Source: Mycolicibacterium diernhoferi (GTDB taxonomy: Bacteria; Actinomycetota; Actinomycetes; Mycobacteriales; Mycobacteriaceae). From it: a stretch of 64,000 nt of DNA. The notes under the pieces are model-generated. The model ran no database searches and was not told the DNA's origin. It saw nothing but the letters and a program-made list of their open reading frames with translations. This document shows, piece by piece, positions 1 through 64,000 of this stretch. Each line of letters opens with the position of its first letter. The first letter of the stretch is position 1. The stretch covers positions 2,232,001 through 2,296,000 of the forward strand of contig NZ_CP080332.1 of assembly GCF_019456655.1 (NCBI RefSeq), read 5' to 3'. The translations under genes were made by a program, and so were the position numbers.

Positions 1-195
1 GGCCGCGGCTGCGTGCTGGGGGCGCACGCGGTGGTCAAGGGCGAGATCCCGGACTACTCCATCGCGGTCGGCTCCCCGGCCAAGGTGGTCAAGAACCGCA
101 AGGTCGCCTGGGATGCGTCGGCCGCCGCGCGGGCCGAGCTGGCCGCCAACCTCGCCGACATCGAACGCAAGAAGGCCGCCCGCTCGGGTCGCTGA
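1..195 (+). CDS. Hexapeptide-repeat acyltransferase, C-terminal fragment
   Basis: Only the last 64 codons lie in the window; the reading frame is open from base 1 to a TGA at 193-195. The visible protein has the end of a left-handed beta-helix transferase: a hexapeptide-like turn (GCVLGAHAVVKGEI) followed by the DYSIAVGSPAKVVKNRK segment typical of the last coil of maltose/galactoside O-acetyltransferase-type enzymes, then a charged helical tail. The gene order matches M. tuberculosis Rv3034c, which lies beside the methylglucose lipopolysaccharide genes, so it may O-acylate that polysaccharide. The family call is firm; the acceptor is inferred from the neighbours only. It converges on the minus-strand glycosyltransferase, whose stop is 12 bases away. 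Confidence 0.8.
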   Translation, partial: GRGCVLGAHAVVKGEIPDYSIAVGSPAKVVKNRKVAWDASAAARAELAANLADIERKKAARSGR

Positions 196-206
196 CCCCG
201 GCGGGT

Positions 207-1436
207 TCAGCCGTAATCGGGGAGCGGGCGCTCCTCGATCAACCGGCGCGGCTGCGGTTGGCGTTCGGCCCGCTTGGCGGCCAGGTACACCTGACTGGTG
301 TTGTCGGCCACCGTCGGCCAGGCGAAGTCGGAGGTGAGTCGTTCCCGCGCGGCGACGGCACGGCGCTGCGCGGCGGCCGGGTCGTCCAGGACGCGCCGTA
401 CGGCGTCGGCCAGACCCGCCACACTGCGCGGCGCACACGACACACCGGTGATGCCGTCGATCACGGCCTCACCGAGTCCGCCGGCGGTCGAGGTCACCAG
501 CGGGGTGCCGGTGGCCGCGGCCTCCAGGGCGACGATGCCGAACGGCTCGTAGTGCGAGGGCAGCACCGCGGCGTCGGCCCGGTGCAGCAGCTCGACCAGA
601 CCCGAATGGTCGGTACGGCCAACGAATCTGGTGGCCTTGAGCACCTTGTGCTTGCGGGCCTGCTCGACCAGGAAATCCAGCTGGGTGCCGTCACCGGCGA
701 TGGTCAGTGTGGTGCCCGGGTGGGTCTTGCGGATCCGGGGGAGCGCGGCGATCGCGTCGTGCACGCCCTTCTCGTACTCCAGCCGGCCGAAGTACAGCAG
801 CTCGGCCGGCCCGGTGTGCGGGCGCCGGGGCGCGAAAGGCCATCCCTCGGTGTCGATCCCGTTGGGGATGACGGTGGTCTCGGCCAGCCCGGGGCCGAAC
901 AGCGCGTCGATCTCCTCACGCATGGAGGCCGAACAGGTGATCAGCGAGTCGGATTCGTGCACCAGCCAGGATTCCAGAGCATGCACCTGACGGCTCACCT
1001 GTCCGGACAGCCAGCCGGAATGCCGTCCCGCCTCGGTGGCGTGGATGGTGGAAACCAGTGGCACATCGAAGTATTCGGCCAAGGCGATGGCCGGGTGCGC
1101 GACCAGCCAATCATGGGCGTGCACCAGATCGGGCTGCCAATCGCGCAGCGTCAAGCCGCACCGCACCATCGAGTGGCCCATGGCCAGTGTCCACGCCATC
1201 ATGTCGGTGCCGAAGGTGAACTCGTGCGGGTCCTGCGCGGCGGCGATCACCCGCACGCCCTCGGTCACCTCGTCGGTGGTCGGGTGGGTGCAGGGGTCGG
1301 TGCCGGTGGGGCGCCGGGACAGCACGACGACCTCGTGCCCGGCGAGCACCAGCTCGGTGGCCAGATGATGCACGTGCCGGCCGAGGCCGCCGATGATCAC
1401 CGGCGGGTACTCCCAGGACACCATGAGGATCTTCAC
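207..1436 (-). CDS. GT4 alpha-1,4-glucosyltransferase (Rv3032-like, MGLP/glycogen)
   Basis: A 409-residue cytosolic glycosyltransferase of the glycogen-synthase/GT4 type. The N-terminal Rossmann domain opens with KILMVSWEYPPVIIGGLGRH, carrying the GGLGRH loop that binds the sugar nucleotide. The C-terminal domain has FGRLEYEKG and the EPFGIVALEAA segment with the paired acidic residues of GT4 enzymes. The start is placed at GTG 1436, preceded by a GAAGG Shine-Dalgarno; an ATG 12 codons upstream would add an arginine-rich extension absent from the family. The M. tuberculosis counterpart Rv3032 elongates alpha-1,4 glucan for methylglucose lipopolysaccharide and contributes to glycogen. Here it lies downstream of the GH57 and methyltransferase genes on the same strand, which supports the same role. 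Confidence 0.88.
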   Translation of the reverse strand: MKILMVSWEYPPVIIGGLGRHVHHLATELVLAGHEVVVLSRRPTGTDPCTHPTTDEVTEGVRVIAAAQDPHEFTFGTDMMAWTLAMGHSMVRCGLTLRDWQPDLVHAHDWLVAHPAIALAEYFDVPLVSTIHATEAGRHSGWLSGQVSRQVHALESWLVHESDSLITCSASMREEIDALFGPGLAETTVIPNGIDTEGWPFAPRRPHTGPAELLYFGRLEYEKGVHDAIAALPRIRKTHPGTTLTIAGDGTQLDFLVEQARKHKVLKATRFVGRTDHSGLVELLHRADAAVLPSHYEPFGIVALEAAATGTPLVTSTAGGLGEAVIDGITGVSCAPRSVAGLADAVRRVLDDPAAAQRRAVAARERLTSDFAWPTVADNTSQVYLAAKRAERQPQPRRLIEERPLPDYG

Positions 1437-1530
1437 GCACACGCACCTTCGACGGCGCACGACGGTGCGCAAACTGCGGGGGAGGGGCGGCGTGTCGCGC
1501 AGCAGACGCGCACGCTCGCGGCAAAGGGGG

Positions 1531-3105
1531 TCATCGGGGGAGCCGCCGGGCGTCCAGGGCGCCGAACAGGCCGTCGGCCCGGTTCCAGTCGGCAGCGAGT
1601 CGCTCGGCCTGCTCGCGCCGGCCCGAGGCCAGCGCCGCGGAGATCTCGCGGGTGGCGTGCGCGTGCAGATGGGCGCGGTAGCGCGCGTATTCGGCGGCCG
1701 AGTCCTTGCTCACCATGAACGGCCAGTCGCTGGAGACCGTCAGCAGCGTCTCGCGCAGGATCTGGTCGGCGACCGCGTCGCGGCCCGCGCCGCGACCGCG
1801 GTGCGTCAGCGCCTTGTCCACCGCCGACAGTGCGGTGTCGACCACCTCGGCGTTGAGCGCCACCAGATCGGAGACCTTCTCACCGTTCCAGACCTGCCAG
1901 TCCTTGCCCGAACCCCAAGAGCTGGGCGGCAATTCGACTGTGGACCCGACGTAGCCCTCGGCGATGGCATCCGACAGCGTGCCGACCCGGACACCCGCCT
2001 CCGGCAACGCGCGCAGCAGGCGTTCCAGCCACCGCGGGCCCTCGTACCACCAGTGCCCGAACAGTTCGGTGTCGAAGGCGGCCACCACATGCGCGGGCCT
2101 GCCGATGCGATCGGACTCCGTGCGCAACCTGCGCCGCACCATCCCGACGAAGTCGGCGACGTGCTTGTCGATGGCCGCGTCGGCCCGTTCGGGTTCATAC
2201 GGCGCCTTCGATTCCGAGGGCACATTGCGGCCGGTCACCCGGGCCGGTTTCAGACCGGTCCGATGATCGTAGGTGTGGAAGTCCCGGTAGGCGGCGTGCC
2301 CGGGGTAGCCGGATTTCGGTGACCACACCCGGTAGCTGACCTGCAGATCGCGCCCGAACGCCACCACATCGGTGTCACCCACCGGGCGGCCGAGTGCGGT
2401 GTCCCCGTGCAGGGACGGGCCGTCGACCATGAAATGCCCGACACCGGCTGCGGCGTAACCGATCTCCATGCCGGGTGCGTACGCGCATTCGGGGGCCCAG
2501 ATGCCCGTCGGCGTGTGCGCGAAGCGCTGCCGGGCATCGGCCAGGCCTTCGCGCAGCGCGAACTCACGCAGCCGGGGGTTGAGCAGCGGCTGGAACGGAT
2601 GCGAGAGCGGCCCGCCGAGCAGTTCGATGGTGCCCGCGTCGACGAGTTGGCGCAGCAGCGGGCTGCCGCCGTGGCGCCACAGGGTGGTGAAATCCTCCAG
2701 CGCCTCGGTGGCGGCCGCGTATTCGCGAATACCGAACTGGCGCATGGCCTCCGGTGAATTGAAGGTGCCTTCCGCACCGGCTTGCGCGGTGCCGGCCGCA
2801 GTGCTCGCTTCCAAAGCTCGCAACTGCCAGTTGGCCAGCCAGTGGTGCATGCCGGTCAGGCAGTACGGGTCGTCGAGCTGGGCGGTGACCACCGGGGTCA
2901 TGCCGAGGCTGACGAGGTGGCTGCGGTCCTCGGCGGCCAGGGTGCGCAGCACCCGCATCAGCGGCAGGTAGGCCGCGGCCCAGGATTGGTACAGCCATTC
3001 CTCGCCGACCGGCCAGCGACCGTGGTGGGCCAGCCACGGCAGGTGCGTGTGCAGCACCAGCGTGAACATCCCGGGAGTGGCGTCACCGGTCGGTTTGCCG
3101 GTCAC
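1531..3105 (-). CDS. GH57 family alpha-glucan branching enzyme (Rv3031-like)
   Basis: A 524-residue glycoside hydrolase family 57 protein. The N-terminal (beta/alpha)7 barrel begins FTLVLHTHLPWLAHHGRWP, where the HTHLPW motif is GH57 conserved region 1. Further conserved segments are GIWAPECAYAPG, with the glutamate expected to be the nucleophile, and AAFDTELFGHWWYEGP, with the acid/base aspartate. The C-terminal helical domain (LTVSSDWPFMVSKDSAAEYA) is typical of the branching-enzyme subgroup. The start GTG at 3105 forms a GTGA overlap with the stop of the upstream methyltransferase, so the two are probably translationally coupled. In mycobacteria this gene is linked to making the branched glucan core of methylglucose lipopolysaccharide. 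The enzyme class is confident; its exact product is inferred. Confidence 0.88.
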   Translation of the reverse strand: MTGKPTGDATPGMFTLVLHTHLPWLAHHGRWPVGEEWLYQSWAAAYLPLMRVLRTLAAEDRSHLVSLGMTPVVTAQLDDPYCLTGMHHWLANWQLRALEASTAAGTAQAGAEGTFNSPEAMRQFGIREYAAATEALEDFTTLWRHGGSPLLRQLVDAGTIELLGGPLSHPFQPLLNPRLREFALREGLADARQRFAHTPTGIWAPECAYAPGMEIGYAAAGVGHFMVDGPSLHGDTALGRPVGDTDVVAFGRDLQVSYRVWSPKSGYPGHAAYRDFHTYDHRTGLKPARVTGRNVPSESKAPYEPERADAAIDKHVADFVGMVRRRLRTESDRIGRPAHVVAAFDTELFGHWWYEGPRWLERLLRALPEAGVRVGTLSDAIAEGYVGSTVELPPSSWGSGKDWQVWNGEKVSDLVALNAEVVDTALSAVDKALTHRGRGAGRDAVADQILRETLLTVSSDWPFMVSKDSAAEYARYRAHLHAHATREISAALASGRREQAERLAADWNRADGLFGALDARRLPR

Positions 3106-3899
3106 GTTCGTACCGCAATCGCCACCAGATCGAGGCTGGCATCGATATCGGAATCTTTCGCGTCGAGCAGATCGAAATCCTCGGCGCGCACGGCGGCGAC
3201 GTCGGCCAGCAACTCCGGCGACCACGGGGCATCGGCGACGGCGCGGGCGATCTGGGCGTCGATGATCGAGCCGTCGTGGCGGGCGTCCATCGCGGCCAGG
3301 CCGGCGCCGTGGAACACCCCGTACACGCCCTCGATTTCGAAGCCGCCCTGCTCCAGCAGCTCGGTCAGATCGGCCGCGTTCAGCTCACGGGTGTGGAACG
3401 GGTTGAGCGGGGTGTCCCGGCCGGGGGAGAAGGTGATCCGGTTCGGGGTGGACATCAGCAGCAGTCCGCCCGGGCGCAGCACCCGCGCGCATTCGCCGAC
3501 GAACTGGCCCTGGTCCCAGAGGTGCTCGATGACCTGGAAGTTCACCACCACGTCGACCGAGCCATCGGCTAATGGCAGATCGGCCAGATTGCCGAGATGC
3601 ATCTGCACCCGCGGATACTTCGCCCGGATGTGGGCGACGGCCTGCTCGTCGTAGTCGACCCCGACGACGCTGCGGGCAACTCCGGCGATCAGATCGGCGC
3701 CGTAGCCCTCGCCGGGCCCGGCTTCGAGGACGTCGCGACCGGCGCACCGGTCGGCGAGACGCTGATAGACCACCTCGTGGCGGCGGAACCAGTAGTTCTC
3801 CTCGGCCAGGCCGGGGATGGTGCGCTCGCCGGTCAAGGGCAGGGAAGCGTCAACTCCCTCGTTGGAGCCGGTGCTGTCGACGGAACCGATTGTGCTCAT
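3102..3899 (-). CDS. SAM-dependent methyltransferase (Rv3030-like)
   Basis: A 265-residue class I methyltransferase. Motif I is DVLEAGPGEGYGADLIAG (about residues 55-72), followed by the acidic motif II loop (VVGVDYDEQAV), motif III DLPLADGSVDVVVNFQVIEH and the post-motif LRPGGLLLMSTPN. The N-terminal TGERTIPGLAEENYWFRRHE block resembles sugar and lipid methyltransferases. It starts the minus-strand MGLP operon: its TGA overlaps the GTG of the GH57 gene and it faces etfB across a 197-bp divergent region. A role in methylating the polysaccharide (or its glycerate primer) is inferred from the operon; the sequence itself shows only the methyltransferase fold. Confidence 0.82.
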   Translation of the reverse strand: MSTIGSVDSTGSNEGVDASLPLTGERTIPGLAEENYWFRRHEVVYQRLADRCAGRDVLEAGPGEGYGADLIAGVARSVVGVDYDEQAVAHIRAKYPRVQMHLGNLADLPLADGSVDVVVNFQVIEHLWDQGQFVGECARVLRPGGLLLMSTPNRITFSPGRDTPLNPFHTRELNAADLTELLEQGGFEIEGVYGVFHGAGLAAMDARHDGSIIDAQIARAVADAPWSPELLADVAAVRAEDFDLLDAKDSDIDASLDLVAIAVRT

Positions 3900-4007
3900 T
3901 GGAAGGCAGGCTAACCCGTAATGGCCGGTTCGCGAACGGATGCCCTAGTGACCGTGTGGTCTGAGCGAACGGATTGACCAGTTATGGTGTCCTTGCGTGC
4001 CGTCAAA

Positions 4008-4023
4008 GTTACTCGCGGGTAAC
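4008..4023. promoter_or_regulatory. 16-bp imperfect dyad upstream of etfBA, candidate operator
   Basis: GTTACTCGCGGGTAAC is a palindrome apart from one mismatched pair. It lies 74 bases before the etfB start, between a TTGACC hexamer (3974-3979) and a strong GAGGAGGA Shine-Dalgarno (4077-4084). A TAACAT hexamer (4020-4025) overlaps its right half. The size and position suit a TetR-type repressor of fatty-acid oxidation genes, but the regulator is not identified. Confidence 0.4.
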
Positions 4024-4096
4024 ATGGTGGCCGATTCGTAAATCGTGATATGCCCAGGCCGGCTGCCGGCCTCATCGAGGAGGACGAACCACAGTC

Positions 4097-4888
4097 ATGA
4101 CGAACATCGTGGTCCTGATCAAGCAGGTCCCTGACACCTGGTCGGAGCGCAAGCTCACCGACGGCGATTACACGCTGGATCGCGAGGCGGCCGATGCCGT
4201 GCTCGACGAGATCAACGAGCGCGCCGTCGAAGAAGCGCTGCTCATCAAGGAGCGCGAGGGCGGCGACAGCACGGTGACCGTGCTGACCGCGGGCCCGGAA
4301 CGCGCCACCGAGGCCATCCGCAAGGCGCTGTCCATGGGCGCCGACAAGGCTGTGCACCTCAAGGACGACGGCCTGCACGGCTCCGACGTCATCCAGACCG
4401 GCTGGGCGCTGGCCCGCGCGCTGGGCACCATCGAGGGCACCGAGCTGGTCATCGCCGGTAACGAGGCCACCGACGGTGTCGGCGGCGCCGTGCCGGCCGT
4501 CATCGCCGAGTACCTGGGTCTGCCGCAGCTCACCCACGTGCGCAAGCTGAACGTCGAGGGCGGCAAGGTCACCGCCGAGCGCGAGACCGACGAGGGCGTC
4601 TTCGGCCTGGAGGCCACCCTGCCGGCCGTGGTCAGCGTCAACGAGAAGATCAACGAGCCGCGCTTCCCGTCCTTCAAGGGCATCATGGCCGCCAAGAAGA
4701 AGGAAGTCACCGTCCTGACGCTGGCCGAGATCGGCGTGGAGCCCGACGAGGTGGGTGTCGCCAACGCCGGCACCAAGGTGCTGTCCTCGACCCCGAAGCC
4801 GCCGAAGACGGCCGGCGAGAAGGTCACCGACGAGGGCGACGGCGGCACCAAGGTCGCCGAGTACCTGGTTGCCCAGAAGCTGATCTAG
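4097..4888 (+). CDS. etfB: Electron transfer flavoprotein beta subunit
   Basis: A 263-residue EtfB (FixA). It has the usual beta-subunit start TNIVVLIKQVPDTW, the AMP-binding-type central region (SMGADKAVHLKDD, VIAGNEATDGVGG), and the EtfB signature around LPAVVSVNEKINEPRFPSFKGIMAAKKK. With EtfA it accepts electrons from acyl-CoA dehydrogenases and passes them to ETF:quinone oxidoreductase and the respiratory chain. The start ATG is preceded by GAGGAGGA about 12 bases upstream. etfA follows after 36 bases in the same direction, so the two form one operon ending at the hairpin at 5894. Length and order match Rv3029c (fixA). Confidence 0.96.
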   Translation: MTNIVVLIKQVPDTWSERKLTDGDYTLDREAADAVLDEINERAVEEALLIKEREGGDSTVTVLTAGPERATEAIRKALSMGADKAVHLKDDGLHGSDVIQTGWALARALGTIEGTELVIAGNEATDGVGGAVPAVIAEYLGLPQLTHVRKLNVEGGKVTAERETDEGVFGLEATLPAVVSVNEKINEPRFPSFKGIMAAKKKEVTVLTLAEIGVEPDEVGVANAGTKVLSSTPKPPKTAGEKVTDEGDGGTKVAEYLVAQKLI

Positions 4889-4924
4889 CCCACCTCTCCC
4901 AGACACTCACGAAGGACATAAGAC

Positions 4925-5881
4925 ATGGCTGAAGTACTTGTGCTCGTCGAGCACGCCGAAGGTGCGCTGAAGAAGGTCAGCACCGAACTCATCACCGCCG
5001 CCCGCGTGCTGGGCGAGCCGTCCGCGGTCGTGGTCGGCGCCGAAGGCACCGCCGCCGCCCTGACCGACGGCCTCAAGGCCGCCGGCGCGGCCAAGATCTA
5101 CGTCGCCGAGTCGGCCGACGTGGACAGCTTCCTGGTCACCCCGAAGGTCGACGTGCTCGCCGCGCTGACCGAGACGGCCGCCCCGGCCGCCGTCGTGATC
5201 GCCGCCAGCGCCGAGGGCAAAGAGGTTGCCGGCCGGCTGGCCGCGCGGCTGGGCTCGGGCCTGCTGGTCGACGTCGTCGAGGTCAAGGACGGCGGCATCG
5301 GCGTCCACAGCATCTTCGGTGGCGCGTACACCGTCGAGGCTCAGGCCACCGGCGAACTGCCGGTGATCACCGTGCGTCCCGGCGCGGTGGAAGCCGCCCC
5401 GGCCGACGGTGCGGGCGAGGTCATCTCCGTCGAGGTTCCGGCCCAGGCCGAGAACGCCACCAAGATCACCTCCCGCGAGCCGGTCGTCGCCGGTGACCGT
5501 CCGGAGCTCACCGAGGCCAACGTCGTCGTCGCCGGCGGCCGTGGTGTCGGCAGCGAGGAGAACTTCAAGATCGTCGAGGAGCTCGCCGACTCGCTCGGTG
5601 CCGCCGTCGGTGCCTCGCGTGCCGCCGTCGACTCCGGCTACTACGGCGGTCAGTTCCAGGTCGGTCAGACCGGTAAGACCGTGTCGCCGCAGCTGTACAT
5701 CGCGCTGGGCATCTCCGGCGCCATCCAGCACCGCGCCGGCATGCAGACCTCGAAGACCATCATCGCGGTCAACAAGGACGAAGAGGCTCCGATCTTCGAG
5801 ATCGCCGACCTCGGCATCGTCGGTGACCTGTTCAAGGTCACCCCGCAGCTGACCGAGGCGGTCAAGGCCCGCAAGGGTTAA
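4925..5881 (+). CDS. etfA: Electron transfer flavoprotein alpha subunit
   Basis: A 318-residue EtfA (FixB). The N-terminal domain has a nucleotide-hydrolase-like fold. The C-terminal FAD-binding domain shows the family pattern [20 protein letters not shown], then [36 protein letters not shown] and a terminal [21 protein letters not shown]. It pairs with EtfB to carry FAD and shuttle electrons from beta-oxidation dehydrogenases. A GAAGGA Shine-Dalgarno (4911-4916) lies just upstream. It is the last gene of the operon and is followed at once by a strong U-tailed terminator. Confidence 0.96.
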
Positions 5882-5893
5882 GCAACTCCTGTG

Positions 5894-5928
5894 AAGGCCC
5901 CCGGACACGCTGTGTCCGGGGGCTTTTT
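5894..5928 (+). terminator. Intrinsic terminator after etfBA
   Basis: A perfect 12-bp stem (5897-5908 with 5912-5923, GCCCCCGGACAC), a 3-base loop and a run of five T. It begins 15 bases after the etfA stop. U-tailed terminators are uncommon in mycobacteria, so this is a clear operon end. Confidence 0.88.
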
Positions 5929-6161
5929 CGTGTCAAGGCTCCGCGAGAGGGACGTTTCTGCGCTCTCAACGGCCCGCAGACCGCAGAATCGTCGCTCTCG
6001 GCACGGATCTTCGAGCCCGGGATGTTCATCCGTCGTGCACGGACACGTCACACCGGCGATGCCCTGCGGAGATCCGGACCCGCAACCGTGCTCGGTATGA
6101 GCGACGCCTGCGGAGCGAATCAACTGGTGACATGCGGGACCCGAGCCTGCGAGGGGGCCGC

Positions 6162-7001
6162 ATGAGCGACGCATCTGTACTCATACCCGCTGACAACATC
6201 GACCGAGCTGCGCCCGGACCGCGCTACACCCTGTTGCTGTCCACCGATCCGGCCCATATCGAGGCCGCCCAACGCCTGCGCCACGACGTGTTCACCGCCG
6301 AGCCCGGCTTCGCGCTCAACCCGGCGCGCCCCGGTTTCGACGTGGGACTCGACGCCGACCACTTCGACCAGTTCTGCGACCACCTGCTCGTCCGCGAGGA
6401 CATATCCGGCGAACTCGTCGGGTGTTACCGGATGCTGCCGCCGCCGGGCGCGATCGCCGCGGGCGGGCTCTACACCGCCACCGAGTTCGACGTCCGGGCG
6501 CTGGACCCGCTGCGCCCCTCGCTGGTGGAGATGGGTCGCGCCGTGGTGCGCACCGAGCACCGGCACGGCGGCGTGGTGCTGCTGATGTGGGCCGGGATCC
6601 TGGCCTACCTGGACCGTTACGGCTACGAGCACGTCACCGGCTGCGTGTCCGTGCCGACGCACCCGAGCCGTCAGACGCCGGGCAGTCTGCTGCGCGGGGT
6701 GCGCGACGCCGTGCGGCGCCGGCACAGCGCACCCACCGAACTCACCGTGCGGCCCTACCGGCCGGTGGTGATCGACGGCCGCAGCCTCGACGAGATCGAA
6801 CCCCCGGCCCGGCTCACACTGCCCGCCCTGATGCGGGGGTACCTGCGCCTCGGCGCACAGGTGTGCGGTGAACCCGCCCACGACCCGGACTTCGGGGTCG
6901 GGGACTTCCCGGCGTTGCTGGACAAGAGCCGGGTCGACGTCCGCTACCTGTTGCGGTTGCGCTCGGTCTCGCAGGCCGCGGACCTGGCGGCCGGGCAGTG
7001 A
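6162..7001 (+). CDS. GNAT-type acyltransferase, OlsB/hemolysin-like (Rv3027c-like)
   Basis: About 279 residues. The core resembles the ornithine-lipid/acyl-ACP GNAT family: QRLRHDVFTAEPGF, then DHFDQFCDHLLVRE and VEMGRAVVRTEHRHGGVVLLMWAGI, with the acyl-carrier binding turn after the conserved EMGR. I place the start at ATG 6162 because a GAGGGGG Shine-Dalgarno ends five bases before it; an upstream ATG at 6132 lacks one. Its stop overlaps the start of the PlsC-like gene (GTGA), so the pair probably acts together in acylating a lipid, as ornithine-lipid OlsB/OlsA-type pairs do. The substrate is unknown. Confidence 0.82.
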   Translation: MSDASVLIPADNIDRAAPGPRYTLLLSTDPAHIEAAQRLRHDVFTAEPGFALNPARPGFDVGLDADHFDQFCDHLLVREDISGELVGCYRMLPPPGAIAAGGLYTATEFDVRALDPLRPSLVEMGRAVVRTEHRHGGVVLLMWAGILAYLDRYGYEHVTGCVSVPTHPSRQTPGSLLRGVRDAVRRRHSAPTELTVRPYRPVVIDGRSLDEIEPPARLTLPALMRGYLRLGAQVCGEPAHDPDFGVGDFPALLDKSRVDVRYLLRLRSVSQAADLAAGQ

Positions 7002-7843
7002 GCGTCACACCGCACCCGTGGCTGCCGAAGGCGTCCTGCGACGCCGCCTGCATGCACGCCGGCGCCGCCCCGAAGGGCTCCCGACCCGCGGTCTGGGCGC
7101 GCAGCGCCGTGCGCATCACCGGGGCGGTGCTGCTCCTGCTCGCGGTGCCGGTGCTGGCGGTGCCCCTGCCGGGGCGCTCCCATCTGCAGCGCGGCTACTG
7201 CCGGCTGATGCTGCGCTGCGTCGGGGTCCGGATCACGGTGTCGGGCGGACCGATCCGCAACCTGCGCGGGGTCCTGGTCGTCAGCGGCCACGTGTCCTGG
7301 CTGGACGTCTTCACCATCGGGGCGGTGCTGCCCGGATCCTTCGTCGCCCGTGCCGACCTGATCGACTGGCCGGCGCTCGGCGTCATCGCACGCCTGATGA
7401 AGGTTATCCCGATCGAACGGGAGAACCTGCGTCGGCTGCCCGCCGTGGTCGGCGCGGTGGCCGCCCGGCTGCGCAACGGCCAGACCGTGGTGGCCTTCCC
7501 GGAGGGCACCACCTGGTGTGGGCTGGGCCACGGCCCGTTCCGGCCGGCCATGTTCCAGGCCGCGGTCGACGCCGGCCGCCCGGTGCAACCGCTGCGGCTG
7601 ACCTACCATCACCGCGACGGCAGGCTGTCGACCGTGCCCGCCTACGTCGGTGAGGACACCCTGGTCGACTCCATCCGGCGGCTGGTGACCGCGCGGCGCA
7701 CGGTGGCGCACGTGCAGGTGCAGTCCCTGCAGTTGCCCGGCGACGACCGACGCGACCTGACCGCCCGCTGCGAGGCGGCGGTGCGCGGCGCCGGGGGACG
7801 TGACGTGGCACACGCCGGGCAGGCGCCCGCGCTGGTGGCCTGA
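6998..7843 (+). CDS. 1-acyl-sn-glycerol-3-phosphate acyltransferase family protein (Rv3026c-like)
   Basis: A 281-residue PlsC-fold acyltransferase. A hydrophobic segment near residues 38-55 ([20 protein letters not shown]) should anchor it in the membrane. The catalytic HX4D motif is in [12 protein letters not shown], followed by [24 protein letters not shown] and the phosphate-binding FPEGTTW. The start GTG at 6998 overlaps the TGA of the GNAT gene by four bases. It may transfer an acyl chain to lysophosphatidate or to the lyso-lipid made by the GNAT partner; the sequence does not separate these. Confidence 0.88.
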
Positions 7844-7890
7844 CCTCGACGGACAGGGCCGGGCACACCGGCGGCTATCCTGGATGGGCC

Positions 7891-9078
7891 ATGACCGCCG
7901 CATACCTGGATCACGCCGCCACCACCCCGATGCACCCGGCTGCAATCGAGGCGATGGCCGCTGCGCTGGCCACGGTGGGCAACGCGTCCTCGCTGCACAC
8001 CTCCGGGCGGGCGGCGCGCCGCCGGATGGAGGAGGCGCGCGAGACGCTGGCCGGATTGCTGGGCGCCCGGCCGTCGGAGGTGATCTTCACCGCCGGTGGC
8101 ACCGAGTCCGACAATCTGGCGGTCAAGGGCATCTTCTGGGCCCGCCGCGGCGCCGAACCGCAGCGGCGCCGGATCGTGACCACCCCCGTCGAACACCACG
8201 CGGTGCTCGATGCCGTCGAGTGGCTGGTCGACCACGAGGGCGCCGAGGTGACCTGGCTGCCCGTCGCCGCCGACGGCTCGGTGTCGGCCGCCGCTCTGCG
8301 GGAGGTGGTGCAGGCCCACGACGATATTGCGCTGATCTCGGTGATGTGGGCCAACAACGAGGTCGGCACCATCCTGCCGATCCCCGAATTGGCAGCGGTG
8401 GCAGCAGAATTCGATATTCCTATGCACAGTGACGCGATCCAGGCGGTCGGGCACGTCCCGGTGGATTTCGCCGGCAGCGGGTTGTCGGCGATGAGCGTCG
8501 CGGCGCACAAGTTCGGTGGCCCGGTCGGCATCGGCGCGTTGGTCCTGCGTCGCGACACCGCGTGTGTGCCGATACTGCACGGAGGCGGTCAGGAACGTGA
8601 CGTGCGTTCGGGCACACCGGATGTCGCCGCCGCAGTGGCGATGGCGGTCGCGGCCGAGGTTGCGGTGGGCGGACTCGTCGAGACCAGCGCGCGGGTGTGT
8701 GCGCTGCGGGACCGGTTGATCTCCGGGGTGCAGGCCCTGATCGAGGACGTCGACCTCAACGGTGCGACCGGTCACGCCCGGCTACCGGGCAACGCCCACT
8801 TCACTTTTCGCGGCTGCGAGGGCGACGCCCTGCTGATGCTGCTGGACGCCAACGGCGTCGAATGCTCGACCGGTTCGGCATGCACGGCCGGGGTGGCCCA
8901 GCCGTCGCATGTGCTCATCGCGATGGGCGCCGACCCGGCCGCCGCACGTGGATCGTTGCGACTTTCGCTGGGGCACACCAGCACCGAGGCTGACGTCGAT
9001 GCGGCACTGGACGTGCTGCCGGCTGCCGTGGAGCGGGCCCGGCAGGCGGCGCTGGCCAGTGCGGGGACCAGGCGATGA
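7891..9078 (+). CDS. iscS: Cysteine desulfurase
   Basis: A 395-residue class V PLP enzyme, matching Rv3025c. K207 in [11 protein letters not shown] is the PLP lysine; C331 in [11 protein letters not shown] is the persulfide-carrying cysteine; the N-terminal [13 protein letters not shown] is typical. It supplies sulfur for Fe-S clusters and tRNA thiolation. The mnmA gene follows with an ATGA overlap, which fits sulfur hand-over to the 2-thiouridylase. A TATCCT hexamer (7876-7881) ends nine bases before the ATG with no Shine-Dalgarno, so translation is probably leaderless. Confidence 0.95.
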
Positions 9079-10142
9079 AGGTTCTGGTCGCGATGAGCGG
9101 TGGCGTCGACTCCTCGGTGGCCGCCGCGCGGATGGTCGATGCGGGCCATGAGGTCGTCGGGGTGCACCTGGCGCTGTCGGCCGCACCGGGAACCCTGCGC
9201 ACCGGATCGCGGGGCTGCTGCTCCAAAGAGGACGCCGGTGACGCGCGCCGGGTCGCCGACATCCTCGACATCCCGTTCTACGTATGGGACTTCGCTGACC
9301 GATTCAAGGCCGAGGTCATCGACGACTTCGTCGACTCCTACGCGCGCGGGGAAACCCCCAACCCGTGTGTGAAGTGCAACGAGACCATCAAGTTCTCCGC
9401 CCTGTCGGCGCGGGCGCTGGCGCTGGGCTTCGATGCCGTGGCCACCGGCCACTACGCCCGGCTGGCCGACGGACGGCTGCGACGTGCCGTGGACATCGAC
9501 AAGGATCAGTCCTACGTGCTGGGTGTGCTGACCGCCGAGCAGTTGCGGCACGCGTTGTTCCCGATCGGGGACACCCCCAAGACGGAGATCCGCGCCGAGG
9601 CCGCCCGCCGGGGATTGGCCGTCGCCGACAAACCCGACAGCCATGACATCTGCTTCATCCCGTCCGGGGACACCCGCGCGTTCCTGGGCGCGAAGATCGG
9701 GGTGCGTCGCGGCGCCGTCGTCGACGCCGCCGGTGCCGTGCTCGCCGAACACGACGGCGTGCACGGCTTCACCATCGGCCAGCGCAAGGGGCTTGGCATC
9801 GAGGGGCCGGGTCCCGACGGGCAGCCCCGCTATGTCACCGGCATCGACGCCGAGACCGGTGTGGTGCGGGTCGGGCCGGCCGAGGATCTCGACGTGTCGT
9901 CGCTGACCGGGCAGGACCCGGTGTTCACCGCCGGCACCCCGCTCACCGGGCCGGTGGAGGGCGTGGTGCAGGTGCGTGCGCACGGCGGACTGGCCGAGGC
10001 GGTCGTGGAGCTACGCGAGGGCAAGCTGATCGCCGACCTGCGCACCCCGCTGCGCGGGGTGGCGCCGGGCCAGACGATGGTGCTCTACCGGCCCGACCGG
10101 GCCGGCGACGAGGTCCTCGCGAGCGCCACCGTCACCCGCTGA
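9075..10142 (+). CDS. mnmA: tRNA-specific 2-thiouridylase
   Basis: A 355-residue MnmA (TrmU). The PP-loop [10 protein letters not shown] is at residues 8-17. The catalytic cysteines are C98 in NPCVKCN and C193 in [11 protein letters not shown]. The middle RxLA-type KDQSYVL loop binds tRNA and a C-terminal beta-barrel follows from about residue 270. It makes s2U34 in Lys, Glu and Gln tRNAs, taking sulfur from IscS, which is encoded directly upstream with a four-base ATGA overlap. The length is normal for actinobacteria. Confidence 0.95.
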
Positions 10143-10167
10143 TCCGCCATCGAATACGGTTGGCCAC

Positions 10168-11178
10168 GTGAGTGTTTTCGCCGCCGCCACCGGCATCGGA
10201 TCGTGGCCAGGAACATCCGTACGCGAGGCCGCCGAGATCATCGTCGGTGAACTGCACACCCTGCCGCACCTGGTCGAGCTTCCGGCCCGTGGTGTCGGCG
10301 CGGACCTGATCGGGCGCACCGGTGCGCTGCTGGTCGACATCGGCATCGACACCGTGGCACGGTCCTACCGGATCGCGCCGGGCCGCAGTTCGGTGCTGCG
10401 GCGTGCGGTCAGCATGCTCAACGAGGACCTGGATGCGCTCGAAGAAGCCTGGGAGAAGGCCGGGCTGCGGGGGTCGGGGCGGCCGGTGAAGGTGCAGGCC
10501 GCCGGACCGTTCACGTTGGCCGCGCACCTGGAGCTGGCCAACGGGCACCGCGCCATCTCCGACACCGGTGCGTTGCGGGACCTGGCCGGTTCGCTGGCCG
10601 AGGGGCTGGGCGCGCACCGGGCAGAAGTCGCCCGGCGGCTCGGCACCGACGTCGTGGTGCAACTCGACGAGCCGTCGTTGCCGGACGTCCTGGCCGGTCG
10701 GCTCACGGGGGTGACCAGCCTGTCGCCGGTGGCCCCGCTCGACGAGCAGTTGGCCGCGGCCCTGCTCGATGACTGCGTCGGCGCGCTGGGCGGTGAGGTC
10801 GCGCTACACAGCTGCGCCGCCGAACTGCCGTGGAAGCTGCTGCAGCGCAGCCGTTTACAGGCATTGTCGGTAGATGTATCGACGCTGCAGGCCGCAGATC
10901 TGGACGGGGTGGGGGAGTTCGTCGAATCCGGGCGGACCGTGCTGCTCGGGGTGATTCCGGGCGGCGCACAGCAACAGCGCTGGGAGCCCGAACACGTCGC
11001 CGAAGCGGCGGCGGCGATCACCGATCGGCTGGGGTTCGGGCGTTCGGTGCTGCGCGAGAGGATCGGCATCACACCTGCCTGCGGGTTGGCCGGAGCCACC
11101 GAAGCATGGGCCCGCACGGCGGTCGGACTGGCGCAGAAGGCCGCCGACGGATTGGCCGTCGATCCGGACGGAATCTGA
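10168..11178 (+). CDS. MetE C-terminal-like (cobalamin-independent methionine synthase fold) protein
   Basis: A 336-residue protein with only the catalytic-barrel half of MetE, corresponding to Rv3015c. Visible features are GIGSWPGTSVREAAEIIVGEL at the start (a GSxP motif), VKVQAAGPFTLAAHL, VVVQLDEPSLPDVLAG (DEP motif), LHSCAAELPWKLL and ITPACGLAGATEAWA, where the His-Cys and the late Cys match zinc-ligand positions of MetE-like enzymes. Full MetE is about twice this length, so this is a stand-alone barrel of unknown methyl donor or acceptor. TACGGT ends seven bases before the GTG start, consistent with a leaderless transcript. Confidence 0.8.
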   Translation: MSVFAAATGIGSWPGTSVREAAEIIVGELHTLPHLVELPARGVGADLIGRTGALLVDIGIDTVARSYRIAPGRSSVLRRAVSMLNEDLDALEEAWEKAGLRGSGRPVKVQAAGPFTLAAHLELANGHRAISDTGALRDLAGSLAEGLGAHRAEVARRLGTDVVVQLDEPSLPDVLAGRLTGVTSLSPVAPLDEQLAAALLDDCVGALGGEVALHSCAAELPWKLLQRSRLQALSVDVSTLQAADLDGVGEFVESGRTVLLGVIPGGAQQQRWEPEHVAEAAAAITDRLGFGRSVLRERIGITPACGLAGATEAWARTAVGLAQKAADGLAVDPDGI

Positions 11179-11215
11179 CCGGCAAACATCGCGGGGGCGT
11201 AAGCTGAGCCCGGCG

Positions 11216-12109
11216 GTGAGGGGGCACGTGTACTTGCGGAAGCAGTTGATGACAGCCGGCGCCGGGGCGGCGTTTGCGTTGACGCTGCTCATCGGGCCGG
11301 TCCCGGTCGCCGCCTCCGACCCGGGGTCACGCGGATCGCACTCCGGTCAGTCCAGCGCCCGGGATGACCCGAGAGGCCGCGGCGGCGACACGCCACGCGG
11401 GCGCGCTTCCAGCAATGAATCGGGCGGCGCCGGCGGGCGTAAGCCCGAAGGGGTCGAGACGCGCGACCCATCGGCACCGATCGAGACATCCACCCAGGGC
11501 GTGTTGCGCAGCACCGGTTCCGGCGCCCCCGAGACCTCCCGCACCGCCGAGTCGACGACCGCCCCCACAGGCGGATCGACGACCGCCCGCACCGGCGGAT
11601 CGACCACCGCCCGCACCGGCTCGGGGGAGGCCGATCGGCCATCGGTGACCACCGCTGACGGCGCCAGAACCGTGCGGACGGCCAGATCCGCCCGTGGCTC
11701 CGACACCACCACCGGTGGTTCGGACCGGCGTCCGGTCGCCGAGCCCGGGACGGCGGGGCCGGGCCGGCCGGAACCCGTGAGTGCCGACGACCTGATCGCC
11801 GATCCCGCATCGCAGCCGCCTCGTCCGCAGCCGTTGGCCGATACACCCGGCGGCATCCCCGCCGTCGTCCCGGCGGTGCCGCCGGCGCCGGCTCCCGTCC
11901 TGCTGTCGCCGGGGCGGATCTGGGCCCCGCAGGTCGTCGGGGTACCACGGCTGACGGCGCCACGGCTGGCGTCGGATCGGCGCCCGGGCCAACCCATGAC
12001 CTCGCTGTTCGGTGTTCTGGGGTTGCTGCTGATCCCGCTGGCCGGCGCGGCGCTGGGCTACCGGCAGGCCCGGGCGGCGCGCTCGGTCGGCGCGCTGCCG
12101 CACGTCTAG
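11216..12109 (+). CDS. Secreted low-complexity Ser/Thr/Pro-rich protein with C-terminal membrane anchor
   Basis: Up to 297 residues, not recognised as a family. After a few basic residues comes a signal peptide-like segment (TAGAGAAFALTLLIGPVPVAA). Residues about 30-200 are a disordered region rich in Gly, Ser, Thr, Arg and Pro with short tandem units (TAPTGGS, TARTGGS, TARTGSG). A Pro-rich stretch leads to a C-terminal transmembrane helix (FGVLGLLLIPLAGAALGY) and a short basic tail, like a stalk protein anchored in the membrane. The start is uncertain: GTG 11216, GTG 11228 (after AGGGGG) or ATG 11249. It lies at the left edge of the region that differs from M. tuberculosis. Confidence 0.68.
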   Translation: MRGHVYLRKQLMTAGAGAAFALTLLIGPVPVAASDPGSRGSHSGQSSARDDPRGRGGDTPRGRASSNESGGAGGRKPEGVETRDPSAPIETSTQGVLRSTGSGAPETSRTAESTTAPTGGSTTARTGGSTTARTGSGEADRPSVTTADGARTVRTARSARGSDTTTGGSDRRPVAEPGTAGPGRPEPVSADDLIADPASQPPRPQPLADTPGGIPAVVPAVPPAPAPVLLSPGRIWAPQVVGVPRLTAPRLASDRRPGQPMTSLFGVLGLLLIPLAGAALGYRQARAARSVGALPHV

Positions 12110-12112
12110 CGG

Positions 12113-13723
12113 TTACCTGCTCCGCAAGTCCTTGCGCAGAATCTTGCCCGCCGCCGATTTCGGGATCGCATCGATGAACGCCACCTGCCGGACCTTCTTG
12201 TACGGCGCCACCTGCTCGGCGACGAACGCCATCACGGCGGCTTCATCCACCTCGGCGTCGGGCTGACGCACCACGAACGCCTTGGGCACCTCCTCGCCCG
12301 ACTCCGGCTCGGTGACCCCGACGACGGCCGCGTCGGCGATCGCGGGGTGGGCCAGCAGCACAGCCTCCAGCTCGGCCGGCGGCACCTGATAACCCTTGTA
12401 CTTGATCAGCTCCTTGAGCCGGTCGACGATGAACACACAGCCGGTCGAATCGATCCGGGCCAGGTCACCGGTGTGCAAGAAGCCGTCCGCGTCGATCGTC
12501 TCGCGGGTGGCCACCTCGTTGTTCAGGTAGCCGACCATCACGTTGGGCCCCCGGAACCACAGCTCACCGGTCTCACTCAGCCCTGTCTCGGGCAGCCCGA
12601 TCTCCTCCCCGGTCACCGGGTCGATGAGCTTGGACTCCGAGTTCGGCACCGTCCACCCGCACGAGCTGACCGGCGCGGCCGCACCCACCAGCGCCCGGCC
12701 ACGGTCGAACGGTGTGACGTGGCTGACCGGGCTGAGCTCGCTCATCCCGTAGCCCTGCACGAGCGCGCAGCCCAGGCGGGCGGTGACGGCGGAGCCGAGC
12801 TCCTCGTCCAACGGCGCGGCGCCGGACATGATGGCGCGCAACGAGGACAGGTCGAATCGGTCGACCATCGGATGCTTGGCCAGCGCCACCGCCACCGGTG
12901 GGGCGATGAAGACGTGCGTGCACGAGTGCTCGGCGATATTGGTCAGGAAGTCGGTCAGGTCGAACGCGGGCATGATGACCAGTCGGGCGCGGGCGTGCAG
13001 CGCGGCGTTGAGCAGCACCGTCATTCCGTAGATGTGAAAGAACGGGAGCACGGCCAGCACCACGTCATCGGCGGTCATGCTCTGCAGCGGCCGGATCTGC
13101 GCGACGTTGGACACCAGATTGCGGTGGGTGAGCATCACCCCCTTGGGGTTGCCCGTCGTCCCCGAGCTGTACGGCAGCACGGCCAGGTGGGTGGCCGGGT
13201 CGAAGCTCACCCGCGGCGCCGGGTGCCCGGCCCCGAGCAGATCGTCGGCGTTGGGGTGCCCGTCGGTGGCCGCCCCCGGGCCGTCGAGCACGATGACCGC
13301 CGACTCGGCCAGGCCCGCACGTGCGGCGCCCTCGACGGCCTGCGCGCGCAGCGCGGTGACGGTGATCAGCAGCGTCGCCCGGGAGTCGGTGAGCTGCTTG
13401 GCGATGTCCTTGGCGGTGAAGAGCGCATTGATGGTGGTCGCGGTCGCCCCGGAACGCAGAATGCCGTGGAACGCGACGGCGAACGCCGAGCTGTTCGGGG
13501 CGAGCAGACCCACCACGTCCCCGGGTCCCAGGCCGCGGGCCGCCAAGGCTCCGGCGAAGGCGTCGATCCGCTGGACCAGCTGCCGGTAGCTGATGGTGTT
13601 GCCGGTCGGGGCGTCCACCAGTGCGATCTGGTCGGCCACCGTGGGGTCGAGGTCTGCGAACAGATAGTCGTAGACGCTGGCTGAGGGGATCTGGACCGGG
13701 GGATACGGGCTCTCGATACTCAT
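12113..13723 (-). CDS. Acyl-CoA synthetase / 4-coumarate-CoA ligase family (FadD-like)
   Basis: A 536-residue ANL-superfamily ligase. The AMP-binding P-loop is YSSGTTGNPKGVMLTHRN (about residues 187-204). Other core motifs are QGYGMSELSPVSH, LWFRGPNVMVGYLN, HTGDLARID and the C-terminal catalytic lysine in PKSAAGKILRKDL. The arrangement is closest to the 4-coumarate/medium-chain ligases rather than long-chain FadD enzymes. It activates a carboxylic acid to the CoA thioester via an acyl-adenylate. It is divergent from an alpha/beta hydrolase across 94 bp holding a dyad (13783-13804), so the two may be co-regulated. The substrate is unknown. Confidence 0.88.
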   Translation of the reverse strand: MSIESPYPPVQIPSASVYDYLFADLDPTVADQIALVDAPTGNTISYRQLVQRIDAFAGALAARGLGPGDVVGLLAPNSSAFAVAFHGILRSGATATTINALFTAKDIAKQLTDSRATLLITVTALRAQAVEGAARAGLAESAVIVLDGPGAATDGHPNADDLLGAGHPAPRVSFDPATHLAVLPYSSGTTGNPKGVMLTHRNLVSNVAQIRPLQSMTADDVVLAVLPFFHIYGMTVLLNAALHARARLVIMPAFDLTDFLTNIAEHSCTHVFIAPPVAVALAKHPMVDRFDLSSLRAIMSGAAPLDEELGSAVTARLGCALVQGYGMSELSPVSHVTPFDRGRALVGAAAPVSSCGWTVPNSESKLIDPVTGEEIGLPETGLSETGELWFRGPNVMVGYLNNEVATRETIDADGFLHTGDLARIDSTGCVFIVDRLKELIKYKGYQVPPAELEAVLLAHPAIADAAVVGVTEPESGEEVPKAFVVRQPDAEVDEAAVMAFVAEQVAPYKKVRQVAFIDAIPKSAAGKILRKDLRSR

Positions 13724-13782
13724 GGCACTCCTTATCGAACCACGCCGTCGGGGCGGGTGGGCGAGCCGAGAACGCCCAACGC

Positions 13783-13804
13783 GTTACCAGCGGTACTGGA
13801 TAAC
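13783..13804. promoter_or_regulatory. Imperfect dyad in the ligase/hydrolase divergent promoter
   Basis: GTTACCAG, five bases, then CTGGATAAC: the arms are complementary with one extra A. It lies between the divergent FadD-like and hydrolase genes and just before a TACATT hexamer (13806-13811) that ends six bases upstream of the hydrolase ATG. This is the expected place for a local repressor such as a TetR protein; no regulator gene is adjacent. Confidence 0.35.
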
Positions 13805-13817
13805 GTACATTGTCGTC

Positions 13818-14705
13818 ATGGACAACCCGCCCGACCTTCCCGGGGTGACGCACCACTTCGTCGACCTCGGTGCCGGCGTGATCATCCACGTGGCCGACGC
13901 CGGTCCGGCCGACGGCCCGCCGGTGATGCTGGTGCACGGCTTCCCGCAGAACTGGTGGGAGTGGCACGAGCTGATCCGGCCGCTGGCCGAGGATGGGTAC
14001 CGGGTGCTGTGTCCGGACCTGCGCGGCGCGGGCTGGAGCTCGACACCCAAGGACCGCTACCTCAAGAACGACATGGCCGACGATCTCGCCGCGGTGTGCG
14101 ACCGGCTGGGGGTCGGGCCGGTCAAACTGGTGGCCCACGACTGGGGCGGGCCGGTCGCCACCATCTTCATGCTGCGCCATCCGGAGAAGGTGGCCGCGTT
14201 CATGGGTCTCAACACCGCGGTGCCGTGGCTCAAGCACGACCGCACGGCGCTGATCAACATCTGGCGGATGTGGTACCAGATTCCGATGCTGCTGCCGGTG
14301 ATCGGCCCGAAGGTGATCGCCGACCCGAAGGCCCGGTTCTTCAAGATGCTCGCCTCGTGGGTGGGCGGCGATTTCGAGACCCCGCCGGAGGACATCGCGT
14401 TCTACGTCGCCTGCATGCGCCGACCTGGCTACGCCGAGGCGGGTTCACGCTGGTACCGCACCTTCCAGACCCGGGAAGCGGCCCGCTGGATGCGCGGCGA
14501 GTTCGACGATCACCACGTCTCGGTGCCGGTGCGCTGGCTGCACGGCACCGACGACTCCGTGCTCACCCCGGAACTGCTGCGGGTGCTGCCCGAGCACTGC
14601 TCGGACTTCCAGCTGGAACTGGTGCCCGGGGTGGGGCACTGGATCGTCGAGCAACGCCCGGAGTTGGTGCTCGACCGGCTGCGCGGATTCCTGACGTCCA
14701 CCTAG
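13818..14705 (+). CDS. Alpha/beta hydrolase, epoxide hydrolase-like
   Basis: A 295-residue alpha/beta-hydrolase. The oxyanion motif HGFPQNWWEWH is typical of epoxide hydrolases and haloalkane dehalogenases. The nucleophile elbow is VAHDWGGPVA with Asp as nucleophile, a charge-relay Asp follows in HGTDDSVLTPELL, and the catalytic His is in GVGHWIVEQRPE. The nucleophile Asp with an HGFP motif favours epoxide hydrolase over lipase. The start ATG 13818 fits the family start; a longer frame upstream is just read-through. TACATT ends six bases before ATG, suggesting leaderless translation. The substrate is unknown; the divergent CoA ligase hints at catabolism of a small lipid or aromatic compound. 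Confidence 0.84.
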   Translation: MDNPPDLPGVTHHFVDLGAGVIIHVADAGPADGPPVMLVHGFPQNWWEWHELIRPLAEDGYRVLCPDLRGAGWSSTPKDRYLKNDMADDLAAVCDRLGVGPVKLVAHDWGGPVATIFMLRHPEKVAAFMGLNTAVPWLKHDRTALINIWRMWYQIPMLLPVIGPKVIADPKARFFKMLASWVGGDFETPPEDIAFYVACMRRPGYAEAGSRWYRTFQTREAARWMRGEFDDHHVSVPVRWLHGTDDSVLTPELLRVLPEHCSDFQLELVPGVGHWIVEQRPELVLDRLRGFLTST

Positions 14706-14734
14706 CTGCGCCCGGCCCGCTGTACCGCCTGCGG

Positions 14735-16354
14735 TCAGGCCGCCTTGTCGTTCGAGTCGGCGCCGCCGGCGGACTCCGAATCGCCCGAACTGTCCGTCGA
14801 GTCGGCGCCGCTGGTGCCCCGCGGTGCGGTCCCGCCGGCCGGCTCCGTGCCACGCCGCACCTCGGCCGGGCCGTCATCGTCCTCGGCCGCCAGATCGTCC
14901 GCGCCGAGGTCGGCGTCGGCCTCGCGGGAGCGCTGGCGCGTGGTGATCGGGGTGGCCTCCGGCAGTTCGGATTCGAGTTCCGCGGCGATCGGCTGCTCGT
15001 CGGTGATGTCGGCCTCTTCGGTGACCTCGGGGGTTTCGGCGACCACTTCGGCGGCTTCCGTGATTTCCGTGGTTTCAGCGGGACCTGCGGTGACTTCGGT
15101 GATGGCAGGCTCGCTGTCCACGCCGCCGGCCCCGCCCGGACCGGTGACGTCGGCAGCCACCGCCGCCGGCCGCAGATCGGCGGCGTCGTCGTCCGACGTG
15201 GACAGCGCCGCCATCGCGGTCAGACCCGCCTCGACCTCGGGGTTCGACGGGGCGACCCGATCCCAGTTCGGGTTCAGAGCGTGCCGGATCCCGACCCCGA
15301 TGGCGTTGAGCAGTTCGAACGGCAGCGCGAGCAGTCGCTGCGGTGTCGGCAACAGCGAGGCCGGGGTGGGGGTGCCCGGATTGATGGCCCGGTTATACCC
15401 CAGATCGACGAGCACCTTCAGCGCCGGTTCGACCAGGTCGATCAACGGCTTGGGCACCCCGAGCAGGCGCAGCGGCAACAGCAGCGGCAGATACGGTGCG
15501 GCGAGCGTGACGTAGGTGATGTTGCTGTCGGGGTCCTTGTAATCCGGGCGGGCCCGCGGGGCGTCCAGGCCGGCCGGCAGATAGTTGATGTGCAGCGTGA
15601 ACCCCATGAGCGCGTTCAGCGTCGCCAGCAGATTGAGCGGGTAGTTGGGGAAGTCCGAGATCGTGTCGTATTCCCAACTGATATCCAGCGTTTCGTACTG
15701 GGTGTCGGTGGGTGTGGAGCCGTCGAGTCTGATGCCGAAGAACGGCACGAACAGCCCTGGGAAGCGTTGTGCCAGACCGCCGTTGGGCCGGTTCATGCCG
15801 GCGACCATGATGAAGGTCAGCTTGTCGGCGTCCGGGGAGCCGACCGACTTCAGATGCCGCAACTCGCGGACGACGACATTGGCACTCGATGAGTAGCCCA
15901 CCACGGTCACAGGTTCGCCGGTCTGCAGCGCGGCGTCGATCGCGGTCTGCAGTGCGGTGAGGCCGCCGCGTTGGGATTGCTCGAAGGTGGTCTTACCGTC
16001 CCAGCCGGTGGTGAGCGGAAGTTGGGACGGCCACGCCACCGGCTGATAGTCGTAGCCGAAGTACGGTGAGTCCGGATTGTTCGGGTCGAAATAGCCCTTG
16101 CCGGGCACCCCGGACGGGAATCCGGTGTTGTTGGGGGTGCCGGGTGGCAGCGGACTACCGCCGAGGCCATGCTCCATGCCCACACTGGTGGGATTGCTGT
16201 TCCCGCCCATCACCAGCAGCGTTCCGGCCATCAGGCGCACGCCGGCGCCGATGCTGGACAAGAACACCAACACGCCGATGGCGACGAAAACCACCGCGAC
16301 GTTTGCCGTGCGTGACAGATACGGCATGAACCGCGGCACCGATAACGTGCGCAT
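14735..16354 (-). CDS. PE-PPE-domain serine hydrolase, membrane-anchored, without a PE or PPE module
   Basis: A 539-residue protein. An N-terminal hydrophobic segment (TANVAVVFVAIGVLVFLSSIGAGVR without the full stretch repeated elsewhere) acts as signal anchor. Residues about 55-300 match the PE-PPE (PF08237-type) alpha/beta-hydrolase: LMAGTLLVMGG, NPDSPYFGYDYQPVAWPSQ, and the nucleophile elbow VVGYSSSANVVVREL, with Ser in a GYSSS pentapeptide. The last 140 residues are acidic, Glu/Thr/Ala-rich and probably disordered. Related mycobacterial proteins act as cell-envelope esterases or acyltransferases of trehalose glycolipids. The start is ATG 16354 because GGGGAGGA lies five bases upstream. 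The classic PE/PPE N-terminus is absent. Confidence 0.8.
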   Translation of the reverse strand: MRTLSVPRFMPYLSRTANVAVVFVAIGVLVFLSSIGAGVRLMAGTLLVMGGNSNPTSVGMEHGLGGSPLPPGTPNNTGFPSGVPGKGYFDPNNPDSPYFGYDYQPVAWPSQLPLTTGWDGKTTFEQSQRGGLTALQTAIDAALQTGEPVTVVGYSSSANVVVRELRHLKSVGSPDADKLTFIMVAGMNRPNGGLAQRFPGLFVPFFGIRLDGSTPTDTQYETLDISWEYDTISDFPNYPLNLLATLNALMGFTLHINYLPAGLDAPRARPDYKDPDSNITYVTLAAPYLPLLLPLRLLGVPKPLIDLVEPALKVLVDLGYNRAINPGTPTPASLLPTPQRLLALPFELLNAIGVGIRHALNPNWDRVAPSNPEVEAGLTAMAALSTSDDDAADLRPAAVAADVTGPGGAGGVDSEPAITEVTAGPAETTEITEAAEVVAETPEVTEEADITDEQPIAAELESELPEATPITTRQRSREADADLGADDLAAEDDDGPAEVRRGTEPAGGTAPRGTSGADSTDSSGDSESAGGADSNDKAA

Positions 16355-16498
16355 CCCAATCCTCCCCAACCCGAATGCGATGCCGATCATCCCCGGTGAC
16401 CGGTCTGTGCTGGGAAATATCTACCATGCAAACGCGGTGCTCAGCGGGAGATTCGGGGAGGTTCCGAGTTTTCTGCGCCAATCGACCCAGCCGTGCGG

Positions 16499-20544
<4,046 letters not shown>

Positions 20545-20548
<4 letters not shown>

Positions 20549-21000
20549 GACAGCGCGGCGGCGTTCACCCCTCCGACGCACAGCAGGATCACCGCGGTGG
20601 CGATCGCCGCCGGGTGCAGCTTCTCATCGGCGATCAGATCCCGAAAACGCCCCGGCACCAGCACTTCCAGCACCACCAGCGCCGCACCCTGCAGCAGCAC
20701 CCCGACCAGTCCGTACACCAGCGCGTCGACCAGGCCCTGCCCGAGCTCGGCGGAGCTGGCGATGATGGCGGTGGCGGTGACCAACGCCAGCGCGGCGTAC
20801 ATCCCGGAGGCGACGGCGACGGCGTTGGGCCGGTGCTCGACGAACACCAGGTGGCGCAGGCTGCCCGGCGTGAGCAGATCGGCCATCAGGAATCCGGCAC
20901 CGAGCACCGCGATTCCGACGATGAAGTACAGGATGGCCGCGACCACGTTCTGGGCCAGTGCGCCACCGTCGACGGTGCCGAACTCCAGTGCCATCAACAT
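20545..21000 (-). CDS. DUF350 family membrane protein
   Basis: A 151-residue protein with about four transmembrane helices and almost no soluble part; the family repeat of two helices per unit is visible ([21 protein letters not shown] and [21 protein letters not shown]). The start ATG 21000 follows a GAAGGAG Shine-Dalgarno seven bases upstream. It ends in an ATGA overlap with the aminopropyltransferase. DUF350 proteins occur next to membrane aminopropyltransferases in many bacteria; the function is unknown, and a role as partner membrane subunit is inference. Confidence 0.82.
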
Positions 21001-21025
21001 CGGCTGCTCCTTCTCATCAGTGCGG

Positions 21026-21457
21026 TTACTTCGTGCCGCCGGGTCCACCGGGACTGCCGCCCGAGCCACCTGCCGGCGAGCCCGGCGTGAAACCCGGACC
21101 CAGAAAGATGAATCCGCCACCGCTGTAGCGGGAATTGACGTCCTCGACGCGGATGCTGCACGGGTAGGTCCCGTCCGGTCCGACGATCACGATGTCGTCG
21201 GGGTAGCGCAGGTATTCGCTGCCACGGTCGCCGGCCCGCGATTCGGGCTCGTCGTAGCCGGCCAGGTCGTCGGCCACCGACATCGGCGACCCACTGCATT
21301 CGTAGCGTCCGTCACCACCGTCGGCCGAATACTGCCGGTAGTTCTCACTGACGTGGCTTCGGATGTCCTTGTCCAGCATCGCCATTCCGGCGATCAGCAG
21401 CAGCGCGCCGAGCGCGACCAGCAGACCGGACACGGCGAACAGCCCGTTGCGGCTCAC
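21026..21457 (-). CDS. DUF4247 family membrane-anchored protein
   Basis: About 143 residues. One N-terminal helix ([21 protein letters not shown]) is followed by a soluble domain with two conserved cysteines (YECSGSP and [14 protein letters not shown]) that could form an extracytoplasmic disulfide, and a Gly/Pro/Ser-rich tail. The family match is to DUF4247, seen in the same operon in actinobacteria. GTG 21457 gives a GTGA overlap with the DUF2617 stop; GTG 21466 is three codons upstream and equally possible. The function is unknown. Confidence 0.75.
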
Positions 21458-21963
21458 GGTCGCCACCGGCTCTCGGTGTGCACGACGGTCCCGCCGCCAT
21501 TGTCACCGTCCGGGTACAGATGCCAGGTCTGCCAGTGCCAGCCGGGACCGTCCGGAACAGCCCACAGGGCGGTAAGCGCGGCCTCGTCACCGGGGAAGCT
21601 GCCGCCCAGCCAGCCGGTCTCCTGCTCGCAGCGGTGCCGTAGGTCGGCGGCAATGCCGCGGAAGGCGGTCTCGCCGTGGGTGCGGGTGTCCGAGCGCAGC
21701 CGGTACCCGGGCGCCTCGGCGGAGCCGGGCAGCGCCGTGCCGGTGGCGTGCAGCGTGCACGAAACCTGTTCGGAGAACGGCCGTGCCGGGTCGGTGACGC
21801 TGATGACGTGCGAGGCGCCGAGCACCCCGAGGACCAGGTCCGCGCCATCGGGGTGGGGCAGCGTGCAGGCCGCGAGCGGGGCCGGTGCGGGGGCGTTGAG
21901 GGTCAAGCGCAGACCGGCGCCACTGACATCGGCGGGGACGACACGCAGTTGGTGCAACGGCAA
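21454..21963 (-). CDS. DUF2617 family protein
   Basis: A 169-residue soluble protein of the DUF2617 family. The best start is TTG 21963, giving an N-terminus PLHQLRVVPADVSG like family members and lying eight bases after the DUF4178 stop; no ATG or GTG in frame fits without running deep into that gene. Visible family features are LVLGVLGASHVI, the TLHATGTALP segment and the C-terminal GWHWQTWHLYPD. The conserved His/Trp pattern suggests a binding site, but no function is known. It overlaps DUF4247 by four bases. Confidence 0.72.
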   Translation of the reverse strand: MPLHQLRVVPADVSGAGLRLTLNAPAPAPLAACTLPHPDGADLVLGVLGASHVISVTDPARPFSEQVSCTLHATGTALPGSAEAPGYRLRSDTRTHGETAFRGIAADLRHRCEQETGWLGGSFPGDEAALTALWAVPDGPGWHWQTWHLYPDGDNGGGTVVHTESRWRP

Positions 21964-21971
21964 CGCGGTAC

Positions 21972-22595
21972 CTAGGAACCGGCCGGTGGGGCCGGGTAGA
22001 CGGTCAGCTCGCCGGGGCGCACGGGGGTGCCGTGAGATACCTCCCAGGCCATGGTCGGCGCCCACCGCTCGTAGCCGAGCCTGGCTTCGCCGCCCGCGGT
22101 GCTGTAGTCGATGTAGTCCATCTCGCCGCCGGCGGGCAGCCCGGTGGTGCCTTCGGTGGTGTAGGACGCCCGGCCGTTCTCGTCGACGGAGTAGGTGACC
22201 CCGTCGACGTCGATGCTGCTGCCCGGTTCAGAAGGCAATCCAGGGGGCAGTCCGGTGCTCTTCACCCACCACACCAGTTCGAGTCGGCCCTCGTCCTCCT
22301 CGACGCTGAACCAGACCGGTTCCGGGCCACCTTCCAACAGGTGCTCCCACCACACGAACGGACCTTCGCGCAGGGTCACCGAGCCGCGCACCACGTAGTC
22401 GATGCCGCCGTGGCTGACGATGGCGCCCGGCCCCAGCTGGCGCGGCCCGAAAGTCTCGGTCTGGGAAGCGAACCGGAGCGGATCCTGACGGGCGGCAGGT
22501 TGCGCGGGCTGCTTGGGCCGGTTGCGTGCGACGAGAAAGACGATGACGCCCGCGGCGAGCAGTGCGATGGCCAGGATGACCAGTAGTTCCCCCAC
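21972..22595 (-). CDS. DUF4178 family protein, membrane-anchored
   Basis: A 207-residue protein opening the five-gene operon. One N-terminal transmembrane helix (LLVILAIALLAAGVIVFLVAR) is followed by a basic linker and a DUF4178 beta-rich domain: PGAIVSHGGIDYVVRGSV, WWEHLLEGGPEPVWFSVEED and VDGVTYSVDENGRA. The start GTG 22595 has a GAAAGG Shine-Dalgarno six bases upstream. M. tuberculosis keeps the equivalent gene (Rv2597) at the head of the same set. The function is unknown; the domain probably sits on the cytoplasmic or outer face of the membrane beside DUF350 and the aminopropyltransferase. Confidence 0.8.
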   Translation of the reverse strand: MGELLVILAIALLAAGVIVFLVARNRPKQPAQPAARQDPLRFASQTETFGPRQLGPGAIVSHGGIDYVVRGSVTLREGPFVWWEHLLEGGPEPVWFSVEEDEGRLELVWWVKSTGLPPGLPSEPGSSIDVDGVTYSVDENGRASYTTEGTTGLPAGGEMDYIDYSTAGGEARLGYERWAPTMAWEVSHGTPVRPGELTVYPAPPAGS

Positions 22596-22675
22596 GCAAC
22601 ACCTTTCATCGGGTCCGGCAGCGGATGCGTTTTCTCCACCGTACCCGGTCGTTCACAGCAACCGCACAGCTGTGC

Positions 22676-23341
22676 TCAGCGCACGATGGTCGCCACGATG
22701 CCGGCCAGGTACCCGAGCCGGGCCACTTCGGAGGGCCGGAACTCCGGGCCGCCCGCGCGGCCGAGGACGACCGCGGTGTGCGGGTCGCCCAGCGGCGCGG
22801 CGGCCAGGGCGATGTCCATGTCCCGCCAGACCTGCGGTACCCATTCGCCGCTGCCGTCGAGCGCCACGGCGTGCTCCAGCGGTAGCCACGGAGCGGTCTC
22901 GGCCGGGGTTTCCGGGGCGCCGCTGCTGGCGGCGATGCGCTCCACACCGGATCCTGCGGTCCGGACCACGGTGCACCAGCCCACCCGCAGCACTCGGGGC
23001 GCCTCCTCGGCCAGCACCCGCAGCCTGTCGGCGCGGCCGTGCGCCGCGGCGATGTGGTCGATCAGCTCGAGCTCGCGGTGCGCCTCCAGGAGCCCGGTGT
23101 GCGGACGGACGCTGTCGACACGGACACCTTTGATGTGTTCGGCGGCGGTGATCAGGGAATCCGGCATGGCGCCCTGAGGCAGTTCGACGACCAGATCGTC
23201 GATGGCGTATCCCGTTCCGCGCTCGACGACGTCGAGGGACAGGATGTCGGCGCCCACCGAGCCGAGGGCGACGGCCAGGGAGCCGAGGCTGCCCGGTCGG
23301 TCCTCGAGCTGGACCCGCAGCAGATAAGACGGCACGGCCAT
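22676..23341 (-). CDS. ACT-domain protein (Rv3013-like)
   Basis: About 221 residues. An N-terminal ACT-like domain is clear: YLLRVQLEDRPGSLGSLAVALGSVGADILSLDVVERG, where the PGSLG turn marks an amino-acid binding regulatory fold. The C-terminal half (residues about 110-221) has no motif I recognise. The start ATG 23341 fits the ACT fold. It is divergent from gatC with 74 bases between. Order and length match Rv3013. A link to amino-acid sensing is likely from the fold; the target is unknown. Confidence 0.8.
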   Translation of the reverse strand: MAVPSYLLRVQLEDRPGSLGSLAVALGSVGADILSLDVVERGTGYAIDDLVVELPQGAMPDSLITAAEHIKGVRVDSVRPHTGLLEAHRELELIDHIAAAHGRADRLRVLAEEAPRVLRVGWCTVVRTAGSGVERIAASSGAPETPAETAPWLPLEHAVALDGSGEWVPQVWRDMDIALAAAPLGDPHTAVVLGRAGGPEFRPSEVARLGYLAGIVATIVR

Positions 23342-23415
23342 CACCCTGTCACAGGCGTGGGGGCGGGGCACCCGGGGGATTATCTGCCAGGTGACGACGA
23401 CTAGGCTGTTTTGTC

Positions 23416-23715
23416 GTGTCACAGATTTCCCGGGACGAGGTAGCGCACCTGGCGCGACTGGCCCGGCTCGCCCTGACCGACGGTGAGCTGGACAGTTTCG
23501 CAGGCCAACTCGACGCCATCCTGGCCCACGTCGGCCAGATCCAGTCCGTCGACGTCACCGGCGTCGAGCCGACCGACAATCCGTTGAAGAGCGTCAACGT
23601 GACCCGGCCGGACACCGTGGTGCCCGGTCTGGCGCAGGACCAGGCGCTGGCCGCCGCGCCGCGTGCCGAGGACGGCCGGTTCGCCGTGCCCAGGATTCTT
23701 GGGGAACCCGAATGA
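23416..23715 (+). CDS. gatC: Asp/Glu-tRNA amidotransferase subunit C
   Basis: A 99-residue GatC. The family helices are clear: [22 protein letters not shown] and [22 protein letters not shown], with the C-terminal PRILGEPE. It clamps GatA to GatB in the enzyme that amidates Glu-tRNA(Gln) and, in mycobacteria, Asp-tRNA(Asn). TAGGCT (23402-23407) ends eight bases before the GTG start, consistent with leaderless translation. The gatA start overlaps its stop (ATGA). Confidence 0.95.
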
Positions 23716-25211
23716 CGAGTCGAGGCATGAGCAACGACCTGATCCGCGAGGATGCCGCCGCCCTCGGTGCCCGGATCGCCGCCAAGGAGGTGTCCTCGAC
23801 CGAGGTCACCCGGGCGCATCTGGACCAGATCGCCGCCACCGATGAGCGGTATCACGCGTTTCTGCACGTGGCCGCCGACCGGGCGCTCGCCGCGGCCGCC
23901 GAGGTGGATGCCAAGGTGGCCGCCGGTGAGCAGCTGCCGTCCCCGCTGGCCGGCGTGCCGCTGGCGCTCAAGGACGTGTTCACCACCACGGACATGCCGA
24001 CCACCTGCGGGTCGAAGATCCTGGAGGGCTGGAACCCGCCGTACGACGCGACGGTCACCGCGCGGCTGCGCGCGGCCGGTATCCCGATCCTCGGCAAGAC
24101 CAACATGGACGAGTTCGCCATGGGCAGCTCGACCGAGAACTCGGCGTACGGGCCGACCCGCAACCCGTGGGACACCGACCGGGTGCCCGGCGGCTCGGGT
24201 GGCGGCAGCGCCGCGGCGCTGGCCGCGTTCCAGGCGCCGCTGGCCATCGGCACCGACACCGGTGGTTCGATCCGGCAGCCGGCGGCGCTGACCTCCACGG
24301 TCGGGGTGAAGCCCACCTACGGCACGGTGAGTCGGTTCGGTCTGGTCGCGTGCGCGTCCTCGCTGGATCAGGGCGGGCCGTGCGCGCGCACCGTGCTCGA
24401 CACCGCGCTGCTGCACCAGGTGATCGCCGGCCACGACGCGCGGGACTCCACCTCGGTGGACGTCGCGGTGCCCGATGTGGTGGCCGCGGCCCGGGCCGGC
24501 GCCCAGGGTGATCTCAAGGGTGTCCGCGTCGGCGTGGTCAAGCAGCTGCGCGGCGAGGGCTATCAGCCCGGCGTGCTCGCCTCGTTCAACACCGCCGTCG
24601 AGCAGCTCACCGCGCTCGGTGCCGAGGTCAGCGAGGTCGATTGCCCGCACTTCGACCATGCGATGGCCGCGTACTACCTGATCCTGCCCTCGGAGGTGTC
24701 CTCCAACCTGGCGCGTTTCGACGCGATGCGGTTCGGGCTGCGGGTCGGTGATGACGGCACGCACAGCGCCGAAGAGGTGATGGCACTGACCCGTGCGGCC
24801 GGTTTCGGCCCGGAAGTCAAGCGCCGCATCATGATCGGCACCTACGCGCTGTCGGCCGGCTACTACGACGCCTACTACAACCAGGCGCAGAAGGTTCGCA
24901 CGCTGATCGCGCGCGACCTCGACGAGGCCTACCAGAAGGTCGACGTGCTGGTGTCGCCGGCGACCCCGACCACCGCCTTCCGGCTGGGGGAGAAGGTCGA
25001 CGATCCGCTGGCGATGTACCTGTTCGACCTGTGCACGCTGCCGCTGAACCTGGCCGGGCACTGCGGTATGTCGGTGCCCTCGGGTCTGGCGTCCGAGGAC
25101 AATCTGCCCGTCGGTCTGCAGATCATGGCCCCCGCGCACGCCGATGACCGGCTGTACCGGGTGGGTGCGGCCTACGAAACGGCGCGGGGAGCGCTGCCCA
25201 CCGCGCTGTAG
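23712..25211 (+). CDS. gatA: Glu-tRNA(Gln) amidotransferase subunit A
   Basis: A 499-residue amidase-signature enzyme. The Ser-cisSer-Lys triad is visible: K87 in [10 protein letters not shown]162 in [11 protein letters not shown] and S186 in [11 protein letters not shown]. It hydrolyses glutamine and feeds ammonia to GatB. The ATG 23712 overlaps the gatC stop; an internal ATG at 23727 is a possible alternative start nearer to the M. tuberculosis N-terminus. In M. tuberculosis pfkA and gatB follow directly; here a two-gene minus-strand unit lies between gatA and pfkA, and the gatA stop is one base from the end of the pyruvate-oxidase-like gene. Confidence 0.95.
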
Positions 25212-25212
25212 C

Positions 25213-26946
25213 TCAGTCCAGGATCCGGCGCGCCACGTTGGTGCTGACCAGGTCCAGCAACTCGTCGGAACGCCCGGCCATGATGGTCCGGATCGCGTAC
25301 AGCGAGAAGCCTTTCGCCTGCTCGACGGTGATGGCCGGTGGAATGGACAGTTCCTGGCGCGCGGTCACCACGTCGATCAGGGCCGGACCGTCGTGGGCGA
25401 AGGCGTCGGCCAGCGCCGACTCCAGATCCCCGGGGTGTTCCACCCGTCGCCCGAACAGGCCGAGCGATTCGGCGACCGCCGCGAAGTTCGGGTTGTGCAG
25501 GTCGGTGCCGAAGGTGACGATGCCTGCCGCCTTCATCTCCAGTTCGACGAAGTTCAGCGACGAGTTGTTGAAGACGACGATCTTCACCGGCAGCCGATTC
25601 TGGGTCAGGGTGATCAGTTCGCCGAACAGCATGGTCAGCCCGCCGTCACCGGCGAAGGCCACCACCTGCCTGCCGCGGTCGACGGTCTGCGCGCCGACGG
25701 CCAGCGGTAGCGCGCACGCCATGGTGCCGTGATTGAACGAGCCGAGCAGGCGCCGGCGCCCGTTCATGGTGAGATAGCGGGCCGCCCACACCACCGGGGA
25801 CCCGACATCGACGGTGAACACCGCATCGTCGGCGGCGAGTCGATCTGCCACGGCGGCAAGGTGTTCCGGTCGGATCGGGGTGCGGTCACGGTCGTTGACG
25901 GCGAGCTCGTCGAGCCGGCGCCGGGTCTTGCGGTAGTGGTTCAGCGAGCGGTCCAGATGGGCGTGGCCGGCCTTGCTGCGCAGCAGCGGTTGCAGCGCGG
26001 GCAGGGTGTCGGCGACGGAGCCGACCAGGCCCAGATCGATCCGGGTGCGCCGGCCCAGGTTCCGGCCGCGGATATCGAGTTGGATGACGATGGCGTTCTC
26101 GGGATAGAACTGCCGGTACGGGAAGTCGGTGCCCAGCATCAGCAGCACCTCGGCCTCCTTGATGGCCTTGTAGCCGGAAGCAAAGCCCAGCAGACCGGTC
26201 ATCCCGACGTCGTAGGGGTTGTCGTATTCGATGAACTCCTTACCGCGCAAGGCATGGACCACCGGGGCCGCCAGGGTTGCCGCCAACCTCACCACGTCGT
26301 CGTGGGCGCCTTCGACCCCGGCGCCGGCGAGGATGGTCACCTTGTCGGATGCGTTGAGAATCGTTGCAGCACGCGCCAGTTCGTCATCGGCGGGTCGGAT
26401 GACCGGGCGGGTCGGCAGCACCGGGGTGGCGGGGGCGTCGGTCTTGTGCAGGAACACCTCGCCCGGGACGACGATGACGGCCACCCCGTTCTCCTCGACG
26501 GCGGCGCGCATCGCCATCTCCAGGATCCGCGGTGCGGACTCGGCGGTGTTGACCATCTCGCAGTACACGCTGCACTCACGGAACAGTTCCTGCGGGTGCG
26601 TCTCCTGGAAGTACTCCGAGCCGATCTCGGACTGCGGGATGTGCGCGGCGATCGCCAACACCGGCACCCGGCTGCGCTGGGCGTCGAACAGGCCGTTGAT
26701 CAGATGCAGGTTGCCGGGCCCGCAGCTGCCCGCGCAGACCGCGAGCCGGCCGGTGAGCGTCGCGTCGGCGGCGGCGGCGAACCCCGCGGCCTCCTCGTGG
26801 CGGACATGTTCCCAGCTGAAGTTCTCGGCGCGCCGGATCGCGTCGGTGAGCCCGTTGAGGCTGTCCCCGGGCAGACCGTAGACGCGGCTGACCCCGCTGG
26901 CCTGCAGTGTGGAAATGACGTGATCGGCAACGGTCATGGAAGCCAC
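25213..26946 (-). CDS. Thiamine-diphosphate pyruvate oxidase/dehydrogenase (PoxB-like)
   Basis: A 577-residue ThDP enzyme (574 from ATG 26937). The PYR domain has [13 protein letters not shown] and the catalytic Glu in [12 protein letters not shown]; the middle FAD/Rossmann-type domain follows ([18 protein letters not shown]); the PP domain has the ThDP motif [15 protein letters not shown] ending in FNNSSLNF. The GDS and EEAA patterns fit ubiquinone-dependent pyruvate dehydrogenase (PoxB) rather than acetolactate synthase: the IlvB-type FGIPGG and its valine-regulatory partner are absent. It would convert pyruvate to acetate and CO2 with electrons to the quinone pool. The preceding small DUF6480 gene ends 2-11 bases before the start. 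Confidence 0.85.
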
Positions 26947-26948
26947 AA

Positions 26949-27185
26949 TTACATGTCGAGAAGCAGGAACACGCCCGTCGCGACAAACAGGCTCAAGAAA
27001 ACCGCCAGAGCGATCAGGCTCACGACCGCCGCGGGGGAGAGTTTCCGGCGTGCCGTCGGCGCGGCCGGCTCGCCCAACCCCGAGGTCTGCGCGGAATCCG
27101 GGGGTGTGCTGCCGGGCGGGACGCCACCTCCGGGTTCCAGTCCGGGGGTGGAGCGCGGGTCGGGGTCGGGAGGTAGGGCGGTCAT
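26949..27185 (-). CDS. DUF6480-type small membrane protein
   Basis: A 78-residue protein. The first 45 residues are Pro/Gly/acidic ([20 protein letters not shown], the DUF6480 hallmark) and predicted disordered; a basic stretch (TARRKLSP) precedes one C-terminal transmembrane helix ([23 protein letters not shown]). It should be tail-anchored with the N-terminus in the cytoplasm. It starts the unit with the pyruvate-oxidase-like gene and may help dock that peripheral membrane enzyme; that is only an inference from adjacency. Confidence 0.72.
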
Positions 27186-27292
27186 GGCTGCTTTCGGTAG
27201 ATGCGAGTCAGCCCCGGGTACCCGACTGCCGGAATCTCACACGTTGTCCGGTGACCGCGCCGCGCGGCACCGAAGCTGGCAAGATTGCGGAC

Positions 27293-28324
27293 ATGCGGAT
27301 CGGAATCCTGACCGGGGGCGGTGACTGTCCGGGCCTGAACGCGGTGATCCGGGCCGTCGTACGCACCAGTGATGTGCGATACGGCTCGACGGTCGTCGGC
27401 TTCCAGGACGGCTGGCGGGGACTGCTGGAGGACCGCCGGATCCAGCTGCGCAACGACGACCGCAACGACCGGTTGCTGGCCAAGGGCGGCACCATGCTGG
27501 GCACCGCCCGGGTCAATCCCGACAAACTGCGTGCCGGCCTGGACCAGATCAAGCAGACCCTCGAGGACAACGGCATCGACGTGCTGATCCCGATCGGCGG
27601 CGAAGGCACCCTCACCGCGGCGCACTGGCTGTCCGAGGAGAACGTCCCGGTGGTCGGCGTCCCCAAGACCATCGACAACGACATCGATTGCACCGACGTC
27701 ACTTTCGGTCATGACACCGCGCTGCAGGTCGCCACCGAGGCCATCGACCGGTTGCACAGCACCGCGGAATCCCATCAGCGGGTGATGCTGGTGGAGGTGA
27801 TGGGGCGCCATGCCGGCTGGATCGCCCTGAACGCCGGTCTGGCCTCCGGTGCGCACATGACGCTGATCCCCGAGCAGCCCTTCGACGTCGAGGAAGTCTG
27901 CCGGCTGATCAAAGCACGCTTCGTGCGCGGGGATTCGCACTTCATCTGTGTGGTCGCCGAGGGCGCCAAACCCGCCGAGGGGTCGATGCAGCTGCGCGAC
28001 GGCGGAATCGACGAGTTCGGGCACGTGCGGTTCACCGGTGTGGCCCACCAACTCGGTGTCGAGATCGAGAAGCGGATCAACAAGGAGGTCCGCACCACGG
28101 TGCTCGGCCACGTGCAGCGCGGCGGCACGCCGACCGCCTATGACCGGGTGCTGGCCACCCGGTTCGGGGTGAACGCCGCCGACGCCGCGCACGCCGGCGA
28201 GTTCGGGATGATGGTGTCGCTGCGCGGGCAGGACATCGGCCGGGTGTCGCTGGCCGACGCGACCCGTCAGCTCAAGCTGGTGCCGCAGAGCCGCTACGAC
28301 GACGCCGCCGAATTTTTTGGTTGA
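27293..28324 (+). CDS. pfkA: 6-phosphofructokinase
   Basis: A 343-residue PFK, nearly identical in pattern to Rv3010c. Motifs: [20 protein letters not shown] (nucleotide loop), [16 protein letters not shown], the catalytic [30 protein letters not shown] and [13 protein letters not shown]. The GGEGT with PKTIDND combination is that of actinobacterial ATP-PFKs, although the Lys in PKTIDND is the residue found in PPi enzymes. It phosphorylates fructose 6-phosphate in glycolysis. ATG 27293 is chosen because the family starts at [10 protein letters not shown]; upstream in-frame codons are non-family. Confidence 0.95.
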
Positions 28325-28383
28325 GCGGACTCCCGCCCACCAGGGGCGTTCTCCGGTTCACTGCCCCCATTAGGATCGGTGCC

Positions 28384-29886
28384 ATGTCTGTCGATACCGC
28401 CGAACTTCTGGACTACGACGAGGTCATCGCCGAGTTCGATCCCGTGATGGGCATGGAAGTGCACGTCGAACTGTCCACCGCCACCAAGATGTTCTGCCCG
28501 TGCGCGAACCGGTTCGGCGCCGAACCCAACACCCAGGTGTGCCCGGTGTGCCTCGGCCTGCCCGGCTCGCTGCCGGTGCTCAACCAGGCCGCGGTGGAGT
28601 CGGCGATCCGCATCGGGCTGGCGCTCAACTGCGACATCGCGCCATGGGGCCGGTTCGCCCGGAAGAACTACTTCTATCCGGACCAGCCGAAGAACTACCA
28701 GATCAGCCAGTACGACGAGCCGATCGCGGTCAATGGTTACCTGGACGTGCCGCTCGAAGACGGCACCACCTGGCGGATCGAGATCGAGCGCGCGCACATG
28801 GAGGAGGACACCGGCAAGCTCACCCACCTGGGCAGCGACACCGGCCGGATCGCGGGTGCGACCACCTCGCTGGCCGACTTCAACCGCGCGGGCGTGCCGC
28901 TCATCGAAATCGTCACCAAGCCGATCGAGGGCACCGGCGAACGCGCCCCGGAGATCGCCCGGGCCTACGTGACCGCGCTGCGCGATCTGCTGCGGGGCCT
29001 GGGGGTGTCCGATGTGCGGATGGATCAGGGCTCGATGCGCTGTGACTCCAACGTGTCGCTGAAGCCCAAGGGCGCAGGAGAATTCGGTACCCGCACCGAG
29101 ACCAAGAACGTCAACTCGCTCAAGAGCGTCGAGGTCGCGGTGCGCTACGAGATGCGCCGGCAGGCCGCCGTGTTGCGCGCCGGTGGCACCGTGACCCAGG
29201 AGACCCGGCACTTCCACGAGGACGGGCACACCACCGCGGGCCGCAGCAAGGAGACCGCGCAGGACTACCGGTACTTCCCGGAGCCGGACCTGGAACCGGT
29301 GGCGCCCTCGGCCGAGTTGGTCGAGCAGCTGCGCACCACCATCCCCGAGCTGCCCTGGCTGACGCGCAACCGCGTGCAGCAGGAGTGGGGGATCTCCGAC
29401 GAGGTGATGCGCGATCTGGTCAACAACGGGGCGATCGACCTGGTCGCGGCGACCGTCGCGGCGGGTGCCTCCAGTGAGGCCGCCCGCGCCTGGTGGGGGA
29501 ACTTCCTGGTGCAGAAGGCAAACGAGGCCGAGGTCGAGCTCGACACGCTGCCCATCACGCCCGCCCAGGTGGCCGCGGTGGTCAAGCTGGTCGACGAGGG
29601 CAAGCTGTCGAACAAGCTGGCCCGCCAGGTCATCGAGGGCGTGCTGGCCGGGGAGGGCGAACCCGAGCAGGTGATGAACGACCGCGGTCTGGTTGTGGTG
29701 CGCGATGATTCGCTGATCCAGGCCGCCATCGACGAGGCGCTGGCGGCCAGCCCCGACATCGCCGAGAAGATCCGTGGCGGCAAGGTCCAGGCGGCCGGCG
29801 CCATCGTCGGTGCGGTGATGAAGGCCACCAAGGGTCAGGCCGACGCCGCCCGGGTGCGTGAACTGGTGCTCGCGGCCTGTAGCTGA
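28384..29886 (+). CDS. gatB: Asp/Glu-tRNA amidotransferase subunit B
   Basis: A 500-residue GatB. The kinase/amidotransferase core has [19 protein letters not shown], then [38 protein letters not shown] and the tail domain ([22 protein letters not shown]). The CxC and CPVC cysteines are the zinc site. It phosphorylates and amidates Glu/Asp on the misacylated tRNA. TAGGAT (28371-28376) ends seven bases before the ATG, indicating leaderless translation and its own promoter. A perfect hairpin without U-tail follows at 29895. M. tuberculosis Rv3007c and Rv3008 are missing here, so lppZ is next. Confidence 0.96.
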
Positions 29887-29894
29887 TCAGCGGA

Positions 29895-29932
29895 TTCGGC
29901 GCGTTCGCCGCAACTCCGGCGAACGCGCCGAA
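29895..29932. terminator. Perfect 16-bp hairpin between convergent gatB and lppZ
   Basis: TTCGGCGCGTTCGCCG (29895-29910) pairs perfectly with 29917-29932 around a CAACTC loop. No T-run follows on either strand. It spans the 50-bp gap between two converging genes, where it could end transcription from both sides in the U-less fashion proposed for mycobacteria. Confidence 0.6.
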
Positions 29933-29936
29933 CTCG

Positions 29937-31070
29937 CTAGGTCTTGTCGGCGTTGCTGCGCGGGAACCCGCCGCCGGACGGGAACAACGGGAAGACCACA
30001 TCGTCGTGGCTCTCCGCACCCCCGGCGGTCCTGTTCACCGTGGCGCCCCAGATGTTGCCGTCCGGGGACACCGCCAGCGCCCACGCGTGACCGTGCGTGT
30101 CCTGACGGACCACCTCCGGTTCACCGGTGACCGCCCCGGTGTCCGGGGCGAGTCGCAGCGCCACCGTCTGCTTGGTGTTCACCAGGTTCACCAGCACGGT
30201 GCCGTCGAGCGCGGCGCAGCCGGCGACGCCGGGACGGTCCGGCCACGTCCACACGGTGGAGACGACGGAATCCTTGGTGATGCGCTGGATCCGGTCCGCG
30301 GACGGACCCCGGTCGGTGACATAGAGCGCGCCGTCGGCCGGGTCGACGCACATGCTGCCGCCGGCGCCCAGCCCGGACAACGCGGTGGTCTGCGGTGCCT
30401 GGTCGACGGTCGTCGGCTGCTCGATGCGCAGCACCTTGCCCGCCATCGAGCCCGGATCTCCTGCCAGGGCAGGGTCCCCGGCGTCCCCGGTGAGCACCAG
30501 CAGGGTGGTCGGGCTGGTGAACACCAGCGCGCCGGCATTGCCGGTGGCGCCCTTCGGGATCCCGGTCAGGATCGGCTTGGGCGGGTCGCCGTCGGCGATA
30601 CGCACCACCCGGTTGTCGGTCGGCGTGCTGATGTAGGCGTACATCAGCCGGTCCTGCTGATAGGTGGGGGATTTCACGATGTCGAGCAGCCCGCCGTCGC
30701 CGGCCGGATCGACCGGGATGACGAGCTCCACCACCGGCTCCGCCCTGGTCGCGACCTTCTTGACCGCGCCGGTGGTGCGCTCGGCGACCAGGGCCGACTG
30801 ACTGTCGCCGCCCATGATGAGGCCGCTGGTGCTCTGCAGGCAGCCCTGCAGCACGCCGGTCGCTTTGCACTCCTTGGGGAACGGCGTGGCCGGCAGCGGC
30901 GGGGGTGGCTCGGGCTTGGTGGACGGCGGGGGCGCCATCTGTGGCTCGGTGGTGAATGGTTGGGACTGGGCGTCGTCGAAACGCGCGCATCCCGATCCGA
31001 CCAGCAATGCCGCACACAGCAGCACGGCCAGTCGCGCCGGCATGCTTCGCGTCGGTCCGCCCAGACTCAT
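29937..31070 (-). CDS. lppZ: LppZ-like lipoprotein, PQQ/sorbosone-dehydrogenase-type beta-propeller
   Basis: A 377-residue lipoprotein. The signal ends in a lipobox (LAVLLCAALLVGSGC), so it is lipidated at Cys (about residue 28) and attached outside. The rest, after a Pro-rich linker, is a beta-propeller of the glucose/sorbosone dehydrogenase type: VELVIPVDPAGDGGLLDI, MYAYISTPTDNRVVR, LLVLTGDAGDPA and MCVDPADGALYVTDRGPSADRIQRI. M. tuberculosis Rv3006 is lppZ. Whether it has enzyme activity is unknown. The start may be ATG 31070 or ATG 31043. Confidence 0.84.
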   Translation of the reverse strand: MSLGGPTRSMPARLAVLLCAALLVGSGCARFDDAQSQPFTTEPQMAPPPSTKPEPPPPLPATPFPKECKATGVLQGCLQSTSGLIMGGDSQSALVAERTTGAVKKVATRAEPVVELVIPVDPAGDGGLLDIVKSPTYQQDRLMYAYISTPTDNRVVRIADGDPPKPILTGIPKGATGNAGALVFTSPTTLLVLTGDAGDPALAGDPGSMAGKVLRIEQPTTVDQAPQTTALSGLGAGGSMCVDPADGALYVTDRGPSADRIQRITKDSVVSTVWTWPDRPGVAGCAALDGTVLVNLVNTKQTVALRLAPDTGAVTGEPEVVRQDTHGHAWALAVSPDGNIWGATVNRTAGGAESHDDVVFPLFPSGGGFPRSNADKT

Positions 31071-31220
31071 GCAGGCCAGGTTACGGATCGCCGCCCGGTC
31101 CGCGCCACGAAGGGGCGCAGTGCCCCCGTCGTGTCACAACTCGGCAACGGTGTGGATACGCTGCGCAAAGCGCCGCGCCAATCCATTGTTCTGCGGTGAC
31201 TTGCACTTACCCTGGCATCC

Positions 31221-32042
31221 GTGACCGCTGAATCTCAGAACCTGACCGACTGGCAACGGCCGGCGTCGGCGCAGTTGGTCGACCCTGAAGAGGATCTGCC
31301 CTCGTCGAGCTACGGGGGAGACTTCGAAACCACCGCCATCCCCCGCTACGACACCACCGGCGCGGCCAAGCCCGAGCAGAACGCGTTCGCGCTGCTGAAC
31401 GATCCCGAACCGCTGCCCTACGTCTCTCCGGCGCAGCCCAACCCGTACGCGACGGCGCCCGTGGCGCCGACCGAAATCGGCCCGCACGACGCTGACCAGC
31501 AGATCCGTGCCGCAGGCCGGCGCGGCACCACCGACCTCGGGCTGCTGCTGCTGCGTGTCGGTCTGGGCGCCCTGCTCATCGTGCACGGCCTGCAGAAGAT
31601 CTTCGGCTGGTGGGGCGGCGCGGGCCTGAGCGGTTTCGAGAGCTCGCTGTCCGAGCTCGGCTACCAGCACGCCGGTTTGCTCACCTATGTCGGTGCCGGC
31701 GCCCAGATCGTCGCCGGTCTGCTGCTGGTGCTGGGGTTGTTCGCCCCGCTCGCGGCGGCCGCCGCGCTGGCCTACCTGGTCAACGCGCTGCTGGCGTCCA
31801 TCGCCGCCGAACCCGGGGTGGGCTTCGCCGACTTCGTCATCCCGACCGGCCACGAGCACCAGGTCAGTCTGGTGTTGGTCGCTGCGGCGCTGACCCTGAC
31901 CGGCCCGGGCCGTTACGGCCTGGACGCCGGCCGCGGCTGGGCCCGCCGGCCGTTCGTCGGCTCGTTCCTGGCGCTGCTGCTGGGCGTCGGCGTGGGCATC
32001 GGCATGTGGGTGCTGCTCAACGGCGCCAACCCGCTGGGCTGA
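31221..32042 (+). CDS. DoxX family membrane protein (Rv3005c-like)
   Basis: A 273-residue protein. The first 95 residues are Pro/acidic and disordered; then a DoxX four-helix membrane domain: TTDLGLLLLRVGLGALLIVHGLQKIFGWWG, LLTYVGAGAQIVAGLLLVLGL, FAPLAAAAALAYLVNALLAS and a last helix near the C-terminus. In M. tuberculosis, DoxX (Rv3005c) forms a membrane oxidoreductase complex with SodA and SseA that supports redox balance; neither partner is encoded here. TACCCT (31208-31213) ends seven bases before the GTG start, a leaderless arrangement. Confidence 0.88.
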   Translation: MTAESQNLTDWQRPASAQLVDPEEDLPSSSYGGDFETTAIPRYDTTGAAKPEQNAFALLNDPEPLPYVSPAQPNPYATAPVAPTEIGPHDADQQIRAAGRRGTTDLGLLLLRVGLGALLIVHGLQKIFGWWGGAGLSGFESSLSELGYQHAGLLTYVGAGAQIVAGLLLVLGLFAPLAAAAALAYLVNALLASIAAEPGVGFADFVIPTGHEHQVSLVLVAAALTLTGPGRYGLDAGRGWARRPFVGSFLALLLGVGVGIGMWVLLNGANPLG

Positions 32043-32055
32043 GGCCGACGCGTTT

Positions 32056-32436
32056 TTATTCGTAGGGGTTCGGAACTCGTCCGCCGCTGGCCGCGGTGAG
32101 CAGCGGCAACGTCGCGAAGGTCACTGCGGGCAGCGTGATCTCGCTGCCGTCGGTGAGCCGGGCCCGGGCCCACGAGGACCGGGTGAAGCGCAGGCCCTCG
32201 ATGCGCGTCCACGGCACGGTCCGGCTGCCCAGCAGGGTGCGCGCGGTCACCTCGTCGCGGCCGGCCACCGTGCGGTAGCGGGCGATGGTCACCGAGGCAA
32301 GCACCGGAAACACCATCAGGATCCAGCTCCAGGACGGCAGCGCGTAGATCAGCGCGAAGATTCCGAGAGTCAGGAAACCGACCGCGATGTGGGCCATGGG
32401 GGAGATGCGAATTACGAGCGGGGAGGGCTGACTCAC
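32056..32436 (-). CDS. PH-domain membrane protein (CFP6/Rv3004-like)
   Basis: A 126-residue protein. Two N-terminal helices (MAHIAVGFLTLGIFALIYALP, WILMVFPVLASVTIARY) form a hairpin in the membrane, followed by a bacterial PH-like domain (GRDEVTARTLLGSRTVPWTRIEGLRFTRSSWARARLTDGSEI). M. tuberculosis Rv3004 (cfp6) encodes a low-molecular-weight antigen of this layout. Its role is unknown. It converges on the DoxX gene with only 13 bases between stops, and its start faces the ilvB promoter region. Confidence 0.82.
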   Translation of the reverse strand: MSQPSPLVIRISPMAHIAVGFLTLGIFALIYALPSWSWILMVFPVLASVTIARYRTVAGRDEVTARTLLGSRTVPWTRIEGLRFTRSSWARARLTDGSEITLPAVTFATLPLLTAASGGRVPNPYE

Positions 32437-32487
32437 CGGGACATCTTCGCATCGCCACCCGTGAGCGGTTCCGGGTGCGGGCGCAAT

Positions 32488-32517
32488 TTGACCTTTGAGC
32501 AGTGCGGAGGCTACCGT
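32488..32517 (+). promoter_or_regulatory. Promoter of the ilvB leader
   Basis: TTGACC (32488-32493), an 18-base spacer and TACCGT (32512-32517). It is the clearest housekeeping-type promoter in the window. Transcription would begin about 32524-32526, that is at the ATG of the leader peptide, so the peptide would be translated from a leaderless transcript. Confidence 0.65.
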
Positions 32518-32525
32518 CAGGGTCT

Positions 32526-32597
32526 ATGTACACCCCGGACAAGCTCGTAGTACTTGGTTGGCGCGTTGATGCCGCGCTAGCTCTCTGCCGGGCTTAG
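32526..32597 (+). CDS. Putative ilvB leader peptide, 23 aa
   Basis: An ORF too short for usual calling: [18 protein letters not shown] plus five residues, stopping at TAG 32595. Seven of 23 residues are Leu or Val, including the consecutive LVVL and late L18 and L20, and several use codons rare in this GC-rich genome (GTA GTA CTT, CTA). It starts eight bases after the TACCGT hexamer and its coding region forms the 5' arm of the leader helix. This is what a branched-chain amino acid attenuator peptide should look like. Isoleucine codons are absent. Confidence 0.7.
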
Positions 32598-32627
32598 CCA
32601 ACAGCATCGACGCGCCAACCCTCGTAC
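32550..32627 (+). promoter_or_regulatory. ilvB leader long-range helix (candidate antiterminator)
   Basis: Bases 32556-32572 pair with 32604-32620 over 17 consecutive pairs (one G-U). The helix can be extended across a small internal loop by GTAC 32550-32553 with GTAC 32624-32627. The 5' arm lies inside the leader peptide codons and the 3' arm reaches into the terminator stem (from 32619), so the extended helix and the terminator compete. Confidence 0.6.
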
Positions 32628-32654
32628 AGCGGACTCCGCTGACGGGGGTTTTTT
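32619..32654 (+). terminator. ilvB leader intrinsic terminator (attenuator)
   Basis: Bases 32619-32625 and 32627-32632 pair with 32636-32648, a 13-bp stem with one bulged A and an ACT loop; six T follow (32649-32654). It stands 52 bases before the ilvB start and downstream of the promoter and leader peptide, so it must be conditional if ilvB is transcribed from 32524. Confidence 0.75.
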
Positions 32655-32706
32655 GCTGTCACAGAACGTCACAACATCACCTGAACCAACCCGATACGAG
32701 GAAAAA

Positions 32707-34557
32707 GTGAGCGCACCCACCACGCGACCGCCGGAACCCACCCAGCGCGCGAACGGCGTCCAGGCCTCCGCCAAGACGGAACCAAAGGCCAATGTTGTTG
32801 CACCGGAACAGATGACGGGCGCGCAGTCGGTGGTGCGGTCGCTCGAGGAGATCGGTGTCGAGGTGATCTTCGGGATCCCCGGTGGCGCCGTGCTGCCGGT
32901 CTACGACCCGCTGTACGACTCGAAGAAGCTGCGCCACGTGCTGGTGCGCCACGAGCAGGGTGCCGGCCACGCCGCCAGCGGCTACGCCCACGCCACCGGC
33001 AAGGTCGGTGTGATGATGGCGACCTCCGGTCCGGGTGCGACCAACCTGATCACCCCGCTGGCTGATGCCCAGATGGACTCCATCCCGGTCGTGGCCATCA
33101 CCGGCCAGGTGGGACGGGCCCTGATCGGCACCGACGCCTTCCAGGAAGCCGACATCACCGGCATGACCATGCCGGTCACCAAGCACAACTTCCTCGTCCG
33201 CAGCGGCGAGGACATCCCGCGGGTCATCGCCGAGGCCTTCCACATCGCCCAGAGCGGACGGCCTGGCGCTGTCCTCGTCGATATCCCGAAGGACATCCTG
33301 CAGGGGCAGTGCACCTTCTCCTGGCCCCCGGTGATGGATCTGCCCGGCTACAAGCCGAACACCAAGCCGCACAGCCGGCAGGTGCGTGAGGCGACCAAGC
33401 TGATCGCCGAGGCCCGCAAACCGGTGCTGTACGTGGGTGGTGGCGTCATCCGCGGCAACGCCAGCGCCGAACTGATGGAACTGGCCGAGCTGACCGGCAT
33501 CCCGGTCGTCACCACGCTGATGGCGCGCGGTGCGTTCCCCGACAGCCACCCGCAGCACATGGGCATGCCCGGCATGCACGGCTCGGTGTCCGCAGTCGCC
33601 GCGCTGCAGAAGAGTGACCTGCTGATCGCCCTGGGCACCCGCTTCGACGACCGCGTCACCGGCCAGCTGGAGTCCTTCGCCCCGGACGCCAAGGTGATCC
33701 ACGCCGACATCGACCCCGCCGAGATCGGCAAGAACCGGCACGCCGACGTGCCGATCGTCGGTGATGTGCGCAACGTCCTGGCCGACCTGCTGGAGGTGCT
33801 GCGCCGTGCGGGCACCACCCGCGACTCGCTGCAGCTGGGCCCCTGGTGGGACTACCTGAACAGCATCAAGGCGACCTACCCGCTGAGCTACGGGCCGCAG
33901 AGCGACGGCAGCCTGAGCCCCGAGTTCGTCATCGAGAAGCTGGGCCAGATCGCCGGACCGGAAGCGGTGTACGTCGCCGGCGTCGGACAGCACCAGATGT
34001 GGGCCGCGCAGTTCGTGAAGTACGAGAACCCCAAGACCTGGCTGAACTCCGGCGGTCTGGGCACCATGGGCTACGCCGTCCCCGCGGCGATGGGCGCCAA
34101 GTTCGCCCGGCCCGAGGCCGAGGTGTGGGCGATCGACGGTGACGGCTGCTTCCAGATGACCAATCAGGAACTGGCCACCTGCGCGCTGGAGGGTGCGCCG
34201 ATCAAGGTCGCCCTGATCAACAACGGCAACCTGGGCATGGTGCGGCAGTGGCAGACGCTGTTCTACGAGCAGCGCTACAGCCAGACCAACCTGTCCACGC
34301 ACAGCCACCGGATCCCGGATTTCGTGAAGCTGGCCGAGGCGCTGGGCTGTGTCGGATTGCGTTGTGAGCGTGCCGAAGATGTCGAGGACGTGATCAACCA
34401 GGCCCGGGCCATCAACGACAAGCCGGTGGTCATCGACTTCGTCGTCGGCGCCGACGCCCAGGTGTGGCCGATGGTCGCCGCCGGTACCAGCAACGACGAG
34501 ATCCAGGCCGCCCGCGGCATCCGTCCGCTGTTCGACACCGAAGAAGGGCACGCCTGA
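32707..34557 (+). CDS. ilvB: Acetolactate synthase large subunit
   Basis: A 616-residue AHAS catalytic subunit, matching Rv3003c (ilvB1). After a disordered N-terminus come [13 protein letters not shown] and the catalytic E83 in [15 protein letters not shown]; the FAD-domain middle; and the ThDP site [17 protein letters not shown] ending in [13 protein letters not shown]. It condenses pyruvate with pyruvate or 2-ketobutyrate, the first step of Val/Leu/Ile synthesis. The start GTG 32707 has GAGGA four bases upstream; an in-frame TTG at 32653 is inside the terminator. It is separated from ilvN by a 77-bp MIRU-like spacer. Confidence 0.96.
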
Positions 34558-34637
34558 TGAGCGCGCGAAGACGAGCACGAGTGAGGATCGCAGTGAGGAA
34601 CGAACGAGGACCGCAGCGAATGGGAGTCGAGTCATGA
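34557..34637 (+). repeat. MIRU-like spacer carrying a 26-aa ORF between ilvB and ilvN
   Basis: The purine-rich spacer is itself an ORF (ATG 34557 to TGA 34637, encoding 26 residues, [18 protein letters not shown] and on, very Arg-rich). Its ATG overlaps the ilvB stop (TGATGA) and its TGA overlaps the ilvN start (CATGAG). Both features are the defining layout of mycobacterial interspersed repetitive units, and the opening ATGAGCGCGCGA resembles the MIRU consensus as I remember it. Only one copy is present. It may keep ilvB and ilvN translation coupled. Confidence 0.6.
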
Positions 34638-35143
34638 GTAGCGTCTCCACGCACACCCTGTCGGTGCTCGTCGAGGACAAGCCCGGCGTGCTGGCGCGCG
34701 TCGCGTCGCTGTTCTCCCGGCGCGGCTTCAACATCCAGAGCCTCGCCGTCGGGGCCACCGAGCAGAAGCACCTGTCCCGGATGACGATCGTCGTCGAGGT
34801 CGAGGACTTCCCGCTGGAACAGGTCACCAAGCAGCTCAACAAGCTGGTCAACGTGATCAAGATCGTCGAGCAGGACGAGAGCCAGTCGGTCTCGCGTGAG
34901 CTCGCGCTGATCAAGGTGCGCACCGATGCGACCACCCGCAGCCAGGTGATTGAAGCGGTCAACCTGTTCCGTGCCAAGGTTGTGGATGTGTCCACCGAGT
35001 CGCTGACCATCGAGGCGACAGGGACCCAGGAGAAGCTCGAGGCATTCCTGCGAGTGCTCGAGCCGTACGGTATCCGGGAGATCGTGCAGTCCGGCATCGT
35101 CTCGTTGTCGCGCGGGCCGCGCGGTATCGGCACCGCAAAATAG
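34634..35143 (+). CDS. ilvN: Acetolactate synthase small (regulatory) subunit
   Basis: A 169-residue IlvN. The N-terminal ACT domain is typical: HTLSVLVEDKPGVLARVASLFSRRGFNIQSLAVG, where PGVLAR/RRGFN mark the valine-binding interface; a C-terminal ACT-like half follows (SRELALIKVRTDATTRSQVIEAVNLFRAKVVDVS). It raises AHAS activity and gives valine feedback inhibition. It lies between ilvB and ilvC in the operon; its start overlaps the stop of the 26-aa spacer ORF. Confidence 0.96.
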   Translation: MSSVSTHTLSVLVEDKPGVLARVASLFSRRGFNIQSLAVGATEQKHLSRMTIVVEVEDFPLEQVTKQLNKLVNVIKIVEQDESQSVSRELALIKVRTDATTRSQVIEAVNLFRAKVVDVSTESLTIEATGTQEKLEAFLRVLEPYGIREIVQSGIVSLSRGPRGIGTAK

Positions 35144-36199
<1,056 letters not shown>

Positions 36200-36213
36200 G
36201 TTTTTCTGCGACG

Positions 36214-36254
36214 TGTGGAGCGTTACCCGTACTCAGTGCGGGTAACGCTCCACA
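36214..36254. terminator. Perfect 16-bp hairpin at the ilvBNC end
   Basis: TGTGGAGCGTTACCCG (36214-36229) pairs with 36239-36254 around a nine-base loop; only a weak T-rich tail (CTTTCT) follows. It lies between ilvC and a convergent minus-strand gene that ends at 36262, so it may serve both directions. Confidence 0.65.
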
Positions 36255-36261
36255 GGTCTTT

Positions 36262-36723
36262 CTAGGGTGTCGCCTCGTGTCCGGGCCGGCCGTGGGTGCG
36301 CCGGCGTTCCTTCATCTCGGCCTCGAAGACGTGCCGCCGGCCGCCCATGAGTTCCTCGCGGACCCGCCTCTCGTGGTCGCGGAACCGGGACCAGTAGGTG
36401 TCGTCGAATTCCTCGACGACCTGAAACGTCCAGCGCCCCTGCACGATGTTGCGGCCGACCATGTCCTCTTCGAGCCGGTCGGCGATGGTCTCGTGGCCGG
36501 CCTCGCGCAGTCTGTCGCAGGTGTCGCCCAACAGCAGGTCGGCATGGCCCATCAGCTGATGGAACGCATACAGGTGCCCGCGGGCGCGTTCGACGTACTC
36601 CAACGCCTCCGACAGTGAGCCGACCGCCTCGACGGTGTCATCGTCGACGCCGTCGGGCCGGGCGTGGATGGCGTCGAGCGTGGGGTACCGCGCGTTGTCA
36701 CGTTTTCTCACACCATCGCCCAT
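36262..36723 (-). CDS. Hypothetical protein, 153 aa, helical and charged
   Basis: I do not recognise a family. The protein is soluble, rich in Asp/Glu/Arg/His and mostly helical by composition. Central helices contain repeated His and acidic residues (ALEYVERARGHLYAFHQLMGHADLLLGDTCDRLREAGHE), a pattern that could bind metal or a haem-like ligand in a four-helix bundle, but no known motif is complete. A WTFQVVEEFDDTYWSRFRDHER segment follows. It converges on ilvC and sits upstream of nothing on its own strand. Codon use matches its neighbours, so I treat it as a real gene. Confidence 0.6.
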   Translation of the reverse strand: MGDGVRKRDNARYPTLDAIHARPDGVDDDTVEAVGSLSEALEYVERARGHLYAFHQLMGHADLLLGDTCDRLREAGHETIADRLEEDMVGRNIVQGRWTFQVVEEFDDTYWSRFRDHERRVREELMGGRRHVFEAEMKERRRTHGRPGHEATP

Positions 36724-36768
36724 GTGCCGTGGTGTACCCGGGTTGCGGCGATTTCAGACTTGCGGCCG

Positions 36769-37377
36769 TCAGGCCAGCCGCGATGCGACACCGACCACCC
36801 GCCGGGCCAGATGATCGAGTGCATCAGCGGTCGCGTCGTCGAAGGCGGTGATGTTCTCCCGGTTGGCGATCAGCCCCACCCCGTAGGGATTTCCGTCGAC
36901 GAACTTCACCGGGTCGGTGTATCCGGGCGCAACGATGATCCCACCGAAATGCATCAGCGTCACATACAGATTCAGCAGGGTGGACTCCTGGCCGCCATGC
37001 GCGGTCTGGGTCGAGGTGAAACCCGCGTACACCTTGTCGGCCAGCTTGCCCTGCGACCACAACCCGCCCAACGAGTCCAGGAACGCCCGCAGGGGTGCGG
37101 CGGGGGAGCCGAATCGGGTGGGGGAGCCGAAGATCACCGCGTCGGCCCACACGATGTCCTCACCGGTCGCGGCCGGCTTACCAACGTGGGCTTCGTAATT
37201 CGCGGTCCACGCGGGGTTGTGCGCGAACGACTCCGGGTCGGCGGTCTCGGCGGCATGGCGCAACCGCACCTCGGCGCCGGCGGCCTCGGCGGCGGTGGCC
37301 ACCCGGGCCGCCATCGAGGTGCCGTGCCCGGTGGCCGAGTAGTAGATGATCGCGAGTTTGGGGTTGGCGGAGGTCAC
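36769..37377 (-). CDS. wrbA: NAD(P)H:quinone oxidoreductase, WrbA type
   Basis: A 202-residue flavodoxin-fold WrbA protein. The FMN phosphate loop is YYSATGHGTSMA, followed by ADAVIFGSPTRFGSPAAPLRAFLDS and the conserved STQTAHGGQESTLLNLYVTLMHFG. It reduces quinones by two electrons, limiting redox cycling. The GTG start has no Shine-Dalgarno; TAGGCT (37389-37384 on the minus strand) ends six bases before it, so it is likely leaderless. Confidence 0.9.
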   Translation of the reverse strand: MTSANPKLAIIYYSATGHGTSMAARVATAAEAAGAEVRLRHAAETADPESFAHNPAWTANYEAHVGKPAATGEDIVWADAVIFGSPTRFGSPAAPLRAFLDSLGGLWSQGKLADKVYAGFTSTQTAHGGQESTLLNLYVTLMHFGGIIVAPGYTDPVKFVDGNPYGVGLIANRENITAFDDATADALDHLARRVVGVASRLA

Positions 37378-37395
37378 GGCGCCAGCCTAATCAGA

Positions 37396-38844
37396 TCAGG
37401 GCGTCAGCTCGGGAAGATCGCGGATACCGAACTCCCGTTTGAGCACCGTGCGGGCCGCGTAGAAGCCGGCCATGCCGTGCACGCCGCCGCCCGGTGGGGC
37501 CGCCGAGGAACACAGGTACGCCTTGGGGATCGGGGTGGACCATGGGTTGATCCGCGGTGTCGGCCCGGCGATGGCACTGAGCATGTTGTTGCCGCCCACG
37601 CCGATGTCTCCGCCCACCAGGTTGGCGTTGTGCTCCGAGAGCCGGGCGGCCGGCACGCTGCGCACCGCGACCACCACATCGCGGAAGCCGGGCGCGAAGC
37701 GTTCGAAGATGCCGGTGACGGTCTCGGCCATGTCCACCGTCGATCCGGCAGGCACATGGGCGTAGGCCCACAACGGCCGCCGGCCCTGCGCGTCGATGCG
37801 AGCCGGGTCGGCGATGTGCGGCAGGGCGGCCAGCACCATCGGCCATTCGGGGTGCCGGCCGGCGGCGATCTCGGACTCGGCCAGCGCCATCTGGGATCGG
37901 TTGCCGCCGAGATGCAGGGTGGGGGCCAGGTTCAGACGCGAGTCACGCCAGGGGATCTCACCGGACAACACGAAGTCGACCTTGGCCACACCCGGCCCGT
38001 AGCGGTAGCGGCGCAAGGCTTTTGCGTAGCGCGGCGGCAGCGCGGCACCATAGATGGACAGCAGTGCGGTCGGTGCGGTGTCGTAGAGCACGACGCCGCC
38101 CGGCGGGGCGGTGACCTCTTCGCCGAGCACGAGTTCCCCGCCGTGGATGCGCAGATCGGCGATCAGCGCATCCGGGATGGCCTGTGAGCCGCCGACCGGG
38201 ATCGGCCAGCCGACCGCATGCGCCAGGGTGGCCAGCATCAGTCCCGCCCCAGAGGCGACCAGGGAGGGCATCTGCGAAATCGTGTGTGCGGCAACGCCGG
38301 TGAACAACGCGCGGGCGTCCTCGCCCTTCAGGGTCCCCCACAGGGGGCTGCCCTGCGCCAGCAGTCGGGGCGCCACCTTGAGCGCGGCGGGAATCGACGG
38401 CGGGAGGGACCGCTTGTCGCCGAGCAGCAGTCCGACGACGCCGTCGCAGTCGTCCGACAGCGGGCCGAGCAGGCGTCGCCACGAATTGCCGTCGGACAGT
38501 TCGGCACAGGTGCGGGCGATGTCGCGGTAGCCGATGGCGGCGGGCCGGTCGGTCAACGGATTCGCATACGAGATGTCGGGTACCGACAGCTGCACCCCGC
38601 GCGCGGGTAGGTCGTAGTCGGCGAAGAACGGCGAGGCCAGGGCCAGCGGATGCACCGCCGAGCAGATGTCGTGGGCCACCCCGGGATACTCGGGGTCGGG
38701 CAGGGTGCGCGCACCCCCGCCCGCGGTGCTCTCGGCCTCGATGACGCGCACGGACAGACCTGCGCGGGCCAGGATGACGGCTGCGGTCAGGCCGTTGGGC
38801 CCGCTTCCGACGACGGTGACGTCCACCACTCCAGTAGACAGCAT
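37396..38844 (-). CDS. FAD-dependent phytoene desaturase/amine oxidase-type oxidoreductase (Rv2997-like)
   Basis: About 482 residues. The N-terminal dinucleotide fold is VDVTVVGSGPNGLTAAVILARAGLSVRVIEAE, followed by a GGGARTLPDPEYPGVAHDICSAVHP segment typical of phytoene-desaturase-like enzymes; the C-terminal flavin-contact region ends in SAAPPGGGVHGMAGFYAAR. ATG 38844 is chosen as start; a longer frame from 38907 adds an unlike extension. M. tuberculosis Rv2997 is the counterpart. The substrate is unknown. It diverges from serA with 81 bases between. Confidence 0.83.
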   Translation of the reverse strand: MLSTGVVDVTVVGSGPNGLTAAVILARAGLSVRVIEAESTAGGGARTLPDPEYPGVAHDICSAVHPLALASPFFADYDLPARGVQLSVPDISYANPLTDRPAAIGYRDIARTCAELSDGNSWRRLLGPLSDDCDGVVGLLLGDKRSLPPSIPAALKVAPRLLAQGSPLWGTLKGEDARALFTGVAAHTISQMPSLVASGAGLMLATLAHAVGWPIPVGGSQAIPDALIADLRIHGGELVLGEEVTAPPGGVVLYDTAPTALLSIYGAALPPRYAKALRRYRYGPGVAKVDFVLSGEIPWRDSRLNLAPTLHLGGNRSQMALAESEIAAGRHPEWPMVLAALPHIADPARIDAQGRRPLWAYAHVPAGSTVDMAETVTGIFERFAPGFRDVVVAVRSVPAARLSEHNANLVGGDIGVGGNNMLSAIAGPTPRINPWSTPIPKAYLCSSAAPPGGGVHGMAGFYAARTVLKREFGIRDLPELTP

Positions 38845-38925
38845 CGGTCGCAGTGCCCGCTCGTTTCGGTGCTGAATGCACGCGGCCTGTGGTATCGCCG
38901 ACGTCACACACTAGGCTGTAACCCC

Positions 38926-40521
38926 GTGAGTCTTCCCGTAGTGCTGATAGCCGACAAGCTTGCCGAGTCGACCGTTGCCGCCCTCGGCGACCAGGTCGAG
39001 GTCCGCTGGGTAGACGGCCCCGACCGTCCGAAACTGCTGGCCGCCGTCGCCGATGCCGATGCCCTGTTGGTGCGTTCCGCCACCACGGTGGACGCCGAGG
39101 TCATCGCCGCCGCGCCCAAACTCAAGATCGTCGCCCGTGCCGGCGTCGGACTGGACAACGTCGACGTGGACGCCGCCACCGCGCGCGGTGTGCTCGTCGT
39201 CAACGCCCCGACCTCCAACATCCACAGCGCCGCCGAGCACGCCGTGGCCCTGCTGCTGTCGGCGGCCCGGCAGGTCCCGGCCGCGGACGCCACGCTGCGC
39301 GAGCACACCTGGAAGCGGTCCTCGTTCAACGGCACCGAGATCTTCGGCAAGACCGTCGGCGTGGTCGGGCTGGGCCGCATCGGTCAGCTGGTCGCCGCGC
39401 GGCTGGCCGCGTTCGGCACCCACGTGATCGCCTACGACCCCTACGTGTCCACGGCGCGCGCCGCCCAGATCGGCATCGAGCTGGTCGACCTGGACGAGCT
39501 GCTGGGCCGCGCGGACTTCATCTCGGTGCACCTGCCCAAGACCAAGGAGACCGCGGGCCTGCTCGGCAAGGAGAACCTCGCCAAGACCAAGCCCGGGGTC
39601 ATCATCGTCAACGCCGCCCGCGGCGGACTGATCGACGAACAGGCCCTGGCCGACGCGATCAACAGCGGACACGTGCGCGCCGCCGGCCTCGACGTGTTCG
39701 CCACCGAGCCGTGCACCGACAGCCCGCTGTTCGATCTGCCGCAGGTCGTGGTCACCCCGCATCTGGGCGCATCGACCGCCGAGGCGCAGGACCGGGCCGG
39801 CACCGATGTGGCCGCCAGCGTGAAGCTGGCCCTGGCCGGTGAATTCGTGCCCGACGCCGTCAACGTCGGCGGCGGCGTCGTCGGCGAGGAAGTGGCGCCC
39901 TGGCTGGATCTGGTGCGCAAGCTCGGGCTGCTGGTGGGCGCGCTCTCCGATGCCGCCCCGGTGTCGCTGGCGGTTCAGGTCCGCGGCGAGCTGGCCGCCG
40001 GCGGTACAGAGGATGTGGGCATTCTCAAGCTCTCGGCGCTGCGTGGCCTGTTCTCCGCGGTCGTCGATGAGCAGGTGACCTTCGTCAACGCGCCCGCCCT
40101 GGCCAAGGACCGCGGTGTCACCGCCGAGATCAGCACCGCCAGCGAGAGCCCCAACCACCGCAGCGTGGTGGACGTGCGCGCGGTGCACGCCGACGGCAGC
40201 TCCATCAACGTCGCGGGCACCCTGTCGGGTCCGCAGCTGGTGGAGAAGATCGTCCAGATCAACGGTCGCAACCTGGACCTGCGTGCCGAGGGCCACAACC
40301 TGATCGTCAACTACACCGACCAGCCGGGCGCGCTCGGCAAGATCGGCACCCTGCTCGGCGGGGCGAACGTCAACATCCTGGCCGCGCAGATGAGCCAGGA
40401 CGCCAGCGGCGACAGCGCCACCGTGATGCTGCGCCTGGATACCGATGTGCCCGAAGATGTGCGCGCCGCGATCGCTTCGGCGGTCGGCGCCACCACACTG
40501 GAAGTGGTCGACCTGACATGA
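38926..40521 (+). CDS. serA: D-3-phosphoglycerate dehydrogenase
   Basis: A 531-residue type I PGDH (Rv2996c-like). Substrate domain; NAD-binding Rossmann domain with [20 protein letters not shown]; active-site region [28 protein letters not shown] and the catalytic His in [12 protein letters not shown]. It then has the extra intervening ASB domain (about 320-455) and a C-terminal ACT domain ([25 protein letters not shown]) for serine inhibition. It starts serine synthesis. TAGGCT ends eight bases before the GTG start. leuB begins within its stop (ATGA). Confidence 0.96.
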
Positions 40522-41540
40522 CATCACTGAACAAGCTCGCCGTCATCGCCGGTGACGGCATCGGCCCGGAGGTCATCGACCAGGCACTGCGGGTGCTGGA
40601 CGCGGTGTTGCCCGGGGTGAACCGCACCGAGTACGACCTGGGTGCGCGGCGCTACCACGCGTCCGGGGAACTGCTCACCGAGGAGACCATCGACGAGCTG
40701 CGCGGCTACGACGCGATCCTGCTCGGGGCGATCGGCGATCCGTCGGTGCCCAGCGGCGTGCTGGAGCGCGGGCTGCTGCTCAAGCTGCGTTTCGCGCTCG
40801 ACCATCACGTCAACCTGCGCCCGGGACGGTTGTATCCCGGTGTGGCGAGCCCGCTCTCGGGTGTGACCGGGATCGACTTCGTCGTGGTCCGCGAGGGCAC
40901 CGAGGGGCCCTACACCGGTAACGGCGGCGCGCTACGGGTCGGCACCCCGCACGAGGTGGCCACCGAGGTGAGCGTGAACACCGCGTTCGGTGTGGAGCGT
41001 GTCGTGCGTGACGCCTTCGCCCGGGCACAGTCCCGCCGCAAGCATCTGACGTTGGTGCACAAGACGAATGTGCTGACCTTCGCCGGCAGCCTGTGGTCGC
41101 GGGTGGTGGCCGAGGTGGGTGCGGAGTACCCCGACGTCGAGGTCGCCTACCAGCACATCGATGCCGCGACGATCCACATGGTCACCGATCCGGGCCGCTT
41201 CGACGTGATCGTCACCGACAACCTGTTCGGCGACATCATCACCGATCTGTCGGCGGCGGTGTGCGGTGGCATCGGTTTGGCCGCCAGCGGCAACATCGAT
41301 GCGACGCGCACGAATCCGTCGATGTTCGAGCCCGTGCACGGCAGCGCGCCCGATATCGCCGGACAGGGCATCGCCGATCCGACGGCCGCGGTGATGAGCG
41401 TGGCGCTGCTGCTCTCGCACGTCGGCGAGGACGCCGCGGCGGCCCGGGTGGACAAGGCCGTGGCCGAGCATCTTGCGACCCGCGGCGAGGCGAAGCTGTC
41501 GACCAGCGAGGTCGGCGACCGGATCCTGTCGCTGCTCTGA
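40518..41540 (+). CDS. leuB: 3-isopropylmalate dehydrogenase
   Basis: A 340-residue LeuB. Motifs include [16 protein letters not shown], the substrate-binding arginines of [30 protein letters not shown] and the metal-binding aspartates in [22 protein letters not shown]. It oxidises and decarboxylates 3-isopropylmalate in leucine synthesis. The ATG overlaps the serA TGA by four bases, so serA-leuB is one unit and links serine to leucine supply; leuCD lies about 6 kb away. Confidence 0.96.
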
Positions 41541-41599
41541 CTGTCGAGGGTGGGTTCGCGACGCTGAGCCGGCAATGCCGGCTGTTCGCGATCGGTTCG

Positions 41600-42109
41600 A
41601 TGTTCTTCGCCGTCGCCACCGCGCCGGGATTCGCCGCTGCTGCCGGGGCGGGTGCGACGAACGTGCTGTGCTTCGTGGGCTCGTGGTTCTTCACCACCGC
41701 CGCGTGGATGCAACTTCGGCTTTCTGATCGCGGGGGCGGCTGGTGGTCGTCGGCCATCCAGTTCGCCGGCACCATCCTGTTCAATGTCAGCACCGGGGCG
41801 TCGGTGTGGACGCACACGATCCACGGTGAACAGCGTTACGTGTGGGTGCCGGACGCGACCGGGTCGCTGGCATTCCTGGTCAGCGGTGTGCTGGCGGTGG
41901 CGCTGGTCGGTTGGTGGGCCCCGAAGTCCGTTGACTGGCAGGCGAGCTGGATCAACCTGGCCGGTTGCATCGCGTTCGGGGTATCGGCGGTGGGGGCGTT
42001 CGTCCTGAAATCCGGGGTGACCGAGGATCAGTGGCTGGCCAACCTGGGTACCTTCATCGGGGCGCTGTGTTTCCTGACCGCGGCCATGCTGGTGCTGCCA
42101 CGGCGATGA
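41600..42109 (+). CDS. Small four-helix membrane protein, YrhK-like
   Basis: At least 169 residues from ATG 41600, with four hydrophobic helices (TNVLCFVGSWFFTTAAWM, IQFAGTILFNVSTGASVW, TGSLAFLVSGVLAVALVGWW, WINLAGCIAFGVSAVGAFVL, plus LGTFIGALCFLTAAML). It recalls YrhK-like integral membrane proteins; the function is unknown. The coding frame clearly runs upstream of 41600 to the leuB stop without a normal start codon: LSRQCRLFAIGSMFFAVA is family-like. A CTG at 41537 overlapping the leuB TGA (CTGA) is a possible start. The next gene begins in its stop codon (ATGA). Confidence 0.68.
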   Translation: MFFAVATAPGFAAAAGAGATNVLCFVGSWFFTTAAWMQLRLSDRGGGWWSSAIQFAGTILFNVSTGASVWTHTIHGEQRYVWVPDATGSLAFLVSGVLAVALVGWWAPKSVDWQASWINLAGCIAFGVSAVGAFVLKSGVTEDQWLANLGTFIGALCFLTAAMLVLPRR

Positions 42110-42750
42110 GTCCGTCGGCACCGGCCGGTCTACCCGTCATGGGACTCATCGACATCGAGCTGTTCGCGACACTGGACCTGGTAGGGCAGGCGCCGGGCGG
42201 GCCGGAGGAGGATCCCATCGGATTCCCGTTCGGCGGCTGGCAGGCGCCGCTGATGAACGAGGTCGCCGGAGCGCAGGTGGCGGCGGCCTACGAGGGCACC
42301 GATGCGCTGCTGCTCGGCCGGCGCACCTACGACATCTTCGCGGCGTACTGGCCGCACCAGGATGACGAATTCGGCGCGCTGTTCAACCGCATCCCGAAGT
42401 ATGTGGCCTCCCGCGGCAAACCCGATCTGTCCTGGGCGGGGTCCACTCTGCTCGGGAACGATCTGGTCGCGGCGGTACGCGAGATCCGGGATCGGCACGC
42501 GCAGGTGAAGGTCGTCGGGAGCCTGAATCTGGTGCAGACCCTGTTGCGGGAGAAGCTCTTCGACCGCATCGACCTGTGGCTGCATCCGATCATGCTCGGC
42601 GTCGGCAAGAAGGTGTTCGCCGACGGTGTGGTGCCCACCAACGTCGCGCTGCTGCAGCCGCCGGTATCCGGTCCGGCGGGCACGGTCTACCTGCGCTACG
42701 GGCTGGCCGACGGCGTCCCGGAGACCGGCGTTATGGCTGAGGTGCCCTGA
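42106..42750 (+). CDS. Dihydrofolate reductase / RibD C-terminal family protein
   Basis: A 214-residue protein of the RibD C-terminal (YyaP/DHFR-like) family. Visible features are the start of the fold (DIELFATLDLVGQAPGG), GTDALLLGRRTYDIFAAYWPHQ (the loop that holds NADPH in DHFR-like folds), VKVVGSLNLVQTLLREKLFDRIDLWLHPIMLGVGKKVF and a C-terminal strand. Its actual substrate is not known. The ATG overlaps the stop of the upstream membrane gene (ATGA), so the two are translated together. It converges on the MFS gene with 18 bases between. Confidence 0.8.
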   Translation: MSPSAPAGLPVMGLIDIELFATLDLVGQAPGGPEEDPIGFPFGGWQAPLMNEVAGAQVAAAYEGTDALLLGRRTYDIFAAYWPHQDDEFGALFNRIPKYVASRGKPDLSWAGSTLLGNDLVAAVREIRDRHAQVKVVGSLNLVQTLLREKLFDRIDLWLHPIMLGVGKKVFADGVVPTNVALLQPPVSGPAGTVYLRYGLADGVPETGVMAEVP

Positions 42751-42768
42751 AATCAGTTCCGGTAAAGG

Positions 42769-43974
42769 CTAGTTCGATTCCTCGGCCGGCGACGGGTCGG
42801 CGGGCACCAGGGGGATGGCGGCCAGCGGGAACAGTGCGCACACGGCGAAGGCGACCGGGAAACCGGCGGCGGCGATCAGCGTGCCGAACAGCGGTGCACC
42901 GACGGCGGTGGCCAGATGCTGGCTGGTGTTCTGCGTGCCCAGCGCGCGCCCGCTCCAGAACGGTCCGGCGATCTCCGCGATCGCGGTGAACGCCAAACCG
43001 TTGTCGGACACCGTGACAACCGAGGCGACGATCATCAGCGCGACGGCGATCGGGGAATCCAACGCATCGGTCACCGCCAGCAACGCCATCGTCACCGCGG
43101 CGGCCGCCGCGATGGAACGGATGGGCCGCAGCCGGGATCCGACCACGTCCGACCACCGCCCCGCCGCGATCCGCCCGCCGGCGCCGAGGACCTGTGCGAC
43201 GGTGACCAGGGTGCCTGCCGATGCCGCCGACCATCCGCGTTCGGTCATCAACCAGACCAGGGTGAAGGTCCAGATGAACCCCTGCGGGACCACCAGCAGC
43301 ACCGAGACGGCATGGATGCGCCACAGCATCGACGAACCGCGGTAGGGGTTGGCCAGGTGTTGCGGCGGTGCGTCGGCGCGGTGCGGCCGCGGCGGATCCA
43401 GCACACCGATCGCGCAGATGACCGCGGACAGCACGCACACCGCCGCCGGGAACACCAGCGCGGTGGCCACCCCGTGGCTCTCGGCGAGCCGGGGGATGAC
43501 CAAGGCGCCCAGTCCGACTCCCAACGGGGTGGCGGTCTGGCGGATTCCCATGGCGAGGCCGCGCTGTTCCGGCGGGAACCAGCCGACGACCACCCGCCCG
43601 CTGGCGGAGTTGCTGCTGGCCGCGGCCATCCCGCCGAGGAGCAGGAACGCGCCGACCGCGAACAGTGAGTCCACCGAGGCCGCGCCGAAGGCGAATGCGG
43701 CGGTCAGCGCCGAGCCGACGGTCAGCACGATCCGTTCGCCGACCCGGTCGACCAGCCAGCCCCAGGCGATCAGGGTCAGTACCAGCCCGAAACTCGGCAT
43801 GGCCGCGAGCAGTCCGGCCGCGGCGAGGTCCACGCCGTGCTCGCTGCGCAGTGTCGGGATGAGAAAGGCGGCGCCGTTGATGAACACGTTGGCGCATGTC
43901 GTGGCTGTGAGTGCGATCACCAGCATCGACCACCGCCGCGCGGTGCCGATGGATGCCGTTCCCATGACGGCCAT
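42769..43974 (-). CDS. MFS transporter (Rv2994-like)
   Basis: A 401-residue protein with about 12 transmembrane helices in two halves. The MFS signature between helices 2 and 3 appears as GWLVDRVGERIVLTVGSALTA, and a second-half equivalent is AAGRWSDVVGSRLRPIRS. The substrate is unknown. It is divergent from the fumarylacetoacetase-family gene. The 121-bp gap holds an AT-rich perfect 23-bp dyad and strongly AT-rich sequence, unlike the rest of the window, suggesting a dedicated local regulator. Another in-frame ATG at 43965 is possible as start. Confidence 0.84.
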   Translation of the reverse strand: MAVMGTASIGTARRWSMLVIALTATTCANVFINGAAFLIPTLRSEHGVDLAAAGLLAAMPSFGLVLTLIAWGWLVDRVGERIVLTVGSALTAAFAFGAASVDSLFAVGAFLLLGGMAAASSNSASGRVVVGWFPPEQRGLAMGIRQTATPLGVGLGALVIPRLAESHGVATALVFPAAVCVLSAVICAIGVLDPPRPHRADAPPQHLANPYRGSSMLWRIHAVSVLLVVPQGFIWTFTLVWLMTERGWSAASAGTLVTVAQVLGAGGRIAAGRWSDVVGSRLRPIRSIAAAAAVTMALLAVTDALDSPIAVALMIVASVVTVSDNGLAFTAIAEIAGPFWSGRALGTQNTSQHLATAVGAPLFGTLIAAAGFPVAFAVCALFPLAAIPLVPADPSPAEESN

Positions 43975-43994
43975 CGTGCCACGGGAATCTCAAG

Positions 43995-44017
43995 ATATTG
44001 AACTCACATCTCAATAT
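43995..44017. promoter_or_regulatory. AT-rich 23-bp dyad upstream of the MFS gene
   Basis: ATATTGA, nine bases, TCAATAT: a perfect 7-bp inverted repeat, and TCTCAA occurs twice at 21-bp spacing (43988 and 44009). It lies 21 bases before the MFS start and about 80 bases before the hydrolase start, in otherwise very GC-rich DNA. It is a strong candidate operator. Confidence 0.45.
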
Positions 44018-44095
44018 ATGGAAGAGGTGGGAGGTATTGCGGGATGGACCGACGCCGCGCGCCGAACTGTGGCGGGGCGTCATTAGGCTGGACGA

Positions 44096-44905
44096 ATGCG
44101 CCTCGGTCGAATCGCCAGTCCTGACGGGGTCGCCTTCGTAGTCATCGAAGGCGACTCGAACTCCGATGCGGTGTGCCGCGAGATTGCCGAACAGTATCTG
44201 TCGCGCAATCCCACGTTCACCGGCCGCAGTTGGCCGCTGGCCGACGTGCGGCTGCTGGCGCCGATCCTGGCCAGCAAGGTGATCTGCATGGGCAAGAACT
44301 ACGCCGCGCACGCCCACGAGATGGGTGGCGAGCCGCCGGAGGATCCGGTGATCTTCCTCAAGCCCAACACCGCCATCATCGGGCCCAACGTCCCGATCCA
44401 GTTGCCGGCCGACGCCAACCCCGTGCATCACGAGGGCGAGCTGGTGATCGTCATCGAGCGGCCCTGCAAGGACGTGCCCGCCGCGAAGGCGGCCGACTAC
44501 ATCCTCGGCTACACGATCGCCAATGACGTGTCCGCGCGCGATCAGCAGCGCAAGGACGGCCAGTGGATGCGGGCCAAGGGGCACGACACCTTCTGCCCGG
44601 TCGGGCCCTGGATCGAGACCGCCGTGGATCCGTCCGATCTGGACCTGCGTACCGAGGTCATGCGCCAGGGCGAGGATTCGAAGCCCGTGGTGGAGGTTCG
44701 TCAGCAGTCCAACACCTCGCTGTTGCTGCACGATGTGGGCGCCATCGTCGAATGGGTGTCGGCGGTCATGACGCTGCTGCCCGGCGATCTCATCCTCACC
44801 GGAACCCCGGAGGGCGTCGGCCCGATCGAGGACGGCGACACCGTCAACATCACCATCGAGGGGATCGGCACCCTCTCCAATCCCGTTGTGCGCAAGCAGA
44901 AATAA
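44096..44905 (+). CDS. Fumarylacetoacetate hydrolase family protein (Rv2993c-like)
   Basis: A 269-residue FAH-family hydrolase/isomerase. Core motifs: ICMGKNYAAHAHEMGG, VIFLKPNTAIIGPN, HHEGELVIVIE and the metal-site sequence YTIANDVSARDQQRKDGQWMRAKGHDTFCPVGPW, ending with LPGDLILTGTPEGVGPIEDGD. The two acidic Glu and the later Asp are expected to bind Mg. Members act on 2-hydroxyhepta-2,4-diene-1,7-dioate or acylpyruvates; the substrate here is not set. TAGGCT (44084-44089) ends six bases before the ATG. gltX begins 18 bases downstream on the same strand. Confidence 0.88.
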   Translation: MRLGRIASPDGVAFVVIEGDSNSDAVCREIAEQYLSRNPTFTGRSWPLADVRLLAPILASKVICMGKNYAAHAHEMGGEPPEDPVIFLKPNTAIIGPNVPIQLPADANPVHHEGELVIVIERPCKDVPAAKAADYILGYTIANDVSARDQQRKDGQWMRAKGHDTFCPVGPWIETAVDPSDLDLRTEVMRQGEDSKPVVEVRQQSNTSLLLHDVGAIVEWVSAVMTLLPGDLILTGTPEGVGPIEDGDTVNITIEGIGTLSNPVVRKQK

Positions 44906-44923
44906 AGGACCAAGGGAAGACAA

Positions 44924-46390
44924 ATGACATCCGCCACTGATGCTGTCCGGGTACGGTTCTGCCCTTCTCCGACGGGCACCCCGCACGTCGGGTTGGTGCG
45001 TACCGCGTTGTTCAACTGGGCCTACGCCCGGCACACCGGCGGCACCTTCGTGTTCCGCATCGAGGACACCGACGCCGCCCGCGACACCCAGGAGAGCTAC
45101 GACGCCATCCTGGACGCGCTGCGCTGGCTCGGGCTGGACTGGGATGAGGGGCCCGAGGTCGGCGGCCCGCATGAGCCGTACCGGCAGTCGCAGCGCTCCG
45201 ATCTGTATCGGGACGTGATCGGCAAGCTGCTCGCCGCGGGGGAGGTCTACGAGGCCTACTCCACACCCGAAGAGGTCGAGGCCCGCCACCTCGCCGCCGG
45301 CCGCAATCCCAAACTGGGCTATGACAACTACGACCGTGATCTCACCGACGAGCAGCGGGCGGCGTTCGCGGCCGAGGGCCGCAGGCCCGTGCTCCGGTTG
45401 CGGATGCCCGACCAGGACCTCACCTGGACCGATCTCGTGCGCGGCGAGACCACCTTCGCCGCCGGGGTGGTGCCCGATTTCGCGATCACCCGCGCCAACG
45501 GAGATCCGCTCTACACCTTGGTCAATCCCGTCGACGACGCGTTGATGAAGATCACACATGTGCTGCGCGGTGAGGACCTGCTGCCGTCCACCCCGCGGCA
45601 GATCGCCCTGTACCAGGCGCTGATCCGCATCGGAGTCGCCGACCGCATCCCCGAATTCGCGCACCTGCCAAGCGTTCTGGGCGAGGGCAACAAGAAGCTG
45701 TCCAAGCGCGACCCGCAGTCGAACCTGTTCCTGCACCGTGACCGGGGTTTCATCCCGGAGGGGCTGCTCAACTACCTGGCGCTGCTGGGCTGGGGGATCG
45801 CCGACGATCACGATCTGTTCAGCCTCGACGAGATGGTGGCGGCGTTCGACGTCGTGAACGTCAACTCCAACCCGGCCCGCTTCGACCAGAAGAAGGCCGA
45901 CGCGATCAACGCCGAGCACATCCGGCTGTTGACCCCGGAGGACTTCACCGCCCGGCTGCGGGCCTATCTGGACGCCCACGGGCACGACACCGGCCTGGAC
46001 GAGGCCGCCTTCGCCGAAGCCGCGGCGCTGGTGCAGACCCGCATCGTGGTGCTCGGCGATGCGTGGGATCTGTTGAAGTTCTTCGACGATGGCTCCTACG
46101 TCCTCGATGAGAAGGCGGCGGCCAAGGAACTCAAGCCCGAGGCGGCGCCGGTGCTGGACGCCGCGCTGACGGCTCTGGAGGCCGCGCCGCAGTGGTCCAC
46201 CGCGGCGATCGAGGAAGCGCTCAAGGCGGCGCTGCTGGACGGGCTGGAGCTCAAACCCCGTAAGGCCTTCGGCCCGATCCGGGTCGCGGTCACCGGGTCG
46301 ACGGTCAGCCCGCCGCTGTTCGAGTCCCTGGAACTGCTCGGTCGGGAGCGCAGTTTGGCCCGGTTGCGCGCCGCAAGGGCAGGGGTGTGA
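44924..46390 (+). CDS. gltX: Glutamyl-tRNA synthetase (probably non-discriminating)
   Basis: A 488-residue class I GluRS. The HIGH-like motif is in [21 protein letters not shown], with HVGL in place of HIGH as usual for GluRS; KMSKS is KKLSKRDPQ. Downstream lies the all-helical anticodon-binding domain. As GatCAB and tRNA-Gln are present and no GlnRS is seen, it should charge both tRNA-Glu and tRNA-Gln with glutamate. A GGACCAAGGGAAGA stretch precedes the ATG. It shares the operon with the FAH gene. Confidence 0.96.
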
Positions 46391-46476
46391 AAAGTGGTCC
46401 GAAATCTTTGGTAGTCTGCTCGTCGGCCCGGAAAGCACAGCGGAGAGTCAGACCGCCGCGCTGAAAGAGCCGAAAC

Positions 46477-46504
46477 GATGCCTTGAGCTGCAGCGATAGG
46501 CATC
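46477..46504 (+). terminator. Possible weak hairpin after gltX
   Basis: GATGCCT (46477-46483) pairs with AGGCATC (46498-46504) across a 14-base loop, just before tRNA-Gln. Without a T-run, it might be a terminator for gltX or only a processing hairpin. Upstream, TAGTCT (46412-46417) could be the -10 box of the tRNA transcript. Confidence 0.3.
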
Positions 46505-46507
46505 AAA

Positions 46508-46579
46508 TGGGGTATGGTGTAATTGGCAACACAGCGGTTTCTGGTACCGCCATTCTAGGTTCGAGTCCTGGTACCCCAG
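46508..46579 (+). tRNA. tRNA-Gln (CTG)
   Basis: A 72-nt cloverleaf: acceptor TGGGGTA pairs with TACCCCA, anticodon stem GCGGT/ACCGC encloses loop TTCTGGT with CTG, and the T-arm holds GGTTCGAGTCC. The discriminator is G and CCA is not encoded. It is charged by GluRS and amidated by GatCAB. Confidence 0.95.
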
Positions 46580-46652
46580 CTGTCCGGCCCGGAACAGCGG
46601 ATTAGGTGAGAACGACTGCCTGAGCTATGCTTTCCGACCGGAAGATGTTCTA

Positions 46653-46725
46653 GCCCCCGTCGTCTAGCGGCCTAGGACGCCGCCCTCTCACGGCGGTAGC
46701 GTGGGTTCGAATCCCATCGGGGGTA
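46653..46725 (+). tRNA. tRNA-Glu (CTC)
   Basis: A 73-nt cloverleaf: acceptor GCCCCCG pairs with CGGGGGT (a terminal G-U), anticodon stem CCGCC/GGCGG encloses CTCTCAC with CTC, and the T-arm holds GGTTCGAATCC. The discriminator is A and CCA is not encoded. It lies 73 bases after tRNA-Gln on the same strand. Confidence 0.95.
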
Positions 46726-46731
46726 CGCGAT

Positions 46732-46770
46732 AGAGGCCCAGGAGAAATCCTGGGCCTCTTCTTCGTTTTC
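46732..46770 (+). terminator. Intrinsic terminator after tRNA-Glu
   Basis: A perfect 12-bp stem (AGAGGCCCAGGA with its complement 748-759 of this 46-kb block), GAAA tetraloop and a T-rich tail (TCTTCGTTTT). It ends the tRNA transcript and separates it from the convergent IclR gene. Confidence 0.85.
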
Positions 46771-46840
46771 GGGTGTATTCGGTCGCCCGAGAGGGAGTCC
46801 GGCCGTGATTCAGGCCACGTACCGATCCCCGGCGGCGGAG

Positions 46841-47542
46841 CTAGAGGCGGCGGGTCAGTGCCTCGGACGCCGCGAGCAGATCGGCGGCCCAACGGGCGCC
46901 CGGCCGGCGACCCATCCGGTCGATCGGACCCGACACCGACACCGCCGCGATCACCGCGCCACGTCCGTCGCGCACCGGGGCCGACACGCTGGCGACGCCG
47001 GACTCCCGCTCTGCCGCGCTCTGGGCCCAGCCCCGGCGGCGAACCTCGGCGAGGGTGCGTTCGGTGAACTTGGCGCCCGCGAGCACCGCCTGCTGGGTGG
47101 CGGGATCGCTGTAGGCCAGTAGCACTTTGGCCCCCGAGCCGGCGGTCATCGGAAGCCGGGTGCCGATCGGGACGGTGTCGCGCAGGCCGGCCGGCGGCTC
47201 CAGGGAGGCGACGCAGACCCGCGAGCTGCCCTCCCGGCGATACAGCTGCACGCTCTCGCCGGTGAGTTCGCGCAGTCGGGGCAGGACGATGGCGCCGGCG
47301 GCCAGCAGTGCATCGTTGACCTGCCCGGCCAGTTCGGTCAGGGCCGGGCCCAGCCGCCATCGTCCTTCGTTGTCGCGGGCGAGCAGTCGGTGCACTTCCA
47401 GGCCCGCCGCCAGCCGGTGCGCGGTGGCGCGCGGCAGCCCCGTGCGTTCGCACAGTTCGGCCAGACCGCAGGGTGACTCGGCCACCGTGTGCAGGACGCC
47501 CACCGCTTTGTCGAGGACGCCGATACCGCTATCCTGTCTCAC
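46841..47542 (-). CDS. IclR family regulator, LtbR/NdgR-like
   Basis: A 233-residue IclR regulator. The N-terminal winged helix-turn-helix is GLAELCERTGLPRATAHRLAAGLEVHRLL, followed by the IclR ligand domain with SVQLYRREGSSRVCVASLE, LPMTAGSGAKVLLAY and GVASVSAPVRDGRGAVIAAVSVSGP. Order matches Rv2989. Related actinobacterial proteins (LtbR, NdgR) repress leuCD and leuB, so it probably controls the divergent leuCD. The GTG start has no Shine-Dalgarno; TAGTAT (minus strand 47554-47549) ends six bases before it, so the mRNA is likely leaderless. Confidence 0.88.
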   Translation of the reverse strand: MRQDSGIGVLDKAVGVLHTVAESPCGLAELCERTGLPRATAHRLAAGLEVHRLLARDNEGRWRLGPALTELAGQVNDALLAAGAIVLPRLRELTGESVQLYRREGSSRVCVASLEPPAGLRDTVPIGTRLPMTAGSGAKVLLAYSDPATQQAVLAGAKFTERTLAEVRRRGWAQSAAERESGVASVSAPVRDGRGAVIAAVSVSGPIDRMGRRPGARWAADLLAASEALTRRL

Positions 47543-47562
47543 AGGGAGATACTAGCGTCCCG

Positions 47563-47574
47563 CATCGTGAGATG
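47563..47574. promoter_or_regulatory. CATC-N4-GATG dyad in the IclR/leuC divergent promoter
   Basis: CATCGTGAGATG is a 12-bp inverted repeat nine bases upstream of the regulator's -10 hexamer and 45 bases before the leuC start. It resembles the TAGTGAGA-type site I recall for LtbR of Corynebacterium. It would let the IclR protein repress both sides. Confidence 0.45.
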
Positions 47575-47618
47575 ACCAGCCCGTCACGGCAGGACGCCCG
47601 AGTTGAATCGAGATACCC

Positions 47619-49058
47619 ATGGAGCAGAACAAGCCCCGGACTCTGGCCGAGAAGGTGTGGGACGACCACGTCGTGTCCCGCGGCGCCGGAGAAGGTGCCG
47701 CCAAGGAACCCGACCTGATCTACATCGATCTGCACCTCGTGCACGAGGTCACCAGCCCGCAGGCGTTCGACGGTCTGCGGTTGGCCGGGCGTCCCGTCCG
47801 CCGGCCCGATCTGACCATCGCGACCGAGGACCACAACGTGCCCACGATCGACATCGACAAGCCGATCGCCGATCCGGTCTCGCGCACCCAGGTGGAAACT
47901 CTGCGCCGCAACTGCGCGGAGTTCGGCATCCGGTTGCATCCGATGGGCGACGCCGAACAAGGCATCGTGCACATCATCGGCCCCCAGCTGGGTCTGACCC
48001 AGCCGGGAATGACGGTGGTGTGCGGTGACAGCCACACCTCCACCCACGGCGCGTTCGGCGCGATCGCCATGGGTATCGGCACATCTGAGGTCGAGCACGT
48101 GATGGCCACCCAGACCCTGCCGCTCAAACCGTTCAAGACCATGGCGGTCAACGTCGACGGGGACCTGCCCGCCGGGGTGAGCGCCAAGGACATCATCCTG
48201 GCTGTGATCGCCAAGATCGGGACCGGTGGCGGTCAGGGCCACGTCATCGAATACCGGGGCAGTGCCATCGAATCGTTGTCGATGGAGGGCCGGATGACGA
48301 TCTGCAACATGAGCATCGAAGCGGGCGCCCGAGCCGGCATGGTGGCACCGGATGCCACCACATTCGAATTCCTCAAGGGCCGCCCGCACGCGCCGACCGG
48401 CGCGGATTGGGATGCCGCGGTGCAGGCGTGGAGCCAGTTGCGCACCGATGAGGGCGCCGAATTCGACACCGAGGTCTACATCGATGCCTCGACCCTGAGC
48501 CCGTTCGTGACCTGGGGGACCAACCCGGGGCAGGGTGTGCCGCTCTCGGCGGCGGTGCCCGACCCCGAGATGATGCTCGACGACGATGCCAAGCAGGCCG
48601 CCGAGAAAGCCTTGGCTTATATGGATCTTCGAGCGGGTACCCCGATGCGTGAGATCGCGGTCGACACGGTGTTCGTCGGCTCGTGCACCAACGGCCGCAT
48701 CGAGGATCTGCGGGTGGTCGCCGAGATCCTGGACGGCCGCAAGGTCGCCGACGGCGTCCGCATGCTGGTGGTGCCCGGATCCATGCGGGTCCGCGAGCAA
48801 GCCGAATCCGAAGGTTTGGGAGCGATCTTCACCGCCGCGGGAGCCGAGTGGCGTCAGGCCGGCTGCTCGATGTGTCTGGGAATGAACCCCGATCAGCTCG
48901 CCCCGGGGGAGCGTTGCGCGTCGACCTCCAACCGCAATTTCGAAGGACGGCAGGGCAAGGGCGGTCGTACCCACCTGGTGTCACCGGCTGTGGCAGCCGC
49001 CACAGCGGTGCGCGGCACCCTGTCTTCCCCTGCCGATCTGGCCCCCGTCGGCCGATAA
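47619..49058 (+). CDS. leuC: 3-isopropylmalate dehydratase large subunit
   Basis: A 479-residue aconitase-family protein. Motifs: [62 protein letters not shown], and the three [4Fe-4S] cysteines in [14 protein letters not shown] and [13 protein letters not shown]. The tail [25 protein letters not shown] is standard. With LeuD it isomerises 2-isopropylmalate in leucine synthesis. leuD follows after 42 bases. It diverges from the IclR regulator, whose probable operator lies in the shared promoter region. Confidence 0.97.
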
Positions 49059-49100
49059 GCCGCCCCCGGCTCAGCCTCAAACCGCTAGGAGTACCAGGAC

Positions 49101-49694
49101 ATGCAAGCTTTTGACACCCACACCGGGATCGGCGTTCCGCTGCGCCGGTCCAATGTCGACACCGACCAGATCATCCCGGCGGTGTATTTGAAGCGGGTCA
49201 CCCGAACGGGTTTCGAGGACGGTCTGTTCGCGGCATGGCGCACCGATCCGTCCTTCATTCTGAATTTGGCGCCATTCGACAAGGGATCCGTTTTGGTGGC
49301 CGGCCCCGATTTCGGCACCGGATCCTCCCGGGAACACGCCGTCTGGGCGCTCATGGATTACGGCTTCCGGGTCGTCATCTCGCCGCGGTTCGCCGATATT
49401 TTCCGGGGCAATGCCGGCAAGGCGGGCCTTTTGGCGGCCGAAGTTTCCCACGACGATGTCGAACTTCTTTGGAAGCTGATCGAGCAGAATCCGGGCCTGG
49501 AAATCACTGTCAATCTTCAAGATCGAACCATTGCCGCCGGAACGGTCCTGCTGCCGTTCACGATTGATGACTACACCGCCTGGAGGCTGCTCGAGGGGCT
49601 CGACGATATAGGCCTTACGCTGCGGAAACAGGCCGAAATCGAGGAATACGAGCGGCACCGTCCGAGCTTCAAACCGAGGACTCTTCCGGCCTGA
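49101..49694 (+). CDS. leuD: 3-isopropylmalate dehydratase small subunit
   Basis: A 197-residue LeuD with the swivelling domain: [82 protein letters not shown]. The GTGSSREHA loop closes over the LeuC cluster. It is the second gene of leuCD. The last 300 bases are richer in A and T than neighbours (many TTT, AAT codons), unlike leuC, and the gene is followed by a hairpin at 49706. Confidence 0.96.
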
Positions 49695-49705
49695 ATTCGC
49701 CGGTT

Positions 49706-49728
49706 CCGGGCCCCCAAATATGGCCCGG
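49706..49728 (+). terminator. Hairpin after leuCD
   Basis: CCGGGCC (49706-49712) pairs with GGCCCGG (49722-49728) over a nine-base AT-rich loop, without a T-run. It starts 11 bases after the leuD stop. It is a weak terminator candidate. Confidence 0.4.
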
Positions 49729-49821
49729 CAACCTCATTCTCGGACGCCGGTACCACTGTCGGTGTGGGCCAACCGGATTGCAAAAATGTTCGCTAGCTAC
49801 GCTTGAAACCGCGCGTGGCTC

Positions 49822-49851
49822 TTGGAAATATGTGCCCAATGGGTTTACCGT
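49822..49851 (+). promoter_or_regulatory. Candidate hupB promoter
   Basis: TTGGAA (49822-49827), 18 bases, TACCGT (49846-49851). It predicts a start near 49858 and a short 5'-UTR of about 41 bases with the GGAGGG Shine-Dalgarno before the ATG. Other -10-like hexamers upstream are worse spaced. Confidence 0.4.
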
Positions 49852-49898
49852 GTCCTCTAGTCGGTCCAAGGTGGACCACTGGACTTCGGAGGGTTTGC

Positions 49899-50552
49899 AT
49901 GAACAAAGCAGAGCTCATCGACGCACTCACAACCAAGTTGGGCACCGATCGTCGACAGGCTACTGCCGCGGTTGAGAACATCGTCGACACGATCGTGCGT
50001 GCGGTGCACAAGGGTGAGAGCGTCACGATTACCGGCTTCGGCGTTTTCGAGCAGCGTCGCCGCGCCGCCCGTGTGGCTCGCAACCCGCGCACCGGTGAGA
50101 CCGTCAAGGTCAAGCCGACGTCGGTTCCGGCCTTCCGGCCCGGCGCTCAGTTCAAGGCGGTTGTCTCTGGCGCGCAGCGTCTCCCGGCAGACGGCCCCGC
50201 CGTCAAGCGCGGTGTGGCCGCGGCTCCGGCCAAGCGTGGCGCCGCCAAGAAGGCTGCTGTCAAGAAGGCTGTCGCCAAGAAGGCCGCTCCCGCGGTGAAG
50301 AAGGCTGCTGTCAAGAAGGCTGTCGCCAAGAAGGCCGCTCCCGCGGTGAAGAAGGCTGCTGTCAAGAAGGCTGTCGCCAAGAAGGCCGCTCCCGCGGTGA
50401 AGAAGGCTGCTGTCAAGAAGGCTGTCGCCAAGAAGGCCGCTCCCGCGGTCAAGAAGGCTGCTGTCAAGAAGGCTGTCGCCAAGAAGGCCGCTCCCGCGGC
50501 CAAGAAGGCTCCGGCCAAGAAGGCTCCCGCCAAGCGCGGCGGCCGCAAGTAA
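49899..50552 (+). CDS. hupB: HU-type nucleoid protein with Lys/Ala repeat tail
   Basis: A 217-residue mycobacterial HupB (Rv2986c). Residues 1-90 are a normal HU fold: [48 protein letters not shown] and [22 protein letters not shown]. The rest is a eukaryote-H1-like basic tail ending [12 protein letters not shown]. The tail contains five near-identical copies of a 17-residue unit [17 protein letters not shown]. It binds DNA and compacts the nucleoid. The ATG follows GGAGGG by five bases. An 18-bp perfect hairpin follows the stop. Confidence 0.95.
50253..50507 (+). repeat. Five 51-bp tandem repeats inside hupB
   Basis: Units at 50253, 50304, 50355, 50406 and 50457, each 51 bp and coding for [17 protein letters not shown] (last one AAKK). 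The first three units are identical at DNA level as read, with single-base differences at the end of units 4 and 5. Such low divergence in coding DNA points to recent unit duplication or slippage, so the copy number is likely variable between strains. Confidence 0.88.
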
Positions 50553-50566
50553 TTTCGGCAAGTACT

Positions 50567-50606
50567 GCAAAAGCACCCCAGAACTTAGGTTCTGGGGTGC
50601 TTTTGC
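50567..50606. terminator. 18-bp bidirectional terminator between hupB and mutT1
   Basis: GCAAAAGCACCCCAGAAC (50567-50584) pairs perfectly with 50589-50606 around a TTAG loop. The stem itself includes runs of T on both strands, so it can end both hupB and the convergent mutT1. Confidence 0.8.
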
Positions 50607-50620
50607 GTGTGCCGGCGGGC

Positions 50621-50670
50621 TGGGGGTACCTCCCGCTTGCGGGGGAGAGCGCAGCGACCGGGGGAGTCGC
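50621..50670. repeat. REP-like palindromic element
   Basis: Contains GGTACCTCCCGCTTGCGGG and GGGAGAGCGCAGCGACC followed by GGGGGAG: a short hairpin (CTCCCGC with GCGGGGGAG) and an AGCGCAGCGA tail. I recall similar sequences scattered in mycobacterial intergenic regions. It abuts the mutT1 stop at 50676. Only one copy is seen here. Confidence 0.4.
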
Positions 50671-50675
50671 GTGGC

Positions 50676-51617
50676 TCAGGTCTTGACGGCCAGCGGGCTG
50701 CCGATGTGGTCGGCGGCGACGAGTCGCCCGCCCACCGAGGACAGCACCCAGGTGCTGCCCTTGCGGTTGCGCGATTTGTCCGGACGCACACCGTCGCGTT
50801 CGCACCACCACGCGATGAGATCGGGAATCACCTTGCCCTGGGTGCAGATCACCGGTGTCGCTTCGGCGGACGCGGCGGCGATCTCCAGAATGCGGGCACG
50901 GGCGGCCTTGCGGTTCTGGGCGTAGGCCTCCTCGGTCAGCGAGGGCTCGACACCGATCTCGGTACCGAGTTCCTGGGCCAGTGGTGCCAGGGTCTGCTGA
51001 CACCGCACCCGAGGCGCGGCGTGCAGTTCGGTCGCTCCGAACGCGAGCAGTTGCCCCACCAGCGATTCGGCCTGCGCGCGTCCGAGCTTGTCCAGGGGCC
51101 GTTTCCAGTCCTCACCTTTGTACTTGGATCGGGACCCGGCCCGGGCATGGCGCACGATGATCGTCGTCTGGGTATCGGCCGGCACTTTGGCGAAGCGTCG
51201 CAGTACCTTCCGGTCGTGGGCGTACTGCAGCCGCTTCATCGCCTCCTTGGGGGTGAGCCAGAGCAGCTCGTCGACTTCCTCGTTGGCGATGAACTCACCG
51301 TCACCGGCACCGGCGGCCCAGTACACGACCCGTTTCACGGTGTCTTCCACCGGATAACTGATGACGGCCAGCCGGCGGCCGAGACGGCTGTGAAAACCGG
51401 TCTCCTCCCGGATCTCCCGCACCGCGGTGACCGGATGGGCCTCGCCCGGGTCCACCTTGCCCTTCGGTAGGGACCAGTCGTCATAGCGGGGTCGGTGCAC
51501 GATGGCGACCTCGGTTCGTCCCGCATGTTCGCGCCACAGCACGGCGCCGGCGGCGTGCACCACCGCACCAGCGGAGTGTGGCCCCGTCGCGGTCTTGCGG
51601 GTCGAGCTGTCCGACAC
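50676..51617 (-). CDS. mutT1: MutT1: Nudix hydrolase with histidine phosphatase domain
   Basis: About 313 residues in two domains. The N-terminal Nudix domain has [17 protein letters not shown] and the Nudix box REIREETGF. The C-terminal part is a histidine-phosphatase fold ([16 protein letters not shown] with the RH motif, [21 protein letters not shown]). It clears 8-oxo-dGTP and diadenosine polyphosphates in mycobacteria. The start GTG 51617 has GGGAG five bases upstream; ATG 51629 is the alternative. It is followed on the same strand by nothing and lies downstream of ppk1 by 42-60 bases, likely an operon with it. Confidence 0.93.
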
Positions 51618-51658
51618 ATCAACTCCCATACGTTGTCAGTGGCCGACAGGTCGACGAT

Positions 51659-53842
51659 CTAGGGCGATCGGTGTTTCGCCATCAGCGCGACCTGGTGGTC
51701 GCGCACGGTGTGGCCGGGCAGCGGCAGCGCCGTCCACCGCCCATCCGATTGGAGCTCCCAGCATCTGGTCGCCGGATCCATGGTGGATTCGAACATCTCG
51801 TCCAACTGGGCGGTCAGACGGGGATCCTTGACCTGTGCCATCACCTCGACCCGGCGGTCGAGGTTACGGTGCATCATGTCCGCGCTGCCGATCCAGAACT
51901 CGTTGATGGCGTGGAAGTGAATAATTCGGGAGTGTTCCAGAAAACGGCCGAGGATCGAGCGCACCACGATGTTCTCGGAAAGATCGGGCTGGCCCGGACG
52001 CAGCGCGCAGATCCCGCGCACCACCACCTCGACCCGGACCCCGGCGGCCGACGCCCGGTACAGCGCGTCGATCACCTGCTCGTCGACCAGAGCATTGGCC
52101 TTCAGCCGGATTCGCCCGTTGCCGCGCTCGCGGTGCGCGACGGCCTCCCGTTCGATGCGCTCGACGATGCCCCTGCGGACACCGTGCGGGGCGACCAGCA
52201 GATTGCGGTAGGAATCCTTGCGGGAGTACCCGGTCAGCGAGTTGAACAGATCTGTCAGGTCCGCGCCGATGTCGGGTGAGGCGGTCAGCAAACCGACATC
52301 CTCATACAGCCGAGCGGTTTTCGGGTTGTAGTTGCCGGTGCCGATATGGCAGTACCGGCGTATGGTCGACCCCTCCCGGCGCACCACCAGCGCGGTCTTG
52401 CAGTGCGTCTTCAGTCCGACGAGCCCGTACACCACGTGCACGCCGGCCTGCTCAAGCTTGCGGGCCCACTTGATGTTGGCCTGCTCGTCGAAGCGTGCCT
52501 TGATCTCGACGAGCGCGACCACCTGCTTGCCGGCCTCGGCGGCGTCGATGAGCGCGTTGACGATCGGGGAGTCACCGGATGTGCGGTACAGGGTCTGCTT
52601 GATCGCCAGCACGTTCGGGTCCGCGGCCGCCTGCTCGACGAACCGCTGCACCGTCGTGGAGAAGGAGTCATACGGGTGATGCACGAGCACATCGCCGTCG
52701 CGCAGTGTGGAGAAGATGCTCTTGGGTGTCTCGCGCTCGCCGAACGCCGCCGGGGTGGCGGGCACGAACGGCCGGTCCTTGAGGTCGGGCCGGTCCACCC
52801 CGTAGATCTGCCACAGCGACGAAAGGTCGAGCAGTCCCGGCACCTCGATCACATCACCGGGATGCACGTCGAGTTCGCGCAACAGCAGCTCGAGCATGTT
52901 CTCGGTCATGTCGTCGGCGACCTCGAGGCGCACCGGTGACCCGAACCGGCGTCGCGCCAGTTCGCGCTCCAGCGCCTGCAAAAGGTCCTCGTCACGGTCC
53001 TCGGCGACCTCGAAGTCGGCGTTGCGGGTGATGCGGAATGCATGCTGCTCCACGATTTCCAGACCCGGGAACAGCACCGACAGGTACGCGCCGATGAGTT
53101 CCTCCAGCGGCAGGAACCGCAGCGGGCCGGGGGTGCCGTCGGCGCCCTCACGCCGGGGCAGTTCCACGAACCGGTCCACGTTGTCGGGCACCTTGACGCG
53201 GGCGAAGTGCTGGGTGCGGTCATCGGGGTTGCGCACCGTGACGGCCAGATTCAGGCTCAGACCGCTGACGAAGGGGAACGGGTGCGCCGGGTCCACCGCC
53301 AGCGGTGTCAGCACCGGGAACACCTGCTCGGTGAAATAGGAGGACAACGCCGCGTGCTCGTCGTCCTCCAGGTCCGACCAGCTGACGATGAGGATGCCCT
53401 TCTCGGCCAGCGCGGGGCGCACCGATTCCCGGAACACCTGCGCATGCCGGCTGGAGATCTGCTGGGTCCGCTCACCGATGCGGCGCAACTGTTCCCGCGG
53501 TGACAGGCCGTCGGCCGAGCGCACCGACAGACCCATCTCGTCGCGGCGCTTCAGGCCGGCCACCCGCACCATGTAGAACTCATCGAGATTGGAAGAGAAG
53601 ATGGCCAGGAACTTCGCCCGCTCCAGCAGCGGCAGCGAGGTGTCGGCGGCCAGTGCGAGCACCCGGGCGTTGAAGTCCAGCCAGCTCAGCTCCCGGTTGA
53701 GATAGCGGTCCTCGGGCAGGGCGTCCTCGACGGCGGCGGCGGTGGCCGCAGGCGGCACATCGGGGGCCGGGTGCACCACGGCGTCCACACCGTTCGTCGC
53801 TGTCCGGTCGGAGTCAGCAGTCGTCGTCTCGGCGTCCGTCAT
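51659..53842 (-). CDS. ppk1: Polyphosphate kinase 1
   Basis: About 727 residues. After a disordered N-terminus come [16 protein letters not shown] (N domain), the H domain ([14 protein letters not shown]), and the C1/C2 catalytic domains with [45 protein letters not shown] (the phosphorylated His in KTHCK), [18 protein letters not shown] and a second His in [23 protein letters not shown]. It builds polyphosphate from ATP. ATG 53842 fits the family start; ATG 53866 is also in frame. mutT1 lies downstream on the same strand. It corresponds to Rv2984. Confidence 0.95.
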
Positions 53843-53881
53843 GACTCGATCATTGCCTATCGCCACCGTGCTTACCAGTGC

Positions 53882-55584
<1,703 letters not shown>

Positions 55585-55601
55585 CCGGAAAGGGGTACCC
55601 C

Positions 55602-56702
55602 ATGGACGGATACGGTGACTCCACCCGAACCGTGAATGCTGTTGGTGCACACGCTGTTCCGGGTGAGCCGGTGGCGCCGGTGCCGTTTCCGGCCTCGGCG
55701 TACCACTTGTCCCCGGACGAGGCCGAGCCCATGGACACCTATGGCCGGGCCTCGAATCCGACGTGGCGGCAGCTGGAATCCGCCCTGGCCGAACTGGAGG
55801 GCGCGGCCTCGGCGCTGGCCTTCGGGTCCGGGATGGGGGCGATCAGTGCGGCCCTGCGGGTGCTGGCGAAACCGGGCACCACGCTGGTGGTGCCGGCCGA
55901 CGGCTACTACCAGGTGCGCCGGTATGCCGCCGAATACCTGAAGCCGCTGGGGGTCACCGTGGTGGAGGCCGCCGCCGCGCAGATGTGCGAGGCCGCCGGC
56001 CACGCCGACGTCGTGCTCGCCGAGACCCCGGTGAATCCGACGCTGGACGTGGTGGATCTGCACCGGCTGGCCACCATCTGCCGGTCCCGCAGATCCACCT
56101 TGATCGTCGACAACACCGCGGCCACACCGCTGGGCCTGCAGCCGTTGTCGCTGGGTGCCGATCTGGTGGTCGCCAGCGCCACCAAATCCCTGGCCGGTCA
56201 CAGCGATCTGCTGGCCGGATACGTGGCAGGCAGCCATCCCGGGTTGATGGCCGCCATCGAGCGGGACCGGCTGCTGGCCGGGCCGGTGCTCGGCGTGTTC
56301 GAAGCCTGGCTGGTGCTGCGCAGCCTGGGCAGCGCCGGTCTGCGTATCGACCGCCAATGCCGCAACGCGCACGCCGTCGCGCTGATGCTGCGCGATCATC
56401 CCGCCGTCCGCTCGGTGCGGTATCCGGGCCTGCCGCAGGATCCGTCGCATGCCGTGGCGGTGGAGCAGATGCGCCGGTTCGGCGGCCTGGTGTCCGTCGA
56501 ACTCGCCGACGCGGGCGCGGTGCACCGGCTCGTAGAGCGCAGCGCCCTGCTGGTCGCGGCGACGAGTTTCGGCGGGATCCACACCTGTGTCGACCGCCGG
56601 GCGCGGTGGGGCGATCCGGTACCCGACGGATTCGCCAGGATCTCACTGGGCATCGAGGACACCGACGACATCGTCGCCGACATCGAGCGCGCCCTCACCT
56701 GA
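55602..56702 (+). CDS. Cystathionine gamma-lyase/synthase-type PLP enzyme
   Basis: A 366-residue Cys/Met metabolism PLP enzyme. Key features: YGRASNPTWRQLESALAELEGA (the Y-R-NPT phosphate site), ALAFGSGMGAISAAL, LAETPVNPTLDVVDL, VDNTAATPLGLQP and the PLP lysine K195 in ASATKSLAGHSDLLAGY. It is somewhat shorter than family norms (380-400). The local pattern suggests cystathionine gamma-lyase; MetB/MetZ-like roles are not excluded. A GGAAAGGGG motif lies before the ATG. In M. tuberculosis no such gene lies between gpsA and ddl, so this is a local insertion. Confidence 0.82.
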   Translation: MDGYGDSTRTVNAVGAHAVPGEPVAPVPFPASAYHLSPDEAEPMDTYGRASNPTWRQLESALAELEGAASALAFGSGMGAISAALRVLAKPGTTLVVPADGYYQVRRYAAEYLKPLGVTVVEAAAAQMCEAAGHADVVLAETPVNPTLDVVDLHRLATICRSRRSTLIVDNTAATPLGLQPLSLGADLVVASATKSLAGHSDLLAGYVAGSHPGLMAAIERDRLLAGPVLGVFEAWLVLRSLGSAGLRIDRQCRNAHAVALMLRDHPAVRSVRYPGLPQDPSHAVAVEQMRRFGGLVSVELADAGAVHRLVERSALLVAATSFGGIHTCVDRRARWGDPVPDGFARISLGIEDTDDIVADIERALT

Positions 56703-56742
56703 CAAGCCGGGCCCGGGCAGCAGCCGGTAGCCTCTGCAGGTT

Positions 56743-57846
56743 GTGAATGCGCGTACCCGAGTCGCCGTCATCTACGGCGGACGAAGCTCCGAGCACGGGA
56801 TTTCGTGCGTTTCCGCAGGAAGTATCCTGCGCAACCTGGACCCGCAGCGGTTCGAGGTCGTCCCGGTCGGCATCACCCCGGACGGGACCTGGGTGCTCAC
56901 CGACGGCCGGCCCGAGACGCTGGCGATCGATGCCGGTCAGCTGCCGAACGTGACCGAGAGCGCGGGCACCGCGCTGGCGCTGGCCGCCGACCCGGTGCGC
57001 CGGGGCGAGCTGGTGTCGCTCGGGGAGGGCGCCGGCCAGGTGCTCGCCGCCGTCGACGTGGTGTTCCCGGTGCTGCACGGCCCCTACGGCGAGGACGGCA
57101 CCGTCCAGGGCCTGCTGGAACTGGCCGGGGTGCCCTATGTCGGGGCGGGCGTGCTGGCCAGCGCGACCGGCATGGACAAGGAATTCACCAAGAAGCTTCT
57201 GGTCGCCGACGGGTTGCCGATCGGCGATCACGTGGTGCTGCGGGCCCAGCAGGACACCCTCACGCTCGACGACCGGGAGCGTCTGGGCCTGCCGGTGTTC
57301 GTCAAACCCGCCCGCGGCGGCTCCTCGATCGGGGTCAGCCGGGTCACGGCGTGGGATCAGCTCGACGGGGCCATCGCCGCGGCGCGCCGGCACGACCCGA
57401 AGGTGATCGTGGAGGCCGCGGTGATCGGCCGCGAGTTGGAGTGCGGCGTGCTGGAGTTCCCGGACGGCCGGGTGGAGGCCAGCGAGATCGGTGAGATCCG
57501 GGTGGCCGGGGTGCGTGACCGCGAGGACAACTTCTACGACTTCGCCACCAAGTACCTCGATGACGCCGCCGAACTGGACGTGCCCGCCAAGGTGGACGAC
57601 GCCATCGGCGACGAACTGCGGGCGCTGGCGGTCCGGGCGTTCCGCGCCATCGACTGCCAGGGCCTGGCCCGTGTGGACTTCTTCCTCACCGAGGACGGGC
57701 CGGTGATCAACGAGATCAACACCATGCCCGGCTTCACCACCATCTCGATGTACCCGCGGATGTGGGCGGCCAGTGGGGTCGACTACCCGACGCTGCTGGC
57801 GACGATGGTGGACACCGCGCTCGCCCGCGGCACCGGCCTGCGGTAG
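56743..57846 (+). CDS. ddl: D-alanine-D-alanine ligase
   Basis: A 367-residue ATP-grasp ligase. The start [21 protein letters not shown] is the substrate-1 site (Ser in SxEH). ATP-grasp features: [39 protein letters not shown] and the Mg-binding acidic/Asn residues in [24 protein letters not shown]. It makes the D-Ala-D-Ala dipeptide of peptidoglycan and is the target of D-cycloserine. TAGCCT (56728-56733) ends nine bases before the GTG. It converges on the DUF3515 gene. Confidence 0.96.
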
Positions 57847-57866
57847 GTCCTCGGGCGGACGATGAG

Positions 57867-58418
57867 CTACCGGGGCGGCCCGGGATCCAGCGGCTGAGCG
57901 GGCATGGTGCGTTCCAGCGCCTTGGAGATCAGCTGGATCGGGGTGGGGCCGGACCCGGTCGGCAGCGTCAACGCCACGTAGATGCCGCGGTCCACGGCAT
58001 ACCAGGTGCTGCTGCCGTGCGCCCTGGCCTCGAACCACTGCACCGTGTCGACGACCTGCAGCGGGGTGCCCACCACAAAGTCGGTGGGCCGTTGCAGTCC
58101 GCAGCGCAGAATCACCGGATCGGCCTGCGGATCGGCCTGCCAGGCGGCGGCACCGGCGGGCACCGGTTCGACGGCCTCGGCGCGATGGTAATCGCCCAGC
58201 TGTTCGGGAAGCTCCTCCATCAGCGCCTGGCACTGCGGGCTCTCGGCGTCCGGGGCGAGCGCCGCGGCGATGGCCACCGGTCGGTCCGGCGGGGCCGCCT
58301 GCCGGGTGGCGGCGAAGGTCAGGACCACGATCACCGCGGCCACGGCAACGCCGACCGCGGCGATGATCAGCGACCGGGGCGGTCCGTCGTGTTCGTCGGG
58401 CTGCGTCACATCGGTCAC
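57867..58418 (-). CDS. DUF3515 family membrane-anchored protein (Rv2980-like)
   Basis: A 183-residue protein. A helix near residues 17-38 (LIIAAVGVAVAAVIVVLTFAA) anchors an extracytoplasmic DUF3515 domain: SPQCQALMEELPEQLGDYHRA, VILRCGLQRPTDF, VVDTVQWFEARAHGSSTWYAVDRGIYVALTLP. The two conserved cysteines could form a disulfide outside the cell. Its role is unknown. It is the second gene after the small RAM-domain gene on the same strand (one base between) and lies at the ddl end of the operon. Confidence 0.83.
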   Translation of the reverse strand: MTDVTQPDEHDGPPRSLIIAAVGVAVAAVIVVLTFAATRQAAPPDRPVAIAAALAPDAESPQCQALMEELPEQLGDYHRAEAVEPVPAGAAAWQADPQADPVILRCGLQRPTDFVVGTPLQVVDTVQWFEARAHGSSTWYAVDRGIYVALTLPTGSGPTPIQLISKALERTMPAQPLDPGPPR

Positions 58419-58419
58419 T

Positions 58420-58662
58420 CTAGGGCTGCTGGGCCCCGGCGATCGGGCAGGTCAACGTCCGGGTGATGCCGGCGGCGCGCTGTACCGCGGTCACCACGCC
58501 GCGGTGCAACTCGTCGGGGGTGTCGGCGCCGACCCGGGCCACCACGTCATAGGGGCCGGTCACGTATTCCGCCGAGCGCACTCCGGGCAGTTCGGCCAGC
58601 TGCTTCGCGACGACCTCGGCGCGGCCCACCTCGGTCTGAATCAGCATGAATGCCTCCACCAC
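58420..58662 (-). CDS. Stand-alone Lrp/AsnC ligand-binding (RAM) domain
   Basis: An 80-residue protein that is only the RAM effector domain of Lrp/AsnC: AFMLIQTEVGRAEVVAKQLAELPGVRSAEYVTGPYDVVARV. There is no DNA-binding domain. Free RAM proteins form oligomers and bind amino acids; in actinobacteria they may modulate Lrp proteins or enzymes. The start may be GTG or ATG within the first few codons. It ends one base before the start of the DUF3515 gene, so the two are one operon. Confidence 0.82.
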   Translation of the reverse strand: MVEAFMLIQTEVGRAEVVAKQLAELPGVRSAEYVTGPYDVVARVGADTPDELHRGVVTAVQRAAGITRTLTCPIAGAQQP

Positions 58663-58767
58663 CGCCAGTGCCTCCGTTTCTGCTGCATAGACTCGGCGCC
58701 GCAGGGATCAAACGTACCGCAGGTCGCACCGGTGTTCAGGCCGGCTCCTGCCAGACAGGACGGTGAG

Positions 58768-59718
58768 ATGGCCGACAGGGAGCCGACCTTGGCGCAGGTC
58801 GGGGAGTTCGGCGTCATCGACCGGATCGTGGCCGGCCGCCGACAGCCGGCCGCGGTGACGCTCGGCCCGGGAGACGACGCGGCGGTCATCACCGCCGCCG
58901 ACGGCCGCACCGTGGTGTCCACCGACATGCTGGTCCAGGATCGGCATTTCCGGCTGGACTGGTCGACACCGCATGACATCGGACGCAAGGCCATCGCCCA
59001 GAACGCAGCGGATGTCGAGGCGATGGGCGCGTCCCCGACGGCGTTCGTGGTGGCCTTCGGGGCCCCGCCGGACACCCCGGCCGCGGCGGCTCAGGCACTG
59101 TCCGACGGCATGTGGGAGGAAGCGGCACGCTGCGGGGCGGGCATCGCCGGCGGGGACCTGGTCAGCGCCCCGCTGTGGGTGGTGTCGGTGACGGTGCTCG
59201 GCGACCTCGGCGGGCGGGCCCCGGTCCGCAGGGCCACCGCGCGTCCGGGTGACCAGGTCGCCGTGGCCGGGGACCTGGGCCGCTCCGGCGCCGGATATGC
59301 CCTGTGGCTCAACGGAATCGATGATCATGACGAGCTTCGGAAACAACATCTGGTGCCGAAACCGCCGTACGGGCAGGGCTTCGCCGCCGCCGACGCCGGG
59401 GCCAGCGCGATGACCGACGTGTCCGACGGGCTGCTGGCCGACCTCGGACACATCGCCGAGGCGTCCGGGGTGGTGATCGACCTGTCCACGCGGGCCCTGG
59501 GCGCCGATCACGACGCCCTGACCGCGGCCGCGGCGGCCACCGGCGGGGATGCCTGGGATTGGGTGCTGGGCGGTGGCGAGGATCACGCGCTGGTCGCGAC
59601 GTTCCCCGGCGCGGTGCCCGCGGGCTGGCGGGTGATCGGCCGGGTGCGCGACGGTGCCGCCGCGGTGGTGGTGGACGGCCAACCGTGGCAGGGAAATCCG
59701 GGCTGGCAGTCGTACTAG
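58768..59718 (+). CDS. thiL: Thiamine-monophosphate kinase
   Basis: A 316-residue ThiL (AIR synthase-like fold). Motifs: GEFGVIDRIVAG, TLGPGDDAAVI, STDMLVQDRHFRLDW, GRKAIAQNAADVEAMGA, and SAMTDVSDGLLADLGHIAEASG with the second GDD-like acidic site. It phosphorylates thiamine monophosphate to the diphosphate. AGGA lies about seven bases upstream of the ATG. ung follows after 27 bases in the same direction. It corresponds to Rv2977c. Confidence 0.94.
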   Translation: MADREPTLAQVGEFGVIDRIVAGRRQPAAVTLGPGDDAAVITAADGRTVVSTDMLVQDRHFRLDWSTPHDIGRKAIAQNAADVEAMGASPTAFVVAFGAPPDTPAAAAQALSDGMWEEAARCGAGIAGGDLVSAPLWVVSVTVLGDLGGRAPVRRATARPGDQVAVAGDLGRSGAGYALWLNGIDDHDELRKQHLVPKPPYGQGFAAADAGASAMTDVSDGLLADLGHIAEASGVVIDLSTRALGADHDALTAAAAATGGDAWDWVLGGGEDHALVATFPGAVPAGWRVIGRVRDGAAAVVVDGQPWQGNPGWQSY

Positions 59719-59745
59719 CGCGGCGGCACGCTAGTTTGGGCGCTC

Positions 59746-60429
59746 GTGACACAACGCTCGCTGACCGATCTCGTCGATCCCGGCTGGGCGCGCGCGCTCG
59801 AGCCGGTCGCCCCGCAGGTGGCCGACATGGGGGAGTTCCTGCGCGCCGAACTGGCCGCCGGGCACCAATACCTGCCGTCGGGGGAGAACGTCCTGCGGGC
59901 GTTCACGTTTCCGTTCGAGGCGGTGCGGGTGCTCATCGTCGGCCAGGATCCGTACCCGACGCCGGGGCACGCGGTCGGCCTGAGTTTCTCGGTGGCCCCG
60001 GATGTGCGGCCGATCCCGCGCAGCCTGGCCAACATCTTCAACGAGTACGGCGAGGATCTCGGCTATCCGATGCCGGCCACCGGGGACCTGAGCCCGTGGG
60101 CCCAGCGCGGGGTGATGCTGCTCAACAGGGTGCTCACGGTGCGGCCGGGCACACCGGCCTCGCATCGTCGCAAGGGCTGGGAGGCGGTGACCGAATGCGC
60201 CATCCGGGCGCTGGTGGCGCGCCCGCAACCCTTGGTGGCGGTGTTGTGGGGACGCGATGCGCAGACGCTGAAGCCGATGCTGGCCGAGGGCGGGTGCGCC
60301 GTCATCGAATCGGTGCACCCCTCGCCGCTGTCGGCGTCGCGGGGGTTCTTCGGGTCAAAGCCGTTCAGCCGCGCCAACGAGTTGTTGACGCGGCTGGGGG
60401 CCGAACCGATCGATTGGCGCCTGCCCTAG
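59746..60429 (+). CDS. ung: Uracil-DNA glycosylase
   Basis: A 227-residue family 1 UDG. The catalytic water-activating D68 is in [17 protein letters not shown]; the uracil-binding motif is [11 protein letters not shown], and the DNA-intercalating loop is [12 protein letters not shown] with the catalytic His. It removes uracil from DNA. TAGTTT (59732-59737) ends eight bases before the GTG start, which predicts its own leaderless transcript separate from thiL. It corresponds to Rv2976c. A GC-rich hairpin (60429-60456) follows the stop. Confidence 0.96.
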
Positions 60430-60456
60430 CGGGCGGGGCGGCGGGAGGCCGCCCGC
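60429..60456. terminator. GC-rich hairpin between ung and rpmB
   Basis: GCGGGCGG (60429-60436) pairs with CCGCCCGC (60449-60456) over a 12-base loop; a second small stem (CCCGCGC/GCGCGGG) overlaps it. No T-run. It lies in the 44-bp gap between two converging genes. Confidence 0.45.
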
Positions 60457-60473
60457 GCAGGCGCGGGGCGGAA

Positions 60474-60668
60474 CTAGCCGCGGGTGACCTTGCCGGCCTT
60501 CAGGCAGGAGGTGCACACGTTCATCCGCTGCTTGTTGCCGCCGGGGCGGGTCACAGCGTTGACGCTCTGGATGTTCGGGTTCCAGCGACGGCTGGTCCGA
60601 CGGTGGGAATGCGACACCGACTTGCCGAAGCCGGGGCCCTTAGCGCAGATATCGCACACGGCAGCCAT
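60474..60668 (-). CDS. rpmB: Ribosomal protein bL28, zinc-binding (C+) form
   Basis: A 64-residue bL28: [31 protein letters not shown], then [14 protein letters not shown]. The CxxC pairs (C5xxC8 and C52xxC55) are intact, so this is the zinc-binding form that mycobacteria replace under zinc starvation by a cysteine-free paralogue. The ATG 60668 fits the family; an upstream ATG at 60683 adds five residues. It is divergent from the DAK gene with a 270-bp region between. It is alone on its strand. Confidence 0.93.
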
Positions 60669-60938
60669 GTCAGAACTCCTCATTAATCAGTACTTGGGGG
60701 TCAACGACCACATGACGGGTGACCCGACAACCCGATCAGGATACCGGCCCGGGCAGTCGTTCTCCAAAACGTGGCCTCCGCGCAGGCTCGCAGGCCGCGT
60801 TCGGTGCTCATGAGTCGCGCGCTGTGCGCGCTCACGGGCGCCTTTGATTATCCACAACGTGTGCAGCTGCGGCAGCGCTGTCGGCGGCGATGGCTATTCT
60901 TGCGCGCACGGGCTGGTCCGAGCTGGAAGGGTGGATTG
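60669..60938. promoter_or_regulatory. rpmB/DAK divergent promoter region with a DnaA box
   Basis: The gap holds no gene. It contains a perfect DnaA-box sequence TTATCCACA (60848-60856), a TATTCT hexamer (60895-60900) likely the -10 of the DAK gene, and near rpmB an ATTAATCAG/AGGAG stretch that contains its Shine-Dalgarno. I see no zinc-regulator (Zur) palindrome that I can claim. Confidence 0.45.
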
Positions 60939-62537
60939 ATGTCGGCTGCGCGGCTCGATGCACCCGCACTGCGGCGCTGGGCGCACACCGCCGTCGGGCA
61001 GCTCATCACCCATACCGAGGAGATCAACCGGCTCAATGTCTTCCCCGTCGCGGACTCCGACACCGGCACCAACATGCTGTTCACCATGCGGTCCGCGGTG
61101 GCCGCACTAGATGTCCGCGACGATCTGGACCTCGCCGCGCTGACCGCCAGCCTGGCCGACGGCGCGCTGCGCGGCGCGCGCGGCAACTCCGGGGTGATCC
61201 TGTCCCAGATCCTGCGCGGCTTCGCCGACGTCGCCGCGGACCGGCGGGCGGCCGAGATCGACGGGCCGGCCTTCGCCGCGGCGTTGCACTGCGCCGAGAA
61301 CCTGGTGGTGGCCTCGATGGGCGAAGCGGTGCCGGGGACCATCATCTCGGTGCTCGGTTCGGCCGCCGATGCCGCCGAGGAACTCGCCGCCACGGGCGCC
61401 GACGTGTCGACGGTGGTCGGGGCGGCCGCGGCCGCGGCGGTGGTGGCGCTGGAGCACACCCCCGATCAGCTCGACGTCCTGGCCGAGGCCGGGGTGGTGG
61501 ACGCGGGCGGGCGAGGACTGCTGGTCCTGCTGGACGCGCTGACCGCGACGCTGGTCGGCACCGCGCCGCGGCGCGACACCTACGAACCGGCCGGGGATCC
61601 GGCCGAGCCGACGATCACCTCCACCGCGCCGCCGCAGTTCGAGGTGATGTATCTGCTGAGCGGCTGTGCGGCCGACGCCATCGAGGGCCTGCGCGCCGCG
61701 CTGGACGCGCTGGGGGACTCGGTGGCGATCACCGCCGGCTGCGGCGGAACCCATTCGGTACACGTGCACACCGACAATGCCGGTGCTGCCGTGGAGGCCG
61801 GCCTGGCGCTCGGCACCCTCACCGGCATCCAGATCACCGTGCTCACCGGCGCCCGCCCGGCGATGCAGACCGGGCGGGACCGGGCGGTGCTCGCCGTGGT
61901 CGACGGGGACGGTGCGGCAACGCTGTTCGCCGGTGAGGGCGCGCACGTGTTGCGCCCGCACGCCGGGGCGCCGATCAGTGCGCAGCAGTTGCTGCGGGCG
62001 CTGGTGGATACCAACGCCGCGCAGATCATGGTGCTGCCCAACGGTTTCATCGCGGCCGAGGAGCTGGTGGCCGGCTGCACCGCGGCCACCGGGTGGGGCA
62101 TCGACGTGGTGCCGGTGCCCGCCGGGTCGATGGTGCAGGGACTCGCCGCGCTCGCTGTGCATGATCCGGCCCGCCAGGGCGTGGATGACGGATACACCAT
62201 GGCGCGCGCCGCGGCGGGCGCCCGGCACGGTGCGGTGCGGGTGGCCACCGAGGAGGCGCTGACCTGGGCGGGTTCCTGCAAACCCGGTGACGGGCTGGGC
62301 ATTGCCGGCGATGAGGTGCTGATCGTGGGCCGGGACCTGGCCGCCGCCGGGGCCGGGCTGATCGACCTGCTGCTGGCCGCCGGCGGGGAGTTGGTCACCG
62401 TGCTGATCGGCGCCGGTGTCGACGAGAAAGTGGGCGAACGTTTGCGTGACCATGTGCGGCAACGACATCTGGGTGTCGAACTGGTGAGTTACCGCACCGA
62501 CCATCACGGTGACGCCCTGCTGATCGGGGTCGAATAG
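60939..62537 (+). CDS. DAK2/YloV-type protein, FakA-like (fatty acid kinase domain plus DegV-like partner domain)
   Basis: A 532-residue protein. N-terminal DhaL/DAK2 domain: NRLNVFPVADSDTGTNML (Mg/ATP site) and GARGNSGVILSQILRGFADV; a middle linker domain; and a C-terminal domain from about residue 230 that ends in LVTVLIGAGVDEKVGERL. The layout is that of YloV/FakA, the ATP-binding half of fatty acid kinases that work with FakB (DegV) proteins. In M. tuberculosis the same locus is annotated as two ORFs (Rv2975c and Rv2974c), while here it is one intact gene. The ATG is preceded by GAAGG. recG follows after two bases. Confidence 0.88.
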   Translation: MSAARLDAPALRRWAHTAVGQLITHTEEINRLNVFPVADSDTGTNMLFTMRSAVAALDVRDDLDLAALTASLADGALRGARGNSGVILSQILRGFADVAADRRAAEIDGPAFAAALHCAENLVVASMGEAVPGTIISVLGSAADAAEELAATGADVSTVVGAAAAAAVVALEHTPDQLDVLAEAGVVDAGGRGLLVLLDALTATLVGTAPRRDTYEPAGDPAEPTITSTAPPQFEVMYLLSGCAADAIEGLRAALDALGDSVAITAGCGGTHSVHVHTDNAGAAVEAGLALGTLTGIQITVLTGARPAMQTGRDRAVLAVVDGDGAATLFAGEGAHVLRPHAGAPISAQQLLRALVDTNAAQIMVLPNGFIAAEELVAGCTAATGWGIDVVPVPAGSMVQGLAALAVHDPARQGVDDGYTMARAAAGARHGAVRVATEEALTWAGSCKPGDGLGIAGDEVLIVGRDLAAAGAGLIDLLLAAGGELVTVLIGAGVDEKVGERLRDHVRQRHLGVELVSYRTDHHGDALLIGVE

Positions 62538-62539
62538 CC

Positions 62540-64000
62540 GTGGTCGCACTCAACGATCTGCTCGCTCCCATCATCGGTTCCAAGGCCTCCGACAAGCTGG
62601 AAGAGGCGTTCGGTATCCGCACCGTGAACGATCTGCTGCGGCACTATCCGCGCAAGTACAGCGACGGGATGAGCGTGCGCGAAGAAGGCGAGGCGATCGA
62701 ACTCGAAGAGGGTTCGCATGTCACCTTCGTCGACGTCATCACCAAGGCCGAGGCCAACTACATGCGCAGGCAGACCGGCAAGAGGCAGCGAAAGTTCCTG
62801 CGGGTCACCCTGGGCGAGCGCAATCCACCGATCACGGCGACCTTCTTCAACGCCGAGTTCCTCGAGAAGAGCCTGACCGAAGGCACCCGGGTGATGCTGT
62901 CCGGGGAGATCGGCTACTTCCGGAACACGATGCAACTGTCCCATCCCGCGTTCCTGGTGATCGACTCGCCGACCGGAAGGACCATCGGCACCCGGTCGTT
63001 CGCGAAGATCGCCGATGCGTCCGGAGAGTCCGGCGCGGGCGTGCTGGCGGCGTTCGAGAAGGACTTCTTCCCGATCTACCCGGCGACCAAGAAGCTGCAG
63101 AGCTGGGACATCTACGCCTGCGTGCAGCAGGTGCTGGCCGTGCTCGATCCGATACCGGAGCTGCTTCCGGAATCCTTTCTGCGGCAATGGGATCTGGTGT
63201 CCGAAGACAAGGCGCTGCGGGGCGTGCACATGTCCGAGAACGCCATCGAGCGGGCCGCGGCGCAGGAACGGCTGACCTACGACGAGGCGATCGGGCTGCA
63301 GTGGGCGCTGGTGTCACGGCGCTACGGCGAACTCGGGGAGACCGGTCCGCCCGCCCCGCGCCGCGACGACGGTCTGGCGGCCGCTCTGCTCGGGCAGCTA
63401 CCGTTCGAGTTGACCAACGGGCAGCGCGAGGTGCTCGAGGTGATCTCCGAAGAATTGGCCGGGGCCCGGCCGATGAACCGGATGCTGCAGGGCGAGGTCG
63501 GATCCGGCAAGACCATCGTCTCGATCCTGGCGATGCTGCAGATGGTGGATGCTGGCATGCAGTGCGCGCTGCTGGCGCCCACCGAGGTGCTCGCCGCGCA
63601 GCACTACCGGTCCATCCGCCAGGTGCTCGGGCCGCTCGCGATGGCCGGGGAACTCGGTGCGGCCGACGGCGCGACGGCGATCACCTTGCTCACCGGCTCT
63701 ATGTCGCCGGCGCAGAAACGCCAGGCACGTGATGAGATCTATTCCGGCACAGCGGGAATCGTCGTGGGCACCCATGCCATCATCCAGGAGTCGGTGGAGT
63801 TCAGCCGGCTGGGCATGGTGGTTGTCGACGAGCAACACCGGTTCGGTGTCGAGCAACGTGACCGGTTGCGCGCCAAGGCCACCGGCGGCATCACCCCGCA
63901 TCTGCTGGTGATGACCGCGACGCCGATCCCGCGGACCATCGCGCTCACGGTGTTCGGCGACCTGGAGACCTCGACCTTGCGCGAGTTGCCCCGCGGCCGG
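62540..64000 (+). CDS. recG: ATP-dependent DNA helicase RecG, N-terminal 487 codons
   Basis: The frame is open to the window end. The N-terminal wedge domain with OB fold (VTFVDVITKAEANYM, ITATFFNAEF) is followed by the helicase core: GQREVLEVISEELAG, Walker A LQGEVGSGKT, LAPTEVLAAQHYRS, GTHAIIQESVEFSRLGMVVVDEQHRFG (DEQH box) and TATPIPRTIALTVFGDLE. It reverses stalled forks and processes Holliday junctions. GTG 62540 starts two bases after the FakA-like stop, so the two share an operon. It corresponds to Rv2973c; the C-terminal part lies beyond the window. Confidence 0.97.
   Translation, partial: MVALNDLLAPIIGSKASDKLEEAFGIRTVNDLLRHYPRKYSDGMSVREEGEAIELEEGSHVTFVDVITKAEANYMRRQTGKRQRKFLRVTLGERNPPITATFFNAEFLEKSLTEGTRVMLSGEIGYFRNTMQLSHPAFLVIDSPTGRTIGTRSFAKIADASGESGAGVLAAFEKDFFPIYPATKKLQSWDIYACVQQVLAVLDPIPELLPESFLRQWDLVSEDKALRGVHMSENAIERAAAQERLTYDEAIGLQWALVSRRYGELGETGPPAPRRDDGLAAALLGQLPFELTNGQREVLEVISEELAGARPMNRMLQGEVGSGKTIVSILAMLQMVDAGMQCALLAPTEVLAAQHYRSIRQVLGPLAMAGELGAADGATAITLLTGSMSPAQKRQARDEIYSGTAGIVVGTHAIIQESVEFSRLGMVVVDEQHRFGVEQRDRLRAKATGGITPHLLVMTATPIPRTIALTVFGDLETSTLRELPRGR

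Follow-up and report, generated by a model that had tools for sequence, protein, structure and literature searches.

Mycolicibacterium diernhoferi carries, very probably, a mycobacterial form of the known ilvBNC attenuator with a leader peptide in one of two stop-codon zones

The window analysed here is a stretch of 64,000 nucleotides from Mycolicibacterium diernhoferi, whose 6.0-Mb genome is assembled as a single contig; all coordinates given below are positions in this window. Three genes of branched-chain amino acid synthesis, identified by their Pfam domains, follow each other on the plus strand. These are ilvB (32707..34557, with a GTG start), encoding the large subunit of acetohydroxyacid synthase, ilvN (34634..35143), encoding its small subunit, and ilvC (35186..36199), encoding ketol-acid reductoisomerase. 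The closest named IlvB among the loci fetched, a set in which very near records may be missing, belongs to Mycolicibacterium sp. J2 (92% identity). On the minus strand, a divergent open reading frame (ORF) of 126 amino acids (32056-32436) has its start some 50 nt away from the -35 box of the ilvB leader.

The leader begins with a promoter-like site on the plus strand (32488..32517), in which a -35-like TTGACC (32488-32493) and a -10-like TACCGT (32512-32517) are separated by 18 nt, as originally predicted. A general sigma-70 scan gave no hits, and the leader promoter is accordingly absent from its list; TTGAC and TANNNT elements at like spacing recur in relatives (64 of 65 in a second set of leaders). 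A leader-peptide ORF of 23 codons (32526..32597, plus strand) follows, running from an ATG at 32526, 8 nt 3' of the -10-like box, to a TAG at 32595-32597, and includes seven Leu or Val residues. An in-frame GTG at 32502 would lengthen it to 31 amino acids, but this codon sits within the promoter spacer and would therefore not be transcribed from that promoter. The 8-nt spacing suggests that transcription starts at the ATG or within about two bases of it, and that the ORF is probably leaderless. Leader peptide formation in C. glutamicum is said, in the title of a paper from 2000, to proceed without a ribosome binding site. A leaderless start had been put forward as a notable variant, which it is not: in C. 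glutamicum, a single nucleotide separates the +1 of the ilvB leader from its start codon (PMC11857589), transcription in C. diphtheriae starts at the start of the ilvB leader (PMC5784534), and the ilvB leader peptide of S. lividans is reported as leaderless (PMC8079986).

Within the ORF, the codons CTC GTA GTA CTT (32544..32555, plus strand) are the candidate control codons, based on their conservation, their rarity and the testing of their equivalents in M. tuberculosis (PMC13236596). In ilvB, ilvN, ilvC and gatB of the window, GTA accounts for none of 157 Val codons, CTA for none of 132 Leu codons, CTT for one of 132 Leu codons and ATT for one of 90 Ile codons; the GTA GTA CTT cluster is thus rare, at least against these four genes, as is the CTA also named in the original prediction. 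Helix P1, the candidate antiterminator, has its 5' arm within the ORF (32556..32572) and its 3' arm in untranslated sequence (32604..32620, both plus strand), and consists of 17 pairs, one of them G-U. An ungapped helix of 17 bp was reached by none of 500 dinucleotide shuffles. The terminator stem-loop (32619..32648, plus strand) comprises a 5' arm at 32619-32632, a loop at 32633-32635 and a 3' arm at 32636-32648, with 13 pairs and a one-base bulge at 32626 as read from the sequence; the predicted fold agrees and adds one base on each side (A with the first T). Six T residues (32649..32654, plus strand) follow directly 3' of the stem, and bases 32619-32620 are common to P1 and the terminator. 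Every one of these elements was found at the position given in the original prediction. Folding of the leader gave a z-score of -4.73, and none of 200 shuffles folded equally well. A short upstream ORF (uORF) containing consecutive Leu/Val/Ile codons is thus present just 5' of ilvB, with an intrinsic terminator between the two.

Attenuation by a leader peptide before ilvBNC is supported by these features, and is already known in the genus and its relatives. Mycobacterium ilvB leader peptides with terminators were predicted as candidates in 2005 (PMC1262725), and the ilvB uORF appears among the small ORFs listed for M. abscessus and M. tuberculosis (PMC4974804, PMC11133741). Attenuation of M. 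tuberculosis ilvB1 was shown in 2026: short transcripts end in the leader, ribosomes occupy the uORF, a change of LVVI to AAAA abolishes induction, and the uORF, rich in branched-chain amino acids (BCAA), is described as conserved among mycobacterial species (PMC13236596). This ilvB1NC leader resembles that of the window in operon, genus, BCAA-rich uORF, LVVI control codons and helix/terminator layout. It differs in its UGA stop, whereas the window encodes LVVL and has its TAG 14 codons after GTA GTA, in the long class described below (PMC13236596). The role of the control codons, predicted for the window, is shown by mutation in M. tuberculosis, another species of the genus (PMC13236596).

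More distant systems are also similar. The ilvBNC/ilvB-II leaders of Corynebacterium share with the window a Leu-Val-Val peptide and an antiterminator, a candidate one in the window, that has a few bases in common with the terminator; the C. glutamicum leader is longer, in a region of 292 bp, and a third hairpin, an antiantiterminator, is proposed for it, whereas no such pairing was found in the long class to which the window belongs (PMC11857589, PMC10272879). In S. lividans, ilvL (MRTRILVLGKRVG) precedes ilvBHC and is leaderless, as is probable for the window; hairpins and a U-rich segment come after it, but it has 13 residues with one Val (PMC8079986). The mycobacterial leaderless polycysteine attenuators, known here from a cited title, likewise sense an amino acid through a leaderless uORF in this genus; they differ in sensing cysteine and are called translation attenuation in PMC13236596.

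Conservation was assessed in 198 genomes, a sample of the genus, in which leaders were found by DNA similarity to the window leader. Such retrieval favours conservation; even so, 194 of the 198 genomes matched. One genome without a DNA match (G106), whose ilvB is 81% identical, carries a like leader, which brings the count to 195, and in the remaining three assemblies no ilvB orthologue was found, the best IlvB-like hit being 29-37% identical. Together with seven named loci, 202 leaders were collected, with at least one duplicate among them (L034 and L174, same peptide). Alignment placed 137 of these without requiring GTA GTA, which is partly built into the 65 further leaders because their finder demanded GTAGT[ACG]; one of the 137, in which no T run was found, was left out of the helix and terminator counts (n = 136). 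The ilvB1 attenuator published for M. tuberculosis is a member of a leader type found throughout the sampled genus. In one single-contig assembly (G172), two equal-scoring leader copies were seen (C1:4817456-4817622 and C1:7330-7496), the latter near the contig start, where the contig ends possibly overlap.

Both the peptide and the stems are kept in relatives. An ATG or GTG stands 8 nt after the -10 box in 132 of the 137 aligned leaders (7 nt in four, 6 nt in one), the start codon being ATG in 134 and GTG in three. GTA GTA (32547-32552 in the window) is present in all 137 and in 201 of the 202 overall; the preceding residue is Leu in 195/202, and the following one is Ile in 142/202 and Leu in 35/202. 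Six T are present in 132/137, the terminator hairpin in 136/136, and the 12-bp helix core GCGCGTTGRTGC / GCAYCRACGCGC keeps at least 10 pairs in 136/136 and all 12 in 90 (9-12 pairs over the full 202). The 3' arm of P1 is untranslated, so the peptide does not account for its complementarity. Covarying pairs, named as a check in the original prediction, appeared in part. With kinship ignored, 94.2% of the cells in 36 distinct arm pairs are paired, compared with 92.5% after shuffling the 3' arms among sequences (reached in 2/1000), and 14 cells changed on both sides against a shuffle mean of 6.8 (0/1000), but two of the four measures fell within the shuffles (440/1000 and 126/1000 reach). Eleven leaders (L216, L218, L222, L239, L246, L250, L251, L268, L270, L271 and L277) have a divergent uORF, MDNGMLVVA[HP]CALVVA; their helix is preserved, but the ORF reads through it in a different frame.

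The window leader very likely represents, in its mycobacterial form, the ribosome-mediated transcription attenuator already known for ilvBNC. The spacing suggests that the ribosome loads on the 5' end of the RNA, as is reported for related genera. Under shortage of valine, leucine or isoleucine, it would halt at CTC GTA GTA CTT, leaving the remainder of the uORF to pair with the strand immediately 5' of the terminator as P1. In line with published models, P1 would thereby capture the opening bases of the terminator stem and let RNA polymerase read into ilvBNC. When these amino acids are plentiful, the ribosome would move to the stop codon and hinder P1, the terminator would form, and transcription would end near 32654. 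The proposal that a ribosome at the TAG covers the 3' arm is only partly true here: with an ordinary footprint, the median number of core pairs left free by the terminating ribosome is 0 in leaders with an early stop (short class), but 8 of 12 in those with a late stop (long class), to which the window belongs. P1 may act through the first terminator-stem bases in the manner of the boundary trinucleotide described for C. glutamicum (PMC11857589). The effect of the stalled ribosome on the terminator is called underexplored in the M. tuberculosis paper (PMC13236596), and the comparative set sharpens this question, since the conserved helix and terminator overlap by only two bases in the window.

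The two states were modelled by equilibrium folding of the leader with the ribosome masked at each codon. The standard footprint masked 12 nt beyond the first base of the A site (one of the 202 leaders dropped, and a leader with its stop 10 codons after GTA GTA counted in the long class); a shorter edge of 8-10 nt was applied to 178 leaders after duplicates were merged. With the standard footprint, no stall position prevents the terminator, which forms with P of 0.87-0.99 in the window and means of 0.92-0.98 in the long class and 0.97-0.98 in the short class; such folding does not show helix and terminator to exclude each other, which counts against the model. With the 8-10 nt edge, stalling at Leu or at the first Val brings the terminator of the window down to P of 0.42-0.68, and P falls below 0.7 in 28-29% of 87 long-class leaders versus 2% of 91 short-class leaders. 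Sequestration of the 5' arm of the terminator by a stall at Val was rejected: before the 3' arm is made, the median cost of freeing the 5' arm is 0.49 kcal when the A site holds the first Val and 3.53 when the ribosome is at the stop, lowest at the stall and so the opposite of the simple expectation, which argues against a plain two-state fold. In the window, the base of the terminator is weakest without a ribosome (0.31), which contrasts with C. glutamicum, where loss of the start codon cuts expression by 80% (PMC11857589), and is also counted against the model. A hairpin within the P1 loop of the long class (codons ALA...RA-stop) was also rejected, with a mean of 12.5 compared with 12.0 for synonymous-codon controls and none of 54 at p<=0.05.

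The original prediction was right to see a Leu/Val attenuator of ilvBNC, but had placed the stall at the late Leu codons (32577-32585), with P1 extended by GTAC:GTAC to block the terminator. These codons and both GTAC copies (32550-32553 and 32624-32627) do exist in the window, CTA is rare there, and the extended fold without a ribosome is the one that lowers the terminator to 0.31. Across the genus, however, the uORF stops 6-8 codons after GTA GTA, upstream of the late Leu positions, in 106 of 202 leaders; the 11 short leaders with the divergent uORF carry another Leu near their end. The stop comes after 12-15 codons in 95 and after 10 codons in one. Where the late codons are present they vary: the first residue is Leu in all 95, written as CTG (33), CTA (25), CTT (25) or CTC (12), whereas at the second position 47 have Leu, 37 have Pro and 11 have another residue. 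The GTAC extension occurs in three of 136 leaders, the window among them. This version, a late-Leu stall with a GTAC-extended P1, is for these reasons highly improbable; the late Leu codons were rejected as sensors and the extension as a general feature. Judged from the aligned leaders, the conserved control codons are the early Leu-Val-Val-Ile/Leu (32544-32555 in the window), with which the M. tuberculosis codon mutation agrees (PMC13236596).

It is also very unlikely that the terminator is constitutive and the ORF merely yields a small expressed peptide, translation stalling without control of read-through. The masked folding, which gives no clear two-state switch, would fit such an arrangement, as would S. 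coelicolor ilvB, in which exchange of the putative control codons is cited as having had no effect (PMC1262725). That exchange, together with a single Val-codon change that had no effect in the C. ulcerans leader placed in B. subtilis (PMC10272879), speaks against the generality of codon control. Rare GTA GTA codons that are near-invariant would not be expected from a constitutive terminator, and neither would the outcome of the M. tuberculosis mutation (PMC13236596). A structured, conserved leader before an amino acid operon could in principle bind a ligand or a tRNA, as riboswitches and T-boxes do, without a translated ORF as sensor. This is given next to no probability: conservation tracks the codons of an ORF, no Rfam 15 family reached its gathering score in the window apart from two tRNAs, and only chance-level matches occurred in 32400-32800 for a leader that is genus-wide. 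Moreover, ppGpp is reported not to be bound by the ilvB-II motif of Corynebacterium, which is described as a uORF attenuator and whose leader was unresponsive to ppGpp (PMC10272879).

Within the ribosome-mediated attenuator, a minor new point from the leader set is that stop codons across the genus fall into two zones. In the short form, the stop is at the end of the 5' arm of P1, and a terminating ribosome leaves 0-2 core pairs free. In the long form (95/202, window included), the stop is in the loop of P1, and extra pairing of the control codons is absent. Short-form control codons can, by complementarity, often pair beside the 3' arm of P1, in the manner of the antiantiterminator suggested for C. 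glutamicum. The mean best score for such pairing was 14.3 in 83 distinct short-class pieces against 11.4 in shuffles (30% at p<=0.05), and 9.8 against 9.0 in 62 long-class pieces (none at p<=0.05), kinship being ignored in both. In several short-class leaders (L129, L170, L176, L179 and others), the control codons TGCTCGTAG are complementary to CTACGAGCA or CGAGCA, a stretch just 5' of the 3' arm of P1, so that this pairing would compete with P1. Since both stop position and extra pairing differ by form, the same switch would be set in two ways. That the mycobacterial ilvB attenuator comprises two architectures, short and long, placing the terminating ribosome differently, is put forward tentatively, as possible but somewhat less than probable. 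The two zones and the short-form pairing were the least expected results, and no mention of either was found in the consulted portions of the ilvB-leader papers cited here. The two zones offer a natural comparison for how a stalled ribosome stops the terminator.

Beyond the genus, 23 non-mycobacterial loci, hand-picked from 80 named ones, carry a leader ORF that includes consecutive Ile/Leu/Val residues. A TANNNT box precedes an in-frame ATG or GTG by 6-7 nt in 14 of the 23; in the other nine, no TANNNT box was found at that distance. The predicted folds of Nocardia, Hoyosella, Lentzea and Saccharothrix include a GCGCG helix beside the terminator, while the best predicted fold in Rhodococcus is another one.
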